The position numbers were made by a program, and so were the translations under genes. A stretch of DNA of 64,000 bases, taken from a virus. The DNA lies in the IMG/VR virus record IMGVR_UViG_3300021962_000060, positions 1 through 64,000 of that record, one strand, 5' to 3'. Below the pieces are notes generated by a model, which saw only the letters and a list, made by a program, of their open reading frames with translations, had not been told where the DNA came from and searched no databases. This document shows positions 1 through 64,000 of this stretch, in pieces. Positions within the stretch are counted from its first letter, which is position 1, and each line of letters begins with the position of its first letter.

Positions 1-1
1 T

Positions 2-244
2 GAAACCGGACTGCCGGTGGAAATCACCGACCTGTTCACCGAAACCGATGCCAAGGCTCCGGCGTACCATCTCGCCCACCGGATCCTGTCCGCCGGCGTG
101 GTTCGCCCCGAATGGGCGAATGTTCAGGTGGTCACGATGCGAACCGGAACCATCACCACCGGAAAGGGTGGAACCATCACCGGCGAAACCACCACCACCG
201 GAAAGGTCGGCACCGTTCGGGTGTTCATCACGCCGGTGTCCTGA
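2..244 (+). CDS. Family A small protein, 5' end outside the window
   Basis: The reading frame is open from the left edge, so only the C-terminal part is present; an internal GTG at 17 is probably not the true start. The protein is a paralog of those at 706-1089 and 2059-2448. The shared pattern is TG-x-(S/P)-V-(E/D)-(V/I)-(T/S)-(D/N), an internal Y-H-x-A-H/W segment, the motif ITGETTTT and an ending V-x-ITP. The function is unknown and I recognise no known domain. The repeated Thr/Gly tail suggests a beta-rich C-terminus. A strong terminator follows at once. Confidence 0.8.
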   Translation, partial: ETGLPVEITDLFTETDAKAPAYHLAHRILSAGVVRPEWANVQVVTMRTGTITTGKGGTITGETTTTGKVGTVRVFITPVS

Positions 245-263
245 CCGAACCGAACCACCGAAA

Positions 264-300
264 GGGAACCCCGACCCGAAAGGGTCGGGGTTCTCCCTTT
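264..300 (+). terminator. Intrinsic terminator after the first family A gene
   Basis: A GC-rich hairpin (ACCCCGACCC, GAAA loop, GGGTCGGGGT) is followed by TCTCCCTTT. It lies 20 bases after the stop codon. Confidence 0.8.
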
Positions 301-303
301 CCC

Positions 304-372
304 GACCCACTTTCGGGTCTGGCGTACTGACCCACTTTCGGGTCGAGCGTACTGACCCACTTTCGGGCAGGG
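304..372. repeat. 25-nt tandem repeat, three copies
   Basis: Copies begin at 304, 329 and 354 with the core GACCCACTTTCGGGTC followed by a variable pair and GCGTACT. Each core is itself a short inverted repeat (GACCC/GGGTC). The third copy is truncated. The function is unknown. Confidence 0.8.
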
Positions 373-515
373 ATCCCTGGAACCAAACGGCTGCCAGATC
401 GAGGTCGGCTGGAGTACTGATCTAACGTTAGACCCGATTGAGTAAACAATCCCTTCCCATCGGCTGAGTCCGATCAGATAAGAAAACTCTAACGTTAGAC
501 CGCAAAATCCTAAAG

Positions 516-560
516 GCGGGTGTACAGCGGGGTCGCTACGCTGGGGAGCCGTACACCCGC
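516..560. repeat. Structured repeat element with conserved loop, copy 1
   Basis: A 10-bp inverted repeat GCGGGTGTAC/GTACACCCGC encloses the conserved sequence GGGGTCGCTACGCTGGGGA. A second copy at 1847-1892 keeps the loop but changes both stem arms together. Both are followed by GTTGC...GCAAC, TTGAGTGAATGTTG and another GCAAC. See the findings. Confidence 0.75.
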
Positions 561-655
561 TGGGCAGATTGTTGCGATTGCAACTAGTTGAGTGAATGTT
601 GCAATTGCAACGAACACGTTTCTGGGCGGCGCATCGACCCAATCCCAGAAACGGA

Positions 656-683
656 GAAGCCCCGCCGTTTCCGGCGGGGCTTC
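656..683 (-). terminator. Terminator of the family A gene at 706-1089
   Basis: The perfect 12-bp hairpin GAAGCCCCGCCG/CGGCGGGGCTTC lies just beyond the stop codon of the minus-strand gene and is followed on that strand by TCCGTTTC. Confidence 0.75.
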
Positions 684-705
684 CGTTGTTGCGGTGCGGT
701 GCGGG

Positions 706-1089
706 TCAGGCCACGGGTGCGATGACCACGTGTGTCGCACGTGTCGTCGTCGTTTCGCCGGTAATCTCCGTGCGGGTCGCCGTAACGTTCCGCATTCCGA
801 CAACGGCGACATTGTGCCAGTAGGGACGAATTGCGCCGTGTGAGAGCGCACGGTGCGCCGTGTGGTACACCTTGTCCGAACCGTCCACGGGGAACAGGTC
901 AGAAACGTCCACGCTCTTGCCGGTGCGGATGACCGTCAGCACCACGGCGAGAAGAGCGGTGACCCGCGCCCAATTCGCACGGTTGGAACCGTTGCCATTG
1001 TCGCGGTACTCCGTGACCAATTTCTGCGCCTGTTGCGCGTCGGACGGCGACACTTTCGCCGTGGTGAATGTTGCCTGCTTTGTGTCCAT
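706..1089 (-). CDS. Family A protein
   Basis: A 127-residue protein beginning MDTKQATFTT. The ATG at 1089 has an AAGGAGG ribosome binding site at ideal spacing, so the longer in-frame ORF is not used. The C-terminal half matches the partial protein at 2-244 closely (ITGETTTT, ending V-x-I-x-PV) and the protein at 2059-2448 more distantly. A short hydrophobic stretch (residues about 40-57) follows a polar N-terminus. The function is unknown. It is transcribed against most of its neighbours and has its own terminator. Confidence 0.85.
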   Translation of the reverse strand: MDTKQATFTTAKVSPSDAQQAQKLVTEYRDNGNGSNRANWARVTALLAVVLTVIRTGKSVDVSDLFPVDGSDKVYHTAHRALSHGAIRPYWHNVAVVGMRNVTATRTEITGETTTTRATHVVIAPVA

Positions 1090-1344
1090 CGGACACCTCC
1101 TTGTGTGCCGGTGCGATGACCGGATGAGAAGAGCGTAGCAGAAACAAACGGAGAAACACAACGCTAGGGCAACAATTAGAGAATGTTCACCTAAAGTTTA
1201 CTTACACAATGCAAATAATAATCATTCACTAATTTGCATAATAATGCAGTCGAGAAGATGACGGTTCTATCGTTAGAGCCGGCGACCACACCCCTGGTTT
1301 CTAACGTTAGAAATCTGACTTTATGAGAGGCTTGCATCTGGCCG

Positions 1345-1386
1345 GCTGGTGCGCTATTACGCTCGTTCCTCACTTAGCGCACCAGC
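1345..1386. repeat. Long hairpin with conserved loop (copy 1 of 2)
   Basis: A 12-bp perfect inverted repeat GCTGGTGCGCTA/TAGCGCACCAGC encloses a loop containing GCTCGTTCCTCAC. The same stem and loop recur at 2654-2694. It occupies the cassette position filled by GCCGGTGTTC hairpins further right. Confidence 0.75.
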
Positions 1387-1478
1387 GGCTCTAACGTTAT
1401 ATACATTATAACTTTATTACACATTTCTAACGATACAAATATTTCTTCTAACGTTGGGAAAAATCTAGTCTAGGGTCG

Positions 1479-1506
1479 TTGACTTTCCCTGACGAGTTAC
1501 TAAGAT
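1479..1506 (+). promoter_or_regulatory. Promoter of the gene at 1513, leaderless
   Basis: TTGACT (1479-1484), a 16-nt spacer and TAAGAT (1501-1506) form a sigma-70-like promoter. The ATG lies 6 nt after the -10 box with no ribosome binding site between, so the transcript should start at or next to the start codon. Confidence 0.75.
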
Positions 1507-1512
1507 GAAGAC

Positions 1513-1713
1513 ATGGCAAAACAAATACACACACTCACCATTCAGTTCCCGACCCGCCAAGCATTAGCAGACTTTGTGCGAGACCATTTCGAGGCTGGTC
1601 TAGCAGTCTACGAGGCTGACGCTCTTGACCCCGAATATGTTGGCAATCCTGGTTCCAACTCATACGTCCTGCGTCGTGCCGGTCACAAGCCTGAAGAAAT
1701 GCGGGTCGCCTAA
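1513..1713 (+). CDS. Small cassette protein, unknown function
   Basis: A 66-residue protein beginning MAKQIHTLTIQFPTRQALAD. The start is set by the -10 box 6 nt upstream and the absence of a Shine-Dalgarno sequence. The N-terminus reads as a beta strand followed by a helix. No known domain is recognised. A hairpin (ACGACCCTC/GAGGGTCGT, about 1712-1752) and a GC-rich terminator follow. Confidence 0.75.
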   Translation: MAKQIHTLTIQFPTRQALADFVRDHFEAGLAVYEADALDPEYVGNPGSNSYVLRRAGHKPEEMRVA

Positions 1714-1777
1714 CGACCCTCGTTCATGGTCATGCCGATCCGAAAGAGGGTCGTCATGACCACAACCAAACGTTAGA

Positions 1778-1805
1778 ACCCGCCCCAAAAGGCGGGTCTC
1801 TTTCG
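1778..1805 (+). terminator. Cassette terminator
   Basis: ACCCGCC/GGCGGGT hairpin followed by CTCTTTCG. The CTTTCG tail recurs after most plus-strand genes in this region. Confidence 0.75.
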
Positions 1806-1846
1806 GATAACAATTCTAACGTTAGGAATACAGTTCTAACGTTAGG

Positions 1847-1892
1847 GCGGGCGTGCGGTGGGGTCGCTACGCTGGGGAACAAGCACGCCCGC
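1847..1892. repeat. Structured repeat element with conserved loop, copy 2
   Basis: A 10-bp inverted repeat GCGGGCGTGC/GCACGCCCGC encloses GGGGTCGCTACGCTGGGGA, identical to the loop in the copy at 516-560. The stem differs from copy 1 at two positions and the partner arm changes to match. The downstream TTGAGTGAATGTTG segment is also shared. Confidence 0.75.
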
Positions 1893-2011
1893 TGGCACGA
1901 TAGTTGCAAACGCAACAAGTTGAGTGAATGTTGTAAATGCAACGAACGCAATAGTTCTAACGATAGGAACCGGACTTTATTCGACCGTCGCGGCACTTCG
2001 GTACAAACGAA

Positions 2012-2037
2012 AGACCCCGCCCTCTCGGGCGGGGTCT
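2012..2037 (-). terminator. Terminator of the family A gene at 2059-2448
   Basis: AGACCCCGCCC/GGGCGGGGTCT hairpin. On the minus strand it is followed by TTTCGTTTG. Confidence 0.75.
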
Positions 2038-2058
2038 CGTTGCCGTCGCTCTCGTTTG

Positions 2059-2448
2059 TCAGTTTGGCGTGATGAAGACTCGCCCGTGCCCCTTGCTCGT
2101 TGCCGTCTTGCCCGTGATGCTCGTTGCCGTTTCGCCTTCCACGCTCACGAACATAGTCACGCTGAAAGTCTTCCCGAGCATCTTCTCAAACGTGCGAGTC
2201 CGAGACCACGCAACGTGGTACTCGTTGCTCTTGCCAATGAGAGGTCGAACCTCGTTGGTGACTTCCACGCTGTCGCCCGTGATGAGAGCGACGAGGACAG
2301 CAAGGCGAATCGCATCGCCAGCCTTGCGAGTGTCCGAGTCGGGACTTCCCGAGCGATTGCCCAACGGGGGGAGACTTGCGAGGTGAGCGACAGCCTTCGC
2401 CATTGTCGCTTTGTTCACCTTCGCCTTTCGTAGTGTCGTAGTTTCCAT
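2059..2448 (-). CDS. Family A protein
   Basis: A 129-residue protein beginning METTTLRKAK, with GAAAGGCAAGGCA just upstream of the ATG. It matches the proteins at 2-244 and 706-1089 in its second half (TGDSVEVTN, Y-H-V-A-W, ITGKTATS, ending VFITPN), with more divergence. The function is unknown. It is again antisense to its neighbours and has its own terminator. Confidence 0.85.
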   Translation of the reverse strand: METTTLRKAKVNKATMAKAVAHLASLPPLGNRSGSPDSDTRKAGDAIRLAVLVALITGDSVEVTNEVRPLIGKSNEYHVAWSRTRTFEKMLGKTFSVTMFVSVEGETATSITGKTATSKGHGRVFITPN

Positions 2449-2653
2449 TGCCTTGCCTTTCGTGAATCGGCGTTATTGCCGTACCTAGGAAACTAATCGG
2501 TATTCGCAAGCGAGTCAAGGGGAAATGTTTATTCATAGTCACGCATAACGATACAAGAAACCGGCGAGTCGAATCTCTATCGTTAGAGCCGGCAAGTCGA
2601 GCCTACTTTCTAACGTTAGAGAAATGACTTTATGAAAGCCCTAACGTTAGAGC

Positions 2654-2694
2654 GCTGGTGCGCTATTTGCTCGTTCCTCACGTAGCGCACCAGC
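2654..2694. repeat. Long hairpin with conserved loop (copy 2 of 2)
   Basis: The same 12-bp stem as at 1345-1386 (GCTGGTGCGCTA/TAGCGCACCAGC), with a loop again containing GCTCGTTCCTCAC. TAACGTTA palindromes lie on both sides. Confidence 0.75.
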
Positions 2695-2805
2695 CGCTCT
2701 AACGTTAGAGAACAGCAGAAGTTTAGCGTATTTCTAACGATAGGAACTCGACTTTATGAAGGCTCTAACGTTTCAAAAAAACTTTGTAACGATACAAAAC
2801 AATGC

Positions 2806-2834
2806 TTGACCACCTTGTAGGTATCGCATAGGAT
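2806..2834 (+). promoter_or_regulatory. Sigma-70-like promoter for the 2874-3246 pair
   Basis: TTGACC (2806-2811), a 17-nt spacer and TAGGAT (2829-2834). This transcript has a leader of about 35 nt and a GAAAGGAAG ribosome binding site, unlike the leaderless cassettes. Confidence 0.8.
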
Positions 2835-2873
2835 TATCTCATCGGGAACGGAGTACCGATACGAAAGGAAGTT

Positions 2874-3089
2874 ATGGCAGTTTCACGGGCAGTCAAGGAC
2901 TTGTTCCTGACCGACGAACTCGGTTGGCAAGAAGCAGAACAAATCGAGGCTATCGTTAGCACGGTGTCTCCCGAATGGCAGAACGCTCTGCGGTTCTGTA
3001 TCGTTATCGGTCGCAAGGGCGACAGCGACGCTTTCCGCGACCTCGCCAAGCGTATCCTGCGGAACGAGCAAACGTTAGGGGGTGAGTGA
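2874..3089 (+). CDS. Small cassette protein, unknown function
   Basis: A 71-residue, mainly helical protein beginning MAVSRAVKDL. The ribosome binding site GAAAGGAAG lies 2-3 nt before the ATG. It may be a short regulatory or structural helical protein, but no domain is recognised. Near the 3' end the sequence AACGTTAG overlaps the final codons. The next gene starts 1 nt after its stop, so the two are probably translated together. Confidence 0.75.
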   Translation: MAVSRAVKDLFLTDELGWQEAEQIEAIVSTVSPEWQNALRFCIVIGRKGDSDAFRDLAKRILRNEQTLGGE

Positions 3090-3090
3090 G

Positions 3091-3246
3091 ATGCCCAAGC
3101 GTTCACGCTGGTACTACGAAATCCGTTGGCTGGTTCGTGTAACGTTCTGGACAGCCGTATGCCTGATAGCGACGGCGACCCTCGTATCGTTAGCGGTGTT
3201 CCTGACGGACTTCGTGAACTACGTCTGGCACGGTACAGGTCGATAG
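3091..3246 (+). CDS. Small single-pass membrane protein
   Basis: A 51-residue protein beginning MPKRSRWYYEIRW. A basic N-terminus is followed by one hydrophobic segment (about residues 16-42), which fits an N-in single-pass inner-membrane protein. The GGGGGTGAG ribosome binding site overlaps the end of the upstream gene. It could be holin-like or superinfection-exclusion-like by size and topology alone; nothing more specific supports either. Confidence 0.75.
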   Translation: MPKRSRWYYEIRWLVRVTFWTAVCLIATATLVSLAVFLTDFVNYVWHGTGR

Positions 3247-3266
3247 CGTATCGTTAGACAAGTCGA

Positions 3267-3292
3267 AACCGGCCCTATCGTTAGGGTCGGTT
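3267..3292 (+). terminator. Cassette terminator
   Basis: AACCGGCCCTA/TAGGGTCGGTT hairpin (one G-U pair) followed by TTCG. The loop is TCGT, so the TATCGTTA motif forms the hairpin tip. Confidence 0.65.
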
Positions 3293-3323
3293 TTCGCTTC
3301 CGCCATGCCCTAACGTTAGAAGC

Positions 3324-3364
3324 GCCGGTGTTCTAACGTTGATGCTCAACGTTAGAACACCGGC
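3324..3364. repeat. Cassette hairpin 1
   Basis: An 18-bp perfect inverted repeat GCCGGTGTTCTAACGTTG/CAACGTTAGAACACCGGC with loop ATGCT. It is preceded by TAACGTTAGA and followed by TAACGATAGA. Confidence 0.85.
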
Positions 3365-3473
3365 TTGTCTAACGATAGAAAAGTTATTGTATTTAGTAGA
3401 TTTCTAACGATAGCAATCAGACTTTATCAGAGCTCTAACGTTTCAAAATATTTCTAAAGATTTCCTACAATAG

Positions 3474-3503
3474 TGTGGAATAGCCTTACTGGTCGCCTAG
3501 AGT
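3474..3503 (+). promoter_or_regulatory. Leaderless cassette promoter
   Basis: A conserved TGTGGAAT box (3474-3481) is followed by TAGAGT (3498-3503), 7 nt before the ATG. The same layout precedes the genes at 4037, 4605 and 5475. Confidence 0.7.
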
Positions 3504-3510
3504 TACTGAC

Positions 3511-3795
3511 ATGAACACATACACAGAACACAACAGCCCCGAAGAAGCCATCGCCTACTGCGCCGAGCACAATGACGAACTCTTCCCCGAAGCCAAAGAA
3601 CTCACCATCACCGGCACACTCTCCTGCCCGATGTGCCGTTCCAAAGCGTGGATCATCATGCCTGCCGAGTGGGTCGATGCGTTCCTGTCCGGTGCGTTCG
3701 CACAGGATGCGTTTCCGAACATGACATCCTCACAGCGAGAGCGGTTCATCACAGGGATCTGCCCATCCTGCTGGGGCAAGATGTTCGCACGCTGA
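3511..3795 (+). CDS. Small putative zinc-binding protein
   Basis: A 94-residue protein beginning MNTYTEHNSPEEA. Two CxxC pairs (CPMC at residues 39-42 and CPSC at 84-87) could bind one zinc ion as a zinc ribbon with a long insert. The family is not recognised. It is the only gene in its cassette, with a leaderless promoter before it and a GC-rich terminator after it. Confidence 0.8.
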   Translation: MNTYTEHNSPEEAIAYCAEHNDELFPEAKELTITGTLSCPMCRSKAWIIMPAEWVDAFLSGAFAQDAFPNMTSSQRERFITGICPSCWGKMFAR

Positions 3796-3805
3796 ACCAA
3801 CGTTA

Positions 3806-3836
3806 GAAGCCCGCCCTACGGGGCGGGCTTCTTTCG
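3806..3836 (+). terminator. Cassette terminator
   Basis: GAAGCCCGCCC, TACG loop, GGGCGGGCTTC, then TTTCGG. Confidence 0.85.
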
Positions 3837-3859
3837 GCTAGCGACACTAACGTTAGAGC

Positions 3860-3901
3860 GCCGGTGTTCCAACGTTAGCTCGCTAACGTTGGAACACCGG
3901 C
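3860..3901. repeat. Cassette hairpin 2, with compensatory change
   Basis: A 20-bp inverted repeat (GCCGGTGTTCCAACGTTAGC and its complement) separated by TC. Relative to hairpin 1 the T of TTCTAACG is C here, and the opposite arm changes A to G, so pairing is preserved. Confidence 0.85.
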
Positions 3902-4000
3902 TGTGCTAACGTTACAGCCGAACTGGTATTTAGTACGGTTCTAACGATACAGGCTCGACTTTACCTGAGCTCTAACGTTTCAAAATATTTCCTAAATAGT

Positions 4001-4029
4001 TGTGAAATGGTCTTTCGGGCTGTTACCAT
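4001..4029 (+). promoter_or_regulatory. Leaderless cassette promoter
   Basis: TGTGAAATGG (4001-4010) and TACCAT (4024-4029), 7 nt before the ATG at 4037. Confidence 0.65.
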
Positions 4030-4036
4030 CTTGTCT

Positions 4037-4351
4037 ATGAGCATTCATCACATCACAGACCAAGACATTGTTGATCACCTCGTCTATTCAGGTGCGAGCC
4101 AGTACAGTTGGTATCGTATCTTGGAATGGGACGGCAAGGACGTTCACGTTGAGATGTACACAGGTGAGGGCGGCATCGTTACAAAGTCTTTCCTCATCTC
4201 TCAGTTGCGAGATGTTATCGTTAGCATCCTCAACGATGTGGAACCCTACAGCCCCCGGATTGCGCGAGCAGTCGTAGAAGATGACTTTGACTCGGACGAC
4301 GCGGATGTGGTTCTCCAGATCGCAACGTTAGGGGAGGTGGTCTTCGGCTGA
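4037..4351 (+). CDS. Small acidic cassette protein, unknown function
   Basis: A 104-residue protein beginning MSIHHITDQDIVDHL. I chose the ATG at 4037 over an in-frame ATG at 4007 because the -10 box lies between them. The C-terminal third is acidic. An internal TATCGTTAG and a terminal AACGTTAG lie within the coding sequence, so operator-like words extend into the gene. No domain is recognised. Confidence 0.75.
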   Translation: MSIHHITDQDIVDHLVYSGASQYSWYRILEWDGKDVHVEMYTGEGGIVTKSFLISQLRDVIVSILNDVEPYSPRIARAVVEDDFDSDDADVVLQIATLGEVVFG

Positions 4352-4377
4352 CGAACCCCCAGTCGGTCGAACGTTAG

Positions 4378-4406
4378 AACCCGCCCTTCGGGGCGGGTTT
4401 CTTTCG
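4378..4406 (+). terminator. Cassette terminator
   Basis: AACCCGCCC, TTCG loop, GGGCGGGTT, then TCTTTCG. Confidence 0.85.
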
Positions 4407-4429
4407 ACCCGGTACTCTAACGTTAGAGC

Positions 4430-4470
4430 GCCGGTGTTCTAACGTTGACGCTCAACGTTAGAACACCGGC
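4430..4470. repeat. Cassette hairpin 3
   Basis: An 18-bp inverted repeat GCCGGTGTTCTAACGTTG and its complement, loop ACGCT, flanked on both sides by TAACGTTAGA. Confidence 0.85.
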
Positions 4471-4571
4471 TGTTCTAACGTTAGAACTTTTACTGACTTT
4501 AGCACATTTCTAACGATAGATAAGTGACTTTATGTCGGCTCTAACGTTTCAAAATAATTTGTAAACATTAG

Positions 4572-4598
4572 TCTGGAATTGGTAGAACTTGCTAGAAT
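4572..4598 (+). promoter_or_regulatory. Leaderless cassette promoter
   Basis: TCTGGAAT (4572-4579) and TAGAAT (4593-4598), 6 nt before the ATG at 4605. Confidence 0.7.
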
Positions 4599-4604
4599 CT
4601 CTCT

Positions 4605-5234
4605 ATGAACAAAACCACCTGTATCTACTGCGGAGTACCGAGAGTCCACCCTGAACGAATCTATCGTTACTGCAACAGCGAAGAGTGCGTGAAGAGGGGA
4701 CAGTCCTACGAATCACCTATCTATGACAGCACCACGGTGACTGACAGCACGGCAGAACTGACCGATACCATCGCCACGCTGGAATCAGAACTAGCAATCG
4801 CTAGCGATAGAATCGCAACCCTCACGGGGCGGGTCGCTGAATTTCAGGCACAAATTGACAAGGGGTTCGCTGATGCCCACAAGGTGTACGACAACGCTAT
4901 CAGCGTCGGTCGGTTTGATTGTCTCCGTTCTATGGTTAGGCAGCATAACGAATTCGTGATGTCTAGTGGGCTATCGACCCACCCTGATGAATACGTTAGA
5001 GACATCTACGGGCAGATGTTGTCACTACTGGAAAGAGACATGAAGAAGGTAGGAATCAGAACATACGGAACGTTAGGCGAGTGGGTCGTTCTCTCTCCTG
5101 ACACCGAATACAACCATGCCCGATACTTGGCAGAGGACAAGGGGACACGCATCTACGAAGGTGAAGTGGTGCGGGTCGGTTACGAAACCGAAACCGGAAT
5201 GGTCATAGAACCAGCCCTCGTTATCAAATACTGA
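4605..5234 (+). CDS. Zinc-finger plus coiled-coil protein, unknown function
   Basis: A 209-residue protein, the largest in this region. The N-terminus has a small zinc knuckle-like motif (C-x2-C near residues 5-8, then YCNSEEC near 23-29). Residues about 48-90 form a probable coiled coil rich in Leu/Ile heptads. The C-terminal third is globular and mixed. The layout suggests an oligomeric nucleic-acid or protein-binding factor, but this is inference. It has its own cassette promoter and terminator. Confidence 0.8.
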   Translation: MNKTTCIYCGVPRVHPERIYRYCNSEECVKRGQSYESPIYDSTTVTDSTAELTDTIATLESELAIASDRIATLTGRVAEFQAQIDKGFADAHKVYDNAISVGRFDCLRSMVRQHNEFVMSSGLSTHPDEYVRDIYGQMLSLLERDMKKVGIRTYGTLGEWVVLSPDTEYNHARYLAEDKGTRIYEGEVVRVGYETETGMVIEPALVIKY

Positions 5235-5245
5235 ATCCAACGTTA

Positions 5246-5274
5246 GAGGCCGGCTCCGAAGCCGGCTCTCTTTC
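5246..5274 (+). terminator. Cassette terminator
   Basis: GCCGGCT/AGCCGGC hairpin with outer GAG/CTC pairs, followed by TCTTTCG. Confidence 0.75.
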
Positions 5275-5299
5275 GCTGGCATCCCCTAACGTTAGAAGC

Positions 5300-5340
5300 G
5301 CCGGTGTTCTAACGTTGAGCATCAACGTTAGAACACCGGC
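5300..5340. repeat. Cassette hairpin 4
   Basis: An 18-bp inverted repeat GCCGGTGTTCTAACGTTG and its complement. The loop is AGCAT, the reverse complement of the ATGCT loop of hairpin 1. Confidence 0.85.
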
Positions 5341-5440
5341 TGTGCTAACGTTAGAGAATCGCATAGATTGAGTGAACTTCTAACGATAGAGGCTCGACTT
5401 TATCCAAGCTCTAACGTTTCAAAATAATCTAGAAATAGTA

Positions 5441-5468
5441 GTGAAATGGTTAGTGGAGTCGCTAAGAT
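5441..5468 (+). promoter_or_regulatory. Leaderless cassette promoter
   Basis: GTGAAATGG (5441-5449) and TAAGAT (5463-5468), 6 nt before the ATG at 5475. Confidence 0.7.
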
Positions 5469-5474
5469 GTCGCT

Positions 5475-5855
5475 ATGACCTACAACCTCAGATTCACCTA
5501 TCGACCCCTTTCCGATTCGTTGATGATTTACGTTGATAACGATAGATTCACGAACGCTGATACCGTGATTCAAGCCCAGTTGGGCGATGACCTAACATTG
5601 GAGATTGCCAACATTGACGGATTCCCGCTGTTCTCCGGTGTTCAGATTATGAACGCATCGTTCATTCCGGTGTGGACGGAACCCCTTGACAAGTTCCTAA
5701 CAATACAACTGCTGGACGCATTCGTTGATACCCTCTCCCGTCTTTCGTGGAAAGCCAACGAAACGGAACCGGAGAACATCTTTGAGCGAATCATTGGGGA
5801 ACGCTGGACGATGCTGGCAGAACGGAAAGACCTTGCTATCACGATGCCCGACTGA
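5475..5855 (+). CDS. Small cassette protein, unknown function
   Basis: A 126-residue protein beginning MTYNLRFTYRP. The first 60 residues look beta-rich and the C-terminal half helical. No motif or family is recognised. It is the only gene in its cassette. The ATG is fixed by the adjacent -10 box. Confidence 0.75.
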   Translation: MTYNLRFTYRPLSDSLMIYVDNDRFTNADTVIQAQLGDDLTLEIANIDGFPLFSGVQIMNASFIPVWTEPLDKFLTIQLLDAFVDTLSRLSWKANETEPENIFERIIGERWTMLAERKDLAITMPD

Positions 5856-5880
5856 ATCGACCCACTCGGCACAAACGTTA

Positions 5881-5910
5881 GAGGCCGCCCTTCGGGGCGG
5901 CTCTCTTTCG
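5881..5910 (+). terminator. Cassette terminator
   Basis: CCGCCC, TTCG loop, GGGCGG with outer GAG/CTC pairs, then TCTTTCG. Confidence 0.8.
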
Positions 5911-5933
5911 CCATCATCCCCTAACGTTAGAGC

Positions 5934-5974
5934 GCCGGTGTTCTAACGTTGACGCTCAACGTTAGAACACCGGC
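5934..5974. repeat. Cassette hairpin 5
   Basis: Same sequence as hairpin 3 (18-bp stem, ACGCT loop), again with TAACGTTAGA on both sides. Confidence 0.85.
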
Positions 5975-6116
5975 TGTTCTAACGTTAGAAGATCTCTAAC
6001 GTTTAGTGAGTTTCTAACGATAGGAGCTCGACTTTATGAGCTCTCTAACGTTTCAAATTTCTTTCTAACGATACAAGAAAGTCGGGAAAGAATGTCGGAA
6101 AGGGTAGGGTAGGTGC

Positions 6117-6153
6117 TAGTCTTTCTCTTGTCGGAAGGGCAGTCCTCCCGACA
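6117..6153 (+). promoter_or_regulatory. Promoter and 5' leader hairpin of the first family B gene
   Basis: A candidate -10 box TAGTCT (6117-6122) would start transcription at a TGTCGG/CCGACA hairpin (6129-6153). The family B gene at 7306 has the same arrangement (TAGTGT, then TGTCGG...CCGACA), so the leader structure is conserved between paralogs. Confidence 0.6.
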
Positions 6154-6172
6154 GTGTTCCACGTGGAACACT
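6153..6172. promoter_or_regulatory. parS: parS-like 20-bp palindrome
   Basis: AGTGTTCCACGTGGAACACT is a perfect 20-bp palindrome. Its 16-bp core TGTTCCACGTGGAACA matches the bacterial chromosomal parS consensus TGTTNCACGTGNAACA at every fixed position. It lies in the leader of the family B gene, about 20 nt before the ATG. The match is seen directly; binding by host or phage ParB is inferred. The window also encodes a ParB-domain protein (20124-21029), but I see no ParA. Confidence 0.75.
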
Positions 6173-6191
6173 CCAAACGAAAGGTACAAGA

Positions 6192-6467
6192 ATGTCGGAC
6201 TTTGAGATTGTGGATGCGAAGAGCGTTCAGTTCGTGAAGAGGGGTCGCAAGTCGGTCGCTGATCCCAAGTTGGTGGAAGCCCTCAAGAAACTGCCTAACG
6301 GCAAGGCGATGGTCATCGCAAGCCTCAAGCAGGATCCCAAGGCGGACACTTACGCTAACGATAAGGCGCGGGTCGCTAGTCAGATCCGCACGGCTTGTAA
6401 GTCGGCAGGGCTGGACAGTTTCTCCATTCGGTGGACTGAGACCGGCGTTCCGCAGGTCGTTCGCTGA
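6192..6467 (+). CDS. Family B small basic protein
   Basis: A 91-residue protein beginning MSDFEIVDAK, with ribosome binding site GAAAGG. It shares FVKRGRKS near residue 15, a central GKAM, YANDKARVASQIRTACK near residues 52-68 and a C-terminal G-(V/I)-P-Q-V with the paralogs at 7306-7599 and 7921-8211. The basic RGRKS segment and helix-rich centre suggest nucleic-acid binding, but no named family is recognised. The parS-like site sits in its leader, so the gene may be autoregulated or under ParB influence (inference). Confidence 0.85.
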   Translation: MSDFEIVDAKSVQFVKRGRKSVADPKLVEALKKLPNGKAMVIASLKQDPKADTYANDKARVASQIRTACKSAGLDSFSIRWTETGVPQVVR

Positions 6468-6492
6468 ATCGACCCACTCAGGGCAAACGTTA

Positions 6493-6523
6493 GGGGTTGG
6501 GCTTGCCGCCCGGCCCCTTTCGT
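6493..6523 (+). terminator. Cassette terminator
   Basis: GGGGTTGGGC/GCCCGGCCCC hairpin with two G-U pairs, followed by TTTCG. Confidence 0.7.
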
Positions 6524-6545
6524 TCGCTCCGGCCTCTAACGTTAG

Positions 6546-6589
6546 GGCAGGTGTTCTAACGTTAGCACGCTAACGTTAGAACACCTGCC
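6546..6589. repeat. Cassette hairpin 6, with compensatory change
   Basis: A 21-bp inverted repeat beginning GGCAGGTGTTCTAACGTTAG, separated by AC. The base of the stem reads GCAGGTG/CACCTGC instead of GCCGGTG/CACCGGC, a two-sided change that keeps pairing. Confidence 0.85.
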
Positions 6590-6680
6590 GCGCTAACGTT
6601 AGCGTGATGCTCCAATTGAGTACACATCTAACGATACAAGAAATCCGCATAATAGTTCTTATTTCACCAATTCGACCGGC

Positions 6681-6686
6681 TAGGAT
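6681..6686 (+). promoter_or_regulatory. Candidate -10 box
   Basis: TAGGAT lies about 33 nt before the ATG at 6719, the same box as in the promoter at 2806-2834. The -35 box is unclear. This gene has an AGAAAGG ribosome binding site. Confidence 0.5.
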
Positions 6687-6718
6687 AGTCTCACCATCCA
6701 ATAGAGAAAGGTCAAGTA

Positions 6719-7003
6719 ATGGAAAGAGTTAGTGGACAACTGAGCATCCCTACTGAGAACTGGGTCATCTTCTGTAAATACATGGATGTTCTGACCGACA
6801 TGATCCCAGTGATCGACGCACATGATAAGATTATTTCCGAAATCCCCTCCATTCTTCTGGGTGTTCCCCAGAAATTGGCAAACATCATCGTTCACCATTT
6901 GATCGGCTTGGACATTATGGGGAACATTGGTTACGCCAAGGAATTAGTCGAAGAAGCACTGTCCTATCATTACAAGATGCCGATGACGCTTGTGATTGAC
7001 TGA
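6719..7003 (+). CDS. Small cassette protein, unknown function
   Basis: A 94-residue, mostly helical protein beginning MERVSGQLSIPTENW, with ribosome binding site AGAAAGG 7 nt upstream. It is rich in Ile, Leu and Met with no clear membrane segment. The family is not recognised. It is the only gene in its cassette. Confidence 0.75.
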   Translation: MERVSGQLSIPTENWVIFCKYMDVLTDMIPVIDAHDKIISEIPSILLGVPQKLANIIVHHLIGLDIMGNIGYAKELVEEALSYHYKMPMTLVID

Positions 7004-7022
7004 TAGTCGGCTGAAACGTTAG

Positions 7023-7050
7023 AACCCGCCCGAAAGGGCGGGTTTCTTTC
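7023..7050 (+). terminator. Cassette terminator
   Basis: AACCCGCCC, GAAA loop, GGGCGGGTT, then TCTTTCG. Confidence 0.85.
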
Positions 7051-7075
7051 GCATCGGAGTCCTAACGTTAGAAGC

Positions 7076-7116
7076 GCCGGTGTTCTAACGTTAGATGCTA
7101 ACGTTAGAACACCGGC
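7076..7116. repeat. Cassette hairpin 7
   Basis: A 19-bp inverted repeat GCCGGTGTTCTAACGTTAG and its complement, with a 3-nt ATG loop, flanked by TAACGTTAGA copies. Confidence 0.85.
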
Positions 7117-7257
7117 TGGGCTAACGTTAGAGGAGCTCTAACGTTTAGTGCGGTTCTAACGATAGACACTCGACTTTATGAGCTGTCTAACGTTTCAAAA
7201 TATTTTCTAACGATACAACAAAGTCCTAGAATAGTAGGGGAACGCCTAGTGGAACTG

Positions 7258-7294
7258 GTAGTGTCTTACTTGTCGGGGAACAAACGAACCGACA
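7258..7294 (+). promoter_or_regulatory. Promoter and 5' leader hairpin of the second family B gene
   Basis: Candidate -10 box TAGTGT (7258-7263), then a TGTCGG/CCGACA hairpin (7271-7294) at the predicted 5' end of the mRNA. It is paralogous to the leader at 6117-6153 but lacks the parS-like palindrome. Confidence 0.6.
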
Positions 7295-7305
7295 GAGAGG
7301 TAGAA

Positions 7306-7599
7306 ATGTCCAATCCGAAGTCCGGCGACGAGTTTGAGATTGTCTCGTCGTCATCTATCCAGTTCGTGAAGCGTGGTCGTAAGTCACTCGCAGACCCGAA
7401 ACTCATCGAACAACTCAAGATGCTCAACAAGGGACAAGCGATGGTGATTCGCAAGTACCAGCAAGACCCGAAGTCGGCAACCTACGCTAACGATAAGGCT
7501 CGCGTCGCCAGCCAGATTCGGACAGCGTGTAAGACCGCCAACCTCGTCGGATTCAGCATCGTCTGGTCGCCCGAGGGAATCCCGCAGGTCAAACTCTGA
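7306..7599 (+). CDS. Family B small basic protein
   Basis: A 97-residue protein beginning MSNPKSGDEFEIV. The ATG at 7306 has a GAGAGG ribosome binding site, so the longer in-frame ORF is rejected. It shares FVKRGRKS, LADPKL, the YANDKARVASQIRTACK block and a G-I-P-Q-V ending with the paralogs at 6192 and 7921. TAACGATA falls inside the YAND codons in both plus-strand paralogs. It is a probable nucleic-acid-binding protein (inference). Confidence 0.85.
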   Translation: MSNPKSGDEFEIVSSSSIQFVKRGRKSLADPKLIEQLKMLNKGQAMVIRKYQQDPKSATYANDKARVASQIRTACKTANLVGFSIVWSPEGIPQVKL

Positions 7600-7616
7600 C
7601 CTAGCGTTAGAGAGGG

Positions 7617-7650
7617 AGCCGCCCCAACGTTAGGGGCGGCTTTCTTTCGA
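7617..7650 (+). terminator. Cassette terminator built on a TAACGTTA-like word
   Basis: AGCCGCCCC/GGGGCGGCT hairpin whose loop is AACGTTA, followed by TTCTTTCG. Confidence 0.8.
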
Positions 7651-7687
7651 CCCAGCTCTCTAACGTTAGACGCTAACGTTAGACGGA

Positions 7688-7724
7688 CGGGCGTAACGTT
7701 AGAAACGCTCTAACGTTACGCCCG
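7688..7724. repeat. Cassette hairpin 8
   Basis: A 16-bp inverted repeat CGGGCGTAACGTTAGA/TCTAACGTTACGCCCG with loop AACGC. Confidence 0.8.
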
Positions 7725-7858
7725 CGCTAACGTTAGAACCTTATCCATAAAATTTTGTATCCAATTCCTAACACAAATACCATCAATCGACTTTATCTAA
7801 AATCTAATCCTAATGTTATAAAAACTTTATAAGGCCTAACGTTAGAACCTTATCTAAA

Positions 7859-7890
7859 GGAAATGCCTCGACTTTCGCCGAGGCATTCCT
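7859..7890 (-). terminator. Terminator of the minus-strand family B gene
   Basis: GGAAATGCCTCG pairs with CGAGGCATTCC around a short loop. On the minus strand TTTCC and a T-rich stretch follow. Confidence 0.7.
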
Positions 7891-7920
7891 TAGGACTAGG
7901 CTTTGGGTTTGTGTTCGGAA

Positions 7921-8211
7921 TTACCGAACGATTTGGGGAATGCCCTCAGGTGACCAAAGGATTCGGAATTCCGTAACCTTTGCCTCACGGCAAGCGGTGC
8001 GGATTTGCGAGGCAATGCGAGCCTTTTCGTTTGCGAAATTCGCAGACTTTGGATCGACCGCAAGGCTTTTCACAGCCATTGCCTTGCCCACTCCGAGGGT
8101 TTTGAGTGCCTCAACGAGTGCGGGATTGACTTTGGATTTGCGTCCCCGCTTGACGAAGGAAATTTCGGTGGAATTGACCACCTCAAATTCCGGGTTGTTT
8201 GATGTTGCCAT
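7921..8211 (-). CDS. Family B small basic protein, AT-richer copy
   Basis: A 96-residue protein beginning MATSNNPEFEVV. The ATG at 8211 has an AAAGGCAAC ribosome binding site. It keeps FVKRGRKS, GKAM, the ANEKARIASQIRTACR block and G-I-P-Q-I. It lies on the opposite strand to its paralogs and its codons are visibly less GC-rich, closer to the genes right of 9 kb. This ties the GC-rich and AT-rich parts to one replicon. Confidence 0.85.
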   Translation of the reverse strand: MATSNNPEFEVVNSTEISFVKRGRKSKVNPALVEALKTLGVGKAMAVKSLAVDPKSANFANEKARIASQIRTACREAKVTEFRILWSPEGIPQIVR

Positions 8212-8485
8212 TGTGTTGCCTTTCTTTGGGATTTGATTGGAATTTGTGTGAATAGCCTTGTCCACGAATTCCATCATAGCATAGTGAAATTGTGAATAAA
8301 AATTCTGGGTATTTGTAGGTCATTGCAGATGCAATAAGTCGAGCTTTAGGTCGAGCTTTGTGCCGGCCTTGTTTGTAACGTTAGAGCTCATAGGCAAAGG
8401 CTAACGTTAGAGAAAATCTAACGTTAAGCAGGCGGGTGCTCTAACGTTAGATTTTCTAACGTTAGAGCACCCGTTCTAACGTTAG
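8212..8485. other. Upstream region of the minus-strand family B gene
   Basis: No gene. It contains the presumed promoter region of the gene at 7921-8211 and a dense cluster of six TAACGTTA copies between about 8377 and 8483, including the hairpin at 8433-8473. This is the rightmost end of the cassette repeats. Confidence 0.6.
8433..8473. repeat. Cassette hairpin 9
   Basis: A 19-bp inverted repeat CGGGTGCTCTAACGTTAGA and its complement with a TTT loop. The base of the stem again differs from the other hairpins on both arms. Confidence 0.85.
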
Positions 8486-9077
8486 AGCTTTAAATAAAAA
8501 ATTTAATGCAAATCCTAATCCTTATTCTTACAATAACTTTACGGGGAACTTTTCAATTGATCTTTTCAATCAATTATGCTCAACCGCTCATAAAGCCAGG
8601 GGAATGCTCGACCTTACCCCTGTATCTATCCCTACTGATAGGGACACCTATAACCGCCGGCTAACCCGATCATATTTCTGACCGGAATTCCTGAACAATA
8701 CCGATTATTGCCGGCTACAAAGAACCAAATTTCATTGATGTAATCAACCAGAATATTTCTTCTGATAGTCTGATTTGATAATCAAGATTATTACTACATA
8801 GATTTTTTCTAATATGATCCAACCTTTATACGGAGCTCATTTTGAGTCCGATCAAACACTTTTCTATATAGGCTGCTCTAACCAAAACACTAACCGGCCG
8901 GCTAAGGAGATACCTTCCCAGTGTCAATATTACTAGAGAGAACTATAACACACCCCAGGTATATTTTTCGCTAGAAAACACACAAAAACCAAAACAAACA
9001 AACAAAAAAACCTGAGAACACCCATCAATTTAACAAAAATTGAACATTATTGAGCGTAAAACACAAGCCTGTAAAGG
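8486..9077. other. AT-rich gene-free region at the convergence point
   Basis: I see no gene on either strand. It contains several GCCGGC words (8657, 8709, 8887), a 30-nt match (about 8824-8853) to the repeat between the terminase genes, and an A/C-rich low-complexity stretch near 8975-9012. It separates the cassette array from the long minus-strand gene block and could hold an origin or termini. Confidence 0.5.
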
Positions 9078-9172
9078 ACGTATTGCCTTTAGATAGACGT
9101 ATTGCCTTATCAAGGAAGTATTGTCTTGTAAAGGATCTATTTGATCTTAAAGGGTCTATCGGTTCTTATAGA
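9078..9172. repeat. Iteron-like 19-bp direct repeats, five degenerate copies
   Basis: Copies begin at 9078, 9097, 9116, 9135 and 9154 with an exact 19-bp period. The first three read (A/G)(A/C)GTATTG(C/T)CTT plus 7 nt; the last two are more divergent. Several copies end in AAGG. The period, the AT-rich flank and the lack of a gene resemble replication-origin iterons, but this is inference. Confidence 0.65.
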
Positions 9173-9200
9173 TGTTCTCAGGTTATTGATCTATGGTTCT

Positions 9201-9398
9201 TTAGTCTTCTATTTCTTCTATGTCTGTGAGACTATATATTTCTTTCCATTTAGCCCCGCAATTTTGACATTCAACAACCTGAGGAATCTGATCATATTCA
9301 GCATAAACAATATGGATAGCCATAATGTCCTCTGAACCACAATACAAACAGTTATACGGATGCTTAACATACCGTCTTTTCGTAAAATCATCAATCAT
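9201..9398 (-). CDS. Small zinc-ribbon protein
   Basis: A 65-residue protein beginning MIDDFTKRRY. The CLYC and CQNC pairs, about 28 residues apart, make a typical zinc ribbon. It is the last gene of the long minus-strand block and overlaps the gene before it by 4 nt (ATGA), so translation is coupled. Its partner and role are unknown. Confidence 0.8.
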   Translation of the reverse strand: MIDDFTKRRYVKHPYNCLYCGSEDIMAIHIVYAEYDQIPQVVECQNCGAKWKEIYSLTDIEEIED

Positions 9399-9781
9399 TT
9401 CTTACCCCCAAAAGTTCCAACAGTAGCCCAAAACTTGTAGTCATTTTTTATTTCGTCCCACTCGTCCTGATCAAAAAGAGGCAAAGAATCATAATTAACC
9501 TCATAATTCACAATCCTATACCATCCCATACCCTCGATAAAAGCCTGGAAAAAGTCCTGAAGATTAGGAACATAAGTGAAAACCTTATAGGCATCAAAAA
9601 GACTCAGTTCTTCCGAAACCTTAGTGATATCCTGAATATCAACCCCGATCCCAATAAAGGCCGGATAAAAAGACGCACCCTCACCGTTATCAGTAACGCA
9701 AAGATCACACCAAATAAAATCAAAATCCCCCTCAGGGAAAGTAACAGTAATAATATCCGGCATGTAAACAGTTTTACTCAT
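9395..9781 (-). CDS. Hypothetical acidic protein
   Basis: About 128 residues, starting at MSKTVYMPDI. The longer in-frame ORF would overlap the upstream gene by 100 nt, so I chose the ATG within that gene's ATGATGAG end. It is acidic and aromatic-rich with a WCDLC motif. No domain is recognised. Confidence 0.7.
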   Translation of the reverse strand: MSKTVYMPDIITVTFPEGDFDFIWCDLCVTDNGEGASFYPAFIGIGVDIQDITKVSEELSLFDAYKVFTYVPNLQDFFQAFIEGMGWYRIVNYEVNYDSLPLFDQDEWDEIKNDYKFWATVGTFGGKK

Positions 9782-10037
9782 CATCATCCTCTGACTCAGG
9801 GAAGTCTTCCCAATCAACATAAATTTCATGAGGCTTACAGTCAACCAAAGAAAAACCATAATGATCTTTGATAAAGACCTCGGCATTTGTAATAATATAA
9901 TCCTCAGCCGTAGCGTAGTCTACAATCTCCTCTAACTCAAGATAAGACCTATGACTGACAGTCATATAGTCAAACACAAACGTGACATTAGCTGTATATT
10001 CATATACCCATTCAGGCTCAGTCATTTCTAAATCCAT
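9774..10037 (-). CDS. Hypothetical acidic protein
   Basis: An 87-residue protein beginning MDLEMTEPEW and ending in an acidic tail. The ATG four codons in (10025) overlaps the stop of the small membrane peptide upstream (ATGACTGA) and may be the real start. The function is unknown. Confidence 0.7.
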   Translation of the reverse strand: MDLEMTEPEWVYEYTANVTFVFDYMTVSHRSYLELEEIVDYATAEDYIITNAEVFIKDHYGFSLVDCKPHEIYVDWEDFPESEDDDE

Positions 10038-10107
10038 TCTTAATAATTACGGCCATTGCCATAAAAACTGATAAGTACAAAACAAAACTTATAAAATTCA
10101 TAGTCAT
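10018..10107 (-). CDS. Short membrane peptide
   Basis: A 29-residue peptide beginning MTMNFISFVLYL, with one hydrophobic helix and a basic tail (KNGFRND). A strong GGGAGG ribosome binding site lies 4 nt before the ATG, and the stop overlaps the next start. It fits a single-span membrane peptide of unknown role. Confidence 0.6.
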   Translation of the reverse strand: MTMNFISFVLYLSVFMAMAVIIKNGFRND

Positions 10108-10122
10108 TCCTCCCGATGAATA

Positions 10123-10151
10123 ATTATACATTAATCATTATGATAATTATA
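10123..10151 (-). promoter_or_regulatory. Candidate promoter for the last minus-strand genes
   Basis: Two TATAAT boxes (10146-10151 and 10123-10128, minus strand) are separated by 17 nt, followed by GGGAGG and the ATG at 10107. No clear TTGACA is seen for the proximal box. Confidence 0.45.
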
Positions 10152-10162
10152 CAACAAGATTG

Positions 10163-10201
10163 GGTGTATTTCCATCATTTCTATAGACAGAAATACACCC
10201 A
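10163..10201 (-). terminator. Hairpin after 10209-10469
   Basis: TGGGTGTATTTC/GAAATACACCCA, a 12-bp perfect stem just after the upstream stop codon. The downstream T-run is poor, so termination may be partial. Confidence 0.6.
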
Positions 10202-10208
10202 AAACTTG

Positions 10209-10469
10209 TTATTGATCTAAAGGAAGCCCATACAAAAAGCCTGGCACTCCCAGATCATAAGCACTAAGAAGTTCACAAGTAAACAACTCACCATTTGCTG
10301 ATTCAATCTTAAAAATTGGGATTGCTATTGTAGGATCATCTTCGTAAATGCCTAGCATAACATCATTAATTTTTGCACCTTTGAGGTGTCGATAATAATT
10401 AGCTAAAAAACCGTGGTTCTTCCTAGCATCTTCTAACTCTTTAGGGGTTATATTGTATCTATATTCCAT
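10209..10469 (-). CDS. Hypothetical protein, paralog of the next gene
   Basis: An 86-residue protein beginning MEYRYNITPK. It shares G-E-(L/V)-x(3)-EL-(L/S)-S and a C-terminal PGFL(Y/F)GLP motif with the protein at 10469-10726, indicating a tandem duplication. The two genes overlap by 1 nt. The function is unknown. Confidence 0.75.
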   Translation of the reverse strand: MEYRYNITPKELEDARKNHGFLANYYRHLKGAKINDVMLGIYEDDPTIAIPIFKIESANGELFTCELLSAYDLGVPGFLYGLPLDQ

Positions 10470-10726
10470 CAGTGTTTCACCGGCTCAACACTCGGCAAAC
10501 CAAACAGAAATCCAGGCTCATTACCCTCTTCATCAGAAGATAATTCAATCTGAATAACCTCCCCATTCATTAACTTAACTTTGAAGCAAGGCCAGTAGTC
10601 TTTTCCTCCCCAATCATCATCTTCTTCGACGATTCCAAATCCGACTATTACACTACCTACCAATTGACCGTAATAATCTTCCCAAAACTGCTTGTAACTA
10701 CGCTTCATTTCCTTATCTCTTTCCAT
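10469..10726 (-). CDS. Hypothetical protein, paralog of 10209-10469
   Basis: An 85-residue acidic protein ending PGFLFGLPSVEPVKH. The start could also be the ATG six codons in (10708), MKRSYKQFW. It is similar to its downstream neighbour in the C-terminal half. Confidence 0.7.
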   Translation of the reverse strand: MERDKEMKRSYKQFWEDYYGQLVGSVIVGFGIVEEDDDWGGKDYWPCFKVKLMNGEVIQIELSSDEEGNEPGFLFGLPSVEPVKH

Positions 10727-10732
10727 TTGTAT

Positions 10733-10972
10733 TTAAACATCAATTTTGTTGTAATGAGGATCAAAATAGATTATTTCGTCATCACGATTCAATTCATGCC
10801 CCCAAGGGCAACCGAAATCATCAGTAACCCAGCCCTGAATAAATTGTCTAATGTCTTCTTCCGAAGGATCCGTAATACCGACATCAAGGAGGCATGCTTT
10901 TATTTCGCTCATACTGTACGTAATTTCGCGTCTGACGATAATAAAATCAAGATCCCCCAATTCACCTGTCAT
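10733..10972 (-). CDS. Hypothetical protein
   Basis: A 79-residue protein beginning MTGELGDLDF. The start overlaps the upstream stop (ATGACAGGTGA); the longer ORF would swallow the neighbouring gene. It contains a GCPWGHEL segment near residue 56. The function is unknown. Confidence 0.65.
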   Translation of the reverse strand: MTGELGDLDFIIVRREITYSMSEIKACLLDVGITDPSEEDIRQFIQGWVTDDFGCPWGHELNRDDEIIYFDPHYNKIDV

Positions 10973-11138
10973 TGATATCATAAAACTCCACAGCGACGAT
11001 TTTGAAGTTGTCCAAGGCCATAAATTCCTCAATGGTGCCAAAAATCTCTTCACCAATGACTTCCGCTGACTCTTCAGGAGTTCCATCCATATCAGTAGCA
11101 GTAACCTCGATGGTATATTTAATACAATGTGTAGCCAT
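10962..11138 (-). CDS. Hypothetical small protein
   Basis: A 58-residue protein beginning MATHCIKYTIEVTATD. The alternating strand-helix pattern suggests a small alpha/beta fold. The ATG at 11138 is preferred over an upstream in-frame start that would overlap the previous gene. No family is recognised. Confidence 0.65.
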   Translation of the reverse strand: MATHCIKYTIEVTATDMDGTPEESAEVIGEEIFGTIEEFMALDNFKIVAVEFYDINDR

Positions 11139-11174
11139 AATACTCAATCTTTCTACTATTATTCCCAACTATAC

Positions 11175-11375
11175 TTATAGCCGTTCCGCAAGGCATTTCC
11201 TTGAGCAAGCTTGGATCTTGTCTTTTTCATAGACGATCCCCTTGCTAAGAATCCTATTACAACTAGGGCAAGTGAAACGCTTATCGCCAATCCCAAAATA
11301 AAGGACAGCATTGCCAACAAGCGTATTAGCAACTTTTTCATATGACGCAACTTTCGCCGGCTTCTTTCCTACCAT
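11175..11375 (-). CDS. Small zinc-finger protein
   Basis: A 66-residue protein beginning MVGKKPAKVASYEK. CPSC and a later C-x3-C form a likely zinc-binding site. GAGGAAAG lies 6 nt before the ATG and the start follows directly on the upstream stop. Another ORF in a different frame (11159-11350) encodes a hydrophobic segment but lacks a ribosome binding site, so I prefer this one. Confidence 0.65.
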   Translation of the reverse strand: MVGKKPAKVASYEKVANTLVGNAVLYFGIGDKRFTCPSCNRILSKGIVYEKDKIQACSRKCLAERL

Positions 11376-11483
11376 TTAACTTTCCTCATCTTCCTCTGGG
11401 ATATATTCACAATCATGACCATAAGAGTATTCCTCGGCAGAATACCATCTGTCACATTCTTCACAATAAAACTGTAGTGCCAT
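11376..11483 (-). CDS. Mini-protein with putative zinc site
   Basis: A 35-residue peptide beginning MALQFYCEECDRWY. It has CEEC plus a later H-x-C (GHDCEY). A strong GGGGGG ribosome binding site and a TAATG overlap with the upstream stop support translation. It would bind one metal ion at most. Confidence 0.65.
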   Translation of the reverse strand: MALQFYCEECDRWYSAEEYSYGHDCEYIPEEDEES

Positions 11484-12067
11484 TATTCCCCCCAAAATTG
11501 CTTAAATTCAAAATACAATCTTGATTTTACAAAATCCATAATTACATTTCTCATATTGACAATCCCAATATCATGATTGGCAACCATACTTATATAACCA
11601 CTGAAATTCACATTATGATCTTTGTCAAAGAAAATAAAACCTCTTAAGTAATCCAAAGCTTTTTGCCAATGTTTAACTGGTAAAGTATCGTGAATATACT
11701 GACAGCAAAGTAGCATAATGGTTGTATTCTTGTTAATGTGCCAATCAGGATGTGAATCACTTAAAGAATTGTGGACATTTACTTCGTCGGCTGAATTATC
11801 TTCCAAACTAGAATCATAAAACTTATCCTTGATCAGAATACCGACAGCGCAGCTTTTGTTATTTGGAACAAATTCAAATTCCACAGCCTCTCCGGTTTCT
11901 GGATCCTGAATATATATTGTTTCTTCACCTCTATAAGCACAACTTCCAGTCGAGTATCCATCACTCATACTACGAGAATTTTGTGTCAAAAGATGTTTTT
12001 CAATAATATTAAAAGCTTGCAAATCGTTTGTAATTTGTACATCTACTAATTCACTAACTAATGTCAT
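11483..12067 (-). CDS. Conserved phage hypothetical protein
   Basis: A 194-residue protein beginning MTLVSELVDVQITN. The segment with CAYRG and a later KSCAVGILI, followed by an acidic stretch, resembles a hypothetical protein seen in many actinophages (pattern recalled, not searched). No catalytic motif is evident. Confidence 0.75.
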   Translation of the reverse strand: MTLVSELVDVQITNDLQAFNIIEKHLLTQNSRSMSDGYSTGSCAYRGEETIYIQDPETGEAVEFEFVPNNKSCAVGILIKDKFYDSSLEDNSADEVNVHNSLSDSHPDWHINKNTTIMLLCCQYIHDTLPVKHWQKALDYLRGFIFFDKDHNVNFSGYISMVANHDIGIVNMRNVIMDFVKSRLYFEFKQFWGE

Positions 12068-12076
12068 TTTATCTCC

Positions 12077-12445
12077 TTATTTTTTCTTGATTAAAATATT
12101 TAAAATTTCAGCAGCATCAGATCTAAATGCTTCAAGCACCTGAATGGTATTAAACCTGTCTGCTGAATAAAATGGTCCAAGTTGCATTGACTTAAGCAAA
12201 GTCGCTTCGACTGTCAAATACTCAACCCATCCGCTTTGTCTAAGGACATAAAGTTTTCCATAACTCTGGAAATCATAGGAGTTAATTCTAATAAACACTT
12301 TGTAAGTGTTTCCAGGGCTGGGTTCGTATATTTGGATATAAATACCATCATTCTGGTTGTGATACCAATCTTCATAAACAACTCTATCAGACCAGCCATC
12401 ACGATCCCTGCGATTAACTGGTCCTCTATACTTATACTTTGTCAT
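12077..12445 (-). CDS. Hypothetical protein
   Basis: A 122-residue protein beginning MTKYKYRGPVNRRD. The basic N-terminus is followed by a mixed globular domain with many aromatic residues. It overlaps the next upstream gene by 4 nt. The function is unknown. Confidence 0.7.
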   Translation of the reverse strand: MTKYKYRGPVNRRDRDGWSDRVVYEDWYHNQNDGIYIQIYEPSPGNTYKVFIRINSYDFQSYGKLYVLRQSGWVEYLTVEATLLKSMQLGPFYSADRFNTIQVLEAFRSDAAEILNILIKKK

Positions 12446-12795
12446 AGCAACCCTCTTTCTTTAAACAAATCAACAATGGAATCACTAACATCTGTACTAT
12501 TGCCATCTCTATCTGTAGGACCAACCAAAACACAATTTCCTACAATCACATCATAAAACCCCATATAAGATGGATTCTGTTCAAAAAGAAAATTAGCAAT
12601 ATTAGTAGCTACATCATTAATATCAAAGCCAATTATTTTTCCTTCTTCATTAACAATAAATGAATGCCCGTCAGGAAAAGTAAGAGATTCAATCCAACCA
12701 TCAACAAATGTATTGAAGTCAACCAATTCCCATTTCTCGTCAATTAAATTGCACTGGCCATCAGTAGTGATTGTTATCATCCTCATATTACTCAT
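12442..12795 (-). CDS. DUF3846-like protein
   Basis: A 117-residue protein starting MSNMRMITITTDG. The start overlaps the upstream stop (ATGAGTAA). A central G-(F/I)-D-x-N-D-V-A-x-N and a later D-V-I-V-G-N-C-V-L-V-G-x(2)-D-x(2)-G resemble DUF3846 proteins of phages and plasmids, whose role is unknown. The assignment rests on remembered patterns. Confidence 0.6.
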   Translation of the reverse strand: MSNMRMITITTDGQCNLIDEKWELVDFNTFVDGWIESLTFPDGHSFIVNEEGKIIGFDINDVATNIANFLFEQNPSYMGFYDVIVGNCVLVGPTDRDGNSTDVSDSIVDLFKERGLL

Positions 12796-13276
12796 CCTCT
12801 TCTTCACTAAAATTGTTGTCAATAATTTTGTAAAAAGTCTCTTGTTGATTTTCATGTTCTTCAACAATTCTTTTCATAATATTAGTCATTTGTTCTCTAA
12901 TTTCTTTTAACCCCTCCAGTTCTTCTTCCGACAAAGTGCTTTCATCAAGTTCTTCAAAATTGTACTCAGCCTCAATGTATTCTTGACGCTCGCTATCAGA
13001 CATATTCCTCATATTTTCATATTCATGAATAGCAGCGCCATATCTATACACCATGTCTAGATCATCATTACTCAAACCAGTTTCTTGCTGAATTTTTTCT
13101 AAAGAAAGTTTTTTGATCATAATAATCTTTCTAATATCAACTTCATCATCATCCTCAATACTGCTCATGTAATCTTCACTCATTTGACATATGATTTCTT
13201 CTCTTCTATTGAATAGCCAAAGCATCATATATGGATGTACATTATTGATATTATAAAAGTCTTTTGCTGTATACAC
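12788..13276 (-). CDS. Hypothetical acidic helical protein
   Basis: A 162-residue protein starting at a GTG (13276) with AGGAGG 5 nt upstream. Longer in-frame versions would run into the structured RNA upstream. It contains a segment resembling a helix-turn-helix (LSLEKIQQETGLSNDDLDMV) and a strongly acidic C-terminus. It might be an acidic regulator; the function is unknown. Confidence 0.7.
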   Translation of the reverse strand: MYTAKDFYNINNVHPYMMLWLFNRREEIICQMSEDYMSSIEDDDEVDIRKIIMIKKLSLEKIQQETGLSNDDLDMVYRYGAAIHEYENMRNMSDSERQEYIEAEYNFEELDESTLSEEELEGLKEIREQMTNIMKRIVEEHENQQETFYKIIDNNFSEEEDE

Positions 13277-13305
13277 ATTTCCTCCTGATTTGATATATAA
13301 AAAAA

Positions 13306-13425
13306 AGAATAGGCAAGAATCCTTTGCAAAGACCAATTGCTTTAATATCAACTACTGAACAACCGCGCACAGTAATCAATACAGGATTCTCTTAAGCCAA
13401 CCTAGGGGAAGCTTTAGCCTATTCT
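13306..13425 (-). ncRNA. Structured RNA, copy 1
   Basis: Closing stem P1 (AGAATAGGC/GCCTATTCT, 9 bp). P2 is a TAA-bulge-GC hairpin with a CCCCT loop (13393-13397 with 13411-13416). P3 is AGAATCCT/AGGATTCT (13316-13323 with 13383-13390), enclosing a 12-bp P4 (13346-13357 with 13370-13381) and a short P5. P4 has three G-U pairs that form only in the minus-strand RNA, which fixes orientation. It begins 4 nt after the 3' end of tRNA-Arg, so tRNA 3' processing could release it. The 3' end runs into eight T residues. The same architecture recurs at 13813-13926. I do not recognise the class. Confidence 0.7.
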
Positions 13426-13428
13426 TAG

Positions 13429-13501
13429 CACCTCAAGTAGGACTTGAACCTACAACCTACAGATTAGAAGTCTGTTGCTCTATCCATTAAGCTATTGAGG
13501 T
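13429..13501 (-). tRNA. tRNA-Arg (anticodon UCU)
   Basis: Acceptor ACCTCAA/TTGAGGT with discriminator G; anticodon stem ACAGA/TCTGT, loop CTTCTAA; T stem GTAGG/CCTAC with loop TTCAAGT. It is 73 nt with no encoded CCA, and reads AGA codons. Confidence 0.9.
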
Positions 13502-13510
13502 ATTTAATTA

Positions 13511-13735
13511 CTAAAAACTATATTCTTGAAGATCAATAATTGTCCCAACTCTACTGCTAACACAACTATCACAAATATAAATACGACTAAAAGTCATATC
13601 ATATTCAGAACCATAGTTACCCACAAAATCGAGGCTGGTTCCTTTGTAGATGTTATCATCACTTTTGAAAAGACACTCCAACTCTTTGAAGCACACAAAG
13701 CAAAGTACATTTCCATTATTTGTTTTATTTTCCAT
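13511..13735 (-). CDS. Small zinc-binding protein between two tRNAs
   Basis: A 74-residue protein beginning MENKTNNGNVLCFVC. The CFVC and CDSC pairs suggest a zinc ribbon. It lies between tRNA-Lys and tRNA-Arg with only a few nt on either side, so it probably shares their transcript. The function is unknown. Confidence 0.75.
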   Translation of the reverse strand: MENKTNNGNVLCFVCFKELECLFKSDDNIYKGTSLDFVGNYGSEYDMTFSRIYICDSCVSSRVGTIIDLQEYSF

Positions 13736-13737
13736 AG

Positions 13738-13809
13738 TATCTCAGGTAGGATTTGAACCTACAACCAATAGATTAAAAGTCTACTGCTCTACCATTGAGC
13801 TACTGAGAT
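13738..13809 (-). tRNA. tRNA-Lys (anticodon UUU)
   Basis: Acceptor ATCTCAG/CTGAGAT with discriminator A; anticodon stem GTAGA/TCTAT, loop CTTTTAA; T stem GTAGG/CCTAC. It is 72 nt with no encoded CCA. It starts 3 nt after the structured RNA at 13813-13926. Confidence 0.9.
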
Positions 13810-13812
13810 AAA

Positions 13813-13926
13813 TTAGAATAGGCAGAGAACCTTTGTTGCAATGGCAAACTTTGATATCTTGCCGAAGCAAAGATACAGGTTCTCCTTAATGTTTCAGAAA
13901 GGGGTAAAACACTTAGCCTATTCTAA
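13813..13926 (-). ncRNA. Structured RNA, copy 2
   Basis: P1 TTAGAATAGGC/GCCTATTCTAA (11 bp). P2 TAATGTTT with one bulge and a loop containing CCCCT (13887-13894 with 13907-13915). P3 GAGAACCT/AGGTTCTC (13825-13832 with 13877-13884) encloses P4, capped by a stable C(UUCG)G tetraloop on the minus strand, and P5. Compared with copy 1, stems P2 to P5 differ in sequence but keep pairing, while CCTGTAT, GATAT-(C/T)-AAAG and the CCCCT loop are conserved. It ends 3 nt before tRNA-Lys, so RNase P could define its 3' end. Confidence 0.72.
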
Positions 13927-13937
13927 ACCTTTTGTGG

Positions 13938-14504
13938 TTAGCAGGCCAAAGACCAAGGCTTCCAACCACACAAACCTTTTTCTTCTCTTGAAGAGTAAAG
14001 TTTGTAAGCAAACTCCAAGTTTATTCTAGGATCAAACATATCGTCTGGATGACTATAACCCATTTGGCTCAGCCATTCAGAGTGAATTTGGTTAATCTGA
14101 GTCAAGCCGGCATCGTGACCATTCCAAGCGTCAGTTGTGCAACGACTTTCTTTCCATATAATCTGAGAAACATTAGGCCATTCTTCTTCTGTAAACCCAA
14201 CATCAATAGCTAGGTCATGCCATTCACCACACTTGCCATACTTTTCTCTGAGTTGCTCAACAGTTAAAGTTTCTTCTGCTTCAATCGCAACATTCACAGA
14301 ATCAATATCAACAGGTGGAATCGTTATGACAGGCATAGTTGTTGTAGTTGTTGTAGTGGTTTCCACCTCTGTAGAAGAAACTACATAATATCCACTATCA
14401 CCTTCAATAGGATTATTTTTCAAATCATCATTTGATGCTAATACTGATATGCCAGTCAATCCTAAACTGATACCAATAATTGTAATTATAATAATACGTT
14501 TCAT
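13938..14504 (-). CDS. Secreted lytic transglycosylase-like protein
   Basis: A 188-residue protein with a signal peptide (MKRIIIITIIG..., cleavage likely after VLA-SN near residue 24), a Thr-rich linker (about residues 50-57) and a C-terminal SLT/lysozyme-like domain. The motif IIWKESRC holds the candidate catalytic Glu, followed by AWNGHDAGLTQINQ-x-H. It probably cleaves host peptidoglycan. The Sec signal suggests export of a host-wall remodelling enzyme rather than a virion part. It lies unexpectedly inside the tRNA cluster. Confidence 0.85.
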   Translation of the reverse strand: MKRIIIITIIGISLGLTGISVLASNDDLKNNPIEGDSGYYVVSSTEVETTTTTTTTMPVITIPPVDIDSVNVAIEAEETLTVEQLREKYGKCGEWHDLAIDVGFTEEEWPNVSQIIWKESRCTTDAWNGHDAGLTQINQIHSEWLSQMGYSHPDDMFDPRINLEFAYKLYSSREEKGLCGWKPWSLAC

Positions 14505-14672
14505 ATTTGCTCCTTAAGTAGTGTGTCTAAACGAAAACCGTTTCGGCATCGCTAAATCAGTAGCAAAACGAAATTGTCTACAAACCAAAATCGCTTTACT
14601 AGTAAGTTATATCAATAAGCATCACCTCCATATAAGTACATCTCTCTATTATACCATTTATACAAGCACTAG
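14505..14672 (-). other. Leader region upstream of the transglycosylase
   Basis: No supported gene. On the minus strand a TATAAT box near 14650 is followed by GGAGGTGATG with a possible 7-residue leader peptide. Several self-complementary stretches (CGAAA...TTTCG type) precede the transglycosylase ribosome binding site AAGGAG. Confidence 0.4.
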
Positions 14673-14744
14673 TACCCCTGCGTGGAATCGAACCACGTTT
14701 ATCATTTTATAAGAATGACATCCTAACCAGTAGATGACAGGGGC
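14673..14744 (-). tRNA. tRNA-Ile (anticodon UAU)
   Basis: Acceptor GCCCCTG/CAGGGGT (one G-U pair) with discriminator A; anticodon stem TCATT/AATGA, loop CTTATAA; T stem CGTGG/CCACG. It is 72 nt with no CCA. The anticodon reads AUA directly, instead of the usual bacterial lysidine-modified CAU species. Confidence 0.85.
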
Positions 14745-14755
14745 ATTTACTTGAA

Positions 14756-14968
14756 TTATTTGTTATTTATCCAAACGTATGCCTGGTTGACCAAAGAACC
14801 GTAAAGATACTTATAGTCAATAAGCCAGCATCTCAAGTTAAATTCTTTTTGATCTCTCAAATAAAACATAAACGATCTATAAGAGATAATATCAACAGAT
14901 GAGGCGTTGGCTTCTATCAATTTGAGAATAATTCTATTATAGATTTTATCATTAATAATTGTTGACAT
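14756..14968 (-). CDS. Hypothetical protein
   Basis: A 70-residue protein beginning MSTIINDKIYNR. GGAGG lies 6 nt before the ATG at 14968, inside the end of the upstream gene. It is mixed helical and aromatic. The function is unknown. Confidence 0.7.
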   Translation of the reverse strand: MSTIINDKIYNRIILKLIEANASSVDIISYRSFMFYLRDQKEFNLRCWLIDYKYLYGSLVNQAYVWINNK

Positions 14969-15458
14969 TGAAATCCTCCACCAAAACAACATTTTTAGGA
15001 CTCATTTCATCCATCGTAACTTTAATACGATGCCTAAGAATATGAACATTCTTATCATTAGGATTCATAATCATAGACCAATATCTATCTTCAAGTTCAA
15101 ACTCATCGACTTCGTGATAAATATCAAGACTGTACAAATAAGGACTCATCGCAACAAAAAAGATTTCGTGTTGACCCCATTTGTCATTGTAATGAAAATT
15201 ATGGCTAACAAGATCATCTTCAACAATCGTATCGTATTCAAAACCAAGAAGATGAAAGATATCCTCAACCCTCGTCATATCCTTGTCGTAATCAGGAGGG
15301 AACCAAGAAAACCATTTTTCACGATAACCATTCTTGCTAAGAGTCCCACCTCTCTTGTATTCATCATGCTTGTTCAATTCTTTCATAGCTTCAACCATAG
15401 CCATAGCGTTCTCTTTCTTGTATGCGATATGGCCGGATATGTTAATGTAAGTACCCAT
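14952..15458 (-). CDS. Hypothetical protein
   Basis: A 168-residue protein beginning MGTYINISGHIAYKK, with AAGGAGAG upstream. The opening G-x-Y-x-(N)-(I)-S-G-x-I is reminiscent of small DUF6205-type proteins of actinobacteria and their phages, but this is weak. The function is unknown. Confidence 0.7.
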   Translation of the reverse strand: MGTYINISGHIAYKKENAMAMVEAMKELNKHDEYKRGGTLSKNGYREKWFSWFPPDYDKDMTRVEDIFHLLGFEYDTIVEDDLVSHNFHYNDKWGQHEIFFVAMSPYLYSLDIYHEVDEFELEDRYWSMIMNPNDKNVHILRHRIKVTMDEMSPKNVVLVEDFNVNNY

Positions 15459-15483
15459 AGTTTCTCTCCTTAGATTTTAAGTT

Positions 15484-15894
15484 TTATGCTAATCCATAAA
15501 GGTCTAGTTCTGATTCTTCAACAATAGTTACAACAGTTGAACTACCCATAGGGGCATCGTGATGAGATAGAGAATAATGAATTTCATTTTTCAGAATTTC
15601 CCCTCTCATTGTCCATTCACTATTAACAACCATGCCTCTAAGCAATTCAGAAGCATCATATGCCTGAATAAAACCGCTATGGTCTCCATTCCATAAACGG
15701 AAATTGTTAATCTTCCACCACCCTGTCTCGTTAAGCTCAAACAAGTCCAATGTGATGTTTTTAAAATTTTCAATCATATCATCATAGCAATATCCATAAC
15801 AGTCGTCTGAGCTATAATACTCATTATTAATTTCATCATAAACTTCACAAGTACAAGAATTGGTATAACTAAATTCTACTTTGGTATCATTCAT
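15484..15894 (-). CDS. Hypothetical protein
   Basis: A 136-residue protein beginning MNDTKVEFSYTNSCTC, with AAGGAGACAAAT before the ATG. A Cys/Tyr-rich N-terminal part is followed by a mixed domain. No family is recognised. Confidence 0.7.
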   Translation of the reverse strand: MNDTKVEFSYTNSCTCEVYDEINNEYYSSDDCYGYCYDDMIENFKNITLDLFELNETGWWKINNFRLWNGDHSGFIQAYDASELLRGMVVNSEWTMRGEILKNEIHYSLSHHDAPMGSSTVVTIVEESELDLYGLA

Positions 15895-15925
15895 ATTTGT
15901 CTCCTTTGCTGATTAATGGTAATAG

Positions 15926-15998
15926 TGAGCGTGATGGGACTCGAACCCATACTGTAAAGATTTTAAGTCTTCTGCCTCTGCCATTGGGCTACACGCCC
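15926..15998 (-). tRNA. tRNA-Leu-like (anticodon UAA), short variable loop
   Basis: Acceptor GGGCGTG/CACGCTC with discriminator A; anticodon stem GAAGA/TCTTT, loop CTTAAAA; T stem ATGGG/CCCAT. The variable loop is only about 5 nt, whereas bacterial tRNA-Leu normally has a long variable arm. Identity is therefore assigned from the anticodon alone. Confidence 0.8.
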
Positions 15999-16003
15999 CG
16001 TAT

Positions 16004-16261
16004 CTATTTCTTATCTACAACTTTAGCTAGAAGATAAGCAAATACATCCATCTTTTGCTGGTCATCAAGATTATTGCCATAATACAACACAGCAGAATGA
16101 ATAACTTCAGAAATAAACTCGTCATCTCTCTTGTGTTTCTTCAAAAGATTAACTAAATGATCAACCCATTGAACTGTAAACAGCAATCCTGTTTCATCTG
16201 CGGAATCAGAATCATTTCTGATACGCTTAAACTTTTTTAAAATTGAATTAACTTTAGACAT
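16004..16261 (-). CDS. Hypothetical helical protein
   Basis: An 85-residue protein beginning MSKVNSILKKFKRIRN. The ATG at 16261 overlaps the upstream stop (ATGTCTAA) with GAGGTG about 10 nt away. A basic N-terminus is followed by amphipathic helices. The function is unknown. Confidence 0.7.
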   Translation of the reverse strand: MSKVNSILKKFKRIRNDSDSADETGLLFTVQWVDHLVNLLKKHKRDDEFISEVIHSAVLYYGNNLDDQQKMDVFAYLLAKVVDKK

Positions 16262-16535
16262 TAGATACATTCACCTCTTCTGATTCGTACTTCCTTTTGA
16301 TTACTTCATTAACAGCTTTACCAATTGAGAATGAAGCAAGACAGAAAGCAACATCTCCCAAAACAACATCAAGATACTTGTAAGTTCTATTATTATTGTA
16401 AGTGATATAAAGATCACCTATAATTTCCATATGAGACTTATAAATATTTTTATCACAGTCATCATGAGTTATGTAACTAATTTCAACAATATTGCTACTA
16501 ATAACATTTTCAAACTTCATCTTAGCTCTCATCAT
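16254..16535 (-). CDS. KTSC-domain-like protein
   Basis: About 93 residues. The pattern VISSNIVEISY, then Y-K-Y-L-D-V-(V)-L and a C-terminal A-S-(F)-S-I-G-K-A-x-N-E-V-I-K-x-K-Y matches the small KTSC domain found in phage proteins and fused to Lys-tRNA synthetase-like proteins. The role is not known. The start may be any of three closely spaced ATGs (16535, 16532, 16520) after GGAGAT. Confidence 0.65.
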   Translation of the reverse strand: MMRAKMKFENVISSNIVEISYITHDDCDKNIYKSHMEIIGDLYITYNNNRTYKYLDVVLGDVAFCLASFSIGKAVNEVIKRKYESEEVNVSNV

Positions 16536-16875
16536 TATCTCCTTCTACTCCAATTTCTTCCATGACGTTTTCATAATTAAAACTATCTTCAGGTGTTATG
16601 CCTGCTTTTATAAGATCATTATGATAGCCAATATTCTTTTCAATCTCGCGATAAGTTGCTGAGTACGGATTGTAAAAGTATTCCTTAAAAGGGCCGGCAA
16701 CATTCTCACCAGTAGTATACTCAAAGATACGAGCATACCAATTGTCAGGCTTAAATCCATGTTGATGCTGGCAAATTCTATTAGCTTTACTCAAAGCTTC
16801 TTGAACAGAACCGGTATCATCAACACGAATAGGAATTCTAAACTCAACTACATAATATCCATCAAACTTAGGCAT
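16522..16875 (-). CDS. Hypothetical protein
   Basis: A 117-residue protein beginning MPKFDGYYVVEFRIP, probably starting at the ATG at 16875 just after the stop of the small membrane protein. It has a beta-rich N-terminus and an acidic C-terminus. The function is unknown. Confidence 0.7.
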   Translation of the reverse strand: MPKFDGYYVVEFRIPIRVDDTGSVQEALSKANRICQHQHGFKPDNWYARIFEYTTGENVAGPFKEYFYNPYSATYREIEKNIGYHNDLIKAGITPEDSFNYENVMEEIGVEGDNDES

Positions 16876-16876
16876 A

Positions 16877-17002
16877 TCATCCAATCATTGCCAATAAAGC
16901 GACTAATCCATAAGCACCTGCTACAACAAGAAATATTGGGAAAAATGCTATAGCGCAAATTATAACAACAAGAGTACACCAGAAATAAATAAACTTTTCC
17001 AT
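16877..17002 (-). CDS. Small membrane protein
   Basis: A 41-residue protein beginning MEKFIYFWCTLVV, almost entirely hydrophobic, with one long or two short membrane segments. It is followed within 2 nt by the next start. A GGATG-type ribosome binding site lies inside the end of the spacer after the upstream gene. Holin-like by size only. Confidence 0.6.
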   Translation of the reverse strand: MEKFIYFWCTLVVIICAIAFFPIFLVVAGAYGLVALLAMIG

Positions 17003-17012
17003 AAACATCCAA

Positions 17013-18680
17013 TCAATTAATAGTAGTAACTTCAATTACATTTGTAAGGCCATCAATACGCATTCCAGTTCCATCACTATTGATGGAAAGCATTCCAGAT
17101 AATTCGGAATTGATAATTGACCTATGATACAACGCAGTGCTGTTGATAAGCATAATTGATGAACCAACAGAAAGAATGAGTTTGTCAAACATATTTGATT
17201 TTGTGATAATCCAGTTAAGATTATTGCCCAAAAGTGACAACTTGCTCAATGGGAATACTACCATACCGTCAACTACCGAACAGAGCGTTTGCTTGAAATT
17301 ATTCATCATTAGTTTGCCGATTCGCTTATCAGCCAAATCTCTGAACTCTCTACCAGCATTATTGCCATCAACAAAACCAGTGCTAGCATGATCGTATTCA
17401 TGAACGATTGTAGCAATAATGTTTTCAACCGAATCATTGACATGATTCAAATTCACAAGAATAACACGCTCAGACGTTGGTTTAGCCATGTTAATAGTAA
17501 GCCCAAGATTGCTATCAATATCAGAAGCAAAAATACCAATCCTATTTGATTCACAAAACTCAAGCAAGCCTGGCTCAAAAGTCGAAACTATCTGTACAGC
17601 CTTTGAAACATTCGCATACGAATCAATTTTGTAATCAATATTGAATTTGTATTCATCGGATAGAATGCTATCATACGTTTTTATACCAGCAGCTGATAGA
17701 AGTACATATAGATTGCCATCATTGATTACAACAGGATTGTATCCACGAATTTTGACTGCTGTATTTGCTCCTTGCAAAAAACCAAAGCTATCACAAATAA
17801 CAGAATTTTCTGGATAGATATCAAAGAATGCTGACTTCCACTCTTGAGAAATATTGTATGAAGTCAAATAAGATGCCATCATTCTGCTAAACTCATAAGC
17901 TGCAGAAAGCATATCTTCTGAATCAGCAAGAAGAAATGACTTAATTACACCTGTGTCAGTCAGCTTAGCGATAGCTAAAGTCATCTCGTATTCAAAGTCC
18001 CATTGACTAGCAATGGTTCTTTCTTCGTTAAGCCGGAGCGAATCAATGTTGTAATCATACATGGATATGTAATCATTATCGGAAAGCACAAGAACACCAT
18101 GATTGTAAACTCTCAACTTGTTATCAATTTTGCTATAAAACTTTGTATTATTAGAATGACAAAGAGGATAACGATTTGTCAAAAAATACTTATCAAAATC
18201 ATTATGTATTTCTATCAAGGATGGAGCAGCAGTAATGTAAACACTAAAAATTCCGGGCTTAGATTCAATAGAATTTTCATCTACAATATCAATACCCCAA
18301 GAACGACCATTAACTCCCTCATCCATTGCATTAGCAACTGCTTCACGGTAAATTTGGAAATCATCATCCCAAGAAAGAATACCTGCGTCTAAGGTAAAAG
18401 AAGAACTTTTCTTGCAGTCTCCATAGTTATAAACAATGCAAGGCACACCCTCTTCATTTTCAACAGCATATTCCATAACATATGAACCACTAGAATCCTG
18501 TCCAGCAAAAAACCACTGCCAACCATTACGCAATGCAGCAATAGGAGCAAACTTAATACCAGAGCCAAATTGACCAATAGTAGCAGGGTCATTTCTTTTA
18601 GTTGAAAGGCCCAACTTTTCCAAGGCAATTCGTGAAACGAATTCACTCTCGTTCCAGATATGAATATACTTTTTAGACAT
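17013..18680 (-). CDS. GHKL-ATPase-like/zincin-like fusion protein
   Basis: A 555-residue protein beginning MSKKYIHIWNESEF. The N-terminal third has GHKL (Hsp90/histidine-kinase/MutL) features: a glycine box IGQFGSGIKFA near residues 36-46 and REAVANAMDEG near 112-122, resembling an N box. The C-terminal part has HEYDH near 427-431, an HExxH zinc-protease signature in IIATIVHEYDHASTG. ATP binding and metalloprotease activity are inferred from motifs. The start follows the upstream stop with SD-free coupling. It may be a phage-encoded protease/chaperone acting on host proteins or defence; I know no characterised equivalent. Confidence 0.7.
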   Translation of the reverse strand: MSKKYIHIWNESEFVSRIALEKLGLSTKRNDPATIGQFGSGIKFAPIAALRNGWQWFFAGQDSSGSYVMEYAVENEEGVPCIVYNYGDCKKSSSFTLDAGILSWDDDFQIYREAVANAMDEGVNGRSWGIDIVDENSIESKPGIFSVYITAAPSLIEIHNDFDKYFLTNRYPLCHSNNTKFYSKIDNKLRVYNHGVLVLSDNDYISMYDYNIDSLRLNEERTIASQWDFEYEMTLAIAKLTDTGVIKSFLLADSEDMLSAAYEFSRMMASYLTSYNISQEWKSAFFDIYPENSVICDSFGFLQGANTAVKIRGYNPVVINDGNLYVLLSAAGIKTYDSILSDEYKFNIDYKIDSYANVSKAVQIVSTFEPGLLEFCESNRIGIFASDIDSNLGLTINMAKPTSERVILVNLNHVNDSVENIIATIVHEYDHASTGFVDGNNAGREFRDLADKRIGKLMMNNFKQTLCSVVDGMVVFPLSKLSLLGNNLNWIITKSNMFDKLILSVGSSIMLINSTALYHRSIINSELSGMLSINSDGTGMRIDGLTNVIEVTTIN

Positions 18681-18681
18681 T

Positions 18682-19140
18682 TTACTTACCAAACCTTTCC
18701 TTGTATTCCATTGCATGGTATTTAATATACGTTTTAGCGTCAGCTTTGCTCATACAAGATTCAAACTTCTTGTCTCTCTTGTATCTGGTGTCAAGCCAAA
18801 GAGTATTTGATTCAAAACTGACATTTGTTGATAAACCAATATACTTGTTGATAATATCAACTGTAGCATACTGATATCCAATAGTATTATCTGATTCGTC
18901 TACATACGAATACAAATATAGATCATCGACTTTTTCCAAAAACTTCATTCTACCATAAAACTCAGAAGCGTTGGCATTGGTAATAGTACCAATGCCAACG
19001 CTCATTGTTGAAAAAACAATAGATTTAGCTTCTGGATTCAAGTCTTCGTATTCACTCCCGAACTGGGAGTATTTCACATAAAGACTATCAAAGTCAGATT
19101 GATAGTGCTTGACATTGCTGAAATTATAATTCAAAGACAT
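18682..19140 (-). CDS. Hypothetical protein
   Basis: A 152-residue protein beginning MSLNYNFSNVKHYQSD. It lies directly upstream of the GHKL/protease gene with a 1-nt gap, so the two may act together. No domain is recognised. Confidence 0.7.
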   Translation of the reverse strand: MSLNYNFSNVKHYQSDFDSLYVKYSQFGSEYEDLNPEAKSIVFSTMSVGIGTITNANASEFYGRMKFLEKVDDLYLYSYVDESDNTIGYQYATVDIINKYIGLSTNVSFESNTLWLDTRYKRDKKFESCMSKADAKTYIKYHAMEYKERFGK

Positions 19141-19161
19141 GATTCTCCAATCAAATTATTA

Positions 19162-19725
19162 TTACTGAATACTATTCTTTTTCTCTTCATTCTGAATCTT
19201 CAAACGAATATCCACAGGGAAAAGACTAATCAATCTAGTACGACAAGGAATGAAATTATTACTTTCTTTTGTAATTACAATGTCAAGAACAACTGTCTCA
19301 ATAATACGAATTACATCATCATATGTAAAAGTTGGCTGTGAATTTTCCTGACCATTAGAGTCATTGGTAGAATTATTTATTTGTTCAGCGTTCTCTGTAA
19401 TGATCGATAAAACAATTGGAGTTAGAGCTTTATAAAAATTCGCACTATTTTCAAGAGTATAAATCATACCACGCTCAACAGCACTATTTGCTTCTCTAAT
19501 TGTTTCACATTGATCATTTCTTTCAGGACGATATCTATACAATAAATCCCCAACAGCATCTGTAATATCAATTTCAACATTCTCAGAAATCTTATGATAA
19601 TCAAGATGCTCCTCAACTTGCGAAGCAATTTCTTCATAGTCCATTTCTGTTACAAGTTCATCCAGTAAATCACTTATAGTACTGGAATCAAGTTCAATTT
19701 CAACATTGCCATTAATTGTAGTCAT
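19162..19725 (-). CDS. Hypothetical acidic protein
   Basis: A 187-residue protein beginning MTTINGNVEIELDS, with AAGGAGAAAAG before the ATG. It is acidic in the first half, has a low-complexity Asn/Ser/Gln linker (about residues 116-130) and a C-terminal helical segment. The function is unknown. Confidence 0.7.
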   Translation of the reverse strand: MTTINGNVEIELDSSTISDLLDELVTEMDYEEIASQVEEHLDYHKISENVEIDITDAVGDLLYRYRPERNDQCETIREANSAVERGMIYTLENSANFYKALTPIVLSIITENAEQINNSTNDSNGQENSQPTFTYDDVIRIIETVVLDIVITKESNNFIPCRTRLISLFPVDIRLKIQNEEKKNSIQ

Positions 19726-19743
19726 TTCTTTTCTCCTTTATAA

Positions 19744-20127
19744 TTAATTGTTCTCTAGCATTTGGACAAGACGTTCAGCATATTCATACATTGGTGATTT
19801 TTCATCCAATACTCTGAAAGCATGGTCAAACCAATCATTGAAATGATACTCAACTTTATAGATTTCACCACTGCTGTTTTCATCATAAAGATAAATCTCT
19901 AACCAATCACCAGGGCCACCTGTAGAGATTTGGACAGTAATAACTTTTCTTGTATTGATATCTAATGGATATTCATGGAAAGCATCATAGGCATCTTCAT
20001 ACCCATCAAAAGTCATTCCGTCATCCATTGCGGCAAGCATCTCCATCATGTAGTCATTACGACTTTTAAGATGACTATCAATTCTTAGTTCACAAGAATT
20101 GTCTCGGATTTGATCTTCAATATTCAT
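19744..20127 (-). CDS. Hypothetical acidic protein
   Basis: A 127-residue protein beginning MNIEDQIRDNSCEL. It overlaps the ParB-domain gene by 4 nt, so it is co-translated with it. No motif is recognised. Confidence 0.7.
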   Translation of the reverse strand: MNIEDQIRDNSCELRIDSHLKSRNDYMMEMLAAMDDGMTFDGYEDAYDAFHEYPLDINTRKVITVQISTGGPGDWLEIYLYDENSSGEIYKVEYHFNDWFDHAFRVLDEKSPMYEYAERLVQMLENN

Positions 20128-21029
20128 TCTACTCCTTGTAGGTAATTTCTTGCATCAAGAGAAAGAACAACAATAGAATTCAACTTGCTAGCACGAAGTC
20201 TATAGTTGTAACTATCAATAATCATAAGGCACAAAGCAATATTGTTAGCAAAAGGTGTCGATCCTCTGCTGGAAGATTTAGCTTTTGCAATCACATTAGT
20301 AGGGTCACCAAGAGAGGCAATACACGACGCAAGACGAGTCAGATTAACCAACTTATAGTTGACAATAATCGTCGCAACAGCAGTCAAATATTCAGCCTGA
20401 AATGCTGTCGAGTTTGTGCCGTTTGCTTCTTTCAAAACTTTGATCACATTGTTCAAGTTGTTAATTCCTACTTTGGAATTGACTTTATACAAAGTATCAA
20501 TAGCTCTAATTACTCCATCACCAGGTCTATTCTCAACAGAAAGGTTATGAGAGCGAAGCATAGCATCAATAGCAACTGAATCAGGATTGCCCGAACTAAC
20601 GCCGGCCTTATGCAAGTCAGCTTTCTTAGGCTTAGTCCTGTTCTCATTTATAGTAATATACAAGTCTGCTTCATCCTGAATAGACAGATCAAGAAAAACA
20701 ATTGCATTCAAATCACTATTGCCTTTACCCATAATCTTGAGAGCCTCAACACGGTGAGAACCATCAATAATATACAGATCACCATTCTCACGGTAAGACA
20801 AAGTAATAACGCCAATGGCATTCTCATTGTAATTCTTCACAATGAGATTAACCTTGTTTTGATTTACTTCGCGCTGGTAAGACATATCAATCTTCAATTC
20901 AGAAGCTTTGACAAGAGAAGTTAACTTACTTTTCTGCTTAAACTTGACATTGAGATTACTCTCGATTTCTTGAATTGATACAGATTCCATCTGCTCTTTC
21001 ATGATCAAATCAAAATCTTCAGTTTGCAT
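20124..21029 (-). CDS. ParB/DUF6551-like DNA-binding protein
   Basis: A 301-residue protein beginning MQTEDFDLIMKEQ. Residues about 40-125 carry a ParB N-terminal-like domain: YQREVNQNKV, a strand-rich stretch, and the signature YIIDGSHRVEALK followed by (D/E)ADLYITIN-E-N-R-x-K. This matches DUF6551-type actinophage proteins. The remaining helical part lacks an obvious ParB helix-turn-helix. A role in DNA or nucleotide binding is likely. With the parS-like site at 6153-6172 a partition-type function is conceivable, but no ParA is seen. Confidence 0.8.
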   Translation of the reverse strand: MQTEDFDLIMKEQMESVSIQEIESNLNVKFKQKSKLTSLVKASELKIDMSYQREVNQNKVNLIVKNYNENAIGVITLSYRENGDLYIIDGSHRVEALKIMGKGNSDLNAIVFLDLSIQDEADLYITINENRTKPKKADLHKAGVSSGNPDSVAIDAMLRSHNLSVENRPGDGVIRAIDTLYKVNSKVGINNLNNVIKVLKEANGTNSTAFQAEYLTAVATIIVNYKLVNLTRLASCIASLGDPTNVIAKAKSSSRGSTPFANNIALCLMIIDSYNYRLRASKLNSIVVLSLDARNYLQGVE

Positions 21030-21192
21030 ATTCTAACTCCTTAACTTCTGATGTAATGTACAACAAATTACCAGCAAAATTGTCTTTGCATTCTCTATCC
21101 ATTAACATTTTTGCTACTTCTTGTGCTTCCCCCTCGGAATCCAAGGGGATAACAGCAGTTTTAGTTAATGTGATTACAAATTTCTTTTCCAT
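21019..21192 (-). CDS. Hypothetical small protein
   Basis: A 57-residue protein beginning MEKKFVITLTKTAV, with a strong AAAGGAGG ribosome binding site. It overlaps the WhiB gene (19 nt) and the ParB-domain gene (11 nt), placing it firmly in this operon. The function is unknown. Confidence 0.75.
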   Translation of the reverse strand: MEKKFVITLTKTAVIPLDSEGEAQEVAKMLMDRECKDNFAGNLLYITSEVKELEYAN

Positions 21193-21473
21193 AGCACAGC
21201 CTCCTTTGCTGTATCAAAAGTGATAGAACCACCAAACATTTTCCTTCTTTCTTTTGCAGTAAAACCACCCCAAATACCAAATTCTTCATTATTGGTAACA
21301 GCATTAACTAGACATTCAATTTGAACATCACAAGTGTTACAAATAGTCACAGCTTTGCCAATAGCAATTCTAATCTTTGAATTAGAAATTGGCCCCTCAT
21401 CAACAAAGAACATATCTGCACCTTTGTCTTTGCAAGCTGCTTTTGATTTAATATTTTGAGCATCAATCTTCAT
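21174..21473 (-). CDS. whiB: WhiB-like iron-sulfur transcription regulator
   Basis: A 99-residue protein beginning MKIDAQNIKSKAAC. Cys14, Cys45, Cys48 and Cys54 (CNTCDVQIEC) are the four WhiB cluster ligands. FGIWGG and the basic KERRK tail are the G(V/I)WGG turn and DNA-binding segment. Wbl proteins are confined to actinobacteria and their phages; they bind a [4Fe-4S] cluster and usually contact the principal sigma factor. It may redirect host transcription. The ATG overlaps the upstream stop. Confidence 0.92.
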   Translation of the reverse strand: MKIDAQNIKSKAACKDKGADMFFVDEGPISNSKIRIAIGKAVTICNTCDVQIECLVNAVTNNEEFGIWGGFTAKERRKMFGGSITFDTAKEAVLWKRNL

Positions 21474-21900
21474 CAAAAAGTTCACCGCTTTCAATTATAT
21501 TTAAAATATTATTAACATCATTCTCTACATCATAAAATGGAATAATTGCAGCATTTTTATTCAAATCTGGAATAACCTCTTCACGTTGAACTTGTATATA
21601 TCTTTCTAGGAATTCTGAATCATCTGTACTATTGATCAAAGTCATTACAAAATACGACAAAGCAGTAACTGTATCCAATGACCGAGACTTACTAAATTCA
21701 TAAGGATCATCTGGGCTATAGCATTCGTTAACTGACTTCATAATAAAAGTAATATTTGATAGATATGAATCAGCTTTAATATCTGCAATATTCTCTACAA
21801 GACGAGAGAATATTTCTGCATATTGAGTGCCATCAATCAAACCATCAGGTGCTCTTGATTCATCATTAATAAGTTTTTCAGGATCGTTATCATCAAACAT
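21463..21900 (-). CDS. Hypothetical protein
   Basis: A 145-residue protein beginning MFDDNDPEKLINDE. AAGGAGAC lies just before the ATG at 21900, which overlaps the upstream stop. It is acidic and helical. The function is unknown. Confidence 0.75.
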   Translation of the reverse strand: MFDDNDPEKLINDESRAPDGLIDGTQYAEIFSRLVENIADIKADSYLSNITFIMKSVNECYSPDDPYEFSKSRSLDTVTALSYFVMTLINSTDDSEFLERYIQVQREEVIPDLNKNAAIIPFYDVENDVNNILNIIESGELFDED

Positions 21901-22465
21901 TTGTCTCCTTGTTGTCGTCATTTTCGGTATCAATAACAGCACTCTCCCAATAGTCATAAATAGATTCATTAATCCATTCAAACTTTTCATTCATATCACG
22001 AGTTTCAGCACCAAGCACTTTGCCATTCATACACCGGTAATAACCCTCAAAAGCCATACCTGGTTCCTCAAACTCTAAATGAAAGAAAAGATTTTCATAC
22101 ATACTAGAGATTGTCAAAATACCATCTTCGGGAGGTGCCCAAGCAGTATTGAAATACATTACAAAACTACTAATTGTATGGCCATCTTTGTGGAAATCAT
22201 CTGCTTCATCAGTAATATATGCATCATCAATATCCCATTTAGTGCCCCAATTATGAACTCTCCACCAATACCAATCAGGAGCGCCATAATCATCCATATT
22301 CTTCTGTCTCTGTTCTTCAGTTTCCGCATGACTATTCAAAAGAAATTGAGGTGTAGGAATATGACTCTCAAGCATTTTCAATTCATCCCCCATACGCTCA
22401 ACAAAGCTTTTGACTACATCAGCTCTACCGGCAACAATCATTTTATTTTCACACCAATTAGGCAT
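21893..22465 (-). CDS. Api92-like (DUF1281-type) protein
   Basis: A 190-residue protein beginning MPNWCENKMIVAG. The MPNWC-x-N start, W-x(5)-WGTKWD near residue 77, F-x-T-A-W-x-PP and a later E-P-G-M-A-F-x-G match a family found widely in phages and plasmids (ferredoxin-like Api92 domain). The function is unknown. Confidence 0.8.
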   Translation of the reverse strand: MPNWCENKMIVAGRADVVKSFVERMGDELKMLESHIPTPQFLLNSHAETEEQRQKNMDDYGAPDWYWWRVHNWGTKWDIDDAYITDEADDFHKDGHTISSFVMYFNTAWAPPEDGILTISSMYENLFFHLEFEEPGMAFEGYYRCMNGKVLGAETRDMNEKFEWINESIYDYWESAVIDTENDDNKETNV

Positions 22466-22474
22466 ATTTTCTCC

Positions 22475-22879
22475 TTATTTGTACCAAACGGTATAATTAT
22501 CTTCACACAAATTAACAACAGCAGACTTAATCATCGCAATATGAATATTGATATCATACTGCTCAGTACCGCCCTCATTGATTCTTTCAATAATATCTGT
22601 ATTAGTCATTCCTCCATCCATAAGTTCACACCACAAATAAGCAGTATCAATCAAATACTGATCCGAATACGGAACAAATGTGCTACCATCAATCCCATAA
22701 TAATAGTAAAAATCATCAATAAACTGAAACTCAGGACTATCATGAATACTAGAACTCAAATAAGTTGAAGTTGTAGTATCAATAAGAGGATCCAAAGTTG
22801 TAGTACTTGCCGATGAATTAGATGAACAGGCAGCAATAAATGGGAGCATAAGCAATGCTTTACTTTTTCTATTAAACAT
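22475..22879 (-). CDS. Secreted lipoprotein
   Basis: A 134-residue protein beginning MFNRKSKALLMLPF. The lipobox FIAAC places the lipidated Cys near residue 18, followed by a Ser/Thr-rich linker. The C-terminal domain has two Cys (WCEL and NLCE) and resembles small actinobacterial DUF732-type proteins. It would be anchored on the outer face of the host membrane, where superinfection exclusion is one possible role (inference). Start chosen by TGATG overlap. Confidence 0.75.
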   Translation of the reverse strand: MFNRKSKALLMLPFIAACSSNSSASTTTLDPLIDTTTSTYLSSSIHDSPEFQFIDDFYYYYGIDGSTFVPYSDQYLIDTAYLWCELMDGGMTNTDIIERINEGGTEQYDINIHIAMIKSAVVNLCEDNYTVWYK

Positions 22880-23337
22880 CAAAACCAACTCACAATCCCA
22901 TTACAATTTTTGGCTACAAACTCCAACCACCAAGAAATATAAAGCCAATCATCAGTAACATCTTCACCATCTTTTGATATTAGCTTATTGTTATTATGAT
23001 GAATATATTTCATGTAGTCACTCAATTCATAACACTGCTCAGAATCCAAGCCATATGATTCATCACCATTTTCATCATATGTGCCCTCACCATAGAAAGA
23101 AAACGGAGCATCATATGAATCAATCAAATATTGAGCATACTTACCACGATACCAGCAATCAGTACCGAACATACCCAATACAACTTTTGGTTTAATTCCA
23201 GAAGAATCCAACTCATTCTTCCAAGGACAACCACCTGAATTCTGAGTCAGAACACAATCAATTCGACCATCATCATCCAAAACAGCAGTGTTCTTATTCT
23301 TACACGCATAAGTTACAGGAATATTATCAAGACCCAT
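22879..23337 (-). CDS. Conserved phage hypothetical protein
   Basis: A 152-residue protein beginning MGLDNIPVTYAC. Cys-rich, with GGCPW near residue 37. GAGGAGTG precedes the ATG at 23337. The MGLDNIP start is familiar from other phage proteins, but no function is known to me. Confidence 0.75.
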   Translation of the reverse strand: MGLDNIPVTYACKNKNTAVLDDDGRIDCVLTQNSGGCPWKNELDSSGIKPKVVLGMFGTDCWYRGKYAQYLIDSYDAPFSFYGEGTYDENGDESYGLDSEQCYELSDYMKYIHHNNNKLISKDGEDVTDDWLYISWWLEFVAKNCNGIVSWF

Positions 23338-23339
23338 TT

Positions 23340-23711
23340 TCACTCCTCAATCTCAGGCAGAATCATAATGATTTCAACTTTAGCAATACGCCTACCCCAA
23401 TTTTCATCTTCAAGATAGGTAGCAAATACCGGATACAAGCCATCTCCATAGCCAGAAGCAAAAGCAACACCAGCACCTTGACCACCGTGTTCAAATGCCA
23501 ATTGTCCAGCCCTATCTTCAGACAAAGTAGCACCACAAGCACCGTTATAATTAAAAGGATAATAACCAGACTCATTAGAATCTGATGGATTAAACTCACC
23601 AAACCATTGGTGATCATCCTTAATATAACCAGGATCACATATCATAAGTTGACCACTATCAACGGCTACAAAGCCAATCAACTCTGTTTCAAACAAATCA
23701 TCTTCATTCAT
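23340..23711 (-). CDS. DUF4241-like protein
   Basis: A 123-residue protein beginning MNEDDLFETELIGF. AVDSGQLMICDPGYI, an NGACG-x-TLS segment and SGYGDGLYPVFA resemble DUF4241 proteins. GAGGAT lies 4 nt before the ATG. The role is unknown. Confidence 0.75.
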   Translation of the reverse strand: MNEDDLFETELIGFVAVDSGQLMICDPGYIKDDHQWFGEFNPSDSNESGYYPFNYNGACGATLSEDRAGQLAFEHGGQGAGVAFASGYGDGLYPVFATYLEDENWGRRIAKVEIIMILPEIEE

Positions 23712-23719
23712 AACTATCC

Positions 23720-23938
23720 TCATTTCTCACTAGTTTGGTTTCTAAACATAAGACTATCAATAAGTTTGTATGCTTTTTTTACATCTTCTTTGCTAAGGCC
23801 TAAATCATCAATAACAGAATCAATGAATTTGATATCTCCACGTTTGTTTTCAGGAAAAGAAACTTTGTCTAAAATCTTCTGTAGGAGAATAAAATCTGCA
23901 TTGGGATTTCTAATAACAAGATCGTTAAGCTTAGCCAT
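23720..23938 (-). CDS. Hypothetical helical protein
   Basis: A 72-residue protein beginning MAKLNDLVIRNPNAD, basic and helical. The start overlaps the upstream stop. The function is unknown. Confidence 0.7.
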   Translation of the reverse strand: MAKLNDLVIRNPNADFILLQKILDKVSFPENKRGDIKFIDSVIDDLGLSKEDVKKAYKLIDSLMFRNQTSEK

Positions 23939-24665
23939 TGTTACCATCCTCATCAAACAAACTCAATTGCCCCTCGGATTGCAAAAGTTTAATTTGAGAA
24001 ATACCAAAGTTATCTCCCCAAACAATAGGAGGCAAACCCTCTTGCTCAGTCCATTCATTCCAAAAATCTTGATAGTTAGCATCACACAAGCCTGATTCAT
24101 AACCGGCATACAGAACAACATTCTCTGTTATATAAGAACTATCAAAATCATAATCTTCAAACTGAACTATTTCAGAATAAAGAACCTCAGCAGTCACTCT
24201 CTTAGATTCAGCAACATAAATTTGTTCAGGAATCCACGCTTCAATAGTTTCAATTGTCTCTTCAACACAATATTCAGACCAAGCGTCATCATTGGCAACA
24301 GGATATTCACTCAAATCAATTAACCATTCAATTGCAGCACGAAAAGCTTCAGTAATATTATCTTCGACAACACCACTCTTTTCATTGATAAGCACTTTAC
24401 AAGTCAATCTATCAACGTGACCGACAGCCCAATGCCTGAGACCAACAATTTCAAAATCATCGGGGAAGCGAGTCATCAAATCTTTAGTGATGAAATCAAA
24501 ATTTGAAATCTCAATAGAGTCAGAAGCGTTATGCTTATCAATACCGGCCCAACCCCAAGAGACAAACATTTCCTCCTTGCCCCACCAACCAAAATCGTCA
24601 GGCTTCACCATTGACTGTGTTGCGAGTTCAACAATATCAAAATCTTGATATATTTTTTCCATCAT
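23931..24665 (-). CDS. Conserved hypothetical protein with C-terminal clamp-binding-like motif
   Basis: A 244-residue protein beginning MMEKIYQDFD. The block RHWAVGHVDRL and a later (E/D)YPVANDDAWSEY recur in many actinophage proteins of unknown function (recalled). The C-terminus reads GQLSLFDEDG, which contains QLSLF, the consensus pentapeptide for binding the bacterial beta sliding clamp. This suggests recruitment to replication forks (inference). Confidence 0.75.
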   Translation of the reverse strand: MMEKIYQDFDIVELATQSMVKPDDFGWWGKEEMFVSWGWAGIDKHNASDSIEISNFDFITKDLMTRFPDDFEIVGLRHWAVGHVDRLTCKVLINEKSGVVEDNITEAFRAAIEWLIDLSEYPVANDDAWSEYCVEETIETIEAWIPEQIYVAESKRVTAEVLYSEIVQFEDYDFDSSYITENVVLYAGYESGLCDANYQDFWNEWTEQEGLPPIVWGDNFGISQIKLLQSEGQLSLFDEDGNNG

Positions 24666-24898
24666 TCATCAATCCCAATCTGTGTTCCATCAAACCCATT
24701 GTCAAAATACTTGTAATCACCCAACCAAAAAGCACCAGTGCCGTTTGATTTGTTCAACCACTCATCCAAGCAATCGTGCAAAAATTTGCGGTAATTGTCG
24801 GAAATGGCTTTTTGATCATCTTTTTCATGCCAACAAATATCGGAATGAACACCGCCATTCTCTCCATCATAGGCAATTTCACCACAAAATTCTTTCAC
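24662..24898 (-). CDS. Hypothetical protein
   Basis: A 78-residue acidic protein beginning MKEFCGEIAYDGEN. It overlaps the next gene by 4 nt. The function is unknown. Confidence 0.7.
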   Translation of the reverse strand: MKEFCGEIAYDGENGGVHSDICWHEKDDQKAISDNYRKFLHDCLDEWLNKSNGTGAFWLGDYKYFDNGFDGTQIGIDE

Positions 24899-24913
24899 AA
24901 AAACTCCAATCTG

Positions 24914-25249
24914 TTATTGATCTACAAATTCAAAACCAGCATTAGTCAACTCAACAATAGCCTCATCATCCCAACGCATTGGCAAATGGGACTCAATAAA
25001 AAAAGCAGCTTTAGTTGACTCTTCATCTTCTGTATTATAGTAAACAACTACTTCGCCATAACTACCAAAGTCATGATTAAACCACTTCTTGCCGAAATCA
25101 ACATAATCTAAACGAGTAGCAAACTCTCGACAAAGTTGATTAATATAAGCAGTCATTTCTATATTTGAAATCTTCCTATAATCAGGAGTACCAAGTTGAG
25201 CACAATCCTCTTCACAAGGAGTTGGTCCAATCTCCATATATTCAATCAC
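24914..25249 (-). CDS. Conserved phage hypothetical protein
   Basis: A 111-residue protein, probably starting at the GTG at 25249 with AAGGAGATG upstream. The opening EIGPTPCEEDCAQLG is a pattern I associate with actinophage hypothetical proteins. A role is not known. Confidence 0.7.
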   Translation of the reverse strand: MIEYMEIGPTPCEEDCAQLGTPDYRKISNIEMTAYINQLCREFATRLDYVDFGKKWFNHDFGSYGEVVVYYNTEDEESTKAAFFIESHLPMRWDDEAIVELTNAGFEFVDQ

Positions 25250-25755
25250 AACATCTCCTTAATTTCTCCACGAACAATTCTATTCAACATATCAGCAACG
25301 TGTTTTGGATGAACACTTTGAGGTAAAATAAAAAACCTATGAGGATAATCAACATTACTCGCAGGTTTTGATACTAAAATATCATAATCTTCTCTGTACT
25401 TATACCACAAAGATTTTTCATTGACATAAAAAAGAAGCTCTGCTTGTTCAATTGTAAGATCAAGAATTTTTGCTGCTTCCCAACTAAAAACTTCATTAGT
25501 ATCGTAACCATCATCACCAATAAATCTGTCATAAAGATCATAGTAATCAGCAATACCATCGTTATAAATAGCGCAAGTCCAACCGGCAACACAACCAGCA
25601 GTATCACAATCATTAATATCTAATGTGATGTGATCATCATAGAAAAACTCTGACGAATCTGGATCGAAATAAGATGTCCAAGCTCCAATATAAAATCTTT
25701 CAGGAGGAAGATTCTCAAAAAAATCTGCCATTTCTTTCATTCTTGTAAAATTCAT
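25246..25755 (-). CDS. Paralog pair member, CDTAGC protein
   Basis: About 169 residues, starting MNFTRMKEMADFF. It shares an N-terminal helix with RF-x-I-(A/G)-x-W, a central CDTAGC(V/I)AGW motif and a C-terminal HPK(H/Y)-A-DML-R-(R/I) block with the neighbour at 25761-26276. This is a tandem duplication of a phage family with unknown role. Confidence 0.75.
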   Translation of the reverse strand: MNFTRMKEMADFFENLPPERFYIGAWTSYFDPDSSEFFYDDHITLDINDCDTAGCVAGWTCAIYNDGIADYYDLYDRFIGDDGYDTNEVFSWEAAKILDLTIEQAELLFYVNEKSLWYKYREDYDILVSKPASNVDYPHRFFILPQSVHPKHVADMLNRIVRGEIKEML

Positions 25756-25760
25756 AATTT

Positions 25761-26276
25761 TCACCAATCCTTGTCATCATAGGGAATTTGAATTTCATTG
25801 TTTGCTAATCTACGAAGCATATCGGCTGCATACTTAGGATGAATATTGCTATAAAAATTCATTCCATTGTCTTTCTCAAGACCATAATCAGAAGCATATT
25901 TATCCCAAACAGACCAGCCGTCAGGAACAAAAAGCCTTTGAGCTTCCCAACTTGTAAGACCAAGCCAGTCAGCCGCTTTACGCGAAACCTCGGCAAGACG
26001 CATAGCGTTTTTGTTTTCCGTAAAATATAGATAATCAGACTCAGAATAATTGTCATCAAGAATGTAAACTTCACCACCATTCATCAAACAAACAGCCCAA
26101 CCAGCAATACAACCAGCAGTATCACAAACATTCATGCTAATAACATCGCTAGGCATATACTCAATTTCACCACCATCATAACGCTCAATAAGACTAATCC
26201 ATTCAGCAATATTGAATCTTTCGGATTCAACATTTTCCAAAAAGTTAGCAAGCTTTGTCATATTTTCAATGTTCAT
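25761..26276 (-). CDS. Paralog pair member, CDTAGC protein
   Basis: A 171-residue protein beginning MNIENMTKLANFLEN, with AAGGAGAAAAA before the ATG. It has the same CDTAGC-I-AGWA and HPKYAADML motifs as the gene that follows. The paired Cys residues might bind a metal or form a disulfide; the function is unknown. Confidence 0.75.
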   Translation of the reverse strand: MNIENMTKLANFLENVESERFNIAEWISLIERYDGGEIEYMPSDVISMNVCDTAGCIAGWAVCLMNGGEVYILDDNYSESDYLYFTENKNAMRLAEVSRKAADWLGLTSWEAQRLFVPDGWSVWDKYASDYGLEKDNGMNFYSNIHPKYAADMLRRLANNEIQIPYDDKDW

Positions 26277-26285
26277 TTTTTCTCC

Positions 26286-26594
26286 TTATCTTCCGTGTCC
26301 ACAACCAATTTGACCACAAGAACCACAAAACTCATCTTCATCAATCAATGAAAGATCTTCTTCATCAATACGATAAACTTGATCATCACCAACCATTATG
26401 CAATCGTAAATTTCATCACACTCAATTATTTCAAGCTCATCACCACTACAATACGGACAATAACTCTCATAAGTAACAGGATCGTGATCAATAGAACAAC
26501 CATCAAGTTCTACTTTAGAATTTCCAATTACATAAAGAGCAATACCTTTGAAACTCTCTGCTCTAACATAATCACCAGCTTTAAACTTATTCAT
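26286..26594 (-). CDS. Zinc-binding protein with SH3-like start
   Basis: A 102-residue protein beginning MNKFKAGDYVRAES. The GDYVRAES opening suggests a small beta-barrel. CPYC and the C-terminal CGSCGQIGCGH supply a putative zinc site. The start overlaps the upstream stop. The role is unknown. Confidence 0.7.
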   Translation of the reverse strand: MNKFKAGDYVRAESFKGIALYVIGNSKVELDGCSIDHDPVTYESYCPYCSGDELEIIECDEIYDCIMVGDDQVYRIDEEDLSLIDEDEFCGSCGQIGCGHGR

Positions 26595-26802
26595 CAAACA
26601 CATCCAATTCATGAATTTTAATTTCCTTTTCAGGAACCCAACCAGTCCATTGTTTGCTAAGCAAAGATTTCAGAAACACTTCCCCAGGTCTATCATTTTT
26701 AGGAAAAGCCTGGATAAACCTAGGGCCATTGTTTCTAATTCTATTCCTTGTCCTTTTGCTTGCTGTAGCACCATTTATAGTAACAAGAACAAGCTTTTCC
26801 AT
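26587..26802 (-). CDS. Conserved small basic protein
   Basis: A 71-residue protein beginning MEKLVLVTINGATAS. The segment ATASKRTRNRIR is strongly basic and looks conserved in other phages. Nucleic-acid binding is plausible. Confidence 0.7.
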   Translation of the reverse strand: MEKLVLVTINGATASKRTRNRIRNNGPRFIQAFPKNDRPGEVFLKSLLSKQWTGWVPEKEIKIHELDVFDE

Positions 26803-27026
26803 TAGTCACCACTCAAATCTGCTCTTACATTAAGATCTTTCAGTTGATCACGCCTAGTCCAAAAGTAGTTACTTTTATGAAGTAAGGCCGGCGTATAAAT
26901 CTTAAGAAAAGCCTGTCGAGCTTCGCTAAGACCTTTGTTCTGGCAACTGTCAGCCATACAATAATTCAAACCAATCTCAGCACGCTCATCTGAATAATCA
27001 CAGTTACAATAAATGCATTTAGCCAT
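26802..27026 (-). CDS. Small zinc-binding protein
   Basis: A 74-residue protein beginning MAKCIYCNCDYS. CIYC-x-C and a later C-x(4)-C form a zinc knuckle. GGGAG lies 4 nt before the ATG. The function is unknown. Confidence 0.7.
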   Translation of the reverse strand: MAKCIYCNCDYSDERAEIGLNYCMADSCQNKGLSEARQAFLKIYTPALLHKSNYFWTRRDQLKDLNVRADLSGD

Positions 27027-27205
27027 TACTCCCAACTCTTTCTCTCAAAGTTGCCATCAAACGATTCAATAATCAAAGCAAGCATCTTGGCCATTGACTT
27101 AAACTTTTCTTTTTCCCAAAAATCAAGAGAAGCACTTGTGCTCCAATAATGGCAAGATTCATACTCACTTTTCAATTTGTTAAGAATTTGTTCTGCGGAA
27201 GCCAT
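27026..27205 (-). CDS. Hypothetical helical protein
   Basis: A 59-residue protein beginning MASAEQILNKLKS, fully helical in appearance. TGATG overlap with the upstream gene. Confidence 0.65.
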   Translation of the reverse strand: MASAEQILNKLKSEYESCHYWSTSASLDFWEKEKFKSMAKMLALIIESFDGNFERKSWE

Positions 27206-27426
27206 CACAGCCATTCTTTCATCCAAGCAATATCTTCTTCCTTAATACCACGAACAAAATCTGAAACAAAAGACATATAGAATCTAAGTTCACTCACAGT
27301 AATAGTTCCATCATGAATTTGATTCAAAAGATAATTCAACTCTTTTGTAACAAAAGCAAGCTGCATCCTTTCGACCAAATCAAAACGAGAAGCATAATCT
27401 GTGTAGTTATTCACTGGCTTCATCAA
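27205..27426 (-). CDS. Hypothetical helical protein
   Basis: A 73-residue protein beginning MMKPVNNYTDYASR, with a 4-nt ATGA overlap with the gene upstream. No domain is recognised. Confidence 0.65.
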   Translation of the reverse strand: MMKPVNNYTDYASRFDLVERMQLAFVTKELNYLLNQIHDGTITVSELRFYMSFVSDFVRGIKEEDIAWMKEWL

Positions 27427-27608
27427 ACCCTCGCTTTTGGCTTGTCTTCATCATTAATCCAAACAGAATTCATGGTTTTCTCAAATGCTTCACTATGAGA
27501 ATGACCATTGTAAACTCTTTCCATATAATATTCACGACAAAAAGCTTTTGACCATCCAAGATTCATTAGTAAATTAATTGCATTTTCATAGTTTTCTTTT
27601 TTGGACAT
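27423..27608 (-). CDS. Paralog pair member, small helical protein
   Basis: A 61-residue protein beginning MSKKENYENAINLLM. GWS-x-(A/P)-F-x(2)-EY(Y/F) and (A)-F-(E/K)-K-(T/A)-MNS are shared with 27586-27798, so these are tandem duplicates. The function is unknown. Confidence 0.7.
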   Translation of the reverse strand: MSKKENYENAINLLMNLGWSKAFCREYYMERVYNGHSHSEAFEKTMNSVWINDEDKPKARV

Positions 27609-27798
27609 TAGATTTATCTCCTTTTGGTTTTTTTGAATTAGGAATATAAGGTGAATTCATTGCTTTTTTGAAAGCTCTTTCACTAGAAAGACCATCAAAA
27701 CGCTTTGCGATAAAATACTCTATTGCGAATGGATAAGACCAACCAAACTTCACAACAAGTTCTTCGATTTCTTTTCTGTACAGTGGATTAGAAAGCAT
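27586..27798 (-). CDS. Paralog pair member, small helical protein
   Basis: A 70-residue protein beginning MLSNPLYRKEIEEL. It overlaps its downstream paralog by 23 nt. It carries FGWSYPFAIEYF and FKKAMNS. The function is unknown. Confidence 0.7.
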   Translation of the reverse strand: MLSNPLYRKEIEELVVKFGWSYPFAIEYFIAKRFDGLSSERAFKKAMNSPYIPNSKKPKGDKSNVQKRKL

Positions 27799-27800
27799 AA

Positions 27801-27995
27801 TCAATCTCCTACATACCACCAAAGATCGCCAAAGTATTCGGAAAGATTATTCCAATCTTCCTTTGTAATAATACCGGCAGCAACAGCACTTTGGCAATAA
27901 CTAGCTCTACTATTATAATTAAATGTATCAGGAACATTCACTCTTGCCCATTCAGCAGCAATATTGAATACTTCTTTCATTTTAGCTCTGTCCAT
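27801..27995 (-). CDS. Hypothetical protein
   Basis: A 64-residue protein beginning MDRAKMKEVFNIAA. The ATG at 27995 follows the upstream stop, and the much longer ORF is rejected because it would overlap that gene throughout. The function is unknown. Confidence 0.65.
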   Translation of the reverse strand: MDRAKMKEVFNIAAEWARVNVPDTFNYNSRASYCQSAVAAGIITKEDWNNLSEYFGDLWWYVGD

Positions 27996-27996
27996 T

Positions 27997-28467
27997 TCAG
28001 TTCTCCGTTTCTTTGTATTCTTCTTCCAAATTACAGGCAATACACATACACAAACCATCTTCCTCAATCCACAATTCATCATTTGGATATTCTTCATCAC
28101 AGAAGTAGCAGAAGAAAGTTTGAAATTCTTCTTCTGTATCTTCTTCACAATCCTCATTGTCAATGATTACAACATCTTCAACAACATCTTCATCTTCAAC
28201 ATCAGAGACATTGGTGAAAACCGACTCAAGAGCAATCTCATAAAGCCATCTACCCTCAAGATACTTATCGTAAGGATTCTCCTTGCCAGAACCCTTATTC
28301 CTTCTCTCCCACATACGATAAAGAGTAAGATAGTGTCGAGTCTCATCTTTACCGTCACACAAACGAAAAGCACCAATAACCCACCTATCTCTAGGCTTGC
28401 GATTGCGTCGAGTTGTCTGAACAGAATCAGAATCAATAATCACAAAGTCATCATTCACATCAGTCAT
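27997..28467 (-). CDS. Acidic protein with C-terminal zinc ribbon
   Basis: About 156 residues, beginning MTDVNDDFVIID. A basic TTRRNRKPRDRW segment near residue 20, a strongly acidic middle, and CYFC plus C-x(1)-CIAC near the C-terminus. The layout resembles a regulator or adaptor; no family is recognised. Confidence 0.7.
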   Translation of the reverse strand: MTDVNDDFVIIDSDSVQTTRRNRKPRDRWVIGAFRLCDGKDETRHYLTLYRMWERRNKGSGKENPYDKYLEGRWLYEIALESVFTNVSDVEDEDVVEDVVIIDNEDCEEDTEEEFQTFFCYFCDEEYPNDELWIEEDGLCMCIACNLEEEYKETEN

Positions 28468-28469
28468 AA

Positions 28470-28793
28470 TCACTTGCCTTTCTGTACGGGGAAATAAGCA
28501 ACATTCTTGATAGTAGAACCAAAGAAAGAACCACCGTTATGATTATGCTTTGCCCTACGGCCGGCTCGCAGTTTCATAACATAATCAGTACCTTGAGGAT
28601 AATGAATCTTCTTCTTGATGTAATCAAACAAGGAGTTTGCCTCAACTCGTTTGCCAGAACTAAACACAAAGACGTAATAATCTTTGCCATCTTTGCTGAC
28701 GATTTCCCAAGACATAATGCGACCGTAATCAACACCATTTACATCATAGGAAATACCAACAATAGCATTACATTTATCTTCCATCTCAGACAT
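28470..28793 (-). CDS. Hypothetical protein
   Basis: A 107-residue protein beginning MSEMEDKCNAIVGIS, with AAAGGGAA before the ATG. A beta-rich first half is followed by a basic RAGRRAKHNHN loop. It is near the head of the large minus-strand block. The function is unknown. Confidence 0.75.
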   Translation of the reverse strand: MSEMEDKCNAIVGISYDVNGVDYGRIMSWEIVSKDGKDYYVFVFSSGKRVEANSLFDYIKKKIHYPQGTDYVMKLRAGRRAKHNHNGGSFFGSTIKNVAYFPVQKGK

Positions 28794-28814
28794 AACTGTT
28801 TCCCTTTCTATGAT

Positions 28815-28946
28815 TTATCTTGCCCAATACCTGAACACTTGCGAGATAATACGCAGAGATAATACCAAACAAACACTTACAGAAATAGTAAGCAATACTC
28901 TCGCATTTGACTCGCCCATTGCTTTCCACAAATACGAGACTATCAT
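28815..28946 (-). CDS. Possible small membrane protein
   Basis: A 43-residue frame beginning MIVSYLWKAMGES, with one hydrophobic segment and a basic end. No clear ribosome binding site for the first ATG; the ATG at MGES (28919) has GGAAAG upstream. It is the most upstream candidate gene of the block. Confidence 0.4.
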   Translation of the reverse strand: MIVSYLWKAMGESNARVLLTISVSVCLVLSLRIISQVFRYWAR

Positions 28947-29227
28947 AGGGACAAACCCAGGGAAAACTGAACAGTAATTTTGTTTTTTGGCGAGAAAAGA
29001 TTTGCACAAACGCAAGGAAATGCGTCGAGACCGGCCCTCTAACGTTAGAGGGGTTCTAACGTTACAGATGCTCTAACGTTACAGAGGAAATACATCAAAG
29101 ATAGGGCCGGCTTTTAGAAAGAACAAGCTCGAGATTTTACATCGTCTTGGTATGTAAAACATAAGGTAATGAACACCACGCATTCTTTTACTCAATTCAT
29201 ACAAAAATTGAGTATGCGGCAGAGCGA
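28947..29227. other. Control region at the head of the small-gene block
   Basis: No gene. It contains three TAACGTTA sites (29040, 29057 and 29074), a TTTTACAT/ATGTAAAA hairpin (29134-29159), and an AT-rich TACTCAATT/AATTGAGTA hairpin (29189-29214) that may weakly terminate the glycosyltransferase gene upstream. The promoter of the minus-strand block should lie here. Confidence 0.55.
29037..29083. repeat. TAACGTTA triplet at the head of the minus-strand block
   Basis: Three TAACGTTA palindromes start at 29040, 29057 and 29074, an exact 17-bp spacing. I noticed no other copies between 8.5 kb and the right edge. Confidence 0.8.
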
Positions 29228-30097
29228 CTATTTTTTCTTCTTAGAATTTTTGGATTTTGAAACTGAATTGACTGGATTACCATCATCATCAAGCACAGTT
29301 GCGTTATCGACAATCCAATCAATAAGCCGGCCCTTATACTCAAACCGACCTAGGTGAGTTAACTCAATAGAAGGATCCACCCAAACCTCTCCGCCAATCT
29401 TCTGCCAATACCTTCCAAATCCATAGTCCTCAGACAAGAATCTTCCATCTTCATCGACATAACTATTGAACAGAGCATAAGAATAATCTCTTTCTGGACC
29501 CTTTAATGCACCAGTATCATCAACATACTTTAACTCAGGATAGGCTTCAAACAACTTCTCAAAAGCAGAACGCTTGATCAACATAAATCCTGTGCCGGCA
29601 TCATAAATGGAAAGAGCACCATTTTCCATTCTAATCTTATTGTCGCCCTTAGTCGCAGGATTGACCACAAATCTTGTGCTCTTTTCGGCAATCTTATCTT
29701 TGTCAAAATCATTTTTAGCTAGATGGACGACTTTATCCCACAAAATTTCTTTGATCGGATAAGCACCTGTCATAATTTCTTTATCATGCCATAGCATCTT
29801 GAGAATATCTTCATAATTGTAACCAAGATCAACATCAATGAAAAGAAGATGCGTAAACATTGGATTAGCCATAAACTTAGCAACTAATTGATTTCGCGCT
29901 CTAGAGATTAGAGAATCACTAATAGTGCTAATACCAAACTTCATACCGTATTCCTTAAAAGCCATAGCTGCCTTTATGGTGGACATAAAAAAAGGCTCAG
30001 TGATTTGCCTATCATAACAAGGAAGGCAAATAAGAGGATGCCAAGATTGAATTTGATCGGCAGAAATTTCAATATTTTGTTCGGTGGTTTCAAGCAT
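29228..30097 (-). CDS. Glycosyltransferase-like protein (GT-A fold)
   Basis: About 289 residues, beginning MLETTEQNIEIS. The segment ISRARNQLV, then THLLFIDVDLGY (a DxD-type metal/nucleotide-sugar motif) and a later SEDYGFGRYWQKIGGEVWVD match phage GT2-type glycosyltransferases. A Lys/Ser-rich tail ends the protein. It probably glycosylates DNA or virion protein. The ATG is 6 nt after a TATACT box, so it looks leaderless. Confidence 0.8.
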   Translation of the reverse strand: MLETTEQNIEISADQIQSWHPLICLPCYDRQITEPFFMSTIKAAMAFKEYGMKFGISTISDSLISRARNQLVAKFMANPMFTHLLFIDVDLGYNYEDILKMLWHDKEIMTGAYPIKEILWDKVVHLAKNDFDKDKIAEKSTRFVVNPATKGDNKIRMENGALSIYDAGTGFMLIKRSAFEKLFEAYPELKYVDDTGALKGPERDYSYALFNSYVDEDGRFLSEDYGFGRYWQKIGGEVWVDPSIELTHLGRFEYKGRLIDWIVDNATVLDDDGNPVNSVSKSKNSKKKK

Positions 30098-30103
30098 GAA
30101 ACA

Positions 30104-30109
30104 AGTATA
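30104..30109 (-). promoter_or_regulatory. Leaderless -10 box of the glycosyltransferase gene
   Basis: TATACT on the minus strand, 6 nt before the ATG at 30097, directly after the terminator hairpin of the upstream gene. Confidence 0.6.
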
Positions 30110-30117
30110 CCAAAACA

Positions 30118-30151
30118 AAAAACCCTACGGTGTGAAACCGTAGGGTTTTTT
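30118..30151 (-). terminator. Intrinsic terminator after 30173-30529
   Basis: AACCCTACGGT/ACCGTAGGGTT hairpin followed by TTTTG on the minus strand. The A-rich other side makes it potentially bidirectional. Confidence 0.85.
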
Positions 30152-30172
30152 GTTTGATTATTTTAATGAAGA

Positions 30173-30529
30173 TTACTTGCTGGAAGCCTTAGCATTGCTA
30201 GTCTTGATCGCCTTGATATCAGAAGTCTTTACTTCGGTAGTAGTGTTACGCTCAACACTATCAGCACCCATACGAGTAGCCTTGAAGTAGAGTTTCTGCT
30301 CAGTAGCATCAAAACGAATAATAACCTTGTAATTCAACTTCTTAGCCTGTGCGCGAATACGCTGTTGCATTGAATTATAAGCCTTACCAGGCTGAACGCC
30401 AGACAAAGCAAAACGCTCTCCGTTATTAGCAGACTCAGTTAAAGCGCTAATAATTGCCTGAAGTTCTTCACTAACACGACCGGAACGAGTAAGTTCGGGG
30501 AAAGTGTCCACTTTGCTCAGATTAATCAT
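30173..30529 (-). CDS. Small basic protein, distant family B relative
   Basis: A 118-residue protein beginning MINLSKVDTFPELT. AAGGAG lies 7 nt before the ATG. The order R-x-GR, a helix, NGE, then R-I-R-A-Q-A-K-K-L and a strand I-I-R-F parallels family B in the left region. It stands alone with its own promoter and terminator, so it may be highly expressed, for example as a nucleoid-type protein (inference). Confidence 0.75.
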   Translation of the reverse strand: MINLSKVDTFPELTRSGRVSEELQAIISALTESANNGERFALSGVQPGKAYNSMQQRIRAQAKKLNYKVIIRFDATEQKLYFKATRMGADSVERNTTTEVKTSDIKAIKTSNAKASSK

Positions 30530-30572
30530 TTGTATTCTCCTTGATAGTGGGCGGTTGCCCTTGACGGAAAAC

Positions 30573-30578
30573 ACTATA
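30573..30578 (-). promoter_or_regulatory. Candidate -10 box for 30173-30529
   Basis: TATAGT on the minus strand about 45 nt before the ATG, downstream of a TTGCCTTTTCGCAA inverted repeat. The -35 box is unclear. Confidence 0.4.
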
Positions 30579-30639
30579 CACGCCCCATAGGGCAGGCGTT
30601 GCGAAAAGGCAAGAAATGTTATTTCTCTCGAAAAGAAAT

Positions 30640-30828
30640 TTAATTCTTGGTCTTATTCCTCGTCAAGGGCGTATCGGGAGGAGTAGAGAAATCGTCGGTA
30701 TTACCAGATGCAATCTTCTCCAATTTTGTGATATAAATCCTTGCAACAGCCAGTTCAAAATTCAAAGTAGCTATTTGATTATTAAGCACAGAAATAATCT
30801 CACTAGGCTCGATCTCTATATTGCTCAT
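30640..30828 (-). CDS. Short coiled-coil protein
   Basis: A 62-residue protein beginning MSNIEIEPSEIIS. A heptad-rich helix (about residues 8-40) suggests a dimer. Such small coiled-coil proteins are common beside phage terminase or structural genes. The start overlaps the terL stop (ATATGAGC). Confidence 0.7.
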   Translation of the reverse strand: MSNIEIEPSEIISVLNNQIATLNFELAVARIYITKLEKIASGNTDDFSTPPDTPLTRNKTKN

Positions 30829-32567
30829 ATTGATTCTATCCATTTCTCATTATTAATATAGTCAACATTGTGTTGACCATACCCTGGTGTAAACTCACCA
30901 AGATCTCTATTGTACACCTTTACAGTGCCAAAATCTTCCATTTCCTCTTCATAATCCCATACTTTGTCAGGTGTCAATATTTCAATATCAACTTCTGTAT
31001 CGTAGGCCATATTTTGAATACAATTAAATACAGCGCCGGCTAATGCATCTGCTAAGTCTTTAGAACCACTACTTGGGTGATCTATCTTGTTATTATTAAA
31101 CAACCTTAACTTCAAGAGCTCTTCTTCAACAAGAAGTTCATTCCAATATCCGCGAAGTCGAGTATCGTATATTGAAGTCATAAGAGTATCATAATCTGAC
31201 TTTTTAACAGAATGGAAGTCGGCATTAATACCTTGAGATCTTAATGATTGAATCATTTCTACAGACTGCCATCTATCAAAAGTTACTAATCCAACTTGAA
31301 ATTTACGACAAAGATCAACAACCATCTGTCTTACAGAAGCAAAGTTAATTTCCGCACCAACACTTGCTTCCCAAGAATGAACTAGATCAACATTAACCAC
31401 AGGTAGTGTTTCAACACCCATAGAAGTTTTAACTTCTTTAAAGCCGGCCCCATGAGCCATGCATAAAGCAGCCCTATCTCGTTTTAAACCCAAGTCAATA
31501 TGTATAAACCTTGTGTGACCGTCAGTACCATTAAACCACTTCTTAAAGTTGCCATCCTCTTCATCAATAGGATCCTCACCATAAGTAAAAGCTTTTCTAA
31601 CAAGATCAGCATCTCTAAAATATGCGTCTTCCATATTCGGCGGTTCACACTCAAAACGCGCTCTTGCCTCAATAGGATTTCTAATAAACTCAGACTCAAG
31701 ATCACTACGCTTAATCGTAGGATTAACTTCCCAAGTTGCAGCTTTGATAAACCAAGTTTTTGGTTCTTTATTCTTCTCAGCACCAAAATATCTTTGCTGA
31801 ATAAAGTCACCTTTGTACCGAGGGAAAGACAATAGAATTACCTTACCAACTTCTGGGAAACGTGACATTACAGATAATTTACTCATGTTATAAATAGCAG
31901 AAGCGGAGCCTTTAGATCTTGTTTCTCCACGTAATTCAGCATCAGTTTTGAAAGCAGAAATTTCGTCTAAAATCACAGACATAACCTCATAACCTTCCCA
32001 TCCTTCACTTTCAGAGTGACCAGAGAAACACCTTACAGGTCTAGAGAAGAAAAAGATTTCCGATACTCTTGGCTCAAATCCAACTTCATTGAAGAAAGGT
32101 GAAGATAGCAAAAGATTTTTTAAAGGCTCAAAGAAAACTCTCTGAGCTTGCTGAGCGTTCACTGCAAGGTTTAATAGATCTATATACACACCAGTAGCTT
32201 TGCCGTAATAAGCCAATGGATCCCTTAAGCAGTGTAACAAATATGCTGTATAAGCAATAGAGATTCTGGCACAGTGATCCTTACCGGATCCCTTTCCAAG
32301 CATGCATATAACCTCATTGTCAGTATATTTGTTATACCACTCTTCACCGGCCTGTTCACCCATAATCTTTTGTAACGTATGTTTTTTTAAAATTTGTGTG
32401 GAATGGCGCACAATTTCCAATTGGATGGGCGATAATGGTGGTAGCCCAAGGTATTTTTTGTCTTGCACAAAAACTTCAATAGGAACAGGTTCTGTGGACA
32501 ATTCATCTTGCTTTAATAATCTATCAAAATCTTTAAACTCAAGATTCATTCCAATAAAATCTGACAT
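30825..32567 (-). CDS. terL: Terminase large subunit
   Basis: A 580-residue protein. Walker A variant GKGSGKD at residues 91-97 and Walker B VILDE at 198-202 form the packaging ATPase. The RNase H-like nuclease domain follows with HIDLGLKRDRAAL, TFDRWQS and DHPSSGSKDLADALAG. It translocates DNA into the procapsid and cuts concatemers. The length is typical of large actinophage terminases. It follows terS on the same strand. Confidence 0.95.
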   Translation of the reverse strand: MSDFIGMNLEFKDFDRLLKQDELSTEPVPIEVFVQDKKYLGLPPLSPIQLEIVRHSTQILKKHTLQKIMGEQAGEEWYNKYTDNEVICMLGKGSGKDHCARISIAYTAYLLHCLRDPLAYYGKATGVYIDLLNLAVNAQQAQRVFFEPLKNLLLSSPFFNEVGFEPRVSEIFFFSRPVRCFSGHSESEGWEGYEVMSVILDEISAFKTDAELRGETRSKGSASAIYNMSKLSVMSRFPEVGKVILLSFPRYKGDFIQQRYFGAEKNKEPKTWFIKAATWEVNPTIKRSDLESEFIRNPIEARARFECEPPNMEDAYFRDADLVRKAFTYGEDPIDEEDGNFKKWFNGTDGHTRFIHIDLGLKRDRAALCMAHGAGFKEVKTSMGVETLPVVNVDLVHSWEASVGAEINFASVRQMVVDLCRKFQVGLVTFDRWQSVEMIQSLRSQGINADFHSVKKSDYDTLMTSIYDTRLRGYWNELLVEEELLKLRLFNNNKIDHPSSGSKDLADALAGAVFNCIQNMAYDTEVDIEILTPDKVWDYEEEMEDFGTVKVYNRDLGEFTPGYGQHNVDYINNEKWIESI

Positions 32568-32601
32568 TATAAACCATCTCCTATACGCAACATGATTCCT
32601 C

Positions 32602-32673
32602 TGACTTTATGTGAGCTAATTTTTGAGTCCGAATGAATGACTTTATGAGAGCTCAATTTTACGTCCGAATGAA
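32602..32673. repeat. 36-nt tandem direct repeat between terS and terL
   Basis: Two copies (32602-32637 and 32638-32673) share TGACTTTATG, GAGCT, TTTT and GTCCGAATGAA. The GACTTTATGAGAGCTC part matches the GACTTTAT element before cassette promoters, and GAGCTCATTTTGAGTCCGATCA near 8833 is a third, partial copy. It could be a packaging site or regulatory element. Confidence 0.75.
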
Positions 32674-32683
32674 TCATTTTTTA

Positions 32684-33298
32684 CTATTCAACAATTTCTG
32701 CATCGTCAATGTCGGTAGTATTATAAGTATCTGGATCAGACGCTGATTCAGCGTTACCGTTCATTATTTCAAATGCGAGAGCAAGTTCTTTTCTAACTTC
32801 TTCAGCAATTTCTGGATATTTTGATATAACATCTCTCAAAATTTTTGAGAGAATTTGATTGACACTCTCTGCTTTTTGCATTCGTGCAATGTAGTCACTG
32901 TCAGTAGAATTTCCTCCACTAATCAATTTATGGAGTTGAGCCTTTTTGCCGGCAATATCTGACGCAAGTTTTAAAGCCTGGATTCTAACAGCAACCATGC
33001 CATGATCAGTAGCGATATTAACAGTCTCCCAGGCTTCTTTGCTTATTTGATCAAATTCCTGCAGCGCTTTGATAGTATTAAACTGTATTTTTTCTAGGAA
33101 GTAAGGATCTTCATCAGCCTTTTTTTGCAAGAAATTTTTATACTGTTGAACATACTCTTTTGCCTTAGTGGAAGATACAGATAAAAGAGATCCTATCTCG
33201 CTGTAAGAGTAGCCTTTAATATGCAGAATACCAGCATCCTCTATATCTTTAAGTTCAGATAAAATATCTTTACTGTTTGACTTTTCTATTTCAGTCAT
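32684..33298 (-). CDS. terS: Terminase small subunit-like protein
   Basis: A 204-residue protein beginning MTEIEKSNSKDILSE. GYSYSEIGSLLSVSSTKAKEYV (residues about 29-50) is a helix-turn-helix, followed by long helices suited to oligomerisation and an acidic tail. Position directly upstream of terL supports the DNA-recognition subunit. It overlaps the glycosyltransferase gene by 4 nt. Confidence 0.8.
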   Translation of the reverse strand: MTEIEKSNSKDILSELKDIEDAGILHIKGYSYSEIGSLLSVSSTKAKEYVQQYKNFLQKKADEDPYFLEKIQFNTIKALQEFDQISKEAWETVNIATDHGMVAVRIQALKLASDIAGKKAQLHKLISGGNSTDSDYIARMQKAESVNQILSKILRDVISKYPEIAEEVRKELALAFEIMNGNAESASDPDTYNTTDIDDAEIVE

Positions 33299-34341
33299 AC
33301 AAGTTCCATCAACCTCTGTTTATAAGGTAAGACAACATTATCCCAAGAATAACGGTTATGAATGTAATGCGACCCATGTTTTGTCTTTTCTAATATCATG
33401 TCATAATTATTAATGACATATAACATTTTATCACAAACATCATCAATTTTTGGGTCAGCCCAGTCACCATTTTCATAAATTCCAAACTGGTAAGCACTTG
33501 ACATATCAGCCTCCAGAGGCACGGAGAGGTACGCAAATTCGCTACAGGCTGTTCTATTTGTACAGATGGTCGGTAGCCCCGTAGCAATTGATTGAAAAGG
33601 AGCCATGCCCCACCCTTCACCTCTGGTTGGGTACACCATACAATGACACCTATTAAACAAAGCAGCAAGTTCTTCGTCTGTTAGATAGTAATCAATGATT
33701 TCAATATTAGAGATATCATAAAGACCACCTATATTTTGACCGTCAACAATGACTCTAGCATCAGGCTGACCATTGCTTTTTAAAACTAACTTATAATTAG
33801 GATTATCTTTAAAAAGTCTAAGAAATGCATTAACAACAAGTTGCGTATTTTTTCTTGTAGACGGGCTGCCTACATGAATAAAGGTAAATGGGCCAACACA
33901 GTTTGAGCGATTAAAATAAGAAAAAACATTTGTATCAACACCAAGATCAAAACCATACACAGGAACACTTACACCACTATTTAAAAATACATCAACAGCC
34001 CAAGACGATGTAGTCCACACCTCATCACACAAATTTATTCTTTCAACCCAGTCAGGCGGCAACATTGTTGTTTCCCAGTATGTAAAACCTATAGTGTAAT
34101 CTTGATCATATGAGTAATCTGTTGGAAGACAATTATTCACCACAATATCAATATTCTCTGGTTGGGGAATAAGACGTATCCCATCAATTTCTGAGATAGA
34201 AATGCTATATGTATCGCTACAAGAAATATCCTCAAGACTTAGAACATTCATAGATCTAAGCCTTGAGGATATATTCATAGACGCATAGGAATAACCGTCA
34301 GCCTTCGCTTTCGTCAGTGTTCTCCAATATACGCTCTTCAT
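33295..34341 (-). CDS. GT4-family glycosyltransferase
   Basis: A 348-residue protein beginning MKSVYWRTLTK. GSPSTRKNTQL, and the E-x7-E-like stretch RGEGWGMAPFQSIATGLP near residue 245, are the donor-binding Rossmann half of GT-B glycosyltransferases. It is paralogous to the gene at 40614-41846 (GEGFGFIPLQALATGMP). The substrate is unknown; capsid protein or modified DNA are both possible. Confidence 0.85.
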   Translation of the reverse strand: MKSVYWRTLTKAKADGYSYASMNISSRLRSMNVLSLEDISCSDTYSISISEIDGIRLIPQPENIDIVVNNCLPTDYSYDQDYTIGFTYWETTMLPPDWVERINLCDEVWTTSSWAVDVFLNSGVSVPVYGFDLGVDTNVFSYFNRSNCVGPFTFIHVGSPSTRKNTQLVVNAFLRLFKDNPNYKLVLKSNGQPDARVIVDGQNIGGLYDISNIEIIDYYLTDEELAALFNRCHCMVYPTRGEGWGMAPFQSIATGLPTICTNRTACSEFAYLSVPLEADMSSAYQFGIYENGDWADPKIDDVCDKMLYVINNYDMILEKTKHGSHYIHNRYSWDNVVLPYKQRLMELV

Positions 34342-34426
34342 TCTCAATTACCTTATAAAGCTTCACATTGCCAAGATCCGCAATCAGAACCTCTTCCTGT
34401 TCCACTTTCTCAATTTTAACAGACAT
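34298..34426 (-). CDS. Small hypothetical protein
   Basis: A 42-residue acidic peptide beginning MSVKIEKVEQEEVL. A very strong AAAGGAGG ribosome binding site lies 5 nt before the ATG. It overlaps the glycosyltransferase start by 44 nt. The function is unknown. Confidence 0.6.
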   Translation of the reverse strand: MSVKIEKVEQEEVLIADLGNVKLYKVIENEERILENTDESEG

Positions 34427-34472
34427 ACTACCTCCTTTCTTCAATAAAATTAAAAGATATAGTAATACTTAG

Positions 34473-35381
34473 TCAGTCTTCAGTTGAATTACTAAATTCG
34501 CAAGTTGAGCATAAATCTCCAACTTGTAAATTCGCTTTATGCTTTATATTTTTCTCACTGCCCCATCCCCACTTTTTTCTTTCATCGGGTATGGAATTAT
34601 TACATTTAACTTTTTCTTCTAAAGTGTTTAAATATTCAACAAAATCTGGGAAGAAGAATTGCAATTGGTCTTTTTCTCCACGCTTAGCAAATGAACCACA
34701 CAAGCACTCACCAGACATATGAATCATATCAGAAACGGGATTCCTAGGGATATCTTTATTAATTTTTCTATACAAATTAATATCGGCTTTTGTCCAATTG
34801 ACAATCGGAGAAATCCATACAACAGATCTATTACGAACAAAAACAGGAGAGTCTTTTCTACGGGAAGACTCATCTCTTCTTTTACCACTTAAAAACACAA
34901 TTCTTTGCTTTTTTGGTATATTATTTTCTTTAACAGCTTTTCTTAAAGCCCTTTCTTTAAGTCTTTGATACATTACAAAATGTTGACTTGGGCCAGGAAA
35001 TCCATTTTCAATTATTAAATTTTCATAACTGTCTTTATCATCAGACATATATGTTTTTAAAGGAATATTGAAATTTAAACAAGTATTTTTTACATAATCA
35101 TACGTTTGAGAAATACCAATCCCTGTGTTTACATGAATTGCAAAATTTGCTATATCTTTGAATAAATAAAACAATACAGTCGAATCATTACCGCCAGAAA
35201 ATAAAATGCATGTATTTGACAATTCTTTTTTATCATCTAAGATATGACATTGAACTCCAAGATTGTATATCTCATAAGCTTCTTGAATCAATAAATTCAA
35301 TCTTAATAAAGCATCATCATCACTTAAAAGTAAGACTTCTTTATTAGTCATTTTTAAGTTTTGAAACTTGTCTAAGTCCAT
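34473..35381 (-). CDS. PP-loop ATPase, PAPS-reductase-like
   Basis: A 302-residue protein beginning MDLDKFQNLKMTN. SGGNDS at residues 62-67 is the PP-loop pyrophosphate-binding signature. A later SGKRRDESSRR and a Cys set (GECLCGSF, then LCSTC) suggest a metal or Fe-S site. Relatives include PAPS reductases and DndC-like and tRNA-thiolating enzymes. I cannot tell which; a nucleotide or nucleic-acid modification is likely. The next gene upstream is a YkgJ-like metal-cluster protein. Confidence 0.8.
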   Translation of the reverse strand: MDLDKFQNLKMTNKEVLLLSDDDALLRLNLLIQEAYEIYNLGVQCHILDDKKELSNTCILFSGGNDSTVLFYLFKDIANFAIHVNTGIGISQTYDYVKNTCLNFNIPLKTYMSDDKDSYENLIIENGFPGPSQHFVMYQRLKERALRKAVKENNIPKKQRIVFLSGKRRDESSRRKDSPVFVRNRSVVWISPIVNWTKADINLYRKINKDIPRNPVSDMIHMSGECLCGSFAKRGEKDQLQFFFPDFVEYLNTLEEKVKCNNSIPDERKKWGWGSEKNIKHKANLQVGDLCSTCEFSNSTED

Positions 35382-35384
35382 AAA

Positions 35385-36137
35385 TCAACTCCATTGAAAA
35401 GCAATCGGTATACCGGATTCCGAGGATTCCTTTTCAAGTTTCTCTTTTTCATACCCATGAATTTTAGTAAACTCAACTCTATAGTTGAACCAGCCAATAA
35501 CGCCATTCCAAAACTTATCTTCTGTTGTATCGCGAAGTTTAATCAATTCCTCGTCTGTTAATAAAAAGCTTAAAACACCAAGAGGCATGTAAACTGTCAA
35601 ATCATAGTTAACATCTTTATCAGCAGAATACTTTTTTAGAAGCATCTGATAGTCTTCAACTATCCTTTTAACAGCAGGGCCGGCATAGTGATCAATTGCA
35701 TCATTTTCATTTCTTATTCTTGGACAAAAATCATCAACACTTGTTATGGTTCCAAAAGATCTACAAACAAGCGGTCTATAACCATATATACTGCATCCAC
35801 CTTTATAGAAGGCACAATGACGTTCAGTTTCTCCACCAGGCTTCCAGTCATCATCATGCATTGCATCAATTAAATCCTGAATGACACCGCCAATCCACTC
35901 ATTAGCAAAGTCTTCACCTTTGCTTTCCATGAGGCGATAGCATTCCTGCTTCAAACTAAAAGCAATATTCGCACATTCCATCATGGGAATGGTCAAACCA
36001 ATTTTACAACAATTACCAGAGCCAAGACACTTGTATTTTGTTTGATTTTGTTTGGCTTCTAAAACACGAACTTGATTGTAAATCATATCAAGATGTGCAA
36101 AAGTAGTAATATCTTTAATATCGACACTTCTTCTCAT
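35385..36137 (-). CDS. YkgJ-family metal-cluster protein
   Basis: A 250-residue protein beginning MRRSVDIKDITTFA. CLGSGNCCKIG near residue 37, C-x(7)-C (HCAFYKGGCS) and YGYRPLVCRSFG are the conserved Cys pattern of the YkgJ/UPF0153 family, which chelates zinc or an Fe-S cluster. It is 3 nt from the PP-loop gene, so the two likely form a functional pair. Confidence 0.85.
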   Translation of the reverse strand: MRRSVDIKDITTFAHLDMIYNQVRVLEAKQNQTKYKCLGSGNCCKIGLTIPMMECANIAFSLKQECYRLMESKGEDFANEWIGGVIQDLIDAMHDDDWKPGGETERHCAFYKGGCSIYGYRPLVCRSFGTITSVDDFCPRIRNENDAIDHYAGPAVKRIVEDYQMLLKKYSADKDVNYDLTVYMPLGVLSFLLTDEELIKLRDTTEDKFWNGVIGWFNYRVEFTKIHGYEKEKLEKESSESGIPIAFQWS

Positions 36138-36433
36138 CTAAGTTTCTTACCCTTTTTTTTCAAAGCATTTGCTTTACGCATTTCTCGTCTTTTTCTTTCG
36201 ACCATCTCTTGCATTGGCGATTTAGGTCTCCTGAGAGTTGTACTCTTCAGATTACGACCTTTTCCTCTATACTTTAAAAGATCATACTTTTTAACCCAGT
36301 TGTACAAAGCCTGAGGTGTGACTTTAATGTTATAGGTCTTTTCAAGATGCTTACAGATATCAGTCAAATTCATACGGCGTTTAACATACATCTCGTAAAG
36401 AAACTGCTTATCTTTATATGGTTCTAAAGCCAT
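36134..36433 (-). CDS. Helix-turn-helix DNA-binding protein
   Basis: A 99-residue protein beginning MALEPYKDKQFLYE. MNLTDICKHLEKTY...VTPQALYNWVKKY (residues about 21-47) is a homeodomain-like helix-turn-helix, followed by a strongly basic tail. It is probably a sequence-specific DNA-binding protein. Confidence 0.75.
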   Translation of the reverse strand: MALEPYKDKQFLYEMYVKRRMNLTDICKHLEKTYNIKVTPQALYNWVKKYDLLKYRGKGRNLKSTTLRRPKSPMQEMVERKRREMRKANALKKKGKKLR

Positions 36434-37004
36434 GAGTAATACCATACCACATCCCGATGCCTATTGCGTCGGTAATATCACTATCAAGCCCTTCAGAAAC
36501 AAAATTTTCTATTTTTTGATCCAAAATATCCTTGACGCGCTGTTTTCTTTCATTACTTAGTCTTTGCTGAATTCCCTTTTTACCGAATTCTTTTTCTATC
36601 GATGCAGCCTCTTTTTTAGAAACATTCTTATACCCAATTCCAGATTTCCAAGTTAAAGGATTTACATCAGTTACATTCTTACAATAATCATCAAGAATGC
36701 CCCATGTAAAACCAATAATATATGAAATAATACGACTTGATTGAAAGTTCTGAATAAATACAGATTGCTCAATCACGCAAGCATCGGGCTTGTAGTTACC
36801 ACATATTGCCGGCAATTCATTCTTTATTATTGTAAATTTACGACTCATTTCAGGAGTTGATGCAAGATGTATCTTGCCATAATCTACAACAGTGATATTG
36901 TTTTCACTTATATCAAGGACAGACCAAGCGAGCGAATGAGATGCAGGATCTATGGAAAGAACACGACAGTTTTTTACTTTAGAAACAAGAGAAGATATAC
37001 TCAT
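36414..37004 (-). CDS. RuvC-like Holliday junction resolvase
   Basis: A 196-residue protein. LSIDPASHSLAW (Asp19), ACVIEQSVF and DSDITDAIGIG give the acidic residues of the RuvC RNase H fold. It would resolve branched DNA before packaging. It overlaps the helix-turn-helix gene by 20 nt. Confidence 0.85.
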   Translation of the reverse strand: MSISSLVSKVKNCRVLSIDPASHSLAWSVLDISENNITVVDYGKIHLASTPEMSRKFTIIKNELPAICGNYKPDACVIEQSVFIQNFQSSRIISYIIGFTWGILDDYCKNVTDVNPLTWKSGIGYKNVSKKEAASIEKEFGKKGIQQRLSNERKQRVKDILDQKIENFVSEGLDSDITDAIGIGMWYGITHGFRTI

Positions 37005-37327
37005 TGATCTTCACTCCTTAGTTTGGCTTCATCCCAACCCCAAGAAACAAGTCTTTGAATAAATCTCTCTTTTTTGCACCTTTCGCAAATCTTTTCTTTA
37101 TTATATCTAGATAGTACTGTTGAACAATTCGGCGTAGAACAAACTCTTTTCTTTTTTCTATTACTTTTTGTTGTATAGTATTTTTCTAAAAGTTTTTTAT
37201 TTGTAACTATTTTTCTACACTCGGCTGAGCAATATATACCGTTATAAGTTTTTGGTATAAAGCTTACTGAACAATCAGTATTTGCACAAAACCTTTCTTT
37301 AAAAAGGTTCAAGTCCTTTTTCGTCAT
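37001..37327 (-). CDS. Double zinc-finger basic protein
   Basis: A 108-residue protein. Two Cys4 sites (C-x4-C with YCSAEC, and C-x4-C with ICERC) sit in a very basic context. It is a probable nucleic-acid-binding factor in the nuclease operon. Confidence 0.75.
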   Translation of the reverse strand: MTKKDLNLFKERFCANTDCSVSFIPKTYNGIYCSAECRKIVTNKKLLEKYYTTKSNRKKKRVCSTPNCSTVLSRYNKEKICERCKKERFIQRLVSWGWDEAKLRSEDQ

Positions 37328-38057
37328 TTGTATCCGACCAGCATTGAGAATACAAATCGCAACCCGAACAATTCTTAGAAGTTTTCTTATAAGGCTGGTC
37401 GGGTATTGTACCCTCTGTGAAGTTTTTATAAAACTTCCTATATTTAGTAAACAATTTATCTATAAAATCATCATCTTTATCTATAAGAATCGGAAGAATC
37501 TGCTGATTGTTCTTATTTTCATAAATAACAAAAGCCTGATCAAGTTCTAGACAGCGCATATAGATTTGAGCCTGTCTATAGTGATCATCTTTAGGCTTAT
37601 TATAGATTCTACGATACTCAAAACCCTCATTAGAAATTGACTTTAGTTCAATAAGTTTATGGCCATAAAAATCAATAATACCATCAGCAGTACCTTCAAT
37701 CGGCGGATCAGAATAAGTAACAGGGATTTCTTCTGCTACGAGTATGCCCATATTTTTCAGATAACTATATATTCTTTCATGCACAGCATGACCATTATCA
37801 AAAATACGATATGTCTGAGGACTAAAAGAGGATTCAACATCAACCCCATTAAAAAGATAGTACCAGTATCTAGCACATTGATTTGTGTAACTAGGATGGA
37901 AACCACCAACCTTTTTGGTCTGGACAGCATTTCTAGACACAAAAGACTGATCAATTTTTTGGATCAACTCTAGTTCTAGGTCGGCTGAGCTTTTCTTAAT
38001 TTCATCAGTCTTAGTATTCTCAGTCTTAGGAGATTTAAGAGCCTGTAGCGACTTCAT
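37299..38057 (-). CDS. Cas4-like PD-(D/E)XK exonuclease
   Basis: A 252-residue protein. GTADGIID (Asp near 125), ELKS (E137-x-K139) and HYRQAQIYM form the nuclease core. Cys61 and the C-terminal CSGCDLYSQC supply four cysteines, as in Cas4/AddB-type Fe-S nucleases. It likely processes DNA ends for recombination with the RecA-like protein. No CRISPR array is present. Confidence 0.85.
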   Translation of the reverse strand: MKSLQALKSPKTENTKTDEIKKSSADLELELIQKIDQSFVSRNAVQTKKVGGFHPSYTNQCARYWYYLFNGVDVESSFSPQTYRIFDNGHAVHERIYSYLKNMGILVAEEIPVTYSDPPIEGTADGIIDFYGHKLIELKSISNEGFEYRRIYNKPKDDHYRQAQIYMRCLELDQAFVIYENKNNQQILPILIDKDDDFIDKLFTKYRKFYKNFTEGTIPDQPYKKTSKNCSGCDLYSQCWSDTNDEKGLEPF

Positions 38058-38374
38058 CAGTTATTACCCTTTCCAATAATTTTTAACACATTAATATTTT
38101 CAACAAGAGCTTCGTACATAGTTCTCCAAACATCATTTACAAACTTATCCTGCTCAGTCATCATGCTAGACTTGCGCTTATAGGCCTGAGATTTAACAAT
38201 CATCATCGTTCTATAACCAGCAAGAACATTTGCATACTTCAGAGCCTGAGCGCCAACATAAAAATCAGGATTATCTATAATATCCTGAACAATACGCATG
38301 CATTCAAGAAACTCTTCAGCCTTATCGCCCATCTGCTCAGAAAGCCAATCAGGGTCTACAATAATATCTGCCAT
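38057..38374 (-). CDS. Hypothetical helical protein
   Basis: A 105-residue all-helical protein beginning MADIIVDPDWLSEQM. It overlaps the Cas4-like gene by 1 nt. Similar small helical proteins accompany recombination nucleases in other phages, but the role is not known. Confidence 0.7.
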   Translation of the reverse strand: MADIIVDPDWLSEQMGDKAEEFLECMRIVQDIIDNPDFYVGAQALKYANVLAGYRTMMIVKSQAYKRKSSMMTEQDKFVNDVWRTMYEALVENINVLKIIGKGNN

Positions 38375-38403
38375 ATTTATCCTTTATATCATACCATAGT
38401 GAA

Positions 38404-39843
38404 TTACAAATATTCTGTCATAACAGAAGCAATCCAAGAAACAACCGGAACAGCAACAGCATTTCCAATCATCTTGTATCGATTAGTGTTAGACACTTCT
38501 TTACCATCAGCACCATATCTAGTGTGATCATCATCAAAACCCATCAGACGCTCGCACTCAATAGGCGTAAGCCTTCTCAAGACCAAATCAGGTGTACAAA
38601 CACCATGCTGAGAAACGGTATCAAGAGTATAGGACGGGTCATTTGGCTCACCAAAACCCCTACCAGCAGGACCGGCAGAATCAGAACGCCCAATGATAGT
38701 ACCCTGAATCGGAATAGCAGTAGGATCGCCAATCATAGGAACATTATTACCACCAGTACCCATCCTAGCTTTCAAAGTTGGCATAATACCATCATCATAA
38801 ACACGAACATCATTGACTCTAGTACCATCCAAAATAAGAACAGTAGAACGAGATTCACTGTTATTATCAAAAGCATTCAAAGTGGGACTAACAGACTCAT
38901 TAGCCCAAACTTCAGGCGGTAAATTGCCTTCAGCATCACGGGCACCTGACCTAATCACCTTGACAAACGATTCAACATTAGAATGCAAAACAAAGTTTTC
39001 ATCAGGACGCTTATGACTAGTAGCCCTAAACGTAGAACCACCTTCCTTGTAATTACCAAAACCAGTCTTCCCATACAAGACAGGCTGGGCCACAGCGTTA
39101 CCAGTACTCTCACGCCTCATCGGTGGAAAAGCATCAAAAGAAGGTTGACAATCAATACCATTCTTGTGGTTAAAACCTATTGCTTCTCCGCCAACAAGTC
39201 CAGCGCTTTCTTCAGAGCCGGCGGAAGAGCGTTGCCTCTTCTTTCTGACCTTCTTAAGATTCCCACTGCTGTCTTCGGGGACAGGTAGTATTTGGTTTCC
39301 ACTTCTTCCAACGATTGCAGGATCGAAACAAGCAATGAGGAAGACTCTACGCCTTCTGTGTGGGATTCCAAACCATTGTGCATCCAACACGTGCCATTCA
39401 ATTGCCAATGCCCCGATGTTTGCCATTTCGTCAAGGACTGCTGCGAAGTCGTTTCCTTTATTACTTGTGAGGGCACCTGGGACGTTTTCCCAAATAGCGA
39501 CTCTTGGATATGTATTTCCTGTTGCATTTCTCATCTCCTTAATAATTCTGGTTGCTTCAAAAAACATAGACGATCTCTCGCCATCTAAACCGGCACGCTT
39601 ACCAGCAACAGACAAGTCCTGACAAGGCGAACCAAAACTAACAACATCAACAGGCTTAATATCAGCACCATTGACACCACAAACATCCAAATACTTATCA
39701 GTATCTGGCCAATGATAACTCAACACATTCTGGCAATGCTTATCCCATTCAATTTGCCAAGAACACTCCCAGCCGGCAGACTCAAAACCACGATCAAAAC
39801 CGCCGATACCAGCAAACATACTACCAAAAGTAATCTTATTCAT
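38404..39843 (-). CDS. C5 cytosine DNA methyltransferase
   Basis: A 479-residue protein beginning MNKITFGSMFAGIGG. FAGIGGF (SAM binding, about 10-16), GSPCQDLS with the catalytic Cys near 74, ENVPG, RRRRVFL and the C-terminal GNAVAVPV are the ordered C5-methylase motifs. The region between RRRRVFL and GNAVAVPV is long and should contain the target recognition domain. There is no companion restriction gene, so it is a solitary phage methylase, probably for evading host restriction. See the GCCGGC finding. Confidence 0.93.
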   Translation of the reverse strand: MNKITFGSMFAGIGGFDRGFESAGWECSWQIEWDKHCQNVLSYHWPDTDKYLDVCGVNGADIKPVDVVSFGSPCQDLSVAGKRAGLDGERSSMFFEATRIIKEMRNATGNTYPRVAIWENVPGALTSNKGNDFAAVLDEMANIGALAIEWHVLDAQWFGIPHRRRRVFLIACFDPAIVGRSGNQILPVPEDSSGNLKKVRKKRQRSSAGSEESAGLVGGEAIGFNHKNGIDCQPSFDAFPPMRRESTGNAVAQPVLYGKTGFGNYKEGGSTFRATSHKRPDENFVLHSNVESFVKVIRSGARDAEGNLPPEVWANESVSPTLNAFDNNSESRSTVLILDGTRVNDVRVYDDGIMPTLKARMGTGGNNVPMIGDPTAIPIQGTIIGRSDSAGPAGRGFGEPNDPSYTLDTVSQHGVCTPDLVLRRLTPIECERLMGFDDDHTRYGADGKEVSNTNRYKMIGNAVAVPVVSWIASVMTEYL

Positions 39844-40135
39844 AATCACTACCTTTAATCAAATCGTTGAAAACATCCCAATCAATAATTGCTACCTTGG
39901 TATCAGAATCCTCACCAAGAACAACAGAAATACAAGGATACTTGTAATTAGATCTCCAAGCATCCTTTCTCATCTTGATCCAAGCGTCACGACTTAAAGT
40001 AAAAGACGATCCATTATGCTTATAATCAAGTAAGAACTTATGGTAAGTAGCGTCACCTTTGTTGACACCCCGACCCGAATTTTTGACAGCCTTTGCCTTA
40101 TCACGCTTAATTTCTTCTTTCTCAGTACGCTTCAT
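39836..40135 (-). CDS. Putative PD-(D/E)XK nuclease
   Basis: A 99-residue protein beginning MKRTEKEEIKRDK. NSGRGVNKGDATYHKFLLDYKHNG-like layout (G-x-x-KGDA then DYK) resembles small Holliday-junction-resolvase-type nucleases common in phages. It overlaps the methylase start. Confidence 0.65.
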   Translation of the reverse strand: MKRTEKEEIKRDKAKAVKNSGRGVNKGDATYHKFLLDYKHNGSSFTLSRDAWIKMRKDAWRSNYKYPCISVVLGEDSDTKVAIIDWDVFNDLIKGSDYE

Positions 40136-40539
40136 TCTACCGGCCAGACATACTCAAGATCAACAGGATCATTGAAGAACTGCGAGTAATACTCAAAATT
40201 CTTACGCAACAAATTAGAACGATGAGACCTATGAAAATCATAGTTGCCAAACCAAGAAGGCATAACAACATTAGACTCATCAACAACCTCAAAAGACATG
40301 GTATTCTTATAACCACGCTTTACCCACTCTGCAATCGTCAAATTCTGATATACCTTCATGGCTTCCTCATAACCCCTCCACATACGAGTAACAGGATGAT
40401 TCCTCCAGCCTTGACTATCAGTACGACCAAGAAGTACGTTCAAAACTTGAAAAGTCTCAACACGTTGCTTCCCCAGCCGTCTATAATCCAAAACCTCAAC
40501 AGACTTCTTAAAGTCATCAAAAGGTAAAAAAGTTTGCAT
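40132..40539 (-). CDS. MSMEG_6728-like, pyrimidine-dimer glycosylase-type protein
   Basis: A 135-residue protein beginning MQTFLPFDDFKKS. The opening MQTFLP, LDYRRLGKQRVE, GWRNHPVTRMW and EW-x-RG are the signature blocks of this actinobacterial and phage family, related to T4 endonuclease V-type enzymes. It probably acts in DNA repair. GGAGG lies 5 nt before the ATG at 40539. Confidence 0.8.
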   Translation of the reverse strand: MQTFLPFDDFKKSVEVLDYRRLGKQRVETFQVLNVLLGRTDSQGWRNHPVTRMWRGYEEAMKVYQNLTIAEWVKRGYKNTMSFEVVDESNVVMPSWFGNYDFHRSHRSNLLRKNFEYYSQFFNDPVDLEYVWPVE

Positions 40540-40613
40540 ATATCCTCCAATCGGTTTTGCACAGTGTACCACACCAGCAACCAAAATTTCCCAATTGCAG
40601 ATTTATCACAAAA

Positions 40614-41846
40614 TTATTTATCAACAAAAGTTAGCTCTTCGTCCGACAAAGCACGAAACTGACTCTGCGACAACAAAGAAGTATATAGTTTTTCGTCCAC
40701 AGCCTGGATACGATGATCTGAATCAAATGTTATACCAGTATTTGTTGAATAACTCCCATTGCCTGAATAGTATAAATACAGAGATGAATTTTTATACCCT
40801 TCAATTTCATTGAACATCTTAATACCTACACGGCGTATTAGCGATTTTAACATAAAATCACATCTAGACTTCCAGTTGTATTCTGCATACACAGAATCCG
40901 CCTGATTATAAAAATATGAACATTCAGAAGATATATTGTTATACACTTTTTTCATTAGTTCAATCATTGAATCAAAATTAGCTAAAACAACATCTCCTTC
41001 AAAATATCCAGTATAAGTAGTAGGCCCAATTGTTGAATCTATTACATTATCACCAAGATATTTTTCATAAGAACACCATCTACCTGTCGATATTACCGGC
41101 ATACCTGTAGCAAGAGCCTGAAGAGGTATGAATCCAAAACCTTCGCCTTCCGATGGATAAACCAAAACATCATGAGAATAAAAAAGATCAATCATTTCTT
41201 CATGAGAAAGTGTTTTATAAATTTTCCGAATATTAGGAAGAAGAATTGATAAACCTTGATTGGAACTTCCTTCATGAGTGTGATACTTAAGAGTTAGTTC
41301 AACATTTGGATTATTTCCAAAAAGAATAATAAATGCTTGCTCAACCAGATCAGCACGCTTTCTTGGTGAACCGGAGTCAACATGCAAGAATCTAATCTTA
41401 TCTCCTTGACCACGAAGCTTTGGTTTCCACATATCATCAATGCCATGTTCAAAAACATAAGTAGGAGTTTTAACTCCTGAATTCAAAACAGCGTCAGCCG
41501 CAAATTGGTTGCCAACCCATATTTCATCAACACGATTCATTGGCTCAACCCAATGACTCCAAACTTTTGTAGCTTCTAAGTGAGTACCATATATTTTATA
41601 TTGATGATCATGGAACTTTTTAAAACCAGGTGCTCTTAAGTCCTGCATGTTTTTTAAGTTATACCACTCTGGTTCCATATAAAACATTTGTATTGGCGAC
41701 TGGCCACCATTCTGAACAACCTGCATTGTTTTATTTCTGTAGGTGAATTCAGAAAAATGTTTGCATATACGATTATACCCGTATGCATAACCAAAAATAT
41801 CAACAGCATCCTTAATATGCTGATCTGTATGCATTGAAAATATCAT
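40614..41846 (-). CDS. GT4-family glycosyltransferase
   Basis: A 410-residue protein beginning MIFSMHTDQHIKDA. GSPRKRADL and EGEGFGFIPLQALATGMPV are the GT-B donor-site motifs. Domain order and motifs parallel the gene at 33295-34341. It overlaps the RecA-like gene by 1 nt. Confidence 0.85.
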   Translation of the reverse strand: MIFSMHTDQHIKDAVDIFGYAYGYNRICKHFSEFTYRNKTMQVVQNGGQSPIQMFYMEPEWYNLKNMQDLRAPGFKKFHDHQYKIYGTHLEATKVWSHWVEPMNRVDEIWVGNQFAADAVLNSGVKTPTYVFEHGIDDMWKPKLRGQGDKIRFLHVDSGSPRKRADLVEQAFIILFGNNPNVELTLKYHTHEGSSNQGLSILLPNIRKIYKTLSHEEMIDLFYSHDVLVYPSEGEGFGFIPLQALATGMPVISTGRWCSYEKYLGDNVIDSTIGPTTYTGYFEGDVVLANFDSMIELMKKVYNNISSECSYFYNQADSVYAEYNWKSRCDFMLKSLIRRVGIKMFNEIEGYKNSSLYLYYSGNGSYSTNTGITFDSDHRIQAVDEKLYTSLLSQSQFRALSDEELTFVDK

Positions 41847-42763
41847 CAGGAATTCAAAATAATATTATAGATGTCCTGTCTATCAGACTCAGAAAGTTCT
41901 ATAGAAGACAGACCATTCCATTTCTTATCTCCATAAGCATACCAAGCGCCTCTGCGCTCAATTATATTTGACTCAACAGCCATGTCAATTAGTTCTCTAT
42001 CTTGGTCAATACGACCTTCATCAGGTAGAACATAGTAATAACCAGTAGTCCCAATAGTAGGCAACTGCTTAGTCTTCTCAATAGTCCATGTAGCACGCTG
42101 ACTTAGGATACGGCTTGACTCATCGCGCTCCATTTCTTTTTGCGACATGGAAAGAAAAAGCTTTACAATATTATGCATATTATGATGAACAGTATTACCC
42201 ATCTTAGCTTTTGTAACAGCATACATACCGCTCAAGTCAATAGTCTGATGGGCAATAAAAAGCATTATATTCTTTTCTTTATGAAGATGATTTACAAGCT
42301 TCTGCAAGAAGTAACCCTGAGAACGAGCCTGAAGTCCCATAGCTTTACCACCGTCAGGCTTATCATAAAACTCTTCTTTGATAATATTAGAAAGACTATC
42401 AAATAAGAAAATATGCTTTTCATCAGGATGATTCAAATATGGAACAAGGTTCTTTAAAATCTCTTCAACAATAGTTGACTGAATAACTACAATATCATCA
42501 ATATCGATACCGCACTTTTCCGCATAACTATCAGAGTAAGAATACTCTGAATCAATAATTACCGGCCTATACCCCATCTTTTGTGCCTCAGAAATAATCC
42601 TAAAGCACATAGTTGTCTTACCTACGGACGGAGTACCCCAGAATAAATGAGTAGCACCAGTATTCAGTCCACCACCAAGTGCTTTATTCAAACCCAAACT
42701 AGGAGTCGGAATAATATCGTGAGTGGGCATTTTATCGCCCTTACGCTTATCAACAAATAACAT
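41846..42763 (-). CDS. RecA/RadA-like recombination ATPase
   Basis: A 305-residue protein. Walker A GTPSVGKT (residues 43-50), Walker B-type IFLFDSLS and an IAHQ motif mark a RecA-fold core. It is shorter than host RecA, as in UvsX or Sak4-type phage proteins. TAATG coupling with the methyltransferase-like gene upstream. Confidence 0.88.
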   Translation of the reverse strand: MLFVDKRKGDKMPTHDIIPTPSLGLNKALGGGLNTGATHLFWGTPSVGKTTMCFRIISEAQKMGYRPVIIDSEYSYSDSYAEKCGIDIDDIVVIQSTIVEEILKNLVPYLNHPDEKHIFLFDSLSNIIKEEFYDKPDGGKAMGLQARSQGYFLQKLVNHLHKEKNIMLFIAHQTIDLSGMYAVTKAKMGNTVHHNMHNIVKLFLSMSQKEMERDESSRILSQRATWTIEKTKQLPTIGTTGYYYVLPDEGRIDQDRELIDMAVESNIIERRGAWYAYGDKKWNGLSSIELSESDRQDIYNIILNS

Positions 42764-43269
42764 TAGTTAACCTTTCTTAAAACAATCATTGTTCTTAAAT
42801 TATAAACTGGGAATCCATCAACTTCAACATTTGGAAGATTTAAAATAAACTTAGCTTCTCTTACAAAAGAAAAGCTTAAATCCATAATTAAACGATTCAA
42901 TTGATTAGCCGATGGCCCAAACTCGCTAGCACATTCTACTACTAAAACATCAACTTTGCTCAAAAAACGAACTAAATAATCCCATTCATTTTGATTATCT
43001 TCAAAATCAAAACCAAGAAGAGCCATGCCAACACTACCATGAATATATGGATTAGAATCGACCCATTCACTAAAAGTTCCATGAAAAGAATTATTTATTG
43101 TTTTCAATGGATCAATTGTATAAACAGTAGCATTATGTTTAATAGGCAGCTTTTTTCTAAAAGCACCTACGTCAATAATTGTTTCACAGTCATGCAAATA
43201 ATGACACGCAATAACTTTTCTAATTTCAAATTCAGAAGAGACCAGATACTCCCATTTCTTTGTATCCAT
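42763..43269 (-). CDS. Rossmann-fold methyltransferase-like protein
   Basis: A 168-residue protein beginning MDTKKWEYLVSSEF. TIIDVGAFRKKLP and VYTIDPL resemble motifs I and II of class I SAM methyltransferases, though the glycine motif is degenerate. GGAGG precedes the ATG at 43269. The substrate is unknown. Confidence 0.6.
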   Translation of the reverse strand: MDTKKWEYLVSSEFEIRKVIACHYLHDCETIIDVGAFRKKLPIKHNATVYTIDPLKTINNSFHGTFSEWVDSNPYIHGSVGMALLGFDFEDNQNEWDYLVRFLSKVDVLVVECASEFGPSANQLNRLIMDLSFSFVREAKFILNLPNVEVDGFPVYNLRTMIVLRKVN

Positions 43270-43858
43270 TTTCAACCTCCTTTGGCATTATCAAGCCAGT
43301 ACCACAACCAATATAAAAATTAATATAATATAAATTATTAGAATCAGCATAATCCTTCATAGCATGAAAAGATCCAATTTCTGGATGATTGCCATTAGAA
43401 TTATTCCAAGTATCATGAACAGTTATAGCCCAATCGCCTGACATCTTTGCACCATAATTATTTAAATCATCTAAAACTTGATTGTAAGAATGATCAGCAT
43501 CTACATGTAGATAATTTATAGAGTCAAACATTTCAACAGCATCATTTGTAAGTTTTTTAATTACAGTGACTTCAGGATAGTTTTCAATATTATTTGTATA
43601 TTCAGGCCTACCCCAAGGGCCCACATCTGCATCGACCAAATAAACTTCTGTATTTTCTATGCAGCCTTCTTTGATAAGAGTCCGCTGTGCTTCTGCCATT
43701 AATTTAGGGACAAAGCCTGCGCCAGAACCAAGACACACACACCTTTGTGATTTCAGCATGTATGGCAATATAAAATAAAGACTTCCAGCCCCAAGATGCA
43801 ATCCATCAGCACCATGAGAATTAGCATATGGGGATGTACTAATTACATTATCAAACAT
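43232..43858 (-). CDS. Class I SAM methyltransferase-like protein
   Basis: A 208-residue protein. CVCLGSGAGFVPKLM, VYLVDADVG and INYLHVDADHSYNQVLDDL (as in Methyltransf_24 proteins) support a SAM-dependent fold. It overlaps both neighbours. It may act with the glycosyltransferases on a common modified target (inference). Confidence 0.75.
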   Translation of the reverse strand: MFDNVISTSPYANSHGADGLHLGAGSLYFILPYMLKSQRCVCLGSGAGFVPKLMAEAQRTLIKEGCIENTEVYLVDADVGPWGRPEYTNNIENYPEVTVIKKLTNDAVEMFDSINYLHVDADHSYNQVLDDLNNYGAKMSGDWAITVHDTWNNSNGNHPEIGSFHAMKDYADSNNLYYINFYIGCGTGLIMPKEVENGYKEMGVSGLF

Positions 43859-46800
43859 AAGTATCTTTCACCAAATTTTTTCTAGCAATATAATCTTCAA
43901 TACAGATAATTGAACTGTCACTAGCAAGTTTATACGAATCCAGTCGCGTCAATGACTCTTTTTCAATAATCTTTGACATTTTTATAGCAAACCATCCAGT
44001 CTTTGAAATAATATGCTTAACTTTGCCATAAACAGCTGGGAAGATAACAATCTTTATAATCTTCACACCATCCCAAGCGTAAATATTAGCCATGCTTTTA
44101 CCTTTGGCTGTTACAAATGTTCTCATGCTAAAAACATGAACAAGACTTTTTTCGCTCTCTGATGTACCCATCTCTTCATTATAAAGCCATGAATATTCAT
44201 GATCCATTCCTTTATCCATCATTTCAATTAAAGACATCAAATCAGAAGAGTGACACTCATAAGCATCGCAAAAAGTATGCAAAGTTCTATCACCAATTAA
44301 TGCATAAATTAACTGTCTATTTGCTATCTCCGCATTCCGATCACAGAATATCGTGGTTGACCCAGATTGATCTTCTATTTCCACCCGTAGGTATTGAGGC
44401 GTTTTCTTTGTAGAACGCACCACAGCCTTCACCACGGTCAAAGGCGAGTTGATTTCATGGAAGTCCGCCAATGGCTGAACGTACTTATCTATCTCATTTT
44501 CATCTTGATTTAGATTAATAGCAAAACCCAAGATTGGCAAGTAGTATTTTTCATGATCATAGGCAGATACATGATTTAAACTTTTATAAGCTCCTACTTT
44601 ATCAAGAGTATCCCTCAATTTAGAATTGATACTTCTTTTGCTACATTTGGCATAAAACTCATCAATTGAATGAAAAGGCCTAAGAGAAAGTATTTCGGTA
44701 ATCGCAGTATTACCACAGCCCGATACATTTCTTAAACCAAATCTAATTCCTTCATCGTCAATTGTAAAAGATTCATCAGACAAGTTGATATCCGGTGGAT
44801 TTATCTTGATACCAAGACGATTTGCTTCCATTAGATATGCAGTAATTCTGTCTTGAGCATCCTCATTGTACAATAATGACCAGATGTATTCCATTGGGTA
44901 GTGTACTTTCAACCACATTGTCTGGTAAGACACCATAGAATACGCTACGGCATGAGATTTATTAAACATATATAGAGCCGCCATTTCAAACTCAGACCAC
45001 ATTTTTTCAGCAGCCTGTCTTGAAATAATTGCATTACTAATAAACTTATCACGATACTGATCAAATTCAGCAGCATCACGCTTTTTACCAATGATCTTAC
45101 GAAGTTTGTCAGCCTCAGCCCAACTAAACCCAGCAATACTCACAGCCATCTGCATTAGTTGCTCTTGAAAAATCACAGCACCGTATGTTTCAGATAAAAT
45201 CTCTTCAACAGATGGATGGGGATACTTTGCTTTTTCAATACCTTTTTTACAATTAATATACTTTTCACCTTGTGAAAGTAATGCACCAGGTCGAACAAGC
45301 GCATTACTTACAGCAAGATCACTAAAGTTATTAATACCCATTCTTTCAATAAGATTACGATATGCCGCAGCATCTACTTGGAAAATACCTACTGTATTTC
45401 CCTCATCAAAGTTTTTATAAACTAAGTCGTCATCAAGTAAAAGAGATAGACTACTAACATCAACACCATGACGCGCATTTATTTTCTCCAAACAGTCTTT
45501 TATAACAGAAACAGCCTTAAGACCCAAGATGTCAACTTTAATTAAGCCGACAGCCTCAGCGTCTTCCATATCAAATGCAGTAACAACTGATCTACCATTA
45601 TCATCATTACCACGCCTAGTTTCTACTGGGCATACTTCACTTAGCGGAACAGAAGAAACAACCATTCCGGCAGCATGAATGCCAGCAGTACGAACTCTAT
45701 TTTCAAGTTTACGTGCAATCGGAATAATATCAGGATATTTAGAGTTGAACACCTTACCCTTAGGAGATGACTCTAGTTCATCAAGAGTTTCAAAGAACGG
45801 TGTAATATTATTAATTTCTTCAAATGGAACTTGATATACTCTAGCAATATCCTTAATAACACTTTTTGCTTTAAATGTACCATAAATAGAAATAGCCGCA
45901 ACATTATTGCTACCCCATCTTTCACGAAGATACTGCTTGACCTTATCACGTTGCTTATCTTCAAAGTCTAAGTCAATATCTGGATAGTCATTTCTTTCTG
46001 GATTCAAGAATCTAGAGAAGAGAAGGCCATACTTGATTGGATCTACTTTGGATATATCAAGCAAATACGCCAATAAACTTCCACCAACAGAACCTCGACC
46101 AGGGCCACGACCAACTGAATTATTATCAGCCCATTTAATCAAATCCCAAACCATAAGGAAATAATCAGAGAAACCAAGTTTGGCAATAATCTGTAGTTCT
46201 TCATCAAGGCGATCTCGGTATTCAAGACCAAGACCACGACGATCTAATTCGTAAGTTGATATTTCTTTTAAGTATGAATCCGAATCAAGTGACTTTAAAT
46301 ACTTAGGTAATAACTTTTGTTTTACCGGTATCTGTGCTGTACACTTTTCAGCAATTTCCATTGAAGAATCAAATATGTCAGTTCTATCAATACCAACAGT
46401 TTGAAACCAAGATTGGATTTCATCAGCAGATGCTATATATGGATTAATTTGATCAAATCTCAAAAATCTATCAGGATACATAGCATTCATTTTTTCAATG
46501 ATGCTACCCTCATGCCTCATATTCTCTTTTGCTTTTCTAATGTCACCAGCATTTAAAGATGGGTACTGAGATATCATAAGCAAGACTTCTTCATGACCAT
46601 GATCTTCATGAGTAGGGAAATGACAGTCGGCAGTCGCTACAGGCTTCTTGTTAAAAGAAGATGCTAAATCAAATAAACCGCTGTTAATCTTTGACGGATT
46701 CCAAGCTTGAACTTCATAGTAAAAGTCGTCACCAAATATCTTGATAAAACGCTCAGATAGATATTCTGCTCTACTAGTGTTGCCGGCCTCTATAGCCTTG

Positions 46801-47234
46801 CATATTGCACCCCCAAGACAGCCTGAAAGGGCGACAATATCATTGTCAACCATATCTTCAAGTAATGCAAAATCAATACGAGGTTTATAGTAAAAATTAT
46901 CAGTCCATCCCGTTTGAGATGCTTTAAACAGTTTCTTTAACCCATCGTTATTTTTAGCCAAAAGAATAAGATGAAATCTCTCATGTCTCCCATCACCATC
47001 AGAATCAACCGAATCAACAAAATAAGCTTCAACACCAAAAATAGGCTTAACACTAGTTTTTTTGCAAGCATCTTGGAATTTAAGAACTCCACCCATAGTG
47101 CCATGATCAGTAATAGAAGCAGCATACTGCCCATTAACAGAAGCAATAGATGCAATATCCAATGGGGTTGACATCCCATCAAGCAATGAGTATTCGGAGT
47201 GACAATGTAGGTGTACAAAATCTTGCACTTTCAT
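43851..47234 (-). CDS. dnaE: DNA polymerase III alpha subunit (DnaE-type)
   Basis: A 1127-residue protein. The N-terminal PHP domain has HLHCHSEYSLLDG. The palm has GRGSVGGSLLAY and PDIDLDFED with catalytic Asp residues, then a helix-hairpin-helix region and a C-terminal OB-like segment (EIEDQSGSTTIFC). Length and order match bacterial DnaE. It is the replicative polymerase; no proofreading exonuclease gene was recognised in the window. Confidence 0.95.
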   Translation of the reverse strand: MKVQDFVHLHCHSEYSLLDGMSTPLDIASIASVNGQYAASITDHGTMGGVLKFQDACKKTSVKPIFGVEAYFVDSVDSDGDGRHERFHLILLAKNNDGLKKLFKASQTGWTDNFYYKPRIDFALLEDMVDNDIVALSGCLGGAICKAIEAGNTSRAEYLSERFIKIFGDDFYYEVQAWNPSKINSGLFDLASSFNKKPVATADCHFPTHEDHGHEEVLLMISQYPSLNAGDIRKAKENMRHEGSIIEKMNAMYPDRFLRFDQINPYIASADEIQSWFQTVGIDRTDIFDSSMEIAEKCTAQIPVKQKLLPKYLKSLDSDSYLKEISTYELDRRGLGLEYRDRLDEELQIIAKLGFSDYFLMVWDLIKWADNNSVGRGPGRGSVGGSLLAYLLDISKVDPIKYGLLFSRFLNPERNDYPDIDLDFEDKQRDKVKQYLRERWGSNNVAAISIYGTFKAKSVIKDIARVYQVPFEEINNITPFFETLDELESSPKGKVFNSKYPDIIPIARKLENRVRTAGIHAAGMVVSSVPLSEVCPVETRRGNDDNGRSVVTAFDMEDAEAVGLIKVDILGLKAVSVIKDCLEKINARHGVDVSSLSLLLDDDLVYKNFDEGNTVGIFQVDAAAYRNLIERMGINNFSDLAVSNALVRPGALLSQGEKYINCKKGIEKAKYPHPSVEEILSETYGAVIFQEQLMQMAVSIAGFSWAEADKLRKIIGKKRDAAEFDQYRDKFISNAIISRQAAEKMWSEFEMAALYMFNKSHAVAYSMVSYQTMWLKVHYPMEYIWSLLYNEDAQDRITAYLMEANRLGIKINPPDINLSDESFTIDDEGIRFGLRNVSGCGNTAITEILSLRPFHSIDEFYAKCSKRSINSKLRDTLDKVGAYKSLNHVSAYDHEKYYLPILGFAINLNQDENEIDKYVQPLADFHEINSPLTVVKAVVRSTKKTPQYLRVEIEDQSGSTTIFCDRNAEIANRQLIYALIGDRTLHTFCDAYECHSSDLMSLIEMMDKGMDHEYSWLYNEEMGTSESEKSLVHVFSMRTFVTAKGKSMANIYAWDGVKIIKIVIFPAVYGKVKHIISKTGWFAIKMSKIIEKESLTRLDSYKLASDSSIICIEDYIARKNLVKDTYV

Positions 47235-47767
47235 CCAATCTTCATGTCAGTTAAGTTTTTAACCGAATCAAATTTTTCTATTAAGTGACTATTGTACCAT
47301 GTCTCCATCACTGCGACAGTGGTATTTGTCATAGAACTTACTTTTTTTATTTCGCGAGGATTATCATCAATAAAAAATATTGGTTTAATCTTATCTATAA
47401 TTTCATATTTATGATACATGTCAGCAACAACAACATCATTATACTGAACGCACCATCCATCAAGCCAAGGATGTATCTCATTTTGTGAGATATCAGAGCG
47501 ACGAGATGTTATGAATATAATATCAAATCCATTACTAAACCAATCATTTATACAATGCCATGACTCTTTGATTGGCAAAAGATTCTTCCAAAATAAAGGA
47601 TCTTTATATATGTATTCGACTTCTTCAACACCATCGGGTGTTAATAAAGAATCACTAACTAGATTAAGGTTGTATTCAATACTAGAATTAGCTTTTATGT
47701 AATTTAAAACTTGTGATCCGATATCGGTAATAATACCATCCAGATCTAAACATATTGTTTTGTTCAT
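47231..47767 (-). CDS. HAD-superfamily 5'-nucleotidase-like protein
   Basis: A 178-residue protein. CLDLDGIITD is HAD motif I, FITSRR motif II and FFIDDNPREI motif IV. Similar to small NT5C-type deoxyribonucleotidases, so it may adjust nucleotide pools. It overlaps dnaE by 4 nt. Confidence 0.85.
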   Translation of the reverse strand: MNKTICLDLDGIITDIGSQVLNYIKANSSIEYNLNLVSDSLLTPDGVEEVEYIYKDPLFWKNLLPIKESWHCINDWFSNGFDIIFITSRRSDISQNEIHPWLDGWCVQYNDVVVADMYHKYEIIDKIKPIFFIDDNPREIKKVSSMTNTTVAVMETWYNSHLIEKFDSVKNLTDMKIG

Positions 47768-47775
47768 AATGAATA

Positions 47776-47808
47776 GTGCCGGCAGGCGTAAGATCCTGCC
47801 GGCACCAC
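47776..47808 (-). terminator. Hairpin between the SSB-like and HAD genes
   Basis: GTGCCGGCAGG/CCTGCCGGCAC, an 11-bp perfect stem containing two GCCGGC words. The T-run after it is weak. Confidence 0.65.
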
Positions 47809-47815
47809 TCCTTTC

Positions 47816-48454
47816 TCACCAAGAATCTTTGGCGAGTTCACCAGTCGTCAAATACTTTTCCTGATCGGCATAAGGAAGAGTCTTGTAGATATTATCAAGA
47901 TCATGCATCGGCAGAGACTTGATATTATCAGGCATAGGCGACTGATCCAAGGGGATCAAAGTATAATTTGTATCCTGAGGACCAGATCCAGTGCGTGAGC
48001 ACTTATAGTAACGATCAGTAATCGTACCAAACTCCTTAGCATACTCAATTAAAATCAAAGCCATATGGCGCTGATTGTAAGTGGTATCCATAACTCTAGG
48101 CTCCCAAGTGCCAGGCTCAACTTCAACAGCAATGTTGACAAGCAAGTGCGGCTTCGGTCTCCAACGAGTATCCTTAGCAATCTGCTCACTAGCCCAGCAT
48201 CTATAGTTGAAGTCCGGTAACTCACGTGTAGAAGCAACTCTCCACTTCCAGTTAATTGGCGAAGTAACAACGGGCACTGTTATGGCAGTACCAACTGCTT
48301 CGTCAAAATTCTTTGAGTCTTGTGCAAGTTCTTGACGAAAACGAATCTTAAAAGTATCTCCCGATTGTATTGAGAAAAACTTATTTTTGCTTACGCCTCC
48401 GCTTGACGGTATATTTTTTTCTAAGTCTTTAAGTGATTTTACTGAATTAAACAT
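47816..48454 (-). CDS. ssDNA-binding-like protein
   Basis: A 212-residue protein beginning MFNSVKSLKDLEK. FKIRFRQELAQDS, then RCWASEQ and PHLLVNIAVE follow the pattern of actinophage single-stranded DNA-binding proteins with an OB fold. Position between primase and polymerase supports this. Confidence 0.7.
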   Translation of the reverse strand: MFNSVKSLKDLEKNIPSSGGVSKNKFFSIQSGDTFKIRFRQELAQDSKNFDEAVGTAITVPVVTSPINWKWRVASTRELPDFNYRCWASEQIAKDTRWRPKPHLLVNIAVEVEPGTWEPRVMDTTYNQRHMALILIEYAKEFGTITDRYYKCSRTGSGPQDTNYTLIPLDQSPMPDNIKSLPMHDLDNIYKTLPYADQEKYLTTGELAKDSW

Positions 48455-48457
48455 TTC

Positions 48458-49372
48458 CTACCTACCTCCAATGATTGGTTCTTTATATGTGTATGATTTT
48501 TGTATTTCCTGCTCAGACATTTCACCTGGATCTTTAAGATTGTCAGGTATGACCATCTTAAACAGTTCTTTGCCTTCGCAAGAATCTATTATAGCATGAC
48601 GCATGGCATCGCCAGCATCATCTTTATCTGAAAAAATGATTATTCTGTCGAACCATTTTTTCAACATTGACACTTGATTAGCTGATACTTTTGCACCAAG
48701 TGTTGCTACACAATTTACATAACCGGCTTGAATTACTTTTGCACAGTCTAGACTTCCTTCAACAACAATACACTCATCAAATCTCTTAGCATTTTGAATA
48801 TTGAAGAGCACATCCGCACGCTTGAATCCCTTATTATATAAATAACGAGGATCTTGCCAGTCGTGAACTGCACGACCGATAAGGCCAACTATTTCATACT
48901 GTGTATTTCTAACAGGAATTACAACACGATCTTTAACTTTAGAGTATCCTATTTCAAGGAATGATAATGTTTCCTTAGTAAAGCCTCTTTCAATCAAAGA
49001 TTGCAAGTTTAACAACTCTTCACTATTATAATTAATCCTTATTGAATCAAGAGTCAACTCTTCCTCTTTTGGTGGATTTAGTGACATTTCAAGTTGATAC
49101 TGTAAATTGACAGGATCAACAATATTTTCACGACCATAAGATTTGCCAGTAATATGCTTATATAACTGCCTAAAGTTACCTTTTTTATCACAAGATGGAT
49201 TGAAGCACTGCCATAATCCTGTTTTAAGATTTATATAAAATGCAGGACTATGAGTGTTTTTGTGAAAAGGGCAGTATATCGTAGCTTCTTTTCCAGTTTC
49301 AGTTTGAATATTTATATTAAAAGAATCAAACAGGCTTCTAATATCTTGCTCTAAGTTATTTGATGAATACAA
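48458..49372 (-). CDS. DnaG-type primase
   Basis: About 304 residues. A zinc finger (CPFH, then C-x4-C) precedes a TOPRIM domain with VVEGSLDCAKV and IFSDKDDAGDA. It is short, ending soon after TOPRIM. No ATG fits: the frame is open to 49441, and a TTG at 49372 would overlap the upstream gene by 17 nt and place the zinc finger normally. The start is uncertain. Confidence 0.8.
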   Translation of the reverse strand: MYSSNNLEQDIRSLFDSFNINIQTETGKEATIYCPFHKNTHSPAFYINLKTGLWQCFNPSCDKKGNFRQLYKHITGKSYGRENIVDPVNLQYQLEMSLNPPKEEELTLDSIRINYNSEELLNLQSLIERGFTKETLSFLEIGYSKVKDRVVIPVRNTQYEIVGLIGRAVHDWQDPRYLYNKGFKRADVLFNIQNAKRFDECIVVEGSLDCAKVIQAGYVNCVATLGAKVSANQVSMLKKWFDRIIIFSDKDDAGDAMRHAIIDSCEGKELFKMVIPDNLKDPGEMSEQEIQKSYTYKEPIIGGR

Positions 49373-49550
49373 TTTTAAACTCAAAAGTTTCAGTTTCTTG
49401 CTTATAATCAGTATAAAGCTTTGTTGTTGTAAAGTCACCAATTGATGATCTTATTTCATCTTCGATCCAAGGTCTTAGTCTAATGATTGTTTCAACATCA
49501 CGACTAGTCCCATGTGATACATGAATAATTGAATCATTTTTAGTACTCAT
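49356..49550 (-). CDS. Hypothetical small protein
   Basis: A 64-residue protein beginning MSTKNDSIIHVSHG, between helicase and primase with a TGATG overlap. The function is unknown. Confidence 0.65.
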   Translation of the reverse strand: MSTKNDSIIHVSHGTSRDVETIIRLRPWIEDEIRSSIGDFTTTKLYTDYKQETETFEFKIVFIK

Positions 49551-50767
49551 CACAGATCCCATTCCTCACTCCACTTTCCTGTTTCAAGATTCCATCTAAG
49601 ATAGAATCCAAAATGTGTAGCTCTTCTAACTTTTCTAGAAACAACCTGAAATAGATCAGAGTTATATTCGCGATGGATGGCCAAAACCAAGTCAGCATCA
49701 TAAGCCAACTGCTTAGACCAAGCAACTTCTTCAAGCTCCGGTGGTCTTTCACTATGACCTTCACTCATCGTAACAGCCGCAACGTCAATAATCGGAATAT
49801 TGTTCTTTACAGCAATACGCTTGAAAGCTTTAGATAGATTCTTGGCCTTCTCAGTTTCATTCCTAGCACCACTAGAGTCATCAAAAAGACCATGATAATC
49901 AAGAATCACCATGTCGGGTTGGTACTGATCAATCTTAGCCTGCACCATGTTCTGGTCTGCTGTCTCTAGCCCCTCCGAGGTGATAAGATAAATAGGTTGC
50001 TTTCCTTCAAATGTTTTAGCAGCCCATTGTTCATATCTACCAACAATACTGGCATTAGCCTTTACTAAATCAGTATTTGTAAAGTTACCTTCGCCATTAT
50101 TTAGTAAAGTATCAAGCCTTTGACCTTCTTGAAGTTTATTCATCTCCAAAGAAATAATCATTGGTCGATAGCCTGCTCTCCAAGCATTAGCAGCAAATAA
50201 TCTTGCTATAAATGATTTACCAACACCTGTCCAGCCAAGCAAAACAATAAAGTCTCCAGCCTGCCAACCACCAAAGACCTTATCAATAACAGAAATACCG
50301 CTAGGAATGCCTACAATATCTTTGTCGGGATTGAGTGATCTTTCTTTTAATTCATTGAAACGGTCACGCCATTCACCGGCTAAGTCTGTATCTTTTAAAT
50401 TGCTAGAATACTTATATAGTTTAGAAGTATTCTCCATTAAAAAAGACAAGGCTTCTTTAGGACCAAGTTCACCAAGCATTGAATGGGCCTGAGCAACTAT
50501 TCTACGTGTTTGTAGTGCTAACGATTCACGCTTTGCTTGTTCAATATAATAACTTAAAGGCTCAGAAGAATTGATAAATTCAAAATCACCAAAATGAGAT
50601 TTAATCGTATCTTTTGATGGAACCTTGCTGTGCTTATCATAGTGACCAAGAATAAAATTCCAAATATCACGGTATTCAGAAAATACACCATCAACTCCCT
50701 CGTTAACTGCGGAAACCATGTCACCGCTTTCAACAATAGAGTTTATTAATCTCATCTCATAGTTCAT
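49550..50767 (-). CDS. dnaB: DnaB-type replicative helicase
   Basis: About 405 residues, starting MNYEMRLINSI. Helical N-terminal domain, then a RecA-like motor with Walker A GWTGVGKS (about 178-185), MVILDYHG and a C-terminal RR-x-THFGF segment. It unwinds the fork for DnaE and primase. Confidence 0.92.
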   Translation of the reverse strand: MNYEMRLINSIVESGDMVSAVNEGVDGVFSEYRDIWNFILGHYDKHSKVPSKDTIKSHFGDFEFINSSEPLSYYIEQAKRESLALQTRRIVAQAHSMLGELGPKEALSFLMENTSKLYKYSSNLKDTDLAGEWRDRFNELKERSLNPDKDIVGIPSGISVIDKVFGGWQAGDFIVLLGWTGVGKSFIARLFAANAWRAGYRPMIISLEMNKLQEGQRLDTLLNNGEGNFTNTDLVKANASIVGRYEQWAAKTFEGKQPIYLITSEGLETADQNMVQAKIDQYQPDMVILDYHGLFDDSSGARNETEKAKNLSKAFKRIAVKNNIPIIDVAAVTMSEGHSERPPELEEVAWSKQLAYDADLVLAIHREYNSDLFQVVSRKVRRATHFGFYLRWNLETGKWSEEWDL

Positions 50768-51065
50768 CTTCAAGCAACTTTCTCGTATCTGCTACAACCT
50801 GTTTAAATTTATTTATTGAACTCTGCTCTCTTTTTATCTTGTCAACCAAATTTCTTGATTCAAGAGCAAAGTTGAATACAAGAATCGGGCCATCATTAGT
50901 ATCAATGTACCATTTGATGGCCATCAACAAATCATCGCTATCATAATGCTTTGCTAAACTATCTGCAACATCATCTTGCCTAGGAGAATCTGGAAGAAAC
51001 AATTTCCCTTTTTCTTCACAAAAAACTCTAAAAGCAGATACAACATCACTCCCAATTATTGTCAT
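50757..51065 (-). CDS. Possible helicase-loader-like small protein
   Basis: A 102-residue helical protein beginning MTIIGSDVVSAFRV. It sits directly before dnaB with an 11-nt overlap. A loader or adaptor role is suggested only by position and helical make-up. Confidence 0.6.
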   Translation of the reverse strand: MTIIGSDVVSAFRVFCEEKGKLFLPDSPRQDDVADSLAKHYDSDDLLMAIKWYIDTNDGPILVFNFALESRNLVDKIKREQSSINKFKQVVADTRKLLEDEL

Positions 51066-51291
51066 TTACATCCTCAACTTTTTTCCATTTTGACATTAAA
51101 CGATCAAACTCTGTTGTGCCGGCTACAACTCCAATAACTTCTTCTAATTCAGAATTATATAATATACATTCGTTAACGACAGTACATTTTTTGCACCCAT
51201 TAACAGCATACTCAATTTTTTCTAAATTATAAGAAACCCAATGGGAGTGATGATTGTCATTGGCACAAATAGCTTGATTTCGCCAATTCAC
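51046..51291 (-). CDS. whiB: WhiB-like iron-sulfur regulator, second copy
   Basis: An 81-residue protein beginning MNWRNQAICAND. Cys9, Cys33, Cys36 and Cys42 (CKKCTVVNEC) are the four cluster ligands; GVVAGTTEFDR replaces the usual GVWGG turn. It is shorter than the first WhiB and embedded in the replication genes, with a less basic tail. It may have diverged in role. Confidence 0.85.
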   Translation of the reverse strand: MNWRNQAICANDNHHSHWVSYNLEKIEYAVNGCKKCTVVNECILYNSELEEVIGVVAGTTEFDRLMSKWKKVEDVNDNNWE

Positions 51292-51482
51292 TTATCTAAC
51301 TCTTTAAGCTTTGCTTCAATCTGCTCATCAAGAGATGCCCAAAGCTTTTGCCAAGAGGATTCATCATCTAAAGACGAAGCCAAAATCTTTGCCCCTGCAT
51401 CTAAACGAAGTGACTCATAGTTTCCAAGATTTTTGGTGATTCCAATGGAAGCCCAAATTTCTGCTTTGTCATTATCAATCAT
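51288..51482 (-). CDS. Hypothetical small protein
   Basis: A 64-residue protein beginning MIDNDKAEIWASIG, helical, overlapping both neighbours by 4 nt. The function is unknown. Confidence 0.65.
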   Translation of the reverse strand: MIDNDKAEIWASIGITKNLGNYESLRLDAGAKILASSLDDESSWQKLWASLDEQIEAKLKELDK

Positions 51483-51913
51483 AGGTTATCCACCTTTTGT
51501 TTAAGAGAAACAATGCTGTTTCTAATGTTGTTATTTTTTACGCTGACAGGTCTACCAGGTGACCTGCCAGAGAAGAATGCTACCACATCAAGAACCTCAG
51601 ATTCGCTGTAGAAGCGCCAATTTTTATAACAATTTTGCTCATCATCAATAACAAAAGATGGTTTTGGAAGCAAACCATTCTTTTCATACTTTCTTATTGT
51701 GTCAGAGCGTTTGTTTGTAATTTTAGATAACTCACCAATTGTATACAAACGACTAAGTAAAATTTCAGATCCAGCAAGAGGCACCACTTCTTCTACTTCT
51801 ATATTAACAAATCTAACAATAATGCTATTAGAAGATTTGTGAATTTTTTTGACTTTTACAAGTTGTGCTTTGTATAAATAAAATTTATTTTCTATAATTT
51901 TATTTGTTATCAT
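51479..51913 (-). CDS. MerR-like DNA-binding protein
   Basis: A 144-residue protein beginning MITNKIIENKFYLY. YTIGELSKITNKRSDTIRKYE near residue 75 is a MerR-type winged helix-turn-helix, with GLLPKPSF as the wing and FYSESEVLDVV after it. The N-terminal part is beta-rich. It is a probable transcription factor of this operon. Confidence 0.8.
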   Translation of the reverse strand: MITNKIIENKFYLYKAQLVKVKKIHKSSNSIIVRFVNIEVEEVVPLAGSEILLSRLYTIGELSKITNKRSDTIRKYEKNGLLPKPSFVIDDEQNCYKNWRFYSESEVLDVVAFFSGRSPGRPVSVKNNNIRNSIVSLKQKVDNL

Positions 51914-52103
51914 TTTGAATCTTCTTTTGAGTTTGTTCAATAAACTTTTCAAGTTTAGCAACTTCAATATCTACAGAATGAGCACACTGAATACAGGTGA
52001 CATCAACCCATAACTCACCTAGACTATAATATTGTTCACCAATATATTTAGTACCACCGCATCTTTTACATATCCAATTTATTGGCGGAAACTTAATCAC
52101 CAT
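51900..52103 (-). CDS. Small zinc-ribbon protein
   Basis: A 67-residue protein beginning MVIKFPPINWICKRC. The CKRC and CIQC pairs form a zinc ribbon followed by a charged helix. The start overlaps the upstream stop. Confidence 0.7.
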   Translation of the reverse strand: MVIKFPPINWICKRCGGTKYIGEQYYSLGELWVDVTCIQCAHSVDIEVAKLEKFIEQTQKKIQNDNK

Positions 52104-52299
52104 ACACCGCCTGTTCAAATGCTTCAATTTCTGGTGTAGTCATATGTTCACCGATTATCCTTATAGATAAACCATAGAGATCATTGGCAATATTACGCCA
52201 ACGGTCACGATCTGCTCGCATCTTTTCAAACATCACTCTTAGGATGTCAAAATCGTTTTCACAGTCTTCTAGTTTATATGCAAAACTCTCAGTCACCAC
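52093..52299 (-). CDS. Hypothetical small helical protein
   Basis: A 68-residue protein with a GTG start and GGCGGTG upstream. It is helical and Arg/Asp-rich. The function is unknown. Confidence 0.65.
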   Translation of the reverse strand: MVTESFAYKLEDCENDFDILRVMFEKMRADRDRWRNIANDLYGLSIRIIGEHMTTPEIEAFEQAVYGD

Positions 52300-52308
52300 G
52301 CACCGCCA

Positions 52309-53469
52309 TTACAACCAGCAGTTATACTCAGCAGTAACAATGCCCTTTTCAGGATGGACAAACATCAAAGGTTGTGAGGGCTGACCAATTGCAGCCAAAC
52401 GTTCCATAGCGTATGTGTTTGTAGACTCAGGGCTACCAGAGATTCTGAATTGAACCGTATTAAAAGTAAACTTAGTAGGGGTATGGAAATGTCCGCAATA
52501 AACATCATTAAACTCTTCAGGGACAGCACCAATCTTCCATCCATAAACTTTTTTCTGGAATGCATATAAAGTAGAAAGCGTACCAAACTGATCGCCATGA
52601 ATTAGCATTGATTTGTAATTGCCAATCTCATCTACAGCATACCAATTCCTATCACCTTTACCGTCTGGAATATTAAATGATATGCGCTTTTCATTCTCAT
52701 ACATCAACTGAACGATACGATATAGCATTCTATCGGCATTGGTTTCAGGATCATGATCTCGGCGCGATCTACCGCCAATAGCACCGTGATTACCAATAAC
52801 ACCGACAAAGACAACTTTTTCAAAGTTCTGTAGCATCTTGTCAATAAACTTACGCATAATTCTAGGCCCATCAACAGTCACTTGACGATATAAGCCTCCA
52901 TCGACCAAGAAGCTTTGACCTGGAAAAATAAGTTCACCTTCAACAATGTCTCCAAGACACCAGATATGAATCTCATTAACAGGATGATCTGCTCTTTGAA
53001 TATTTGTTAAATCAACAACTTTCTCTGCAAATCTTTCAATTCTTTCTTCACAAACAGAAGAGTTGTAGTCAGGAGTGACTTTTGCCAACTGCCAATCGGC
53101 AAGGACTGCTACAGCAACCTCTTGATTCTTGTTAGCTTTCTTAGATTTAATACCAACAAAATTTCTTTCAACAGGAGGCAGTGGATTCTGAGAAACAACA
53201 TCTTTAACGGCCATATAAACAGCATTAACAATCTCATCTTGTTTAGACTTTATCTTTTCATATTCAGAAAGTAGTTTTGCATATGCGACCTTGAGTTCGG
53301 GTCTGTCGGAATCCAAATCAACAGGAACGTTCACAAGACCGTTTTCCTTCCTAAATTTACAAAGACCCAATGAATCTATAGATTTACGGCAGCTAGGATG
53401 GGCGTACCTTTGATTAGCGGAGTTAGGCTCAAACTCTAAATCGCAATTATTTCCTTCACATTTTTTCAC
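52309..53469 (-). CDS. Metallophosphoesterase (Mre11/calcineurin-like)
   Basis: A 386-residue protein with a GTG start and AAGGAGG upstream. An N-terminal zinc finger (C-x4-C and later HPSC) precedes a calcineurin-like core: LADWQLAK, GDIVEGEL, GNHGAIGG, IHGDQF and GHFHTP. It is likely a DNA exonuclease or phosphatase in recombination. Confidence 0.85.
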   Translation of the reverse strand: MKKCEGNNCDLEFEPNSANQRYAHPSCRKSIDSLGLCKFRKENGLVNVPVDLDSDRPELKVAYAKLLSEYEKIKSKQDEIVNAVYMAVKDVVSQNPLPPVERNFVGIKSKKANKNQEVAVAVLADWQLAKVTPDYNSSVCEERIERFAEKVVDLTNIQRADHPVNEIHIWCLGDIVEGELIFPGQSFLVDGGLYRQVTVDGPRIMRKFIDKMLQNFEKVVFVGVIGNHGAIGGRSRRDHDPETNADRMLYRIVQLMYENEKRISFNIPDGKGDRNWYAVDEIGNYKSMLIHGDQFGTLSTLYAFQKKVYGWKIGAVPEEFNDVYCGHFHTPTKFTFNTVQFRISGSPESTNTYAMERLAAIGQPSQPLMFVHPEKGIVTAEYNCWL

Positions 53470-53519
53470 GGTGCCTCCTTCAGGCTTCCGTCTATCGTAT
53501 CACACCTGAGGGGAAGGAA

Positions 53520-53963
53520 TCAGTCATTAGGAATATTTTTTTGAATAATTCTTTTTCGTGAAATATCACGTTTTTTTGTATGGGGCTTAGTGCTTTTAAC
53601 AGTTTCTCTCTGTTTATCTCTTTGAGCTTGGGTGGGCTTTCTGCCTTCCATGTGTATGGCACTATGTTCTTTATGAAGACATAGAAAAAAATTTTCTATT
53701 CTATTATCTGTTTTAATTTCATTTATATGATGCACTGTCTCCCAAGGCTGTAAATATCGACCAAGATAATTTTCCATGACCAATCTATGCTCATAAACAT
53801 AACCACGAATATTACGTGGATGGTCTGGCAGGAGGACTCTCACATATCCTTTATCATCAATATACTTACCGCCAGCAAAATTAGGATTACTAGCTCCACT
53901 ATTGTTTTTTGAAGACCATTGAATATCTTTACGCTTAGACGCTAACTCTCTACGAGCAGACAA
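53520..53963 (-). CDS. HNH homing-type endonuclease
   Basis: A 147-residue protein. YVYEHRLVMENYLGR, VHHINEIKTDNRIEN and LCLHKEHSAIH are the HNH catalytic and structural motifs, with a basic tail. It is free-standing at the junction between tail genes and replication genes, typical of an intrusive mobile gene. Confidence 0.9.
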   Translation of the reverse strand: MSARRELASKRKDIQWSSKNNSGASNPNFAGGKYIDDKGYVRVLLPDHPRNIRGYVYEHRLVMENYLGRYLQPWETVHHINEIKTDNRIENFFLCLHKEHSAIHMEGRKPTQAQRDKQRETVKSTKPHTKKRDISRKRIIQKNIPND

Positions 53964-53965
53964 TT

Positions 53966-54643
53966 TTAGACACCGCCAGCGTCTTCGACATAAATCTGAA
54001 TAGGAGCACTAGCATTACCTTCAATTCTCCAGTTAGGAGCATTATTCGTATTAGCGCCAGCAGTGCGTGCAACAGTTAAAAAGAAACTCTGGTTAGTTAA
54101 AGCAGATCCAGTAGTCTTAAGCACGCTATACGTGCCTAAACCTATTTTGCTTGGATAAGTATTAGACTTTACTGCTTCATTAGCAATATTAGCAGGTAAT
54201 CCCGTAGATACGTTAAGGAGCGAATACGTATGGGGAGTTACTTCCCAGTACGCCAGTTTCTGCTTGCCAGAGTCTGCTAGGCTAGTGCCATTATACACAG
54301 TTATAACATACTTGGAATCCTCCGCGCCGGCAGAAAGCACAGAAATTGCTGGAATGTTTACAGTTATTTTATAATATCTATTTTCGGCAATAGTAACTCG
54401 TCTATCCGAGCCGCCAGTACCGCTTTCGTCTTTAAGATAAATAATTTCTGTTTCAGCAAACGTAGAATAGCCAGTCGAGTTAGGAACTTGAGATGTTAAC
54501 TCGTTCATTCTAATAACGCCAGTTGCTTTATCATCAATAACATCTTTAACTTGCTCAATATTGGTAGACATCTGAGCAAGGCGAGCTCCGGTTATAGGAG
54601 TTCCATCAGTCCAAGAAACAAAATTATAGTTTTCGTAAGCCAT
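53966..54643 (-). CDS. Minor tail or fibre protein
   Basis: A 225-residue protein beginning MAYENYNFVSWTDG. The N-terminal SWTDGTPITGARLAQM segment and the beta-rich, Ser/Thr/Gly/Asn-rich remainder fit distal tail proteins of actinophages. A TATAAT box lies just upstream. Confidence 0.7.
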   Translation of the reverse strand: MAYENYNFVSWTDGTPITGARLAQMSTNIEQVKDVIDDKATGVIRMNELTSQVPNSTGYSTFAETEIIYLKDESGTGGSDRRVTIAENRYYKITVNIPAISVLSAGAEDSKYVITVYNGTSLADSGKQKLAYWEVTPHTYSLLNVSTGLPANIANEAVKSNTYPSKIGLGTYSVLKTTGSALTNQSFFLTVARTAGANTNNAPNWRIEGNASAPIQIYVEDAGGV

Positions 54644-54669
54644 ATATCTCCATTATACTACAAAAATGA

Positions 54670-55419
54670 TTAAAAATGTATTGTGCCTCTATACTGGTAG
54701 TTTAATAGTTTACCCTCAATCCAAGACTCAAAAAGAGGAGTGATATTCGGGACTCCGGCCGGTCTGTTTTGTGCATCAGGATTTCCCTGTAAATAGAGAG
54801 CAACATGAGTATCTGGGAAAGATTCAAGAATTTCCTGCTTAACCAATTCTGGCATCTCTAATTTTTCAAGAATAATTTTACTAAGTTTTGCAGCAGGTTC
54901 CTGATTATTAAATGGCTCATCTGCAACCATACTCCATTCAATTATTAATTTAAAAAGTTCACCAAGAGTTCTTGCATGTCTTTGCGGATGAAGTTTAATA
55001 AGTTCATTTTCAACCCATTCAGAATGAATTTTTTTATCAGAGCCTGGTGCCCATCCGTTATCTATGGCATCACGCTGCCATTTTGGTAATGAGTCATATT
55101 GACGCTTTAAAATATCAGATTCTGACTCTTTCCATTCCGAATAGAGTATATAAAAGTGTGGAGAAAAGTCAATTATTGGAGTTAAAAATTGTATATTTTC
55201 AATCTTCATTCCTAGTGGTAATCTGTATGGATTACTAGGGTTCCAATCTAAACATACCGGTCCATATGTATTGTTATCGCACCTAGACTCGGATTGGTTG
55301 TATCTACTGATTTCAACCACGGATGTAAAAGAAAAAACTCCAACATTGTCATCTTGGTCTACTATTTTATCGTAGTAACCAATATTAGCTTTACTTGAAC
55401 CATAATTTTTAAGCCCCAT
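54670..55419 (-). CDS. Hypothetical protein in the tail operon
   Basis: A 249-residue protein beginning MGLKNYGSSKANIG. No structural domain is recognised. It overlaps the S74 tail gene by 11 nt, so it may be a tail accessory protein. Confidence 0.7.
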   Translation of the reverse strand: MGLKNYGSSKANIGYYDKIVDQDDNVGVFSFTSVVEISRYNQSESRCDNNTYGPVCLDWNPSNPYRLPLGMKIENIQFLTPIIDFSPHFYILYSEWKESESDILKRQYDSLPKWQRDAIDNGWAPGSDKKIHSEWVENELIKLHPQRHARTLGELFKLIIEWSMVADEPFNNQEPAAKLSKIILEKLEMPELVKQEILESFPDTHVALYLQGNPDAQNRPAGVPNITPLFESWIEGKLLNYQYRGTIHF

Positions 55420-57031
55420 TACTCATTACTCCTTCAATATTTTCAATTTTGATTATAAGCTCTTGAACAGCTTTTGTTAATATACTAACTATACCATTTA
55501 TATCATAAGATGAAGCAACAAAATTAGATGGATTGTCAAAATCAGAATCATTTACAGGTCCATTTTCGTATACATGGTCGTAGTTAATAAGCCCTCTATC
55601 TACAGATTCCACATCTTCAACAATAAAACCAGTCTTAATGTCATTATCTTTTAAATATTTTATAATATTAGAGCTATTTTCATTAACTCTAAATTTAAAA
55701 GTAACTGGATTTAATAATTTTACTTTATTTATTGCATTCTCTACAGATTGTATGTCGTATTTGTACTCTCTTCTTGAAACTGCTCTTACAAATTGACCTG
55801 AGCTATATAAAATATTTGATCCAGTTCCAGTTGGTAATTGTGCAAACATGGATACATTAGATCCACCATTGTAGATGTAAAATAGTGGACTTGCATCAAA
55901 AAAATTAGAGCCAGTATGTGTTATTGTTCTAATTCCTAGAAATGGATCAACACCGCCAGCAATAGAGCCGGCGTTAACACCAGTATATTTAAAATACACA
56001 ATTCCACCACTAATATCTGTTAAACGAGTTCCATCATCAACTTTGACACTATTTCGCAGCGTCACGCTTCCCTGTACAAAACTATTTGTACCCAATGCAA
56101 AACTTGCAAGATTACCTAAAATACTTTTTATATAGCCATTAGCATTGAATGCCGAAGCTCCAGCATTAATATTTGCGTCAGTAATTGAACCTCCACCATA
56201 AGATGCACTAGTAAACGAAGAACCAGTAGCAACAATATAGCCATTAGAGTATAAAGTAGTAGAACCACCAGAAAGCGTTGTGCTTGAAATAGACCAACCA
56301 CCAATATTCCCGCTATTGGCGGTTAAAGCACCACCATTTGTAACCCTAAAAGGCGCTGAAAGGAATGTTCCATTACCCAAAGACATACTGCCGTTTGAAT
56401 AAACTTTAAAAACATTAGGATCAGTACCAATTGTCAAACTACCACCAGTAATCGCTCCATTAGAAACAGAACCATTAGCAAAAGTACCACCAGCATTTAT
56501 AGTTCCAGTAAAGTTTCCAGAAGTAGCCTCAATCTGGCCTCTGACAATAATATTATTGTTAAATTCAGCACTGCCATTGCTTCTAATTTGCCATCCAGTA
56601 GTTCCTAAAACATAGTTATTACTGCTAATTGTGTCTCCAACTTGGACAACATTAATTGCTAGTTCAGCAGCAGTAATTGTATTAGATGCTATCTCATTAG
56701 CAGTAATTGTATTTGCAGCTATATTGTTTGCAGTAATTTCGTTAGCACCAATATGTACACCCCTAACAGAATTCTCTAGCAATTCGATGCCGGCCGGCGC
56801 TAATATCTGGGTTGATATAAAATTAGCAATATATTGATTAAATCTATTTTGATTATTTTGTCTAGTTATATCTCTTTGGGCATCCTGACCAGATGTTGTA
56901 TTATCAGTACCAAAGTCAAAAATGCTGTATTTACTAAAATCAATAAGTGACGAAGAAACTCCATCATGTTTATGGCCGCCAGATCTAAAAAATCTTATTG
57001 CTGACTCAGATGTGCTAGTGTTTGCTGGCAT
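55409..57031 (-). CDS. Tail fibre protein with S74 intramolecular chaperone
   Basis: A 540-residue protein. The N-terminal part carries alternating short repeats (ITANNIAANTITANEIAS), a beta-helical Gly/Ser/Asn-rich shaft, then a C-terminal peptidase S74 domain with SRREYKYDI (candidate Ser/Lys dyad) and KTGFIVEDVE. Such domains trimerise and self-cleave. It probably forms the host-recognition fibre. Confidence 0.85.
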   Translation of the reverse strand: MPANTSTSESAIRFFRSGGHKHDGVSSSLIDFSKYSIFDFGTDNTTSGQDAQRDITRQNNQNRFNQYIANFISTQILAPAGIELLENSVRGVHIGANEITANNIAANTITANEIASNTITAAELAINVVQVGDTISSNNYVLGTTGWQIRSNGSAEFNNNIIVRGQIEATSGNFTGTINAGGTFANGSVSNGAITGGSLTIGTDPNVFKVYSNGSMSLGNGTFLSAPFRVTNGGALTANSGNIGGWSISSTTLSGGSTTLYSNGYIVATGSSFTSASYGGGSITDANINAGASAFNANGYIKSILGNLASFALGTNSFVQGSVTLRNSVKVDDGTRLTDISGGIVYFKYTGVNAGSIAGGVDPFLGIRTITHTGSNFFDASPLFYIYNGGSNVSMFAQLPTGTGSNILYSSGQFVRAVSRREYKYDIQSVENAINKVKLLNPVTFKFRVNENSSNIIKYLKDNDIKTGFIVEDVESVDRGLINYDHVYENGPVNDSDFDNPSNFVASSYDINGIVSILTKAVQELIIKIENIEGVMSNGA

Positions 57032-60000
57032 TACACGACCTTCCTTAGTGTCATACTTTGAGAGTAATCAGATCCAACAGATGTAGAAATAGAAACAATC
57101 CAATAATCACCATTAATTATATCAAATTGATCAAATGAAGTTATTCTAATTCGATCACCAACCTGCAAAGTTGGAATTAAAACAGTTCTAACCTCAATAA
57201 TCGGGATAGGTTCGGATAATTTTTCTATAATAAAATCGGCAAGCGCCTGGGCTTGAAGAGTGTCTGTTATATAAGGGCTGTCAATAACAACCTCTTTAAG
57301 ACCATATTTTCTTCTATTTTCAGAATTAATAGCTTTTTGTTCAATAATTTGTGATTTGTTTTCACTAACCTCAATGGGTATTCCGGCTATGGATGTAAAA
57401 GCAACTTTTTCTGTTATTGGATTTGTACCTTCTGCAAAAACAATTGAATCGGATTCAATATTTTCTGACGCAGATATAATCAAATTCCCCTTGAATGGCG
57501 AAGCCGACCAGTGAAGTATGTTAATCTCATCTGGATCTTCAAACAAAATACCTGTAATAAAAGGATTTTTTACGTTCAAAGAAGGGGATTTATCATATTC
57601 AAAATTAAAATACCTAACCTCCCTAATCAAAGCATTTGCATTGTGAGAAGCAATAGTTGTCCCCAGCGCCCCTCTTTCAATTGAAAGAAAATTAAGTTTA
57701 TCTTTATTATTGTATTTAATAATTTCATTATCTATAATAATATATCCCGCATTGGAGAAAGGAACAAAATCAAAACCACTACACGGAATTGAAGTAACAG
57801 CATTAGAATTACTTACAGCACTAGTCAGCGTAATAACACCAAGAGTAGTATTATCAGGCGCTCTCCAGATTGGCTGAGTCTGTGTAGTATTTGAAGCAAT
57901 ACCTGATACTTTAACAATAACACTATTAACTTGAAGATTTTTATCTATTGAAGCCTCAGATATAAAGGTTGTGTCGGCAATTTCTTTTTGAACGTTTGCA
58001 TGTTGATCAATAGAGCTTTCAAAAAAAGCATAATAATGATCATACTTTATAAAATCTTTTTCATCAATAAATACTCTACCTAATTCAGCAAATGAAATAT
58101 CTTGAATTGTTTGATATATGGATTGATTTATGCCGTACAAAAAAGGAAATTTTTTAACTTCTTTAATTTGTGTTTCGCGATATCTTTTTAAAACATCAGA
58201 AGATGACATTGCCTTAGGATAAATAATAAACTCATCAATTCCAAGTTGCACCCCTTTTGAATCAACCGAGTTGGTCGGTTTCACAACCCCAGTGCCATTA
58301 ACAAAACTTACACCTCTTCCGCCAAACGCAAGATCGTTTTGACCAAATTCTGGGTAAACATTAGCGGCCAAAGTGGTATTACCATGCTTAACACCATCAA
58401 CATAATAAGTTAAAACTTTACTGTCATTATCATATGTTGTAATAAAATGATTCCAACCATTCGGATCTGGAAGAATAGTTGTACTCGTTATTGTTGCAGT
58501 ACCAACGGCATTGTTGGAAGAATTTAATGTTTTAAGCTTAACACCATGACTTGTTGAGTTAGAATGAAAAAATTCAATCCCAGCAGTAGAGCTAGCATTT
58601 GACCAACTACTAATATATTCACCGCCAACATTCGCAAAAGAAACAATATGTTCTATACTCCAGTTGCGATATGGATTAATAGAATCATCAGTTATATCCC
58701 ATGAAGAGTTATATGGAAGTCTAATAAAAGAATCAACCGTAGCGCTATTTGCAATAGGTTCAAGTTCAACACTTTTATCGGTAAGATCCCATGATATAGA
58801 TGGAAGTTGTTGAAAAACAACGCTTGGTGTCGCTATAGCATTATTTCTTTTATTAAAACTATTAATATTAGTTTTTGATCCAATATGATCTAACACAATA
58901 TTGGTAACCAACTCATTTGATTCTATAACTGTTCTTCCGGCACCAATTGTTAAATTTAAATCAAAAAGATCGTTATTACCAGAATGATAAAATTCCAATC
59001 TAATTTTGTATGGCACACCAGAAGTAAACGACGCTACACCAGAAGCATACGTTAAAACTGTATTTTCATTCCATGCATCAATAACTAAATTATCATCAAT
59101 ATAAAGCCTGGCTCCACCCTCGTCTATTTCAATACCAATTTCTTCATCAACCACAGTATAAATTGGGACATAGTAACCATCAAAAACACCCTGATAATTT
59201 TTATCATTTAAAAGTGCATCATCACTAGACAAAGTATATCCACTTAAATAAACATTAGATTTAAAACCGACAAAAGAAGGCGTAACAGAAGAAGCAAGAC
59301 CAAGAGCCTTGTCTAAATCAGACAACTCTTTCTCATTAATATCTAATTGCAAATCTTTTACAGTACTTTCAAACCCATCAGGTGGTTGATACACCCTAAA
59401 TCTAAGCCCTTCACCAACATAAATAGGACTTCCGGTATTTTTATTTTCATCATTAAATTTTAAATGCAATATAGCATCATTTAAAACAGCAGAATCTTGA
59501 AATCTATCATATTTAATAAATTTATTATTTGGAAAATTAGCAAAATATAGTAATTCTTTTAAAGCATCTCCGACAGTTGTGTTTTCTTTAAAAAATCCTT
59601 TTTCAATAACTTTGTCATTCAAGAATTTAAATCTATCACCAAGTTGAAGATTGACTGTCATATCAGCAGAAGAAGACGATATATCCTCAATAAAATATGT
59701 TCCTATTTCAACATACTCAAATGGATCAAAAGTTATAGTTGCGTTTTGAGAGTGAGAAACTGAATCGGTATTCCCAAAACCTCTTTCTGCAATTTCTAAA
59801 GAAACATTATCAATCTTCTTTTTTACAAGAATTTTTTCTTCAGAAAATTTATCTTTATCAATAGTGACTATGTAATAATTTGACTCAAGGCCTGTGTTAG
59901 ATACATCCCCACTAGGGAACTCTGTTGCATTATTAAGATATATGTAAGAAGCACCAGAAGAAGCAAGATTTGCAGTTAAAAAGGATTCTACGGTTAAGCC

Positions 60001-60879
60001 TTCAGACTCATACGATTTCCAGCCATAGCAAACATTAACTTTTAAATCTTTTTCTAAATACTTACCATACTCAGAATTTGTATTAAGAATATTAAATTTT
60101 TTATCTGTATTATCAATTACAAGATCACAGGACGACTGAGATGAGCCGGCGATGGGCAAAGAAGTTTCATGCAGATCTCTGATGCGATTATCGCTTATAG
60201 AAACAACATAATCTGATATATCTAATTCATAAACAGGAGACACGGACATTATTCTGGAATAATCAGGCGTATTTTTATTTGACACTATAGTAACAACAAC
60301 TCTTGTAATATCCGTATAAGTACTATCAAGATTAACGATTTTTTCAAAACCATTATTATCAAATGATAAAGATTTTGTTAAAACATTAACATTACCACTT
60401 CTATAAACATCTATATTAAAAGCATTAACCTTGCCCAGCTCATTAGATGTCACAATTTTAATTTTATTTGCTACTGTAGCATCAAATGATATATCTAATG
60501 TTGGATATGCAGCCCAGTTAATATTTTTATCCTTTGATCTCCAACCATATTTAAAATCACCGGACAAATCAGATGGCATAGCATAAAATTTACCATTTGC
60601 CGTAATGACTCTTCCTCTAGAATCAAGATCCCCAGCAACAGCCCAAGGGAAAGACTCATACTCGGCACCGCTAACAACTTGTGTTTTATCAAAATAATAA
60701 CCTATTGAGCCAGCAGTGTTGGTTGTATGATCATTATTTGTAGTAACAACAACATTAGATAAATGCCTACCATCTCTTAATACAATAGTAACTTTAGGTT
60801 TTACAAACTGAGAAGGTGCAATTGTTGCAGAATTAAAAGCATTACTAAGTGTTTTACCATTAAAGTCAATAGTCTGCAT
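57031..60879 (-). CDS. Large minor tail/baseplate protein with PA14-like and LamG-like domains
   Basis: A 1282-residue protein. The middle has a PA14-like segment (GVFDGYYVPIY, later GGARLYIDDNLVID) and a LamG-like domain (WNHFITTYD, TYYVDG). The C-terminal part resembles Gp27/hub-type tail proteins (TLQVGDRIRI). It likely forms the tail tip and binds host surface sugars. Confidence 0.85.
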   Translation of the reverse strand: MQTIDFNGKTLSNAFNSATIAPSQFVKPKVTIVLRDGRHLSNVVVTTNNDHTTNTAGSIGYYFDKTQVVSGAEYESFPWAVAGDLDSRGRVITANGKFYAMPSDLSGDFKYGWRSKDKNINWAAYPTLDISFDATVANKIKIVTSNELGKVNAFNIDVYRSGNVNVLTKSLSFDNNGFEKIVNLDSTYTDITRVVVTIVSNKNTPDYSRIMSVSPVYELDISDYVVSISDNRIRDLHETSLPIAGSSQSSCDLVIDNTDKKFNILNTNSEYGKYLEKDLKVNVCYGWKSYESEGLTVESFLTANLASSGASYIYLNNATEFPSGDVSNTGLESNYYIVTIDKDKFSEEKILVKKKIDNVSLEIAERGFGNTDSVSHSQNATITFDPFEYVEIGTYFIEDISSSSADMTVNLQLGDRFKFLNDKVIEKGFFKENTTVGDALKELLYFANFPNNKFIKYDRFQDSAVLNDAILHLKFNDENKNTGSPIYVGEGLRFRVYQPPDGFESTVKDLQLDINEKELSDLDKALGLASSVTPSFVGFKSNVYLSGYTLSSDDALLNDKNYQGVFDGYYVPIYTVVDEEIGIEIDEGGARLYIDDNLVIDAWNENTVLTYASGVASFTSGVPYKIRLEFYHSGNNDLFDLNLTIGAGRTVIESNELVTNIVLDHIGSKTNINSFNKRNNAIATPSVVFQQLPSISWDLTDKSVELEPIANSATVDSFIRLPYNSSWDITDDSINPYRNWSIEHIVSFANVGGEYISSWSNASSTAGIEFFHSNSTSHGVKLKTLNSSNNAVGTATITSTTILPDPNGWNHFITTYDNDSKVLTYYVDGVKHGNTTLAANVYPEFGQNDLAFGGRGVSFVNGTGVVKPTNSVDSKGVQLGIDEFIIYPKAMSSSDVLKRYRETQIKEVKKFPFLYGINQSIYQTIQDISFAELGRVFIDEKDFIKYDHYYAFFESSIDQHANVQKEIADTTFISEASIDKNLQVNSVIVKVSGIASNTTQTQPIWRAPDNTTLGVITLTSAVSNSNAVTSIPCSGFDFVPFSNAGYIIIDNEIIKYNNKDKLNFLSIERGALGTTIASHNANALIREVRYFNFEYDKSPSLNVKNPFITGILFEDPDEINILHWSASPFKGNLIISASENIESDSIVFAEGTNPITEKVAFTSIAGIPIEVSENKSQIIEQKAINSENRRKYGLKEVVIDSPYITDTLQAQALADFIIEKLSEPIPIIEVRTVLIPTLQVGDRIRITSFDQFDIINGDYWIVSISTSVGSDYSQSMTLRKVV

Positions 60880-61395
60880 TTATACCTCTTGAAAACTTAT
60901 AGAACAATTCCAATAGTATTCATCATTGTTCAAATCCCTTCTAACAAGTTCTTCAGAATAATTTGTCACTAAAACAGTATAGCTTGTTTCTGTATAAGAA
61001 GTAAGACCATTGGCATCTAGATTTCTAATTTTTAAAGTATGAGATCTGGGATCTAGTGCTATTTTTTTAACATAATCCCGACCGGCCTTTAGGTCAACGG
61101 TGTTTTGCTGTTTTCCAGGCAGAAATGACCAATCAATATTTATAATTCTTTTATTATTTGCAATATTAAAATAAACACCTTTTCGACCATTAGCTCTTTC
61201 ATTTGTTACATAGTTAATATTATTAGAAAAAGATGTTTTTCTATTGTGCTCTGAAAGCGGGATGGAATCAACAGAAAACATCGGTTTAATATCCGATGTA
61301 TCCTCCAGAAAAGCAGATTTTAAAACATCTACGGAACTAACAAGAAAAGATGAAGATCCGCCAGTAGAAAAAGAAGTAATGGATACAGTAGCCAT
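60880..61395 (-). CDS. Distal tail protein, duplicated
   Basis: A 171-residue protein. W-x-F-LP-x-K-x(3)-TVD-x(3)-GRD and a C-terminal Y-S-E-x(10)-YYW are shared with 61395-61793. The two probably arose by duplication and build tail-tip rings. Confidence 0.75.
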   Translation of the reverse strand: MATVSITSFSTGGSSSFLVSSVDVLKSAFLEDTSDIKPMFSVDSIPLSEHNRKTSFSNNINYVTNERANGRKGVYFNIANNKRIINIDWSFLPGKQQNTVDLKAGRDYVKKIALDPRSHTLKIRNLDANGLTSYTETSYTVLVTNYSEELVRRDLNNDEYYWNCSISFQEV

Positions 61396-61793
61396 CAGAT
61401 TTCCTCTAGCACCATGTCTACATCAAAATACCTGCATTGACTTTGTATAACATTTTTTAACATAGTTTCATTATATGAGGATAAAAGACAGGTATAGTTG
61501 TTCCATTCATCTTTTCTATCATTTTGTATAGATAATGTAACAAGTGAGCCGGCTGTAACAAGTGAATACAAAAAGTCCCTACCAACTCTGGTATCAACAG
61601 TTTTTGCGGCTTTATCTGGTAGATATTTCCAAGAAAAAGAAAAAGAGTTTTTAGCCGGCTTATAAAATCTTTTCATAGAACCAGATGCAATACTGATATC
61701 AGTATTTTGATATATTGGTGAATCTGAAAATGCTCTATTATGCTCTGTGATTTCAGTATTATTAATTTTTATTAAAGCATTCAAAGTCATCAC
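61395..61793 (-). CDS. Distal tail protein, duplicated
   Basis: A 132-residue protein beginning MMTLNALIKINNTE. FSWKYLPDKAAKTVDTRVGRD-like layout parallels the next gene. It overlaps the tape measure gene by 4 nt, the usual place for distal tail proteins. Confidence 0.75.
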   Translation of the reverse strand: MMTLNALIKINNTEITEHNRAFSDSPIYQNTDISIASGSMKRFYKPAKNSFSFSWKYLPDKAAKTVDTRVGRDFLYSLVTAGSLVTLSIQNDRKDEWNNYTCLLSSYNETMLKNVIQSQCRYFDVDMVLEEI

Positions 61794-64000
61794 ATACCCC
61801 TAGATAGACCAGAGTAAGTTGTTACAACCCTATTCTCCATACCAGCAGACTTTTGTTTAGCCGGCAAAACATTCATATTGTATTGCTTAAGCATAGAATT
61901 AAACCACTCATCTTCACCAATAAAGTTTTCAACATAAATATTAGTTGTAGTAGTTGAGGAAGAAGTACTAGCATATTCAGGTGTTCTAGTCTGAGGCGTA
62001 GCAAATCTCATCTTATTAAGATTTTCTAATGCAGCATAGCCAATGTTTTTGACAGCATTTGAATTAATAACATACTCACCACCATGCAACATGGCCGGAA
62101 TACCCTGCGAACCAAACCCAGGAACAACATAACCACCAGCCCCAAATTTCGGAACACGACCACCATATCTTAGTGAATAGTGAATCTGGAAAAGACCAGC
62201 AACGCCGTTATCGCCAGCATCTTTTAATTTTTGAAGCTCCAATCCAGCTTTTGCATGTTTTTGTTGAGCAGTTCTACCCATCTGACTCATATCAAATTGA
62301 AAAATATAATTAGCTGCTTTTTTAATTAAAGCTTCTTTTTCTTGAGCGTTAAGTCTCCTCAATGTTTCAGAATTTTTATTCTTTTCAAAATTTGCCCTAG
62401 TTTGTCTTAATATAGCATTATAAGTTTCTGATGACGGCGCACCCCTAGTGGGCGTTGTGCTAGGTTCGTTATCACCAGCACCATCATCACCAGCAGCATC
62501 TTCTGCTTGATTCGCCAAATAATTAGCAACAGAAAGCCTAGCAAGCATCACATCAATTCTAGTAGCAAGACCATCAACCATACTACCAACAGCACCAACT
62601 GTTCCTGTAATTTCTCTAATCAAAGTTGTATTAGCAATTCTTATAGCCTCTTCAAACACAGTGAAAGGATTGTTTTCTTCTAAAATAGCAGCAATAGACT
62701 GCATCGCCGGTAAGAATATTGACTCTCCAATAGTTGAAAAACCAGCCGCTAAATCAAAAACATTATCAACAATTCCAGCAAAAGCAGCACTAATAGACTC
62801 TTGACTACCAACCATTTGACCTTCAATACCAGTCAACATCGCAACAGTTGCGCCAACAACTGAATTTTGATCAGATGCATCAGTTAAACCATATTTAGCC
62901 TGTGCAGTAGTAATCAATTGATCCAAAGAAGTTGCAAAAACACCAACAGCCTCATTGGGAAGAGCAATATTTTCAGTCATGCTGTTAAGCATTTCTTCAA
63001 ATATTTGAGAATTTTCTTGAGCAACCCCAGAAGCAGCCGTGTTCAACTGATCCAGCATTGATCTATATTCTTCAATTGTTTGCGGCGGGAATTGTGTTAT
63101 CTTTTTAGCAGCATCCTCAAAGCCCTTTATTTGCTCATCAAAAAACTTTCCCGCCTCATCTTTAGCAGCACTAATTGCATCTTTAAGAGCTTGCAAGTTC
63201 TCTTCAGCAAGATCTTTTCTTCTGCTCTCGTCAAGTTTGGCAAGATCCTTTGTGTAATCAAGACTGTTCTTCTGATCTTCAAGAGCCAAGACTCTTGCGT
63301 CATCAATACGGCCTTCATAAATAGCAAGAGCTCGTTCTCTCTGGTAGTTTTGCATTTGCAAGGCGCGTTCATCAATCATCCGCCTACGTTCAACTTGATA
63401 CTCTTTTTCTTTAGTTAGTGATTCTTCTGCTTTAGCAAGCTTATCTAATGTTTCAATCTGGGTATCATAAACAGCCAAAGCAGCATCTTTTTGACTCTGA
63501 AGGGCATCGTTTAAGCCTTCAACAACATCCTGAACTTTCTTAGAAACCTCATCAAGAACTAAGTCAACAAATCTTTGTTTTAAATCATTCAAGAACTTTG
63601 CAAGCTCACCGTCGGCTTCGTTATACACCTTATCCAAGCCAGCAGCAATCGGATCTGTAAAAGCATCAGCATATTCTTTACCATAATCATTTGCGTCCTC
63701 AACAATATTCTTTCCAGTACTATCCATTAAAGACTTAGTGCTTTCAATAATCTTATCAAGCATGCCTTGACCCCATTGACCAAGTTTTTCAATTGCTTTG
63801 ACACCAAAACCAAATCCAATGTCAATGGCTTTATTTACAACTTTGCCTAAACCATCAACACCATCAGCAGCAAGCTTCACAGCACCGGAGACACTCTTGC
63901 CGAAAACCTCAACGGTCTTTTTTAAACCATCAGCAATATTGTCTATACCCAGTAGTTTTCCAAGTCTTGATCGTCCAATAGAACCTACAGTTTTATCAAT
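61790..64000 (-). CDS. Tape measure protein, N-terminus outside the window
   Basis: The frame is open to the right edge, 40 codons beyond the GTG at 63880, so the 5' part is missing and at least 736 residues are visible. Long helical, Lys/Glu/Ala-rich coiled coils are followed by a C-terminal domain with GAGGYVVPGFGSQGIPAML and HGGEYVINSNAVKNIG, a typical tape-measure ending. It sets tail length and is injected through the tail. Confidence 0.9.
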   Translation of the reverse strand: MDKTVGSIGRSRLGKLLGIDNIADGLKKTVEVFGKSVSGAVKLAADGVDGLGKVVNKAIDIGFGFGVKAIEKLGQWGQGMLDKIIESTKSLMDSTGKNIVEDANDYGKEYADAFTDPIAAGLDKVYNEADGELAKFLNDLKQRFVDLVLDEVSKKVQDVVEGLNDALQSQKDAALAVYDTQIETLDKLAKAEESLTKEKEYQVERRRMIDERALQMQNYQRERALAIYEGRIDDARVLALEDQKNSLDYTKDLAKLDESRRKDLAEENLQALKDAISAAKDEAGKFFDEQIKGFEDAAKKITQFPPQTIEEYRSMLDQLNTAASGVAQENSQIFEEMLNSMTENIALPNEAVGVFATSLDQLITTAQAKYGLTDASDQNSVVGATVAMLTGIEGQMVGSQESISAAFAGIVDNVFDLAAGFSTIGESIFLPAMQSIAAILEENNPFTVFEEAIRIANTTLIREITGTVGAVGSMVDGLATRIDVMLARLSVANYLANQAEDAAGDDGAGDNEPSTTPTRGAPSSETYNAILRQTRANFEKNKNSETLRRLNAQEKEALIKKAANYIFQFDMSQMGRTAQQKHAKAGLELQKLKDAGDNGVAGLFQIHYSLRYGGRVPKFGAGGYVVPGFGSQGIPAMLHGGEYVINSNAVKNIGYAALENLNKMRFATPQTRTPEYASTSSSTTTTNIYVENFIGEDEWFNSMLKQYNMNVLPAKQKSAGMENRVVTTYSGLSRGM

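Follow-up and report, generated by a model that had tools for sequence, protein, structure and literature searches.

The window analysed here, the whole 64,000-nucleotide stretch of DNA, is part of a 90,921-base IMG/VR virus record. Its terminase and DnaE polymerase are ~40% identical to those of Streptomyces phages of the Stanwilliamsviridae, and judged from sequence the window phage is a distant relative of this group. Its minus strand carries a tRNA cluster with two copies of a structured RNA (Table 1). As the initial annotation had proposed, the copies adjoin tRNA genes, copy 1 lying directly past tRNA-Arg(UCU) and copy 2 directly ahead of tRNA-Lys(UUU). The boundaries proposed for copy 1 were retained, whereas the range 13813-13926 proposed for the other copy includes flanking sequence. 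A reading frame similar to the SLT-domain lytic transglycosylase of the window also precedes the RNA in a related contig (L168).

Table 1. Features of the window and of related contigs; positions refer to the window unless a contig is named.
Feature	Position	Strand	Remarks
U-run right after copy 1 P1	13299..13305	(-)	P1 plus U-run resembles an intrinsic terminator
RNA copy 1	13306..13425	(-)	P1 9 bp, P2 loop UCCCCUAGGUU (atypical), P3, P4 13 bp, P5
CCCCU, P2 loop of copy 1	13404..13408	(-)	deviant loop CCCCUAGG
tRNA-Arg(UCU)	13428..13501	(-)	ARAGORN; its end 2 nt before copy 1 start
tRNA-Lys(UUU)	13737..13809	(-)	ARAGORN; begins 5 nt after copy 2 end
RNA copy 2	13815..13924	(-)	P1 9 bp, P2 loop with CCUUUC, P3, P4 closed by C(UUCG)G, P5
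CCUUUC, P2 loop of copy 2	13897..13902	(-)	anti-Shine-Dalgarno word
SLT-domain lytic transglycosylase	13938..14504	(-)	just upstream of copy 2; long threonine run
tRNA-Ile(UAU)	14672..14744	(-)	ARAGORN; same cluster
tRNA-Leu(UAA)	15925..15998	(-)	ARAGORN; same cluster
DUF6551 protein	20124..21029	(-)	weak GmrSD_N/DndB similarity
Miniature member	L353:2547-2625	(+)	directly after tRNA-Arg
Miniature member	L355: ~295-370	(-)	directly after tRNA-Arg
Second structured RNA	L352:366-440	(+)	
Second structured RNA	L353:2398-2472	(+)	
Second structured RNA	L355		
Second structured RNA	L359:473-548	(-)	
Second structured RNA	L361:500-575	(-)	
Second structured RNA	L362:449-524	(-)	
Second structured RNA	L365:219-294	(-)	
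Second structured RNA	L272:5386-5461	(-)	
Second structured RNA	L243:1348-1423	(+)	
Second structured RNA	L245:1824-1899	(-)	
Second structured RNA	L258:4946-5021	(+)	
Second structured RNA	L270		

One five-helix structure (P1, P2, P3, P4 and P5) fits both the predicted fold of copy 1 and the pairs of copy 2. In both window copies P1 is the closing stem, while P3, likewise of 9 bp, carries P4 and P5. The stems had been described as differing in sequence yet remaining paired, and this was borne out by eight pairs changed on both sides between the copies (two in P2, four in P3 and two in P5). On the minus strand, the fold energies of copies 1 and 2 reach z-scores of -4.8 and -6.3 relative to dinucleotide shuffles, compared with -2.6 and -4.3 on the plus strand, and the covariance model gives copy 1 a score of 135.9 bits on the minus strand versus 15 on the plus strand, in agreement with the strand assigned initially. 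The C(UUCG)G tetraloop of copy 2 was confirmed. The single-sequence minimum-energy fold of this copy misses P4 and P5, and its predicted common structure, including the tetraloop, is supported by comparison and not by the single fold. The architecture originally described, a closing stem, a CCCCU-containing hairpin and a three-way junction, here P3 with P4 and P5, is common to both copies, but CCCCU is not the conserved loop word of the family, which is CCUUUC instead. The two structured RNAs are paralogs, as had been proposed.

A covariance model of the two window copies (R1) detected members in five related contigs, with E-values down to 3e-16, and a model built from six sequences (R2) found members in 14 of 50 contigs. 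The search of phage sequences that had been suggested thus yielded homologs, and these show covariation. A DNA pattern on the conserved core (TAGGCTA..CCTTTC..AAGRRAAA) matched 23 stretches in viral contigs, 22 of which were true members by the model, while in 257 Gb of bacterial and archaeal genomes, which served as background rate and control, it matched 58 stretches, none of them true. A first strict pattern search returned no member, and only one of 49 stretches matched by a looser pattern was a member. A model of 28 sequences (R3) confirms all members, and after two model refinements 27 distinct members were obtained from related phage contigs. No match to either copy was found in named phages by blastn, no RNA copy at loci around the upstream lytic-transglycosylase gene, and no member by R2 in Streptomyces BE-type phages, Mycobacterium phage Sebata or T4. 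The same terminase is present in 19 of the 21 RNA-bearing contigs tested (76-81% identity apart from the window's own), and the two contigs without it are partial. Because this terminase is common to 19 of 21 contigs, the RNA family belongs to one phage lineage; its carriers are a single lineage of tailed phages with a distant relationship to Streptomyces phages, and the RNA is kept by dozens of related aquatic phages. We are nearly certain that the window copies, two genes in all, belong to a new family of small phage RNAs with lengths of ~110-170 nt.

A recent repeat could also account for two copies within a genome, and their likeness might reflect chance or a coding or DNA repeat instead of an RNA. 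This explanation is contradicted by the control scan (0/58 true matches versus 22/23 in viral contigs), by strand bias, by non-coding signs such as stop codons in most frames and lengths that are not in step, and above all by compensatory changes over 27 sequences. In the alignment of these members, 97.9% of the predicted pair cells are paired and 23 of 32 pairs are changed on both sides, compared with 4-11 in slid controls. Cells with two-sided changes number 201, versus 56.9 after shuffling and 16-32 after sliding the partner. Fitting this alignment to the model biases it towards the structure, but 19 of 32 pairs were already changed on both sides in the first alignment, which comprised six sequences found by the two-copy model. 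Homologs lacking covariation had been named as an outcome that would speak against a structured RNA; covariation far beyond chance was found in the 27 members and excludes the reading as a chance similarity or repeat.

No linkers separate P3 from P1 or from P4, and P1-P3-P4 can therefore be modelled as one straight, rod-like stack with P2 and P5 as side arms at two three-way junctions. The unpaired letters UA (J1/2), AA (J2/3) and Y-A-A-A (J4/5) are nearly invariant, WA (J5/3) is conserved, and all 27 members have the pair G50-U156 (columns of alignment A5) where P3 meets P4. The CCTGTAT stretch considered conserved between the two copies did not hold up as an invariant, since across the family only the U49 and G50 positions inside it are. 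P4 and P5 vary greatly in length, and in the tRNA-linked group seven distinct members have a P1 as long as 26-27 bp. In a subgroup located between protein genes with no nearby tRNA (L171, L238, L261, L262, L264 and L271), P5 is larger, with two additional hairpins and a GAAGACACGGG-type segment that recurs. The apparent absence of full-length members in G045 and G009 reflects a miniature variant of ~75 nt (Table 1), which consists of P1, the P2 hairpin with a CCCCCUUUC loop, a short P3 stub and then a U-run, with P4 and P5 missing. Since the miniatures keep P1 and the CCUUUC hairpin, these two elements form the core of the RNA. A pattern scan for further miniatures found none. Three observations led us to reject a pseudoknot between the P2 loop and the AAGG immediately 3' of P2: the fourth letter of AAGG has become A in 9 of 25 CCUUUC members with the loop unchanged, its G's are engaged in P3 pairs in all members, and no linker is available to span P2.

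A tRNA-Arg(UCU) or tRNA-Lys(UUU) gene lies within 120 nt of 20 of the 27 members, 11 of these being at most 6 nt away. Sixteen members are found 0-119 nt after tRNA-Arg(UCU) and four are found 5-6 nt before tRNA-Lys or tRNA-Arg, while the remaining seven have no tRNA within 2 kb. Release of the RNA by tRNA processing, as proposed initially, fits the 0-6 nt spacing of the 11 closest members, but it cannot apply to the seven without a nearby tRNA. A U-run directly follows the stem of copy 1 and of several 3' copies; none follows copy 2 or the members in L168, L239 and L241. In five relatives without the RNA (L352, L359, L361, L362 and L365), a strong plain hairpin followed by U5-6 stands directly after tRNA-Arg. 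Plain terminator and structured RNA thus occupy the same site in related phages, a natural swap.

These flanks could indicate that the element serves mainly in processing or termination of the tRNA operon, with P1 and the U-run ending transcription after tRNA-Arg and protecting or framing the tRNA. The plain hairpins of the RNA-less relatives, the U-run after copy 1 and the P1 stems of 26-27 bp in several members are in line with such a role. However, no U-run follows the copies that precede tRNA-Lys or tRNA-Arg, where termination would cut off the tRNA, seven members are not close to any tRNA, and the invariant loop and junction letters are not needed for termination; we therefore consider it unlikely that this is the main function. 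Still less probable, and in our judgement highly unlikely, is a cis-regulatory, riboswitch-like leader of the downstream gene, which in many members starts ~30-60 nt past P1. An ORF with a ribosome-binding site does stand behind most 3' copies, but the ORFs downstream of window copy 1, L167/L276, L171/L264, L170 and L272 look unrelated when read by eye, and behind four copies there is a tRNA gene and not an ORF. Given these unrelated ORFs and the P1 plus U ends of copy 1 and several 3' copies, the RNA is a gene-like element that may double as terminator of the tRNA operon, not the leader of one gene.

The other flank of tRNA-Arg(UCU) is likewise structured. Directly 5' of this gene, twelve relatives carry a second structured RNA of ~70 nt (Table 1) with two hairpins, the loop of each being paired with a segment further 3' to give two pseudoknots. 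Across ten aligned sequences, 93% of the cells pair, 15 of 25 pairs are changed on both sides, and pairing reaches 98.6% in both pseudoknots. This RNA has no Rfam match and was not seen beside tRNA-Arg in the window itself. Just upstream of tRNA-Arg in L170 (1275-1425), a 26-nt direct repeat (CTCCTGAGTATGAGTATAAACTGCTC) flanks ~95 nt that hold an inverted repeat (TTTCTTGGTGG..CCACCAAGAAA), possibly another structured RNA. Unrelated-looking stretches rich in inverted repeats lie immediately 5' of tRNA-Arg in L239, L241, L240, L244, L255 and L276. Structured RNAs seem to be concentrated at tRNA-Arg(UCU) in the carrier lineage, as at a hot spot.

CCUUUC stands in the P2 loop of 25 of the 27 distinct members, the exceptions being window copy 1 and L170, and the word is also kept in the miniatures. 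CCUUUC is part of the 16S 3' tail CCUCCUUUCU, and its complement is GAAAGG. In the RNA-bearing contigs, GAAAGG stands just before the start of 39 of 315 genes, compared with 1.06 expected, and is the fourth most common of the 4096 hexamers ahead of the start codons of these genes. As GAAAGG is so frequent before starts, the CCUUUC loop corresponds to the anti-Shine-Dalgarno word used by the carrier phages, an argument that is post hoc in that the loop was picked after being seen. In a sample of 60 genomes from the class to which an Actinomycetota genome belongs, and which may not be the class of the host, 23 contain the 16S tail GGATCACCTCCTTTCT; draft genomes, however, often have no 16S. The same 3' tail is also found in Bacillus spizizenii. 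Exposure of the loop is predicted from the fold, and the predicted loop is complementary to ribosome-binding sites.

The explanation that we favour, albeit tentatively, is a stable RNA that would pair in trans with ribosome-binding sites through its P2 loop. The RNA would be co-transcribed with the phage tRNAs. In copies after tRNA-Arg, tRNA 3' processing would generate its 5' end; its 3' end would arise from the RNase P cut of the next tRNA in copies before tRNA-Lys or tRNA-Arg, or alternatively from termination at P1 plus the U-run. The CCUUUC loop would then pair with GAAAGG/AAAGGA ribosome-binding sites on messages of the phage or its host and compete with the 16S 3' tail, altering translation during infection. 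We infer trans action because the near-invariant loop matches the ribosome-binding sites of the carrier phages and because the B11/6C RNA, discussed below, offers a precedent. On the other hand, any pyrimidine-rich hairpin loop can look anti-Shine-Dalgarno. Because copy 1 and L170 lack CCUUUC, window copy 1 would need another target.

The two-junction fold is more elaborate than simple base pairing by an sRNA requires, a hint that the partner is a protein or the ribosome. The RNA might accordingly be a protein- or ribosome-binding scaffold or a decoy whose CCUUUC loop mimics the 16S 3' tail, or some other pyrimidine-rich site, and thereby draws to the RNA a protein of the host or phage, or a nuclease that attacks this tail. 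Two precise three-way junctions, the near-invariant unpaired letters and the G-U pair present in 27 of 27 members are consistent with a tertiary fold made for a partner, and the identity of loop and tail supports mimicry. However, no partner gene was found, the Ro60/TROVE domain being absent in 11 RNA-bearing records, and the two miniature members have no second junction; such a role is in our view rather unlikely, if worth keeping in mind.

Returning to pairing with ribosome-binding sites, the loop may copy the ribosome sequence that recognises mRNAs, and the RNA may thereby control which messages get translated. It is possible, although doubtful in this full form, that the RNA, co-produced with phage tRNAs, uses a rigid two-junction scaffold to display a copy of the anti-Shine-Dalgarno sequence of the ribosome and in this way reprogrammes translation initiation in the course of infection. 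If so, tRNAs and an initiation regulator would be supplied from one transcript.

Scans with Rfam 15 at the gathering thresholds matched only tRNAs, both in the window and in 13 homolog loci, and a relaxed scan of 13250-14000 gave no credible match to either copy. The initial impression that the RNAs belong to no known family was thus upheld, and no description of the family was found in the literature searched, preprints and subscription journals excepted. YrlA and Y RNAs are structured RNAs that are tRNA-like or sometimes lie near tRNA genes. This candidate was rejected, since YrlA/Y RNA (RF02553) gave no match above threshold and the 11 RNA-bearing records contain no Ro60/TROVE protein. Like an intrinsic terminator, copy 1 and several 3' copies end in a stem and a U-run where relatives have a terminator; unlike one, the stem encloses a conserved covarying fold of ~100 nt, and other copies have no U-run.

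A precedent for the proposed action is the actinobacterial/mycobacterial sRNA B11 (6C RNA), which represses messages through C-rich loops; these hairpin loops base-pair with G-rich stretches near translation starts (PMC10470900). The pyrimidine loop CCUUUC of the window family resembles these C-rich loops. However, 6C/B11 is a cellular RNA with two C-rich loops, whereas the window family has one CCUUUC loop on a two-junction fold, and the 6C family model gave no match in the window or the 13 homolog loci.

The closest parallel in position is provided by RNAC and RNAD of T4 (species 1 and 2 stable RNAs), likewise two small RNAs in a phage tRNA region; a 2010 review (PMC3014915) still listed their roles as unknown. 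T4 rnaD starts 1 nt after tRNA-Arg, and window copy 1 starts 2 nt after tRNA-Arg. Homology was rejected: R1 with filters off found no match to rnaC/rnaD in the T4 tRNA region, R2 found none in the whole T4 genome, and folds and phage lineage differ. We therefore call the RNA a new family of a sparsely known kind, the small stable RNAs of phage tRNA regions. It is an independent case of structured RNAs at a place equivalent to that of T4 RNAC/RNAD in a distant phage lineage. The family is defensible as new, and the mechanism proposed for it can be tested. Covariance models, a set of conserved letters and a natural minimal version now allow a direct test of what phage tRNA clusters contain besides tRNAs.
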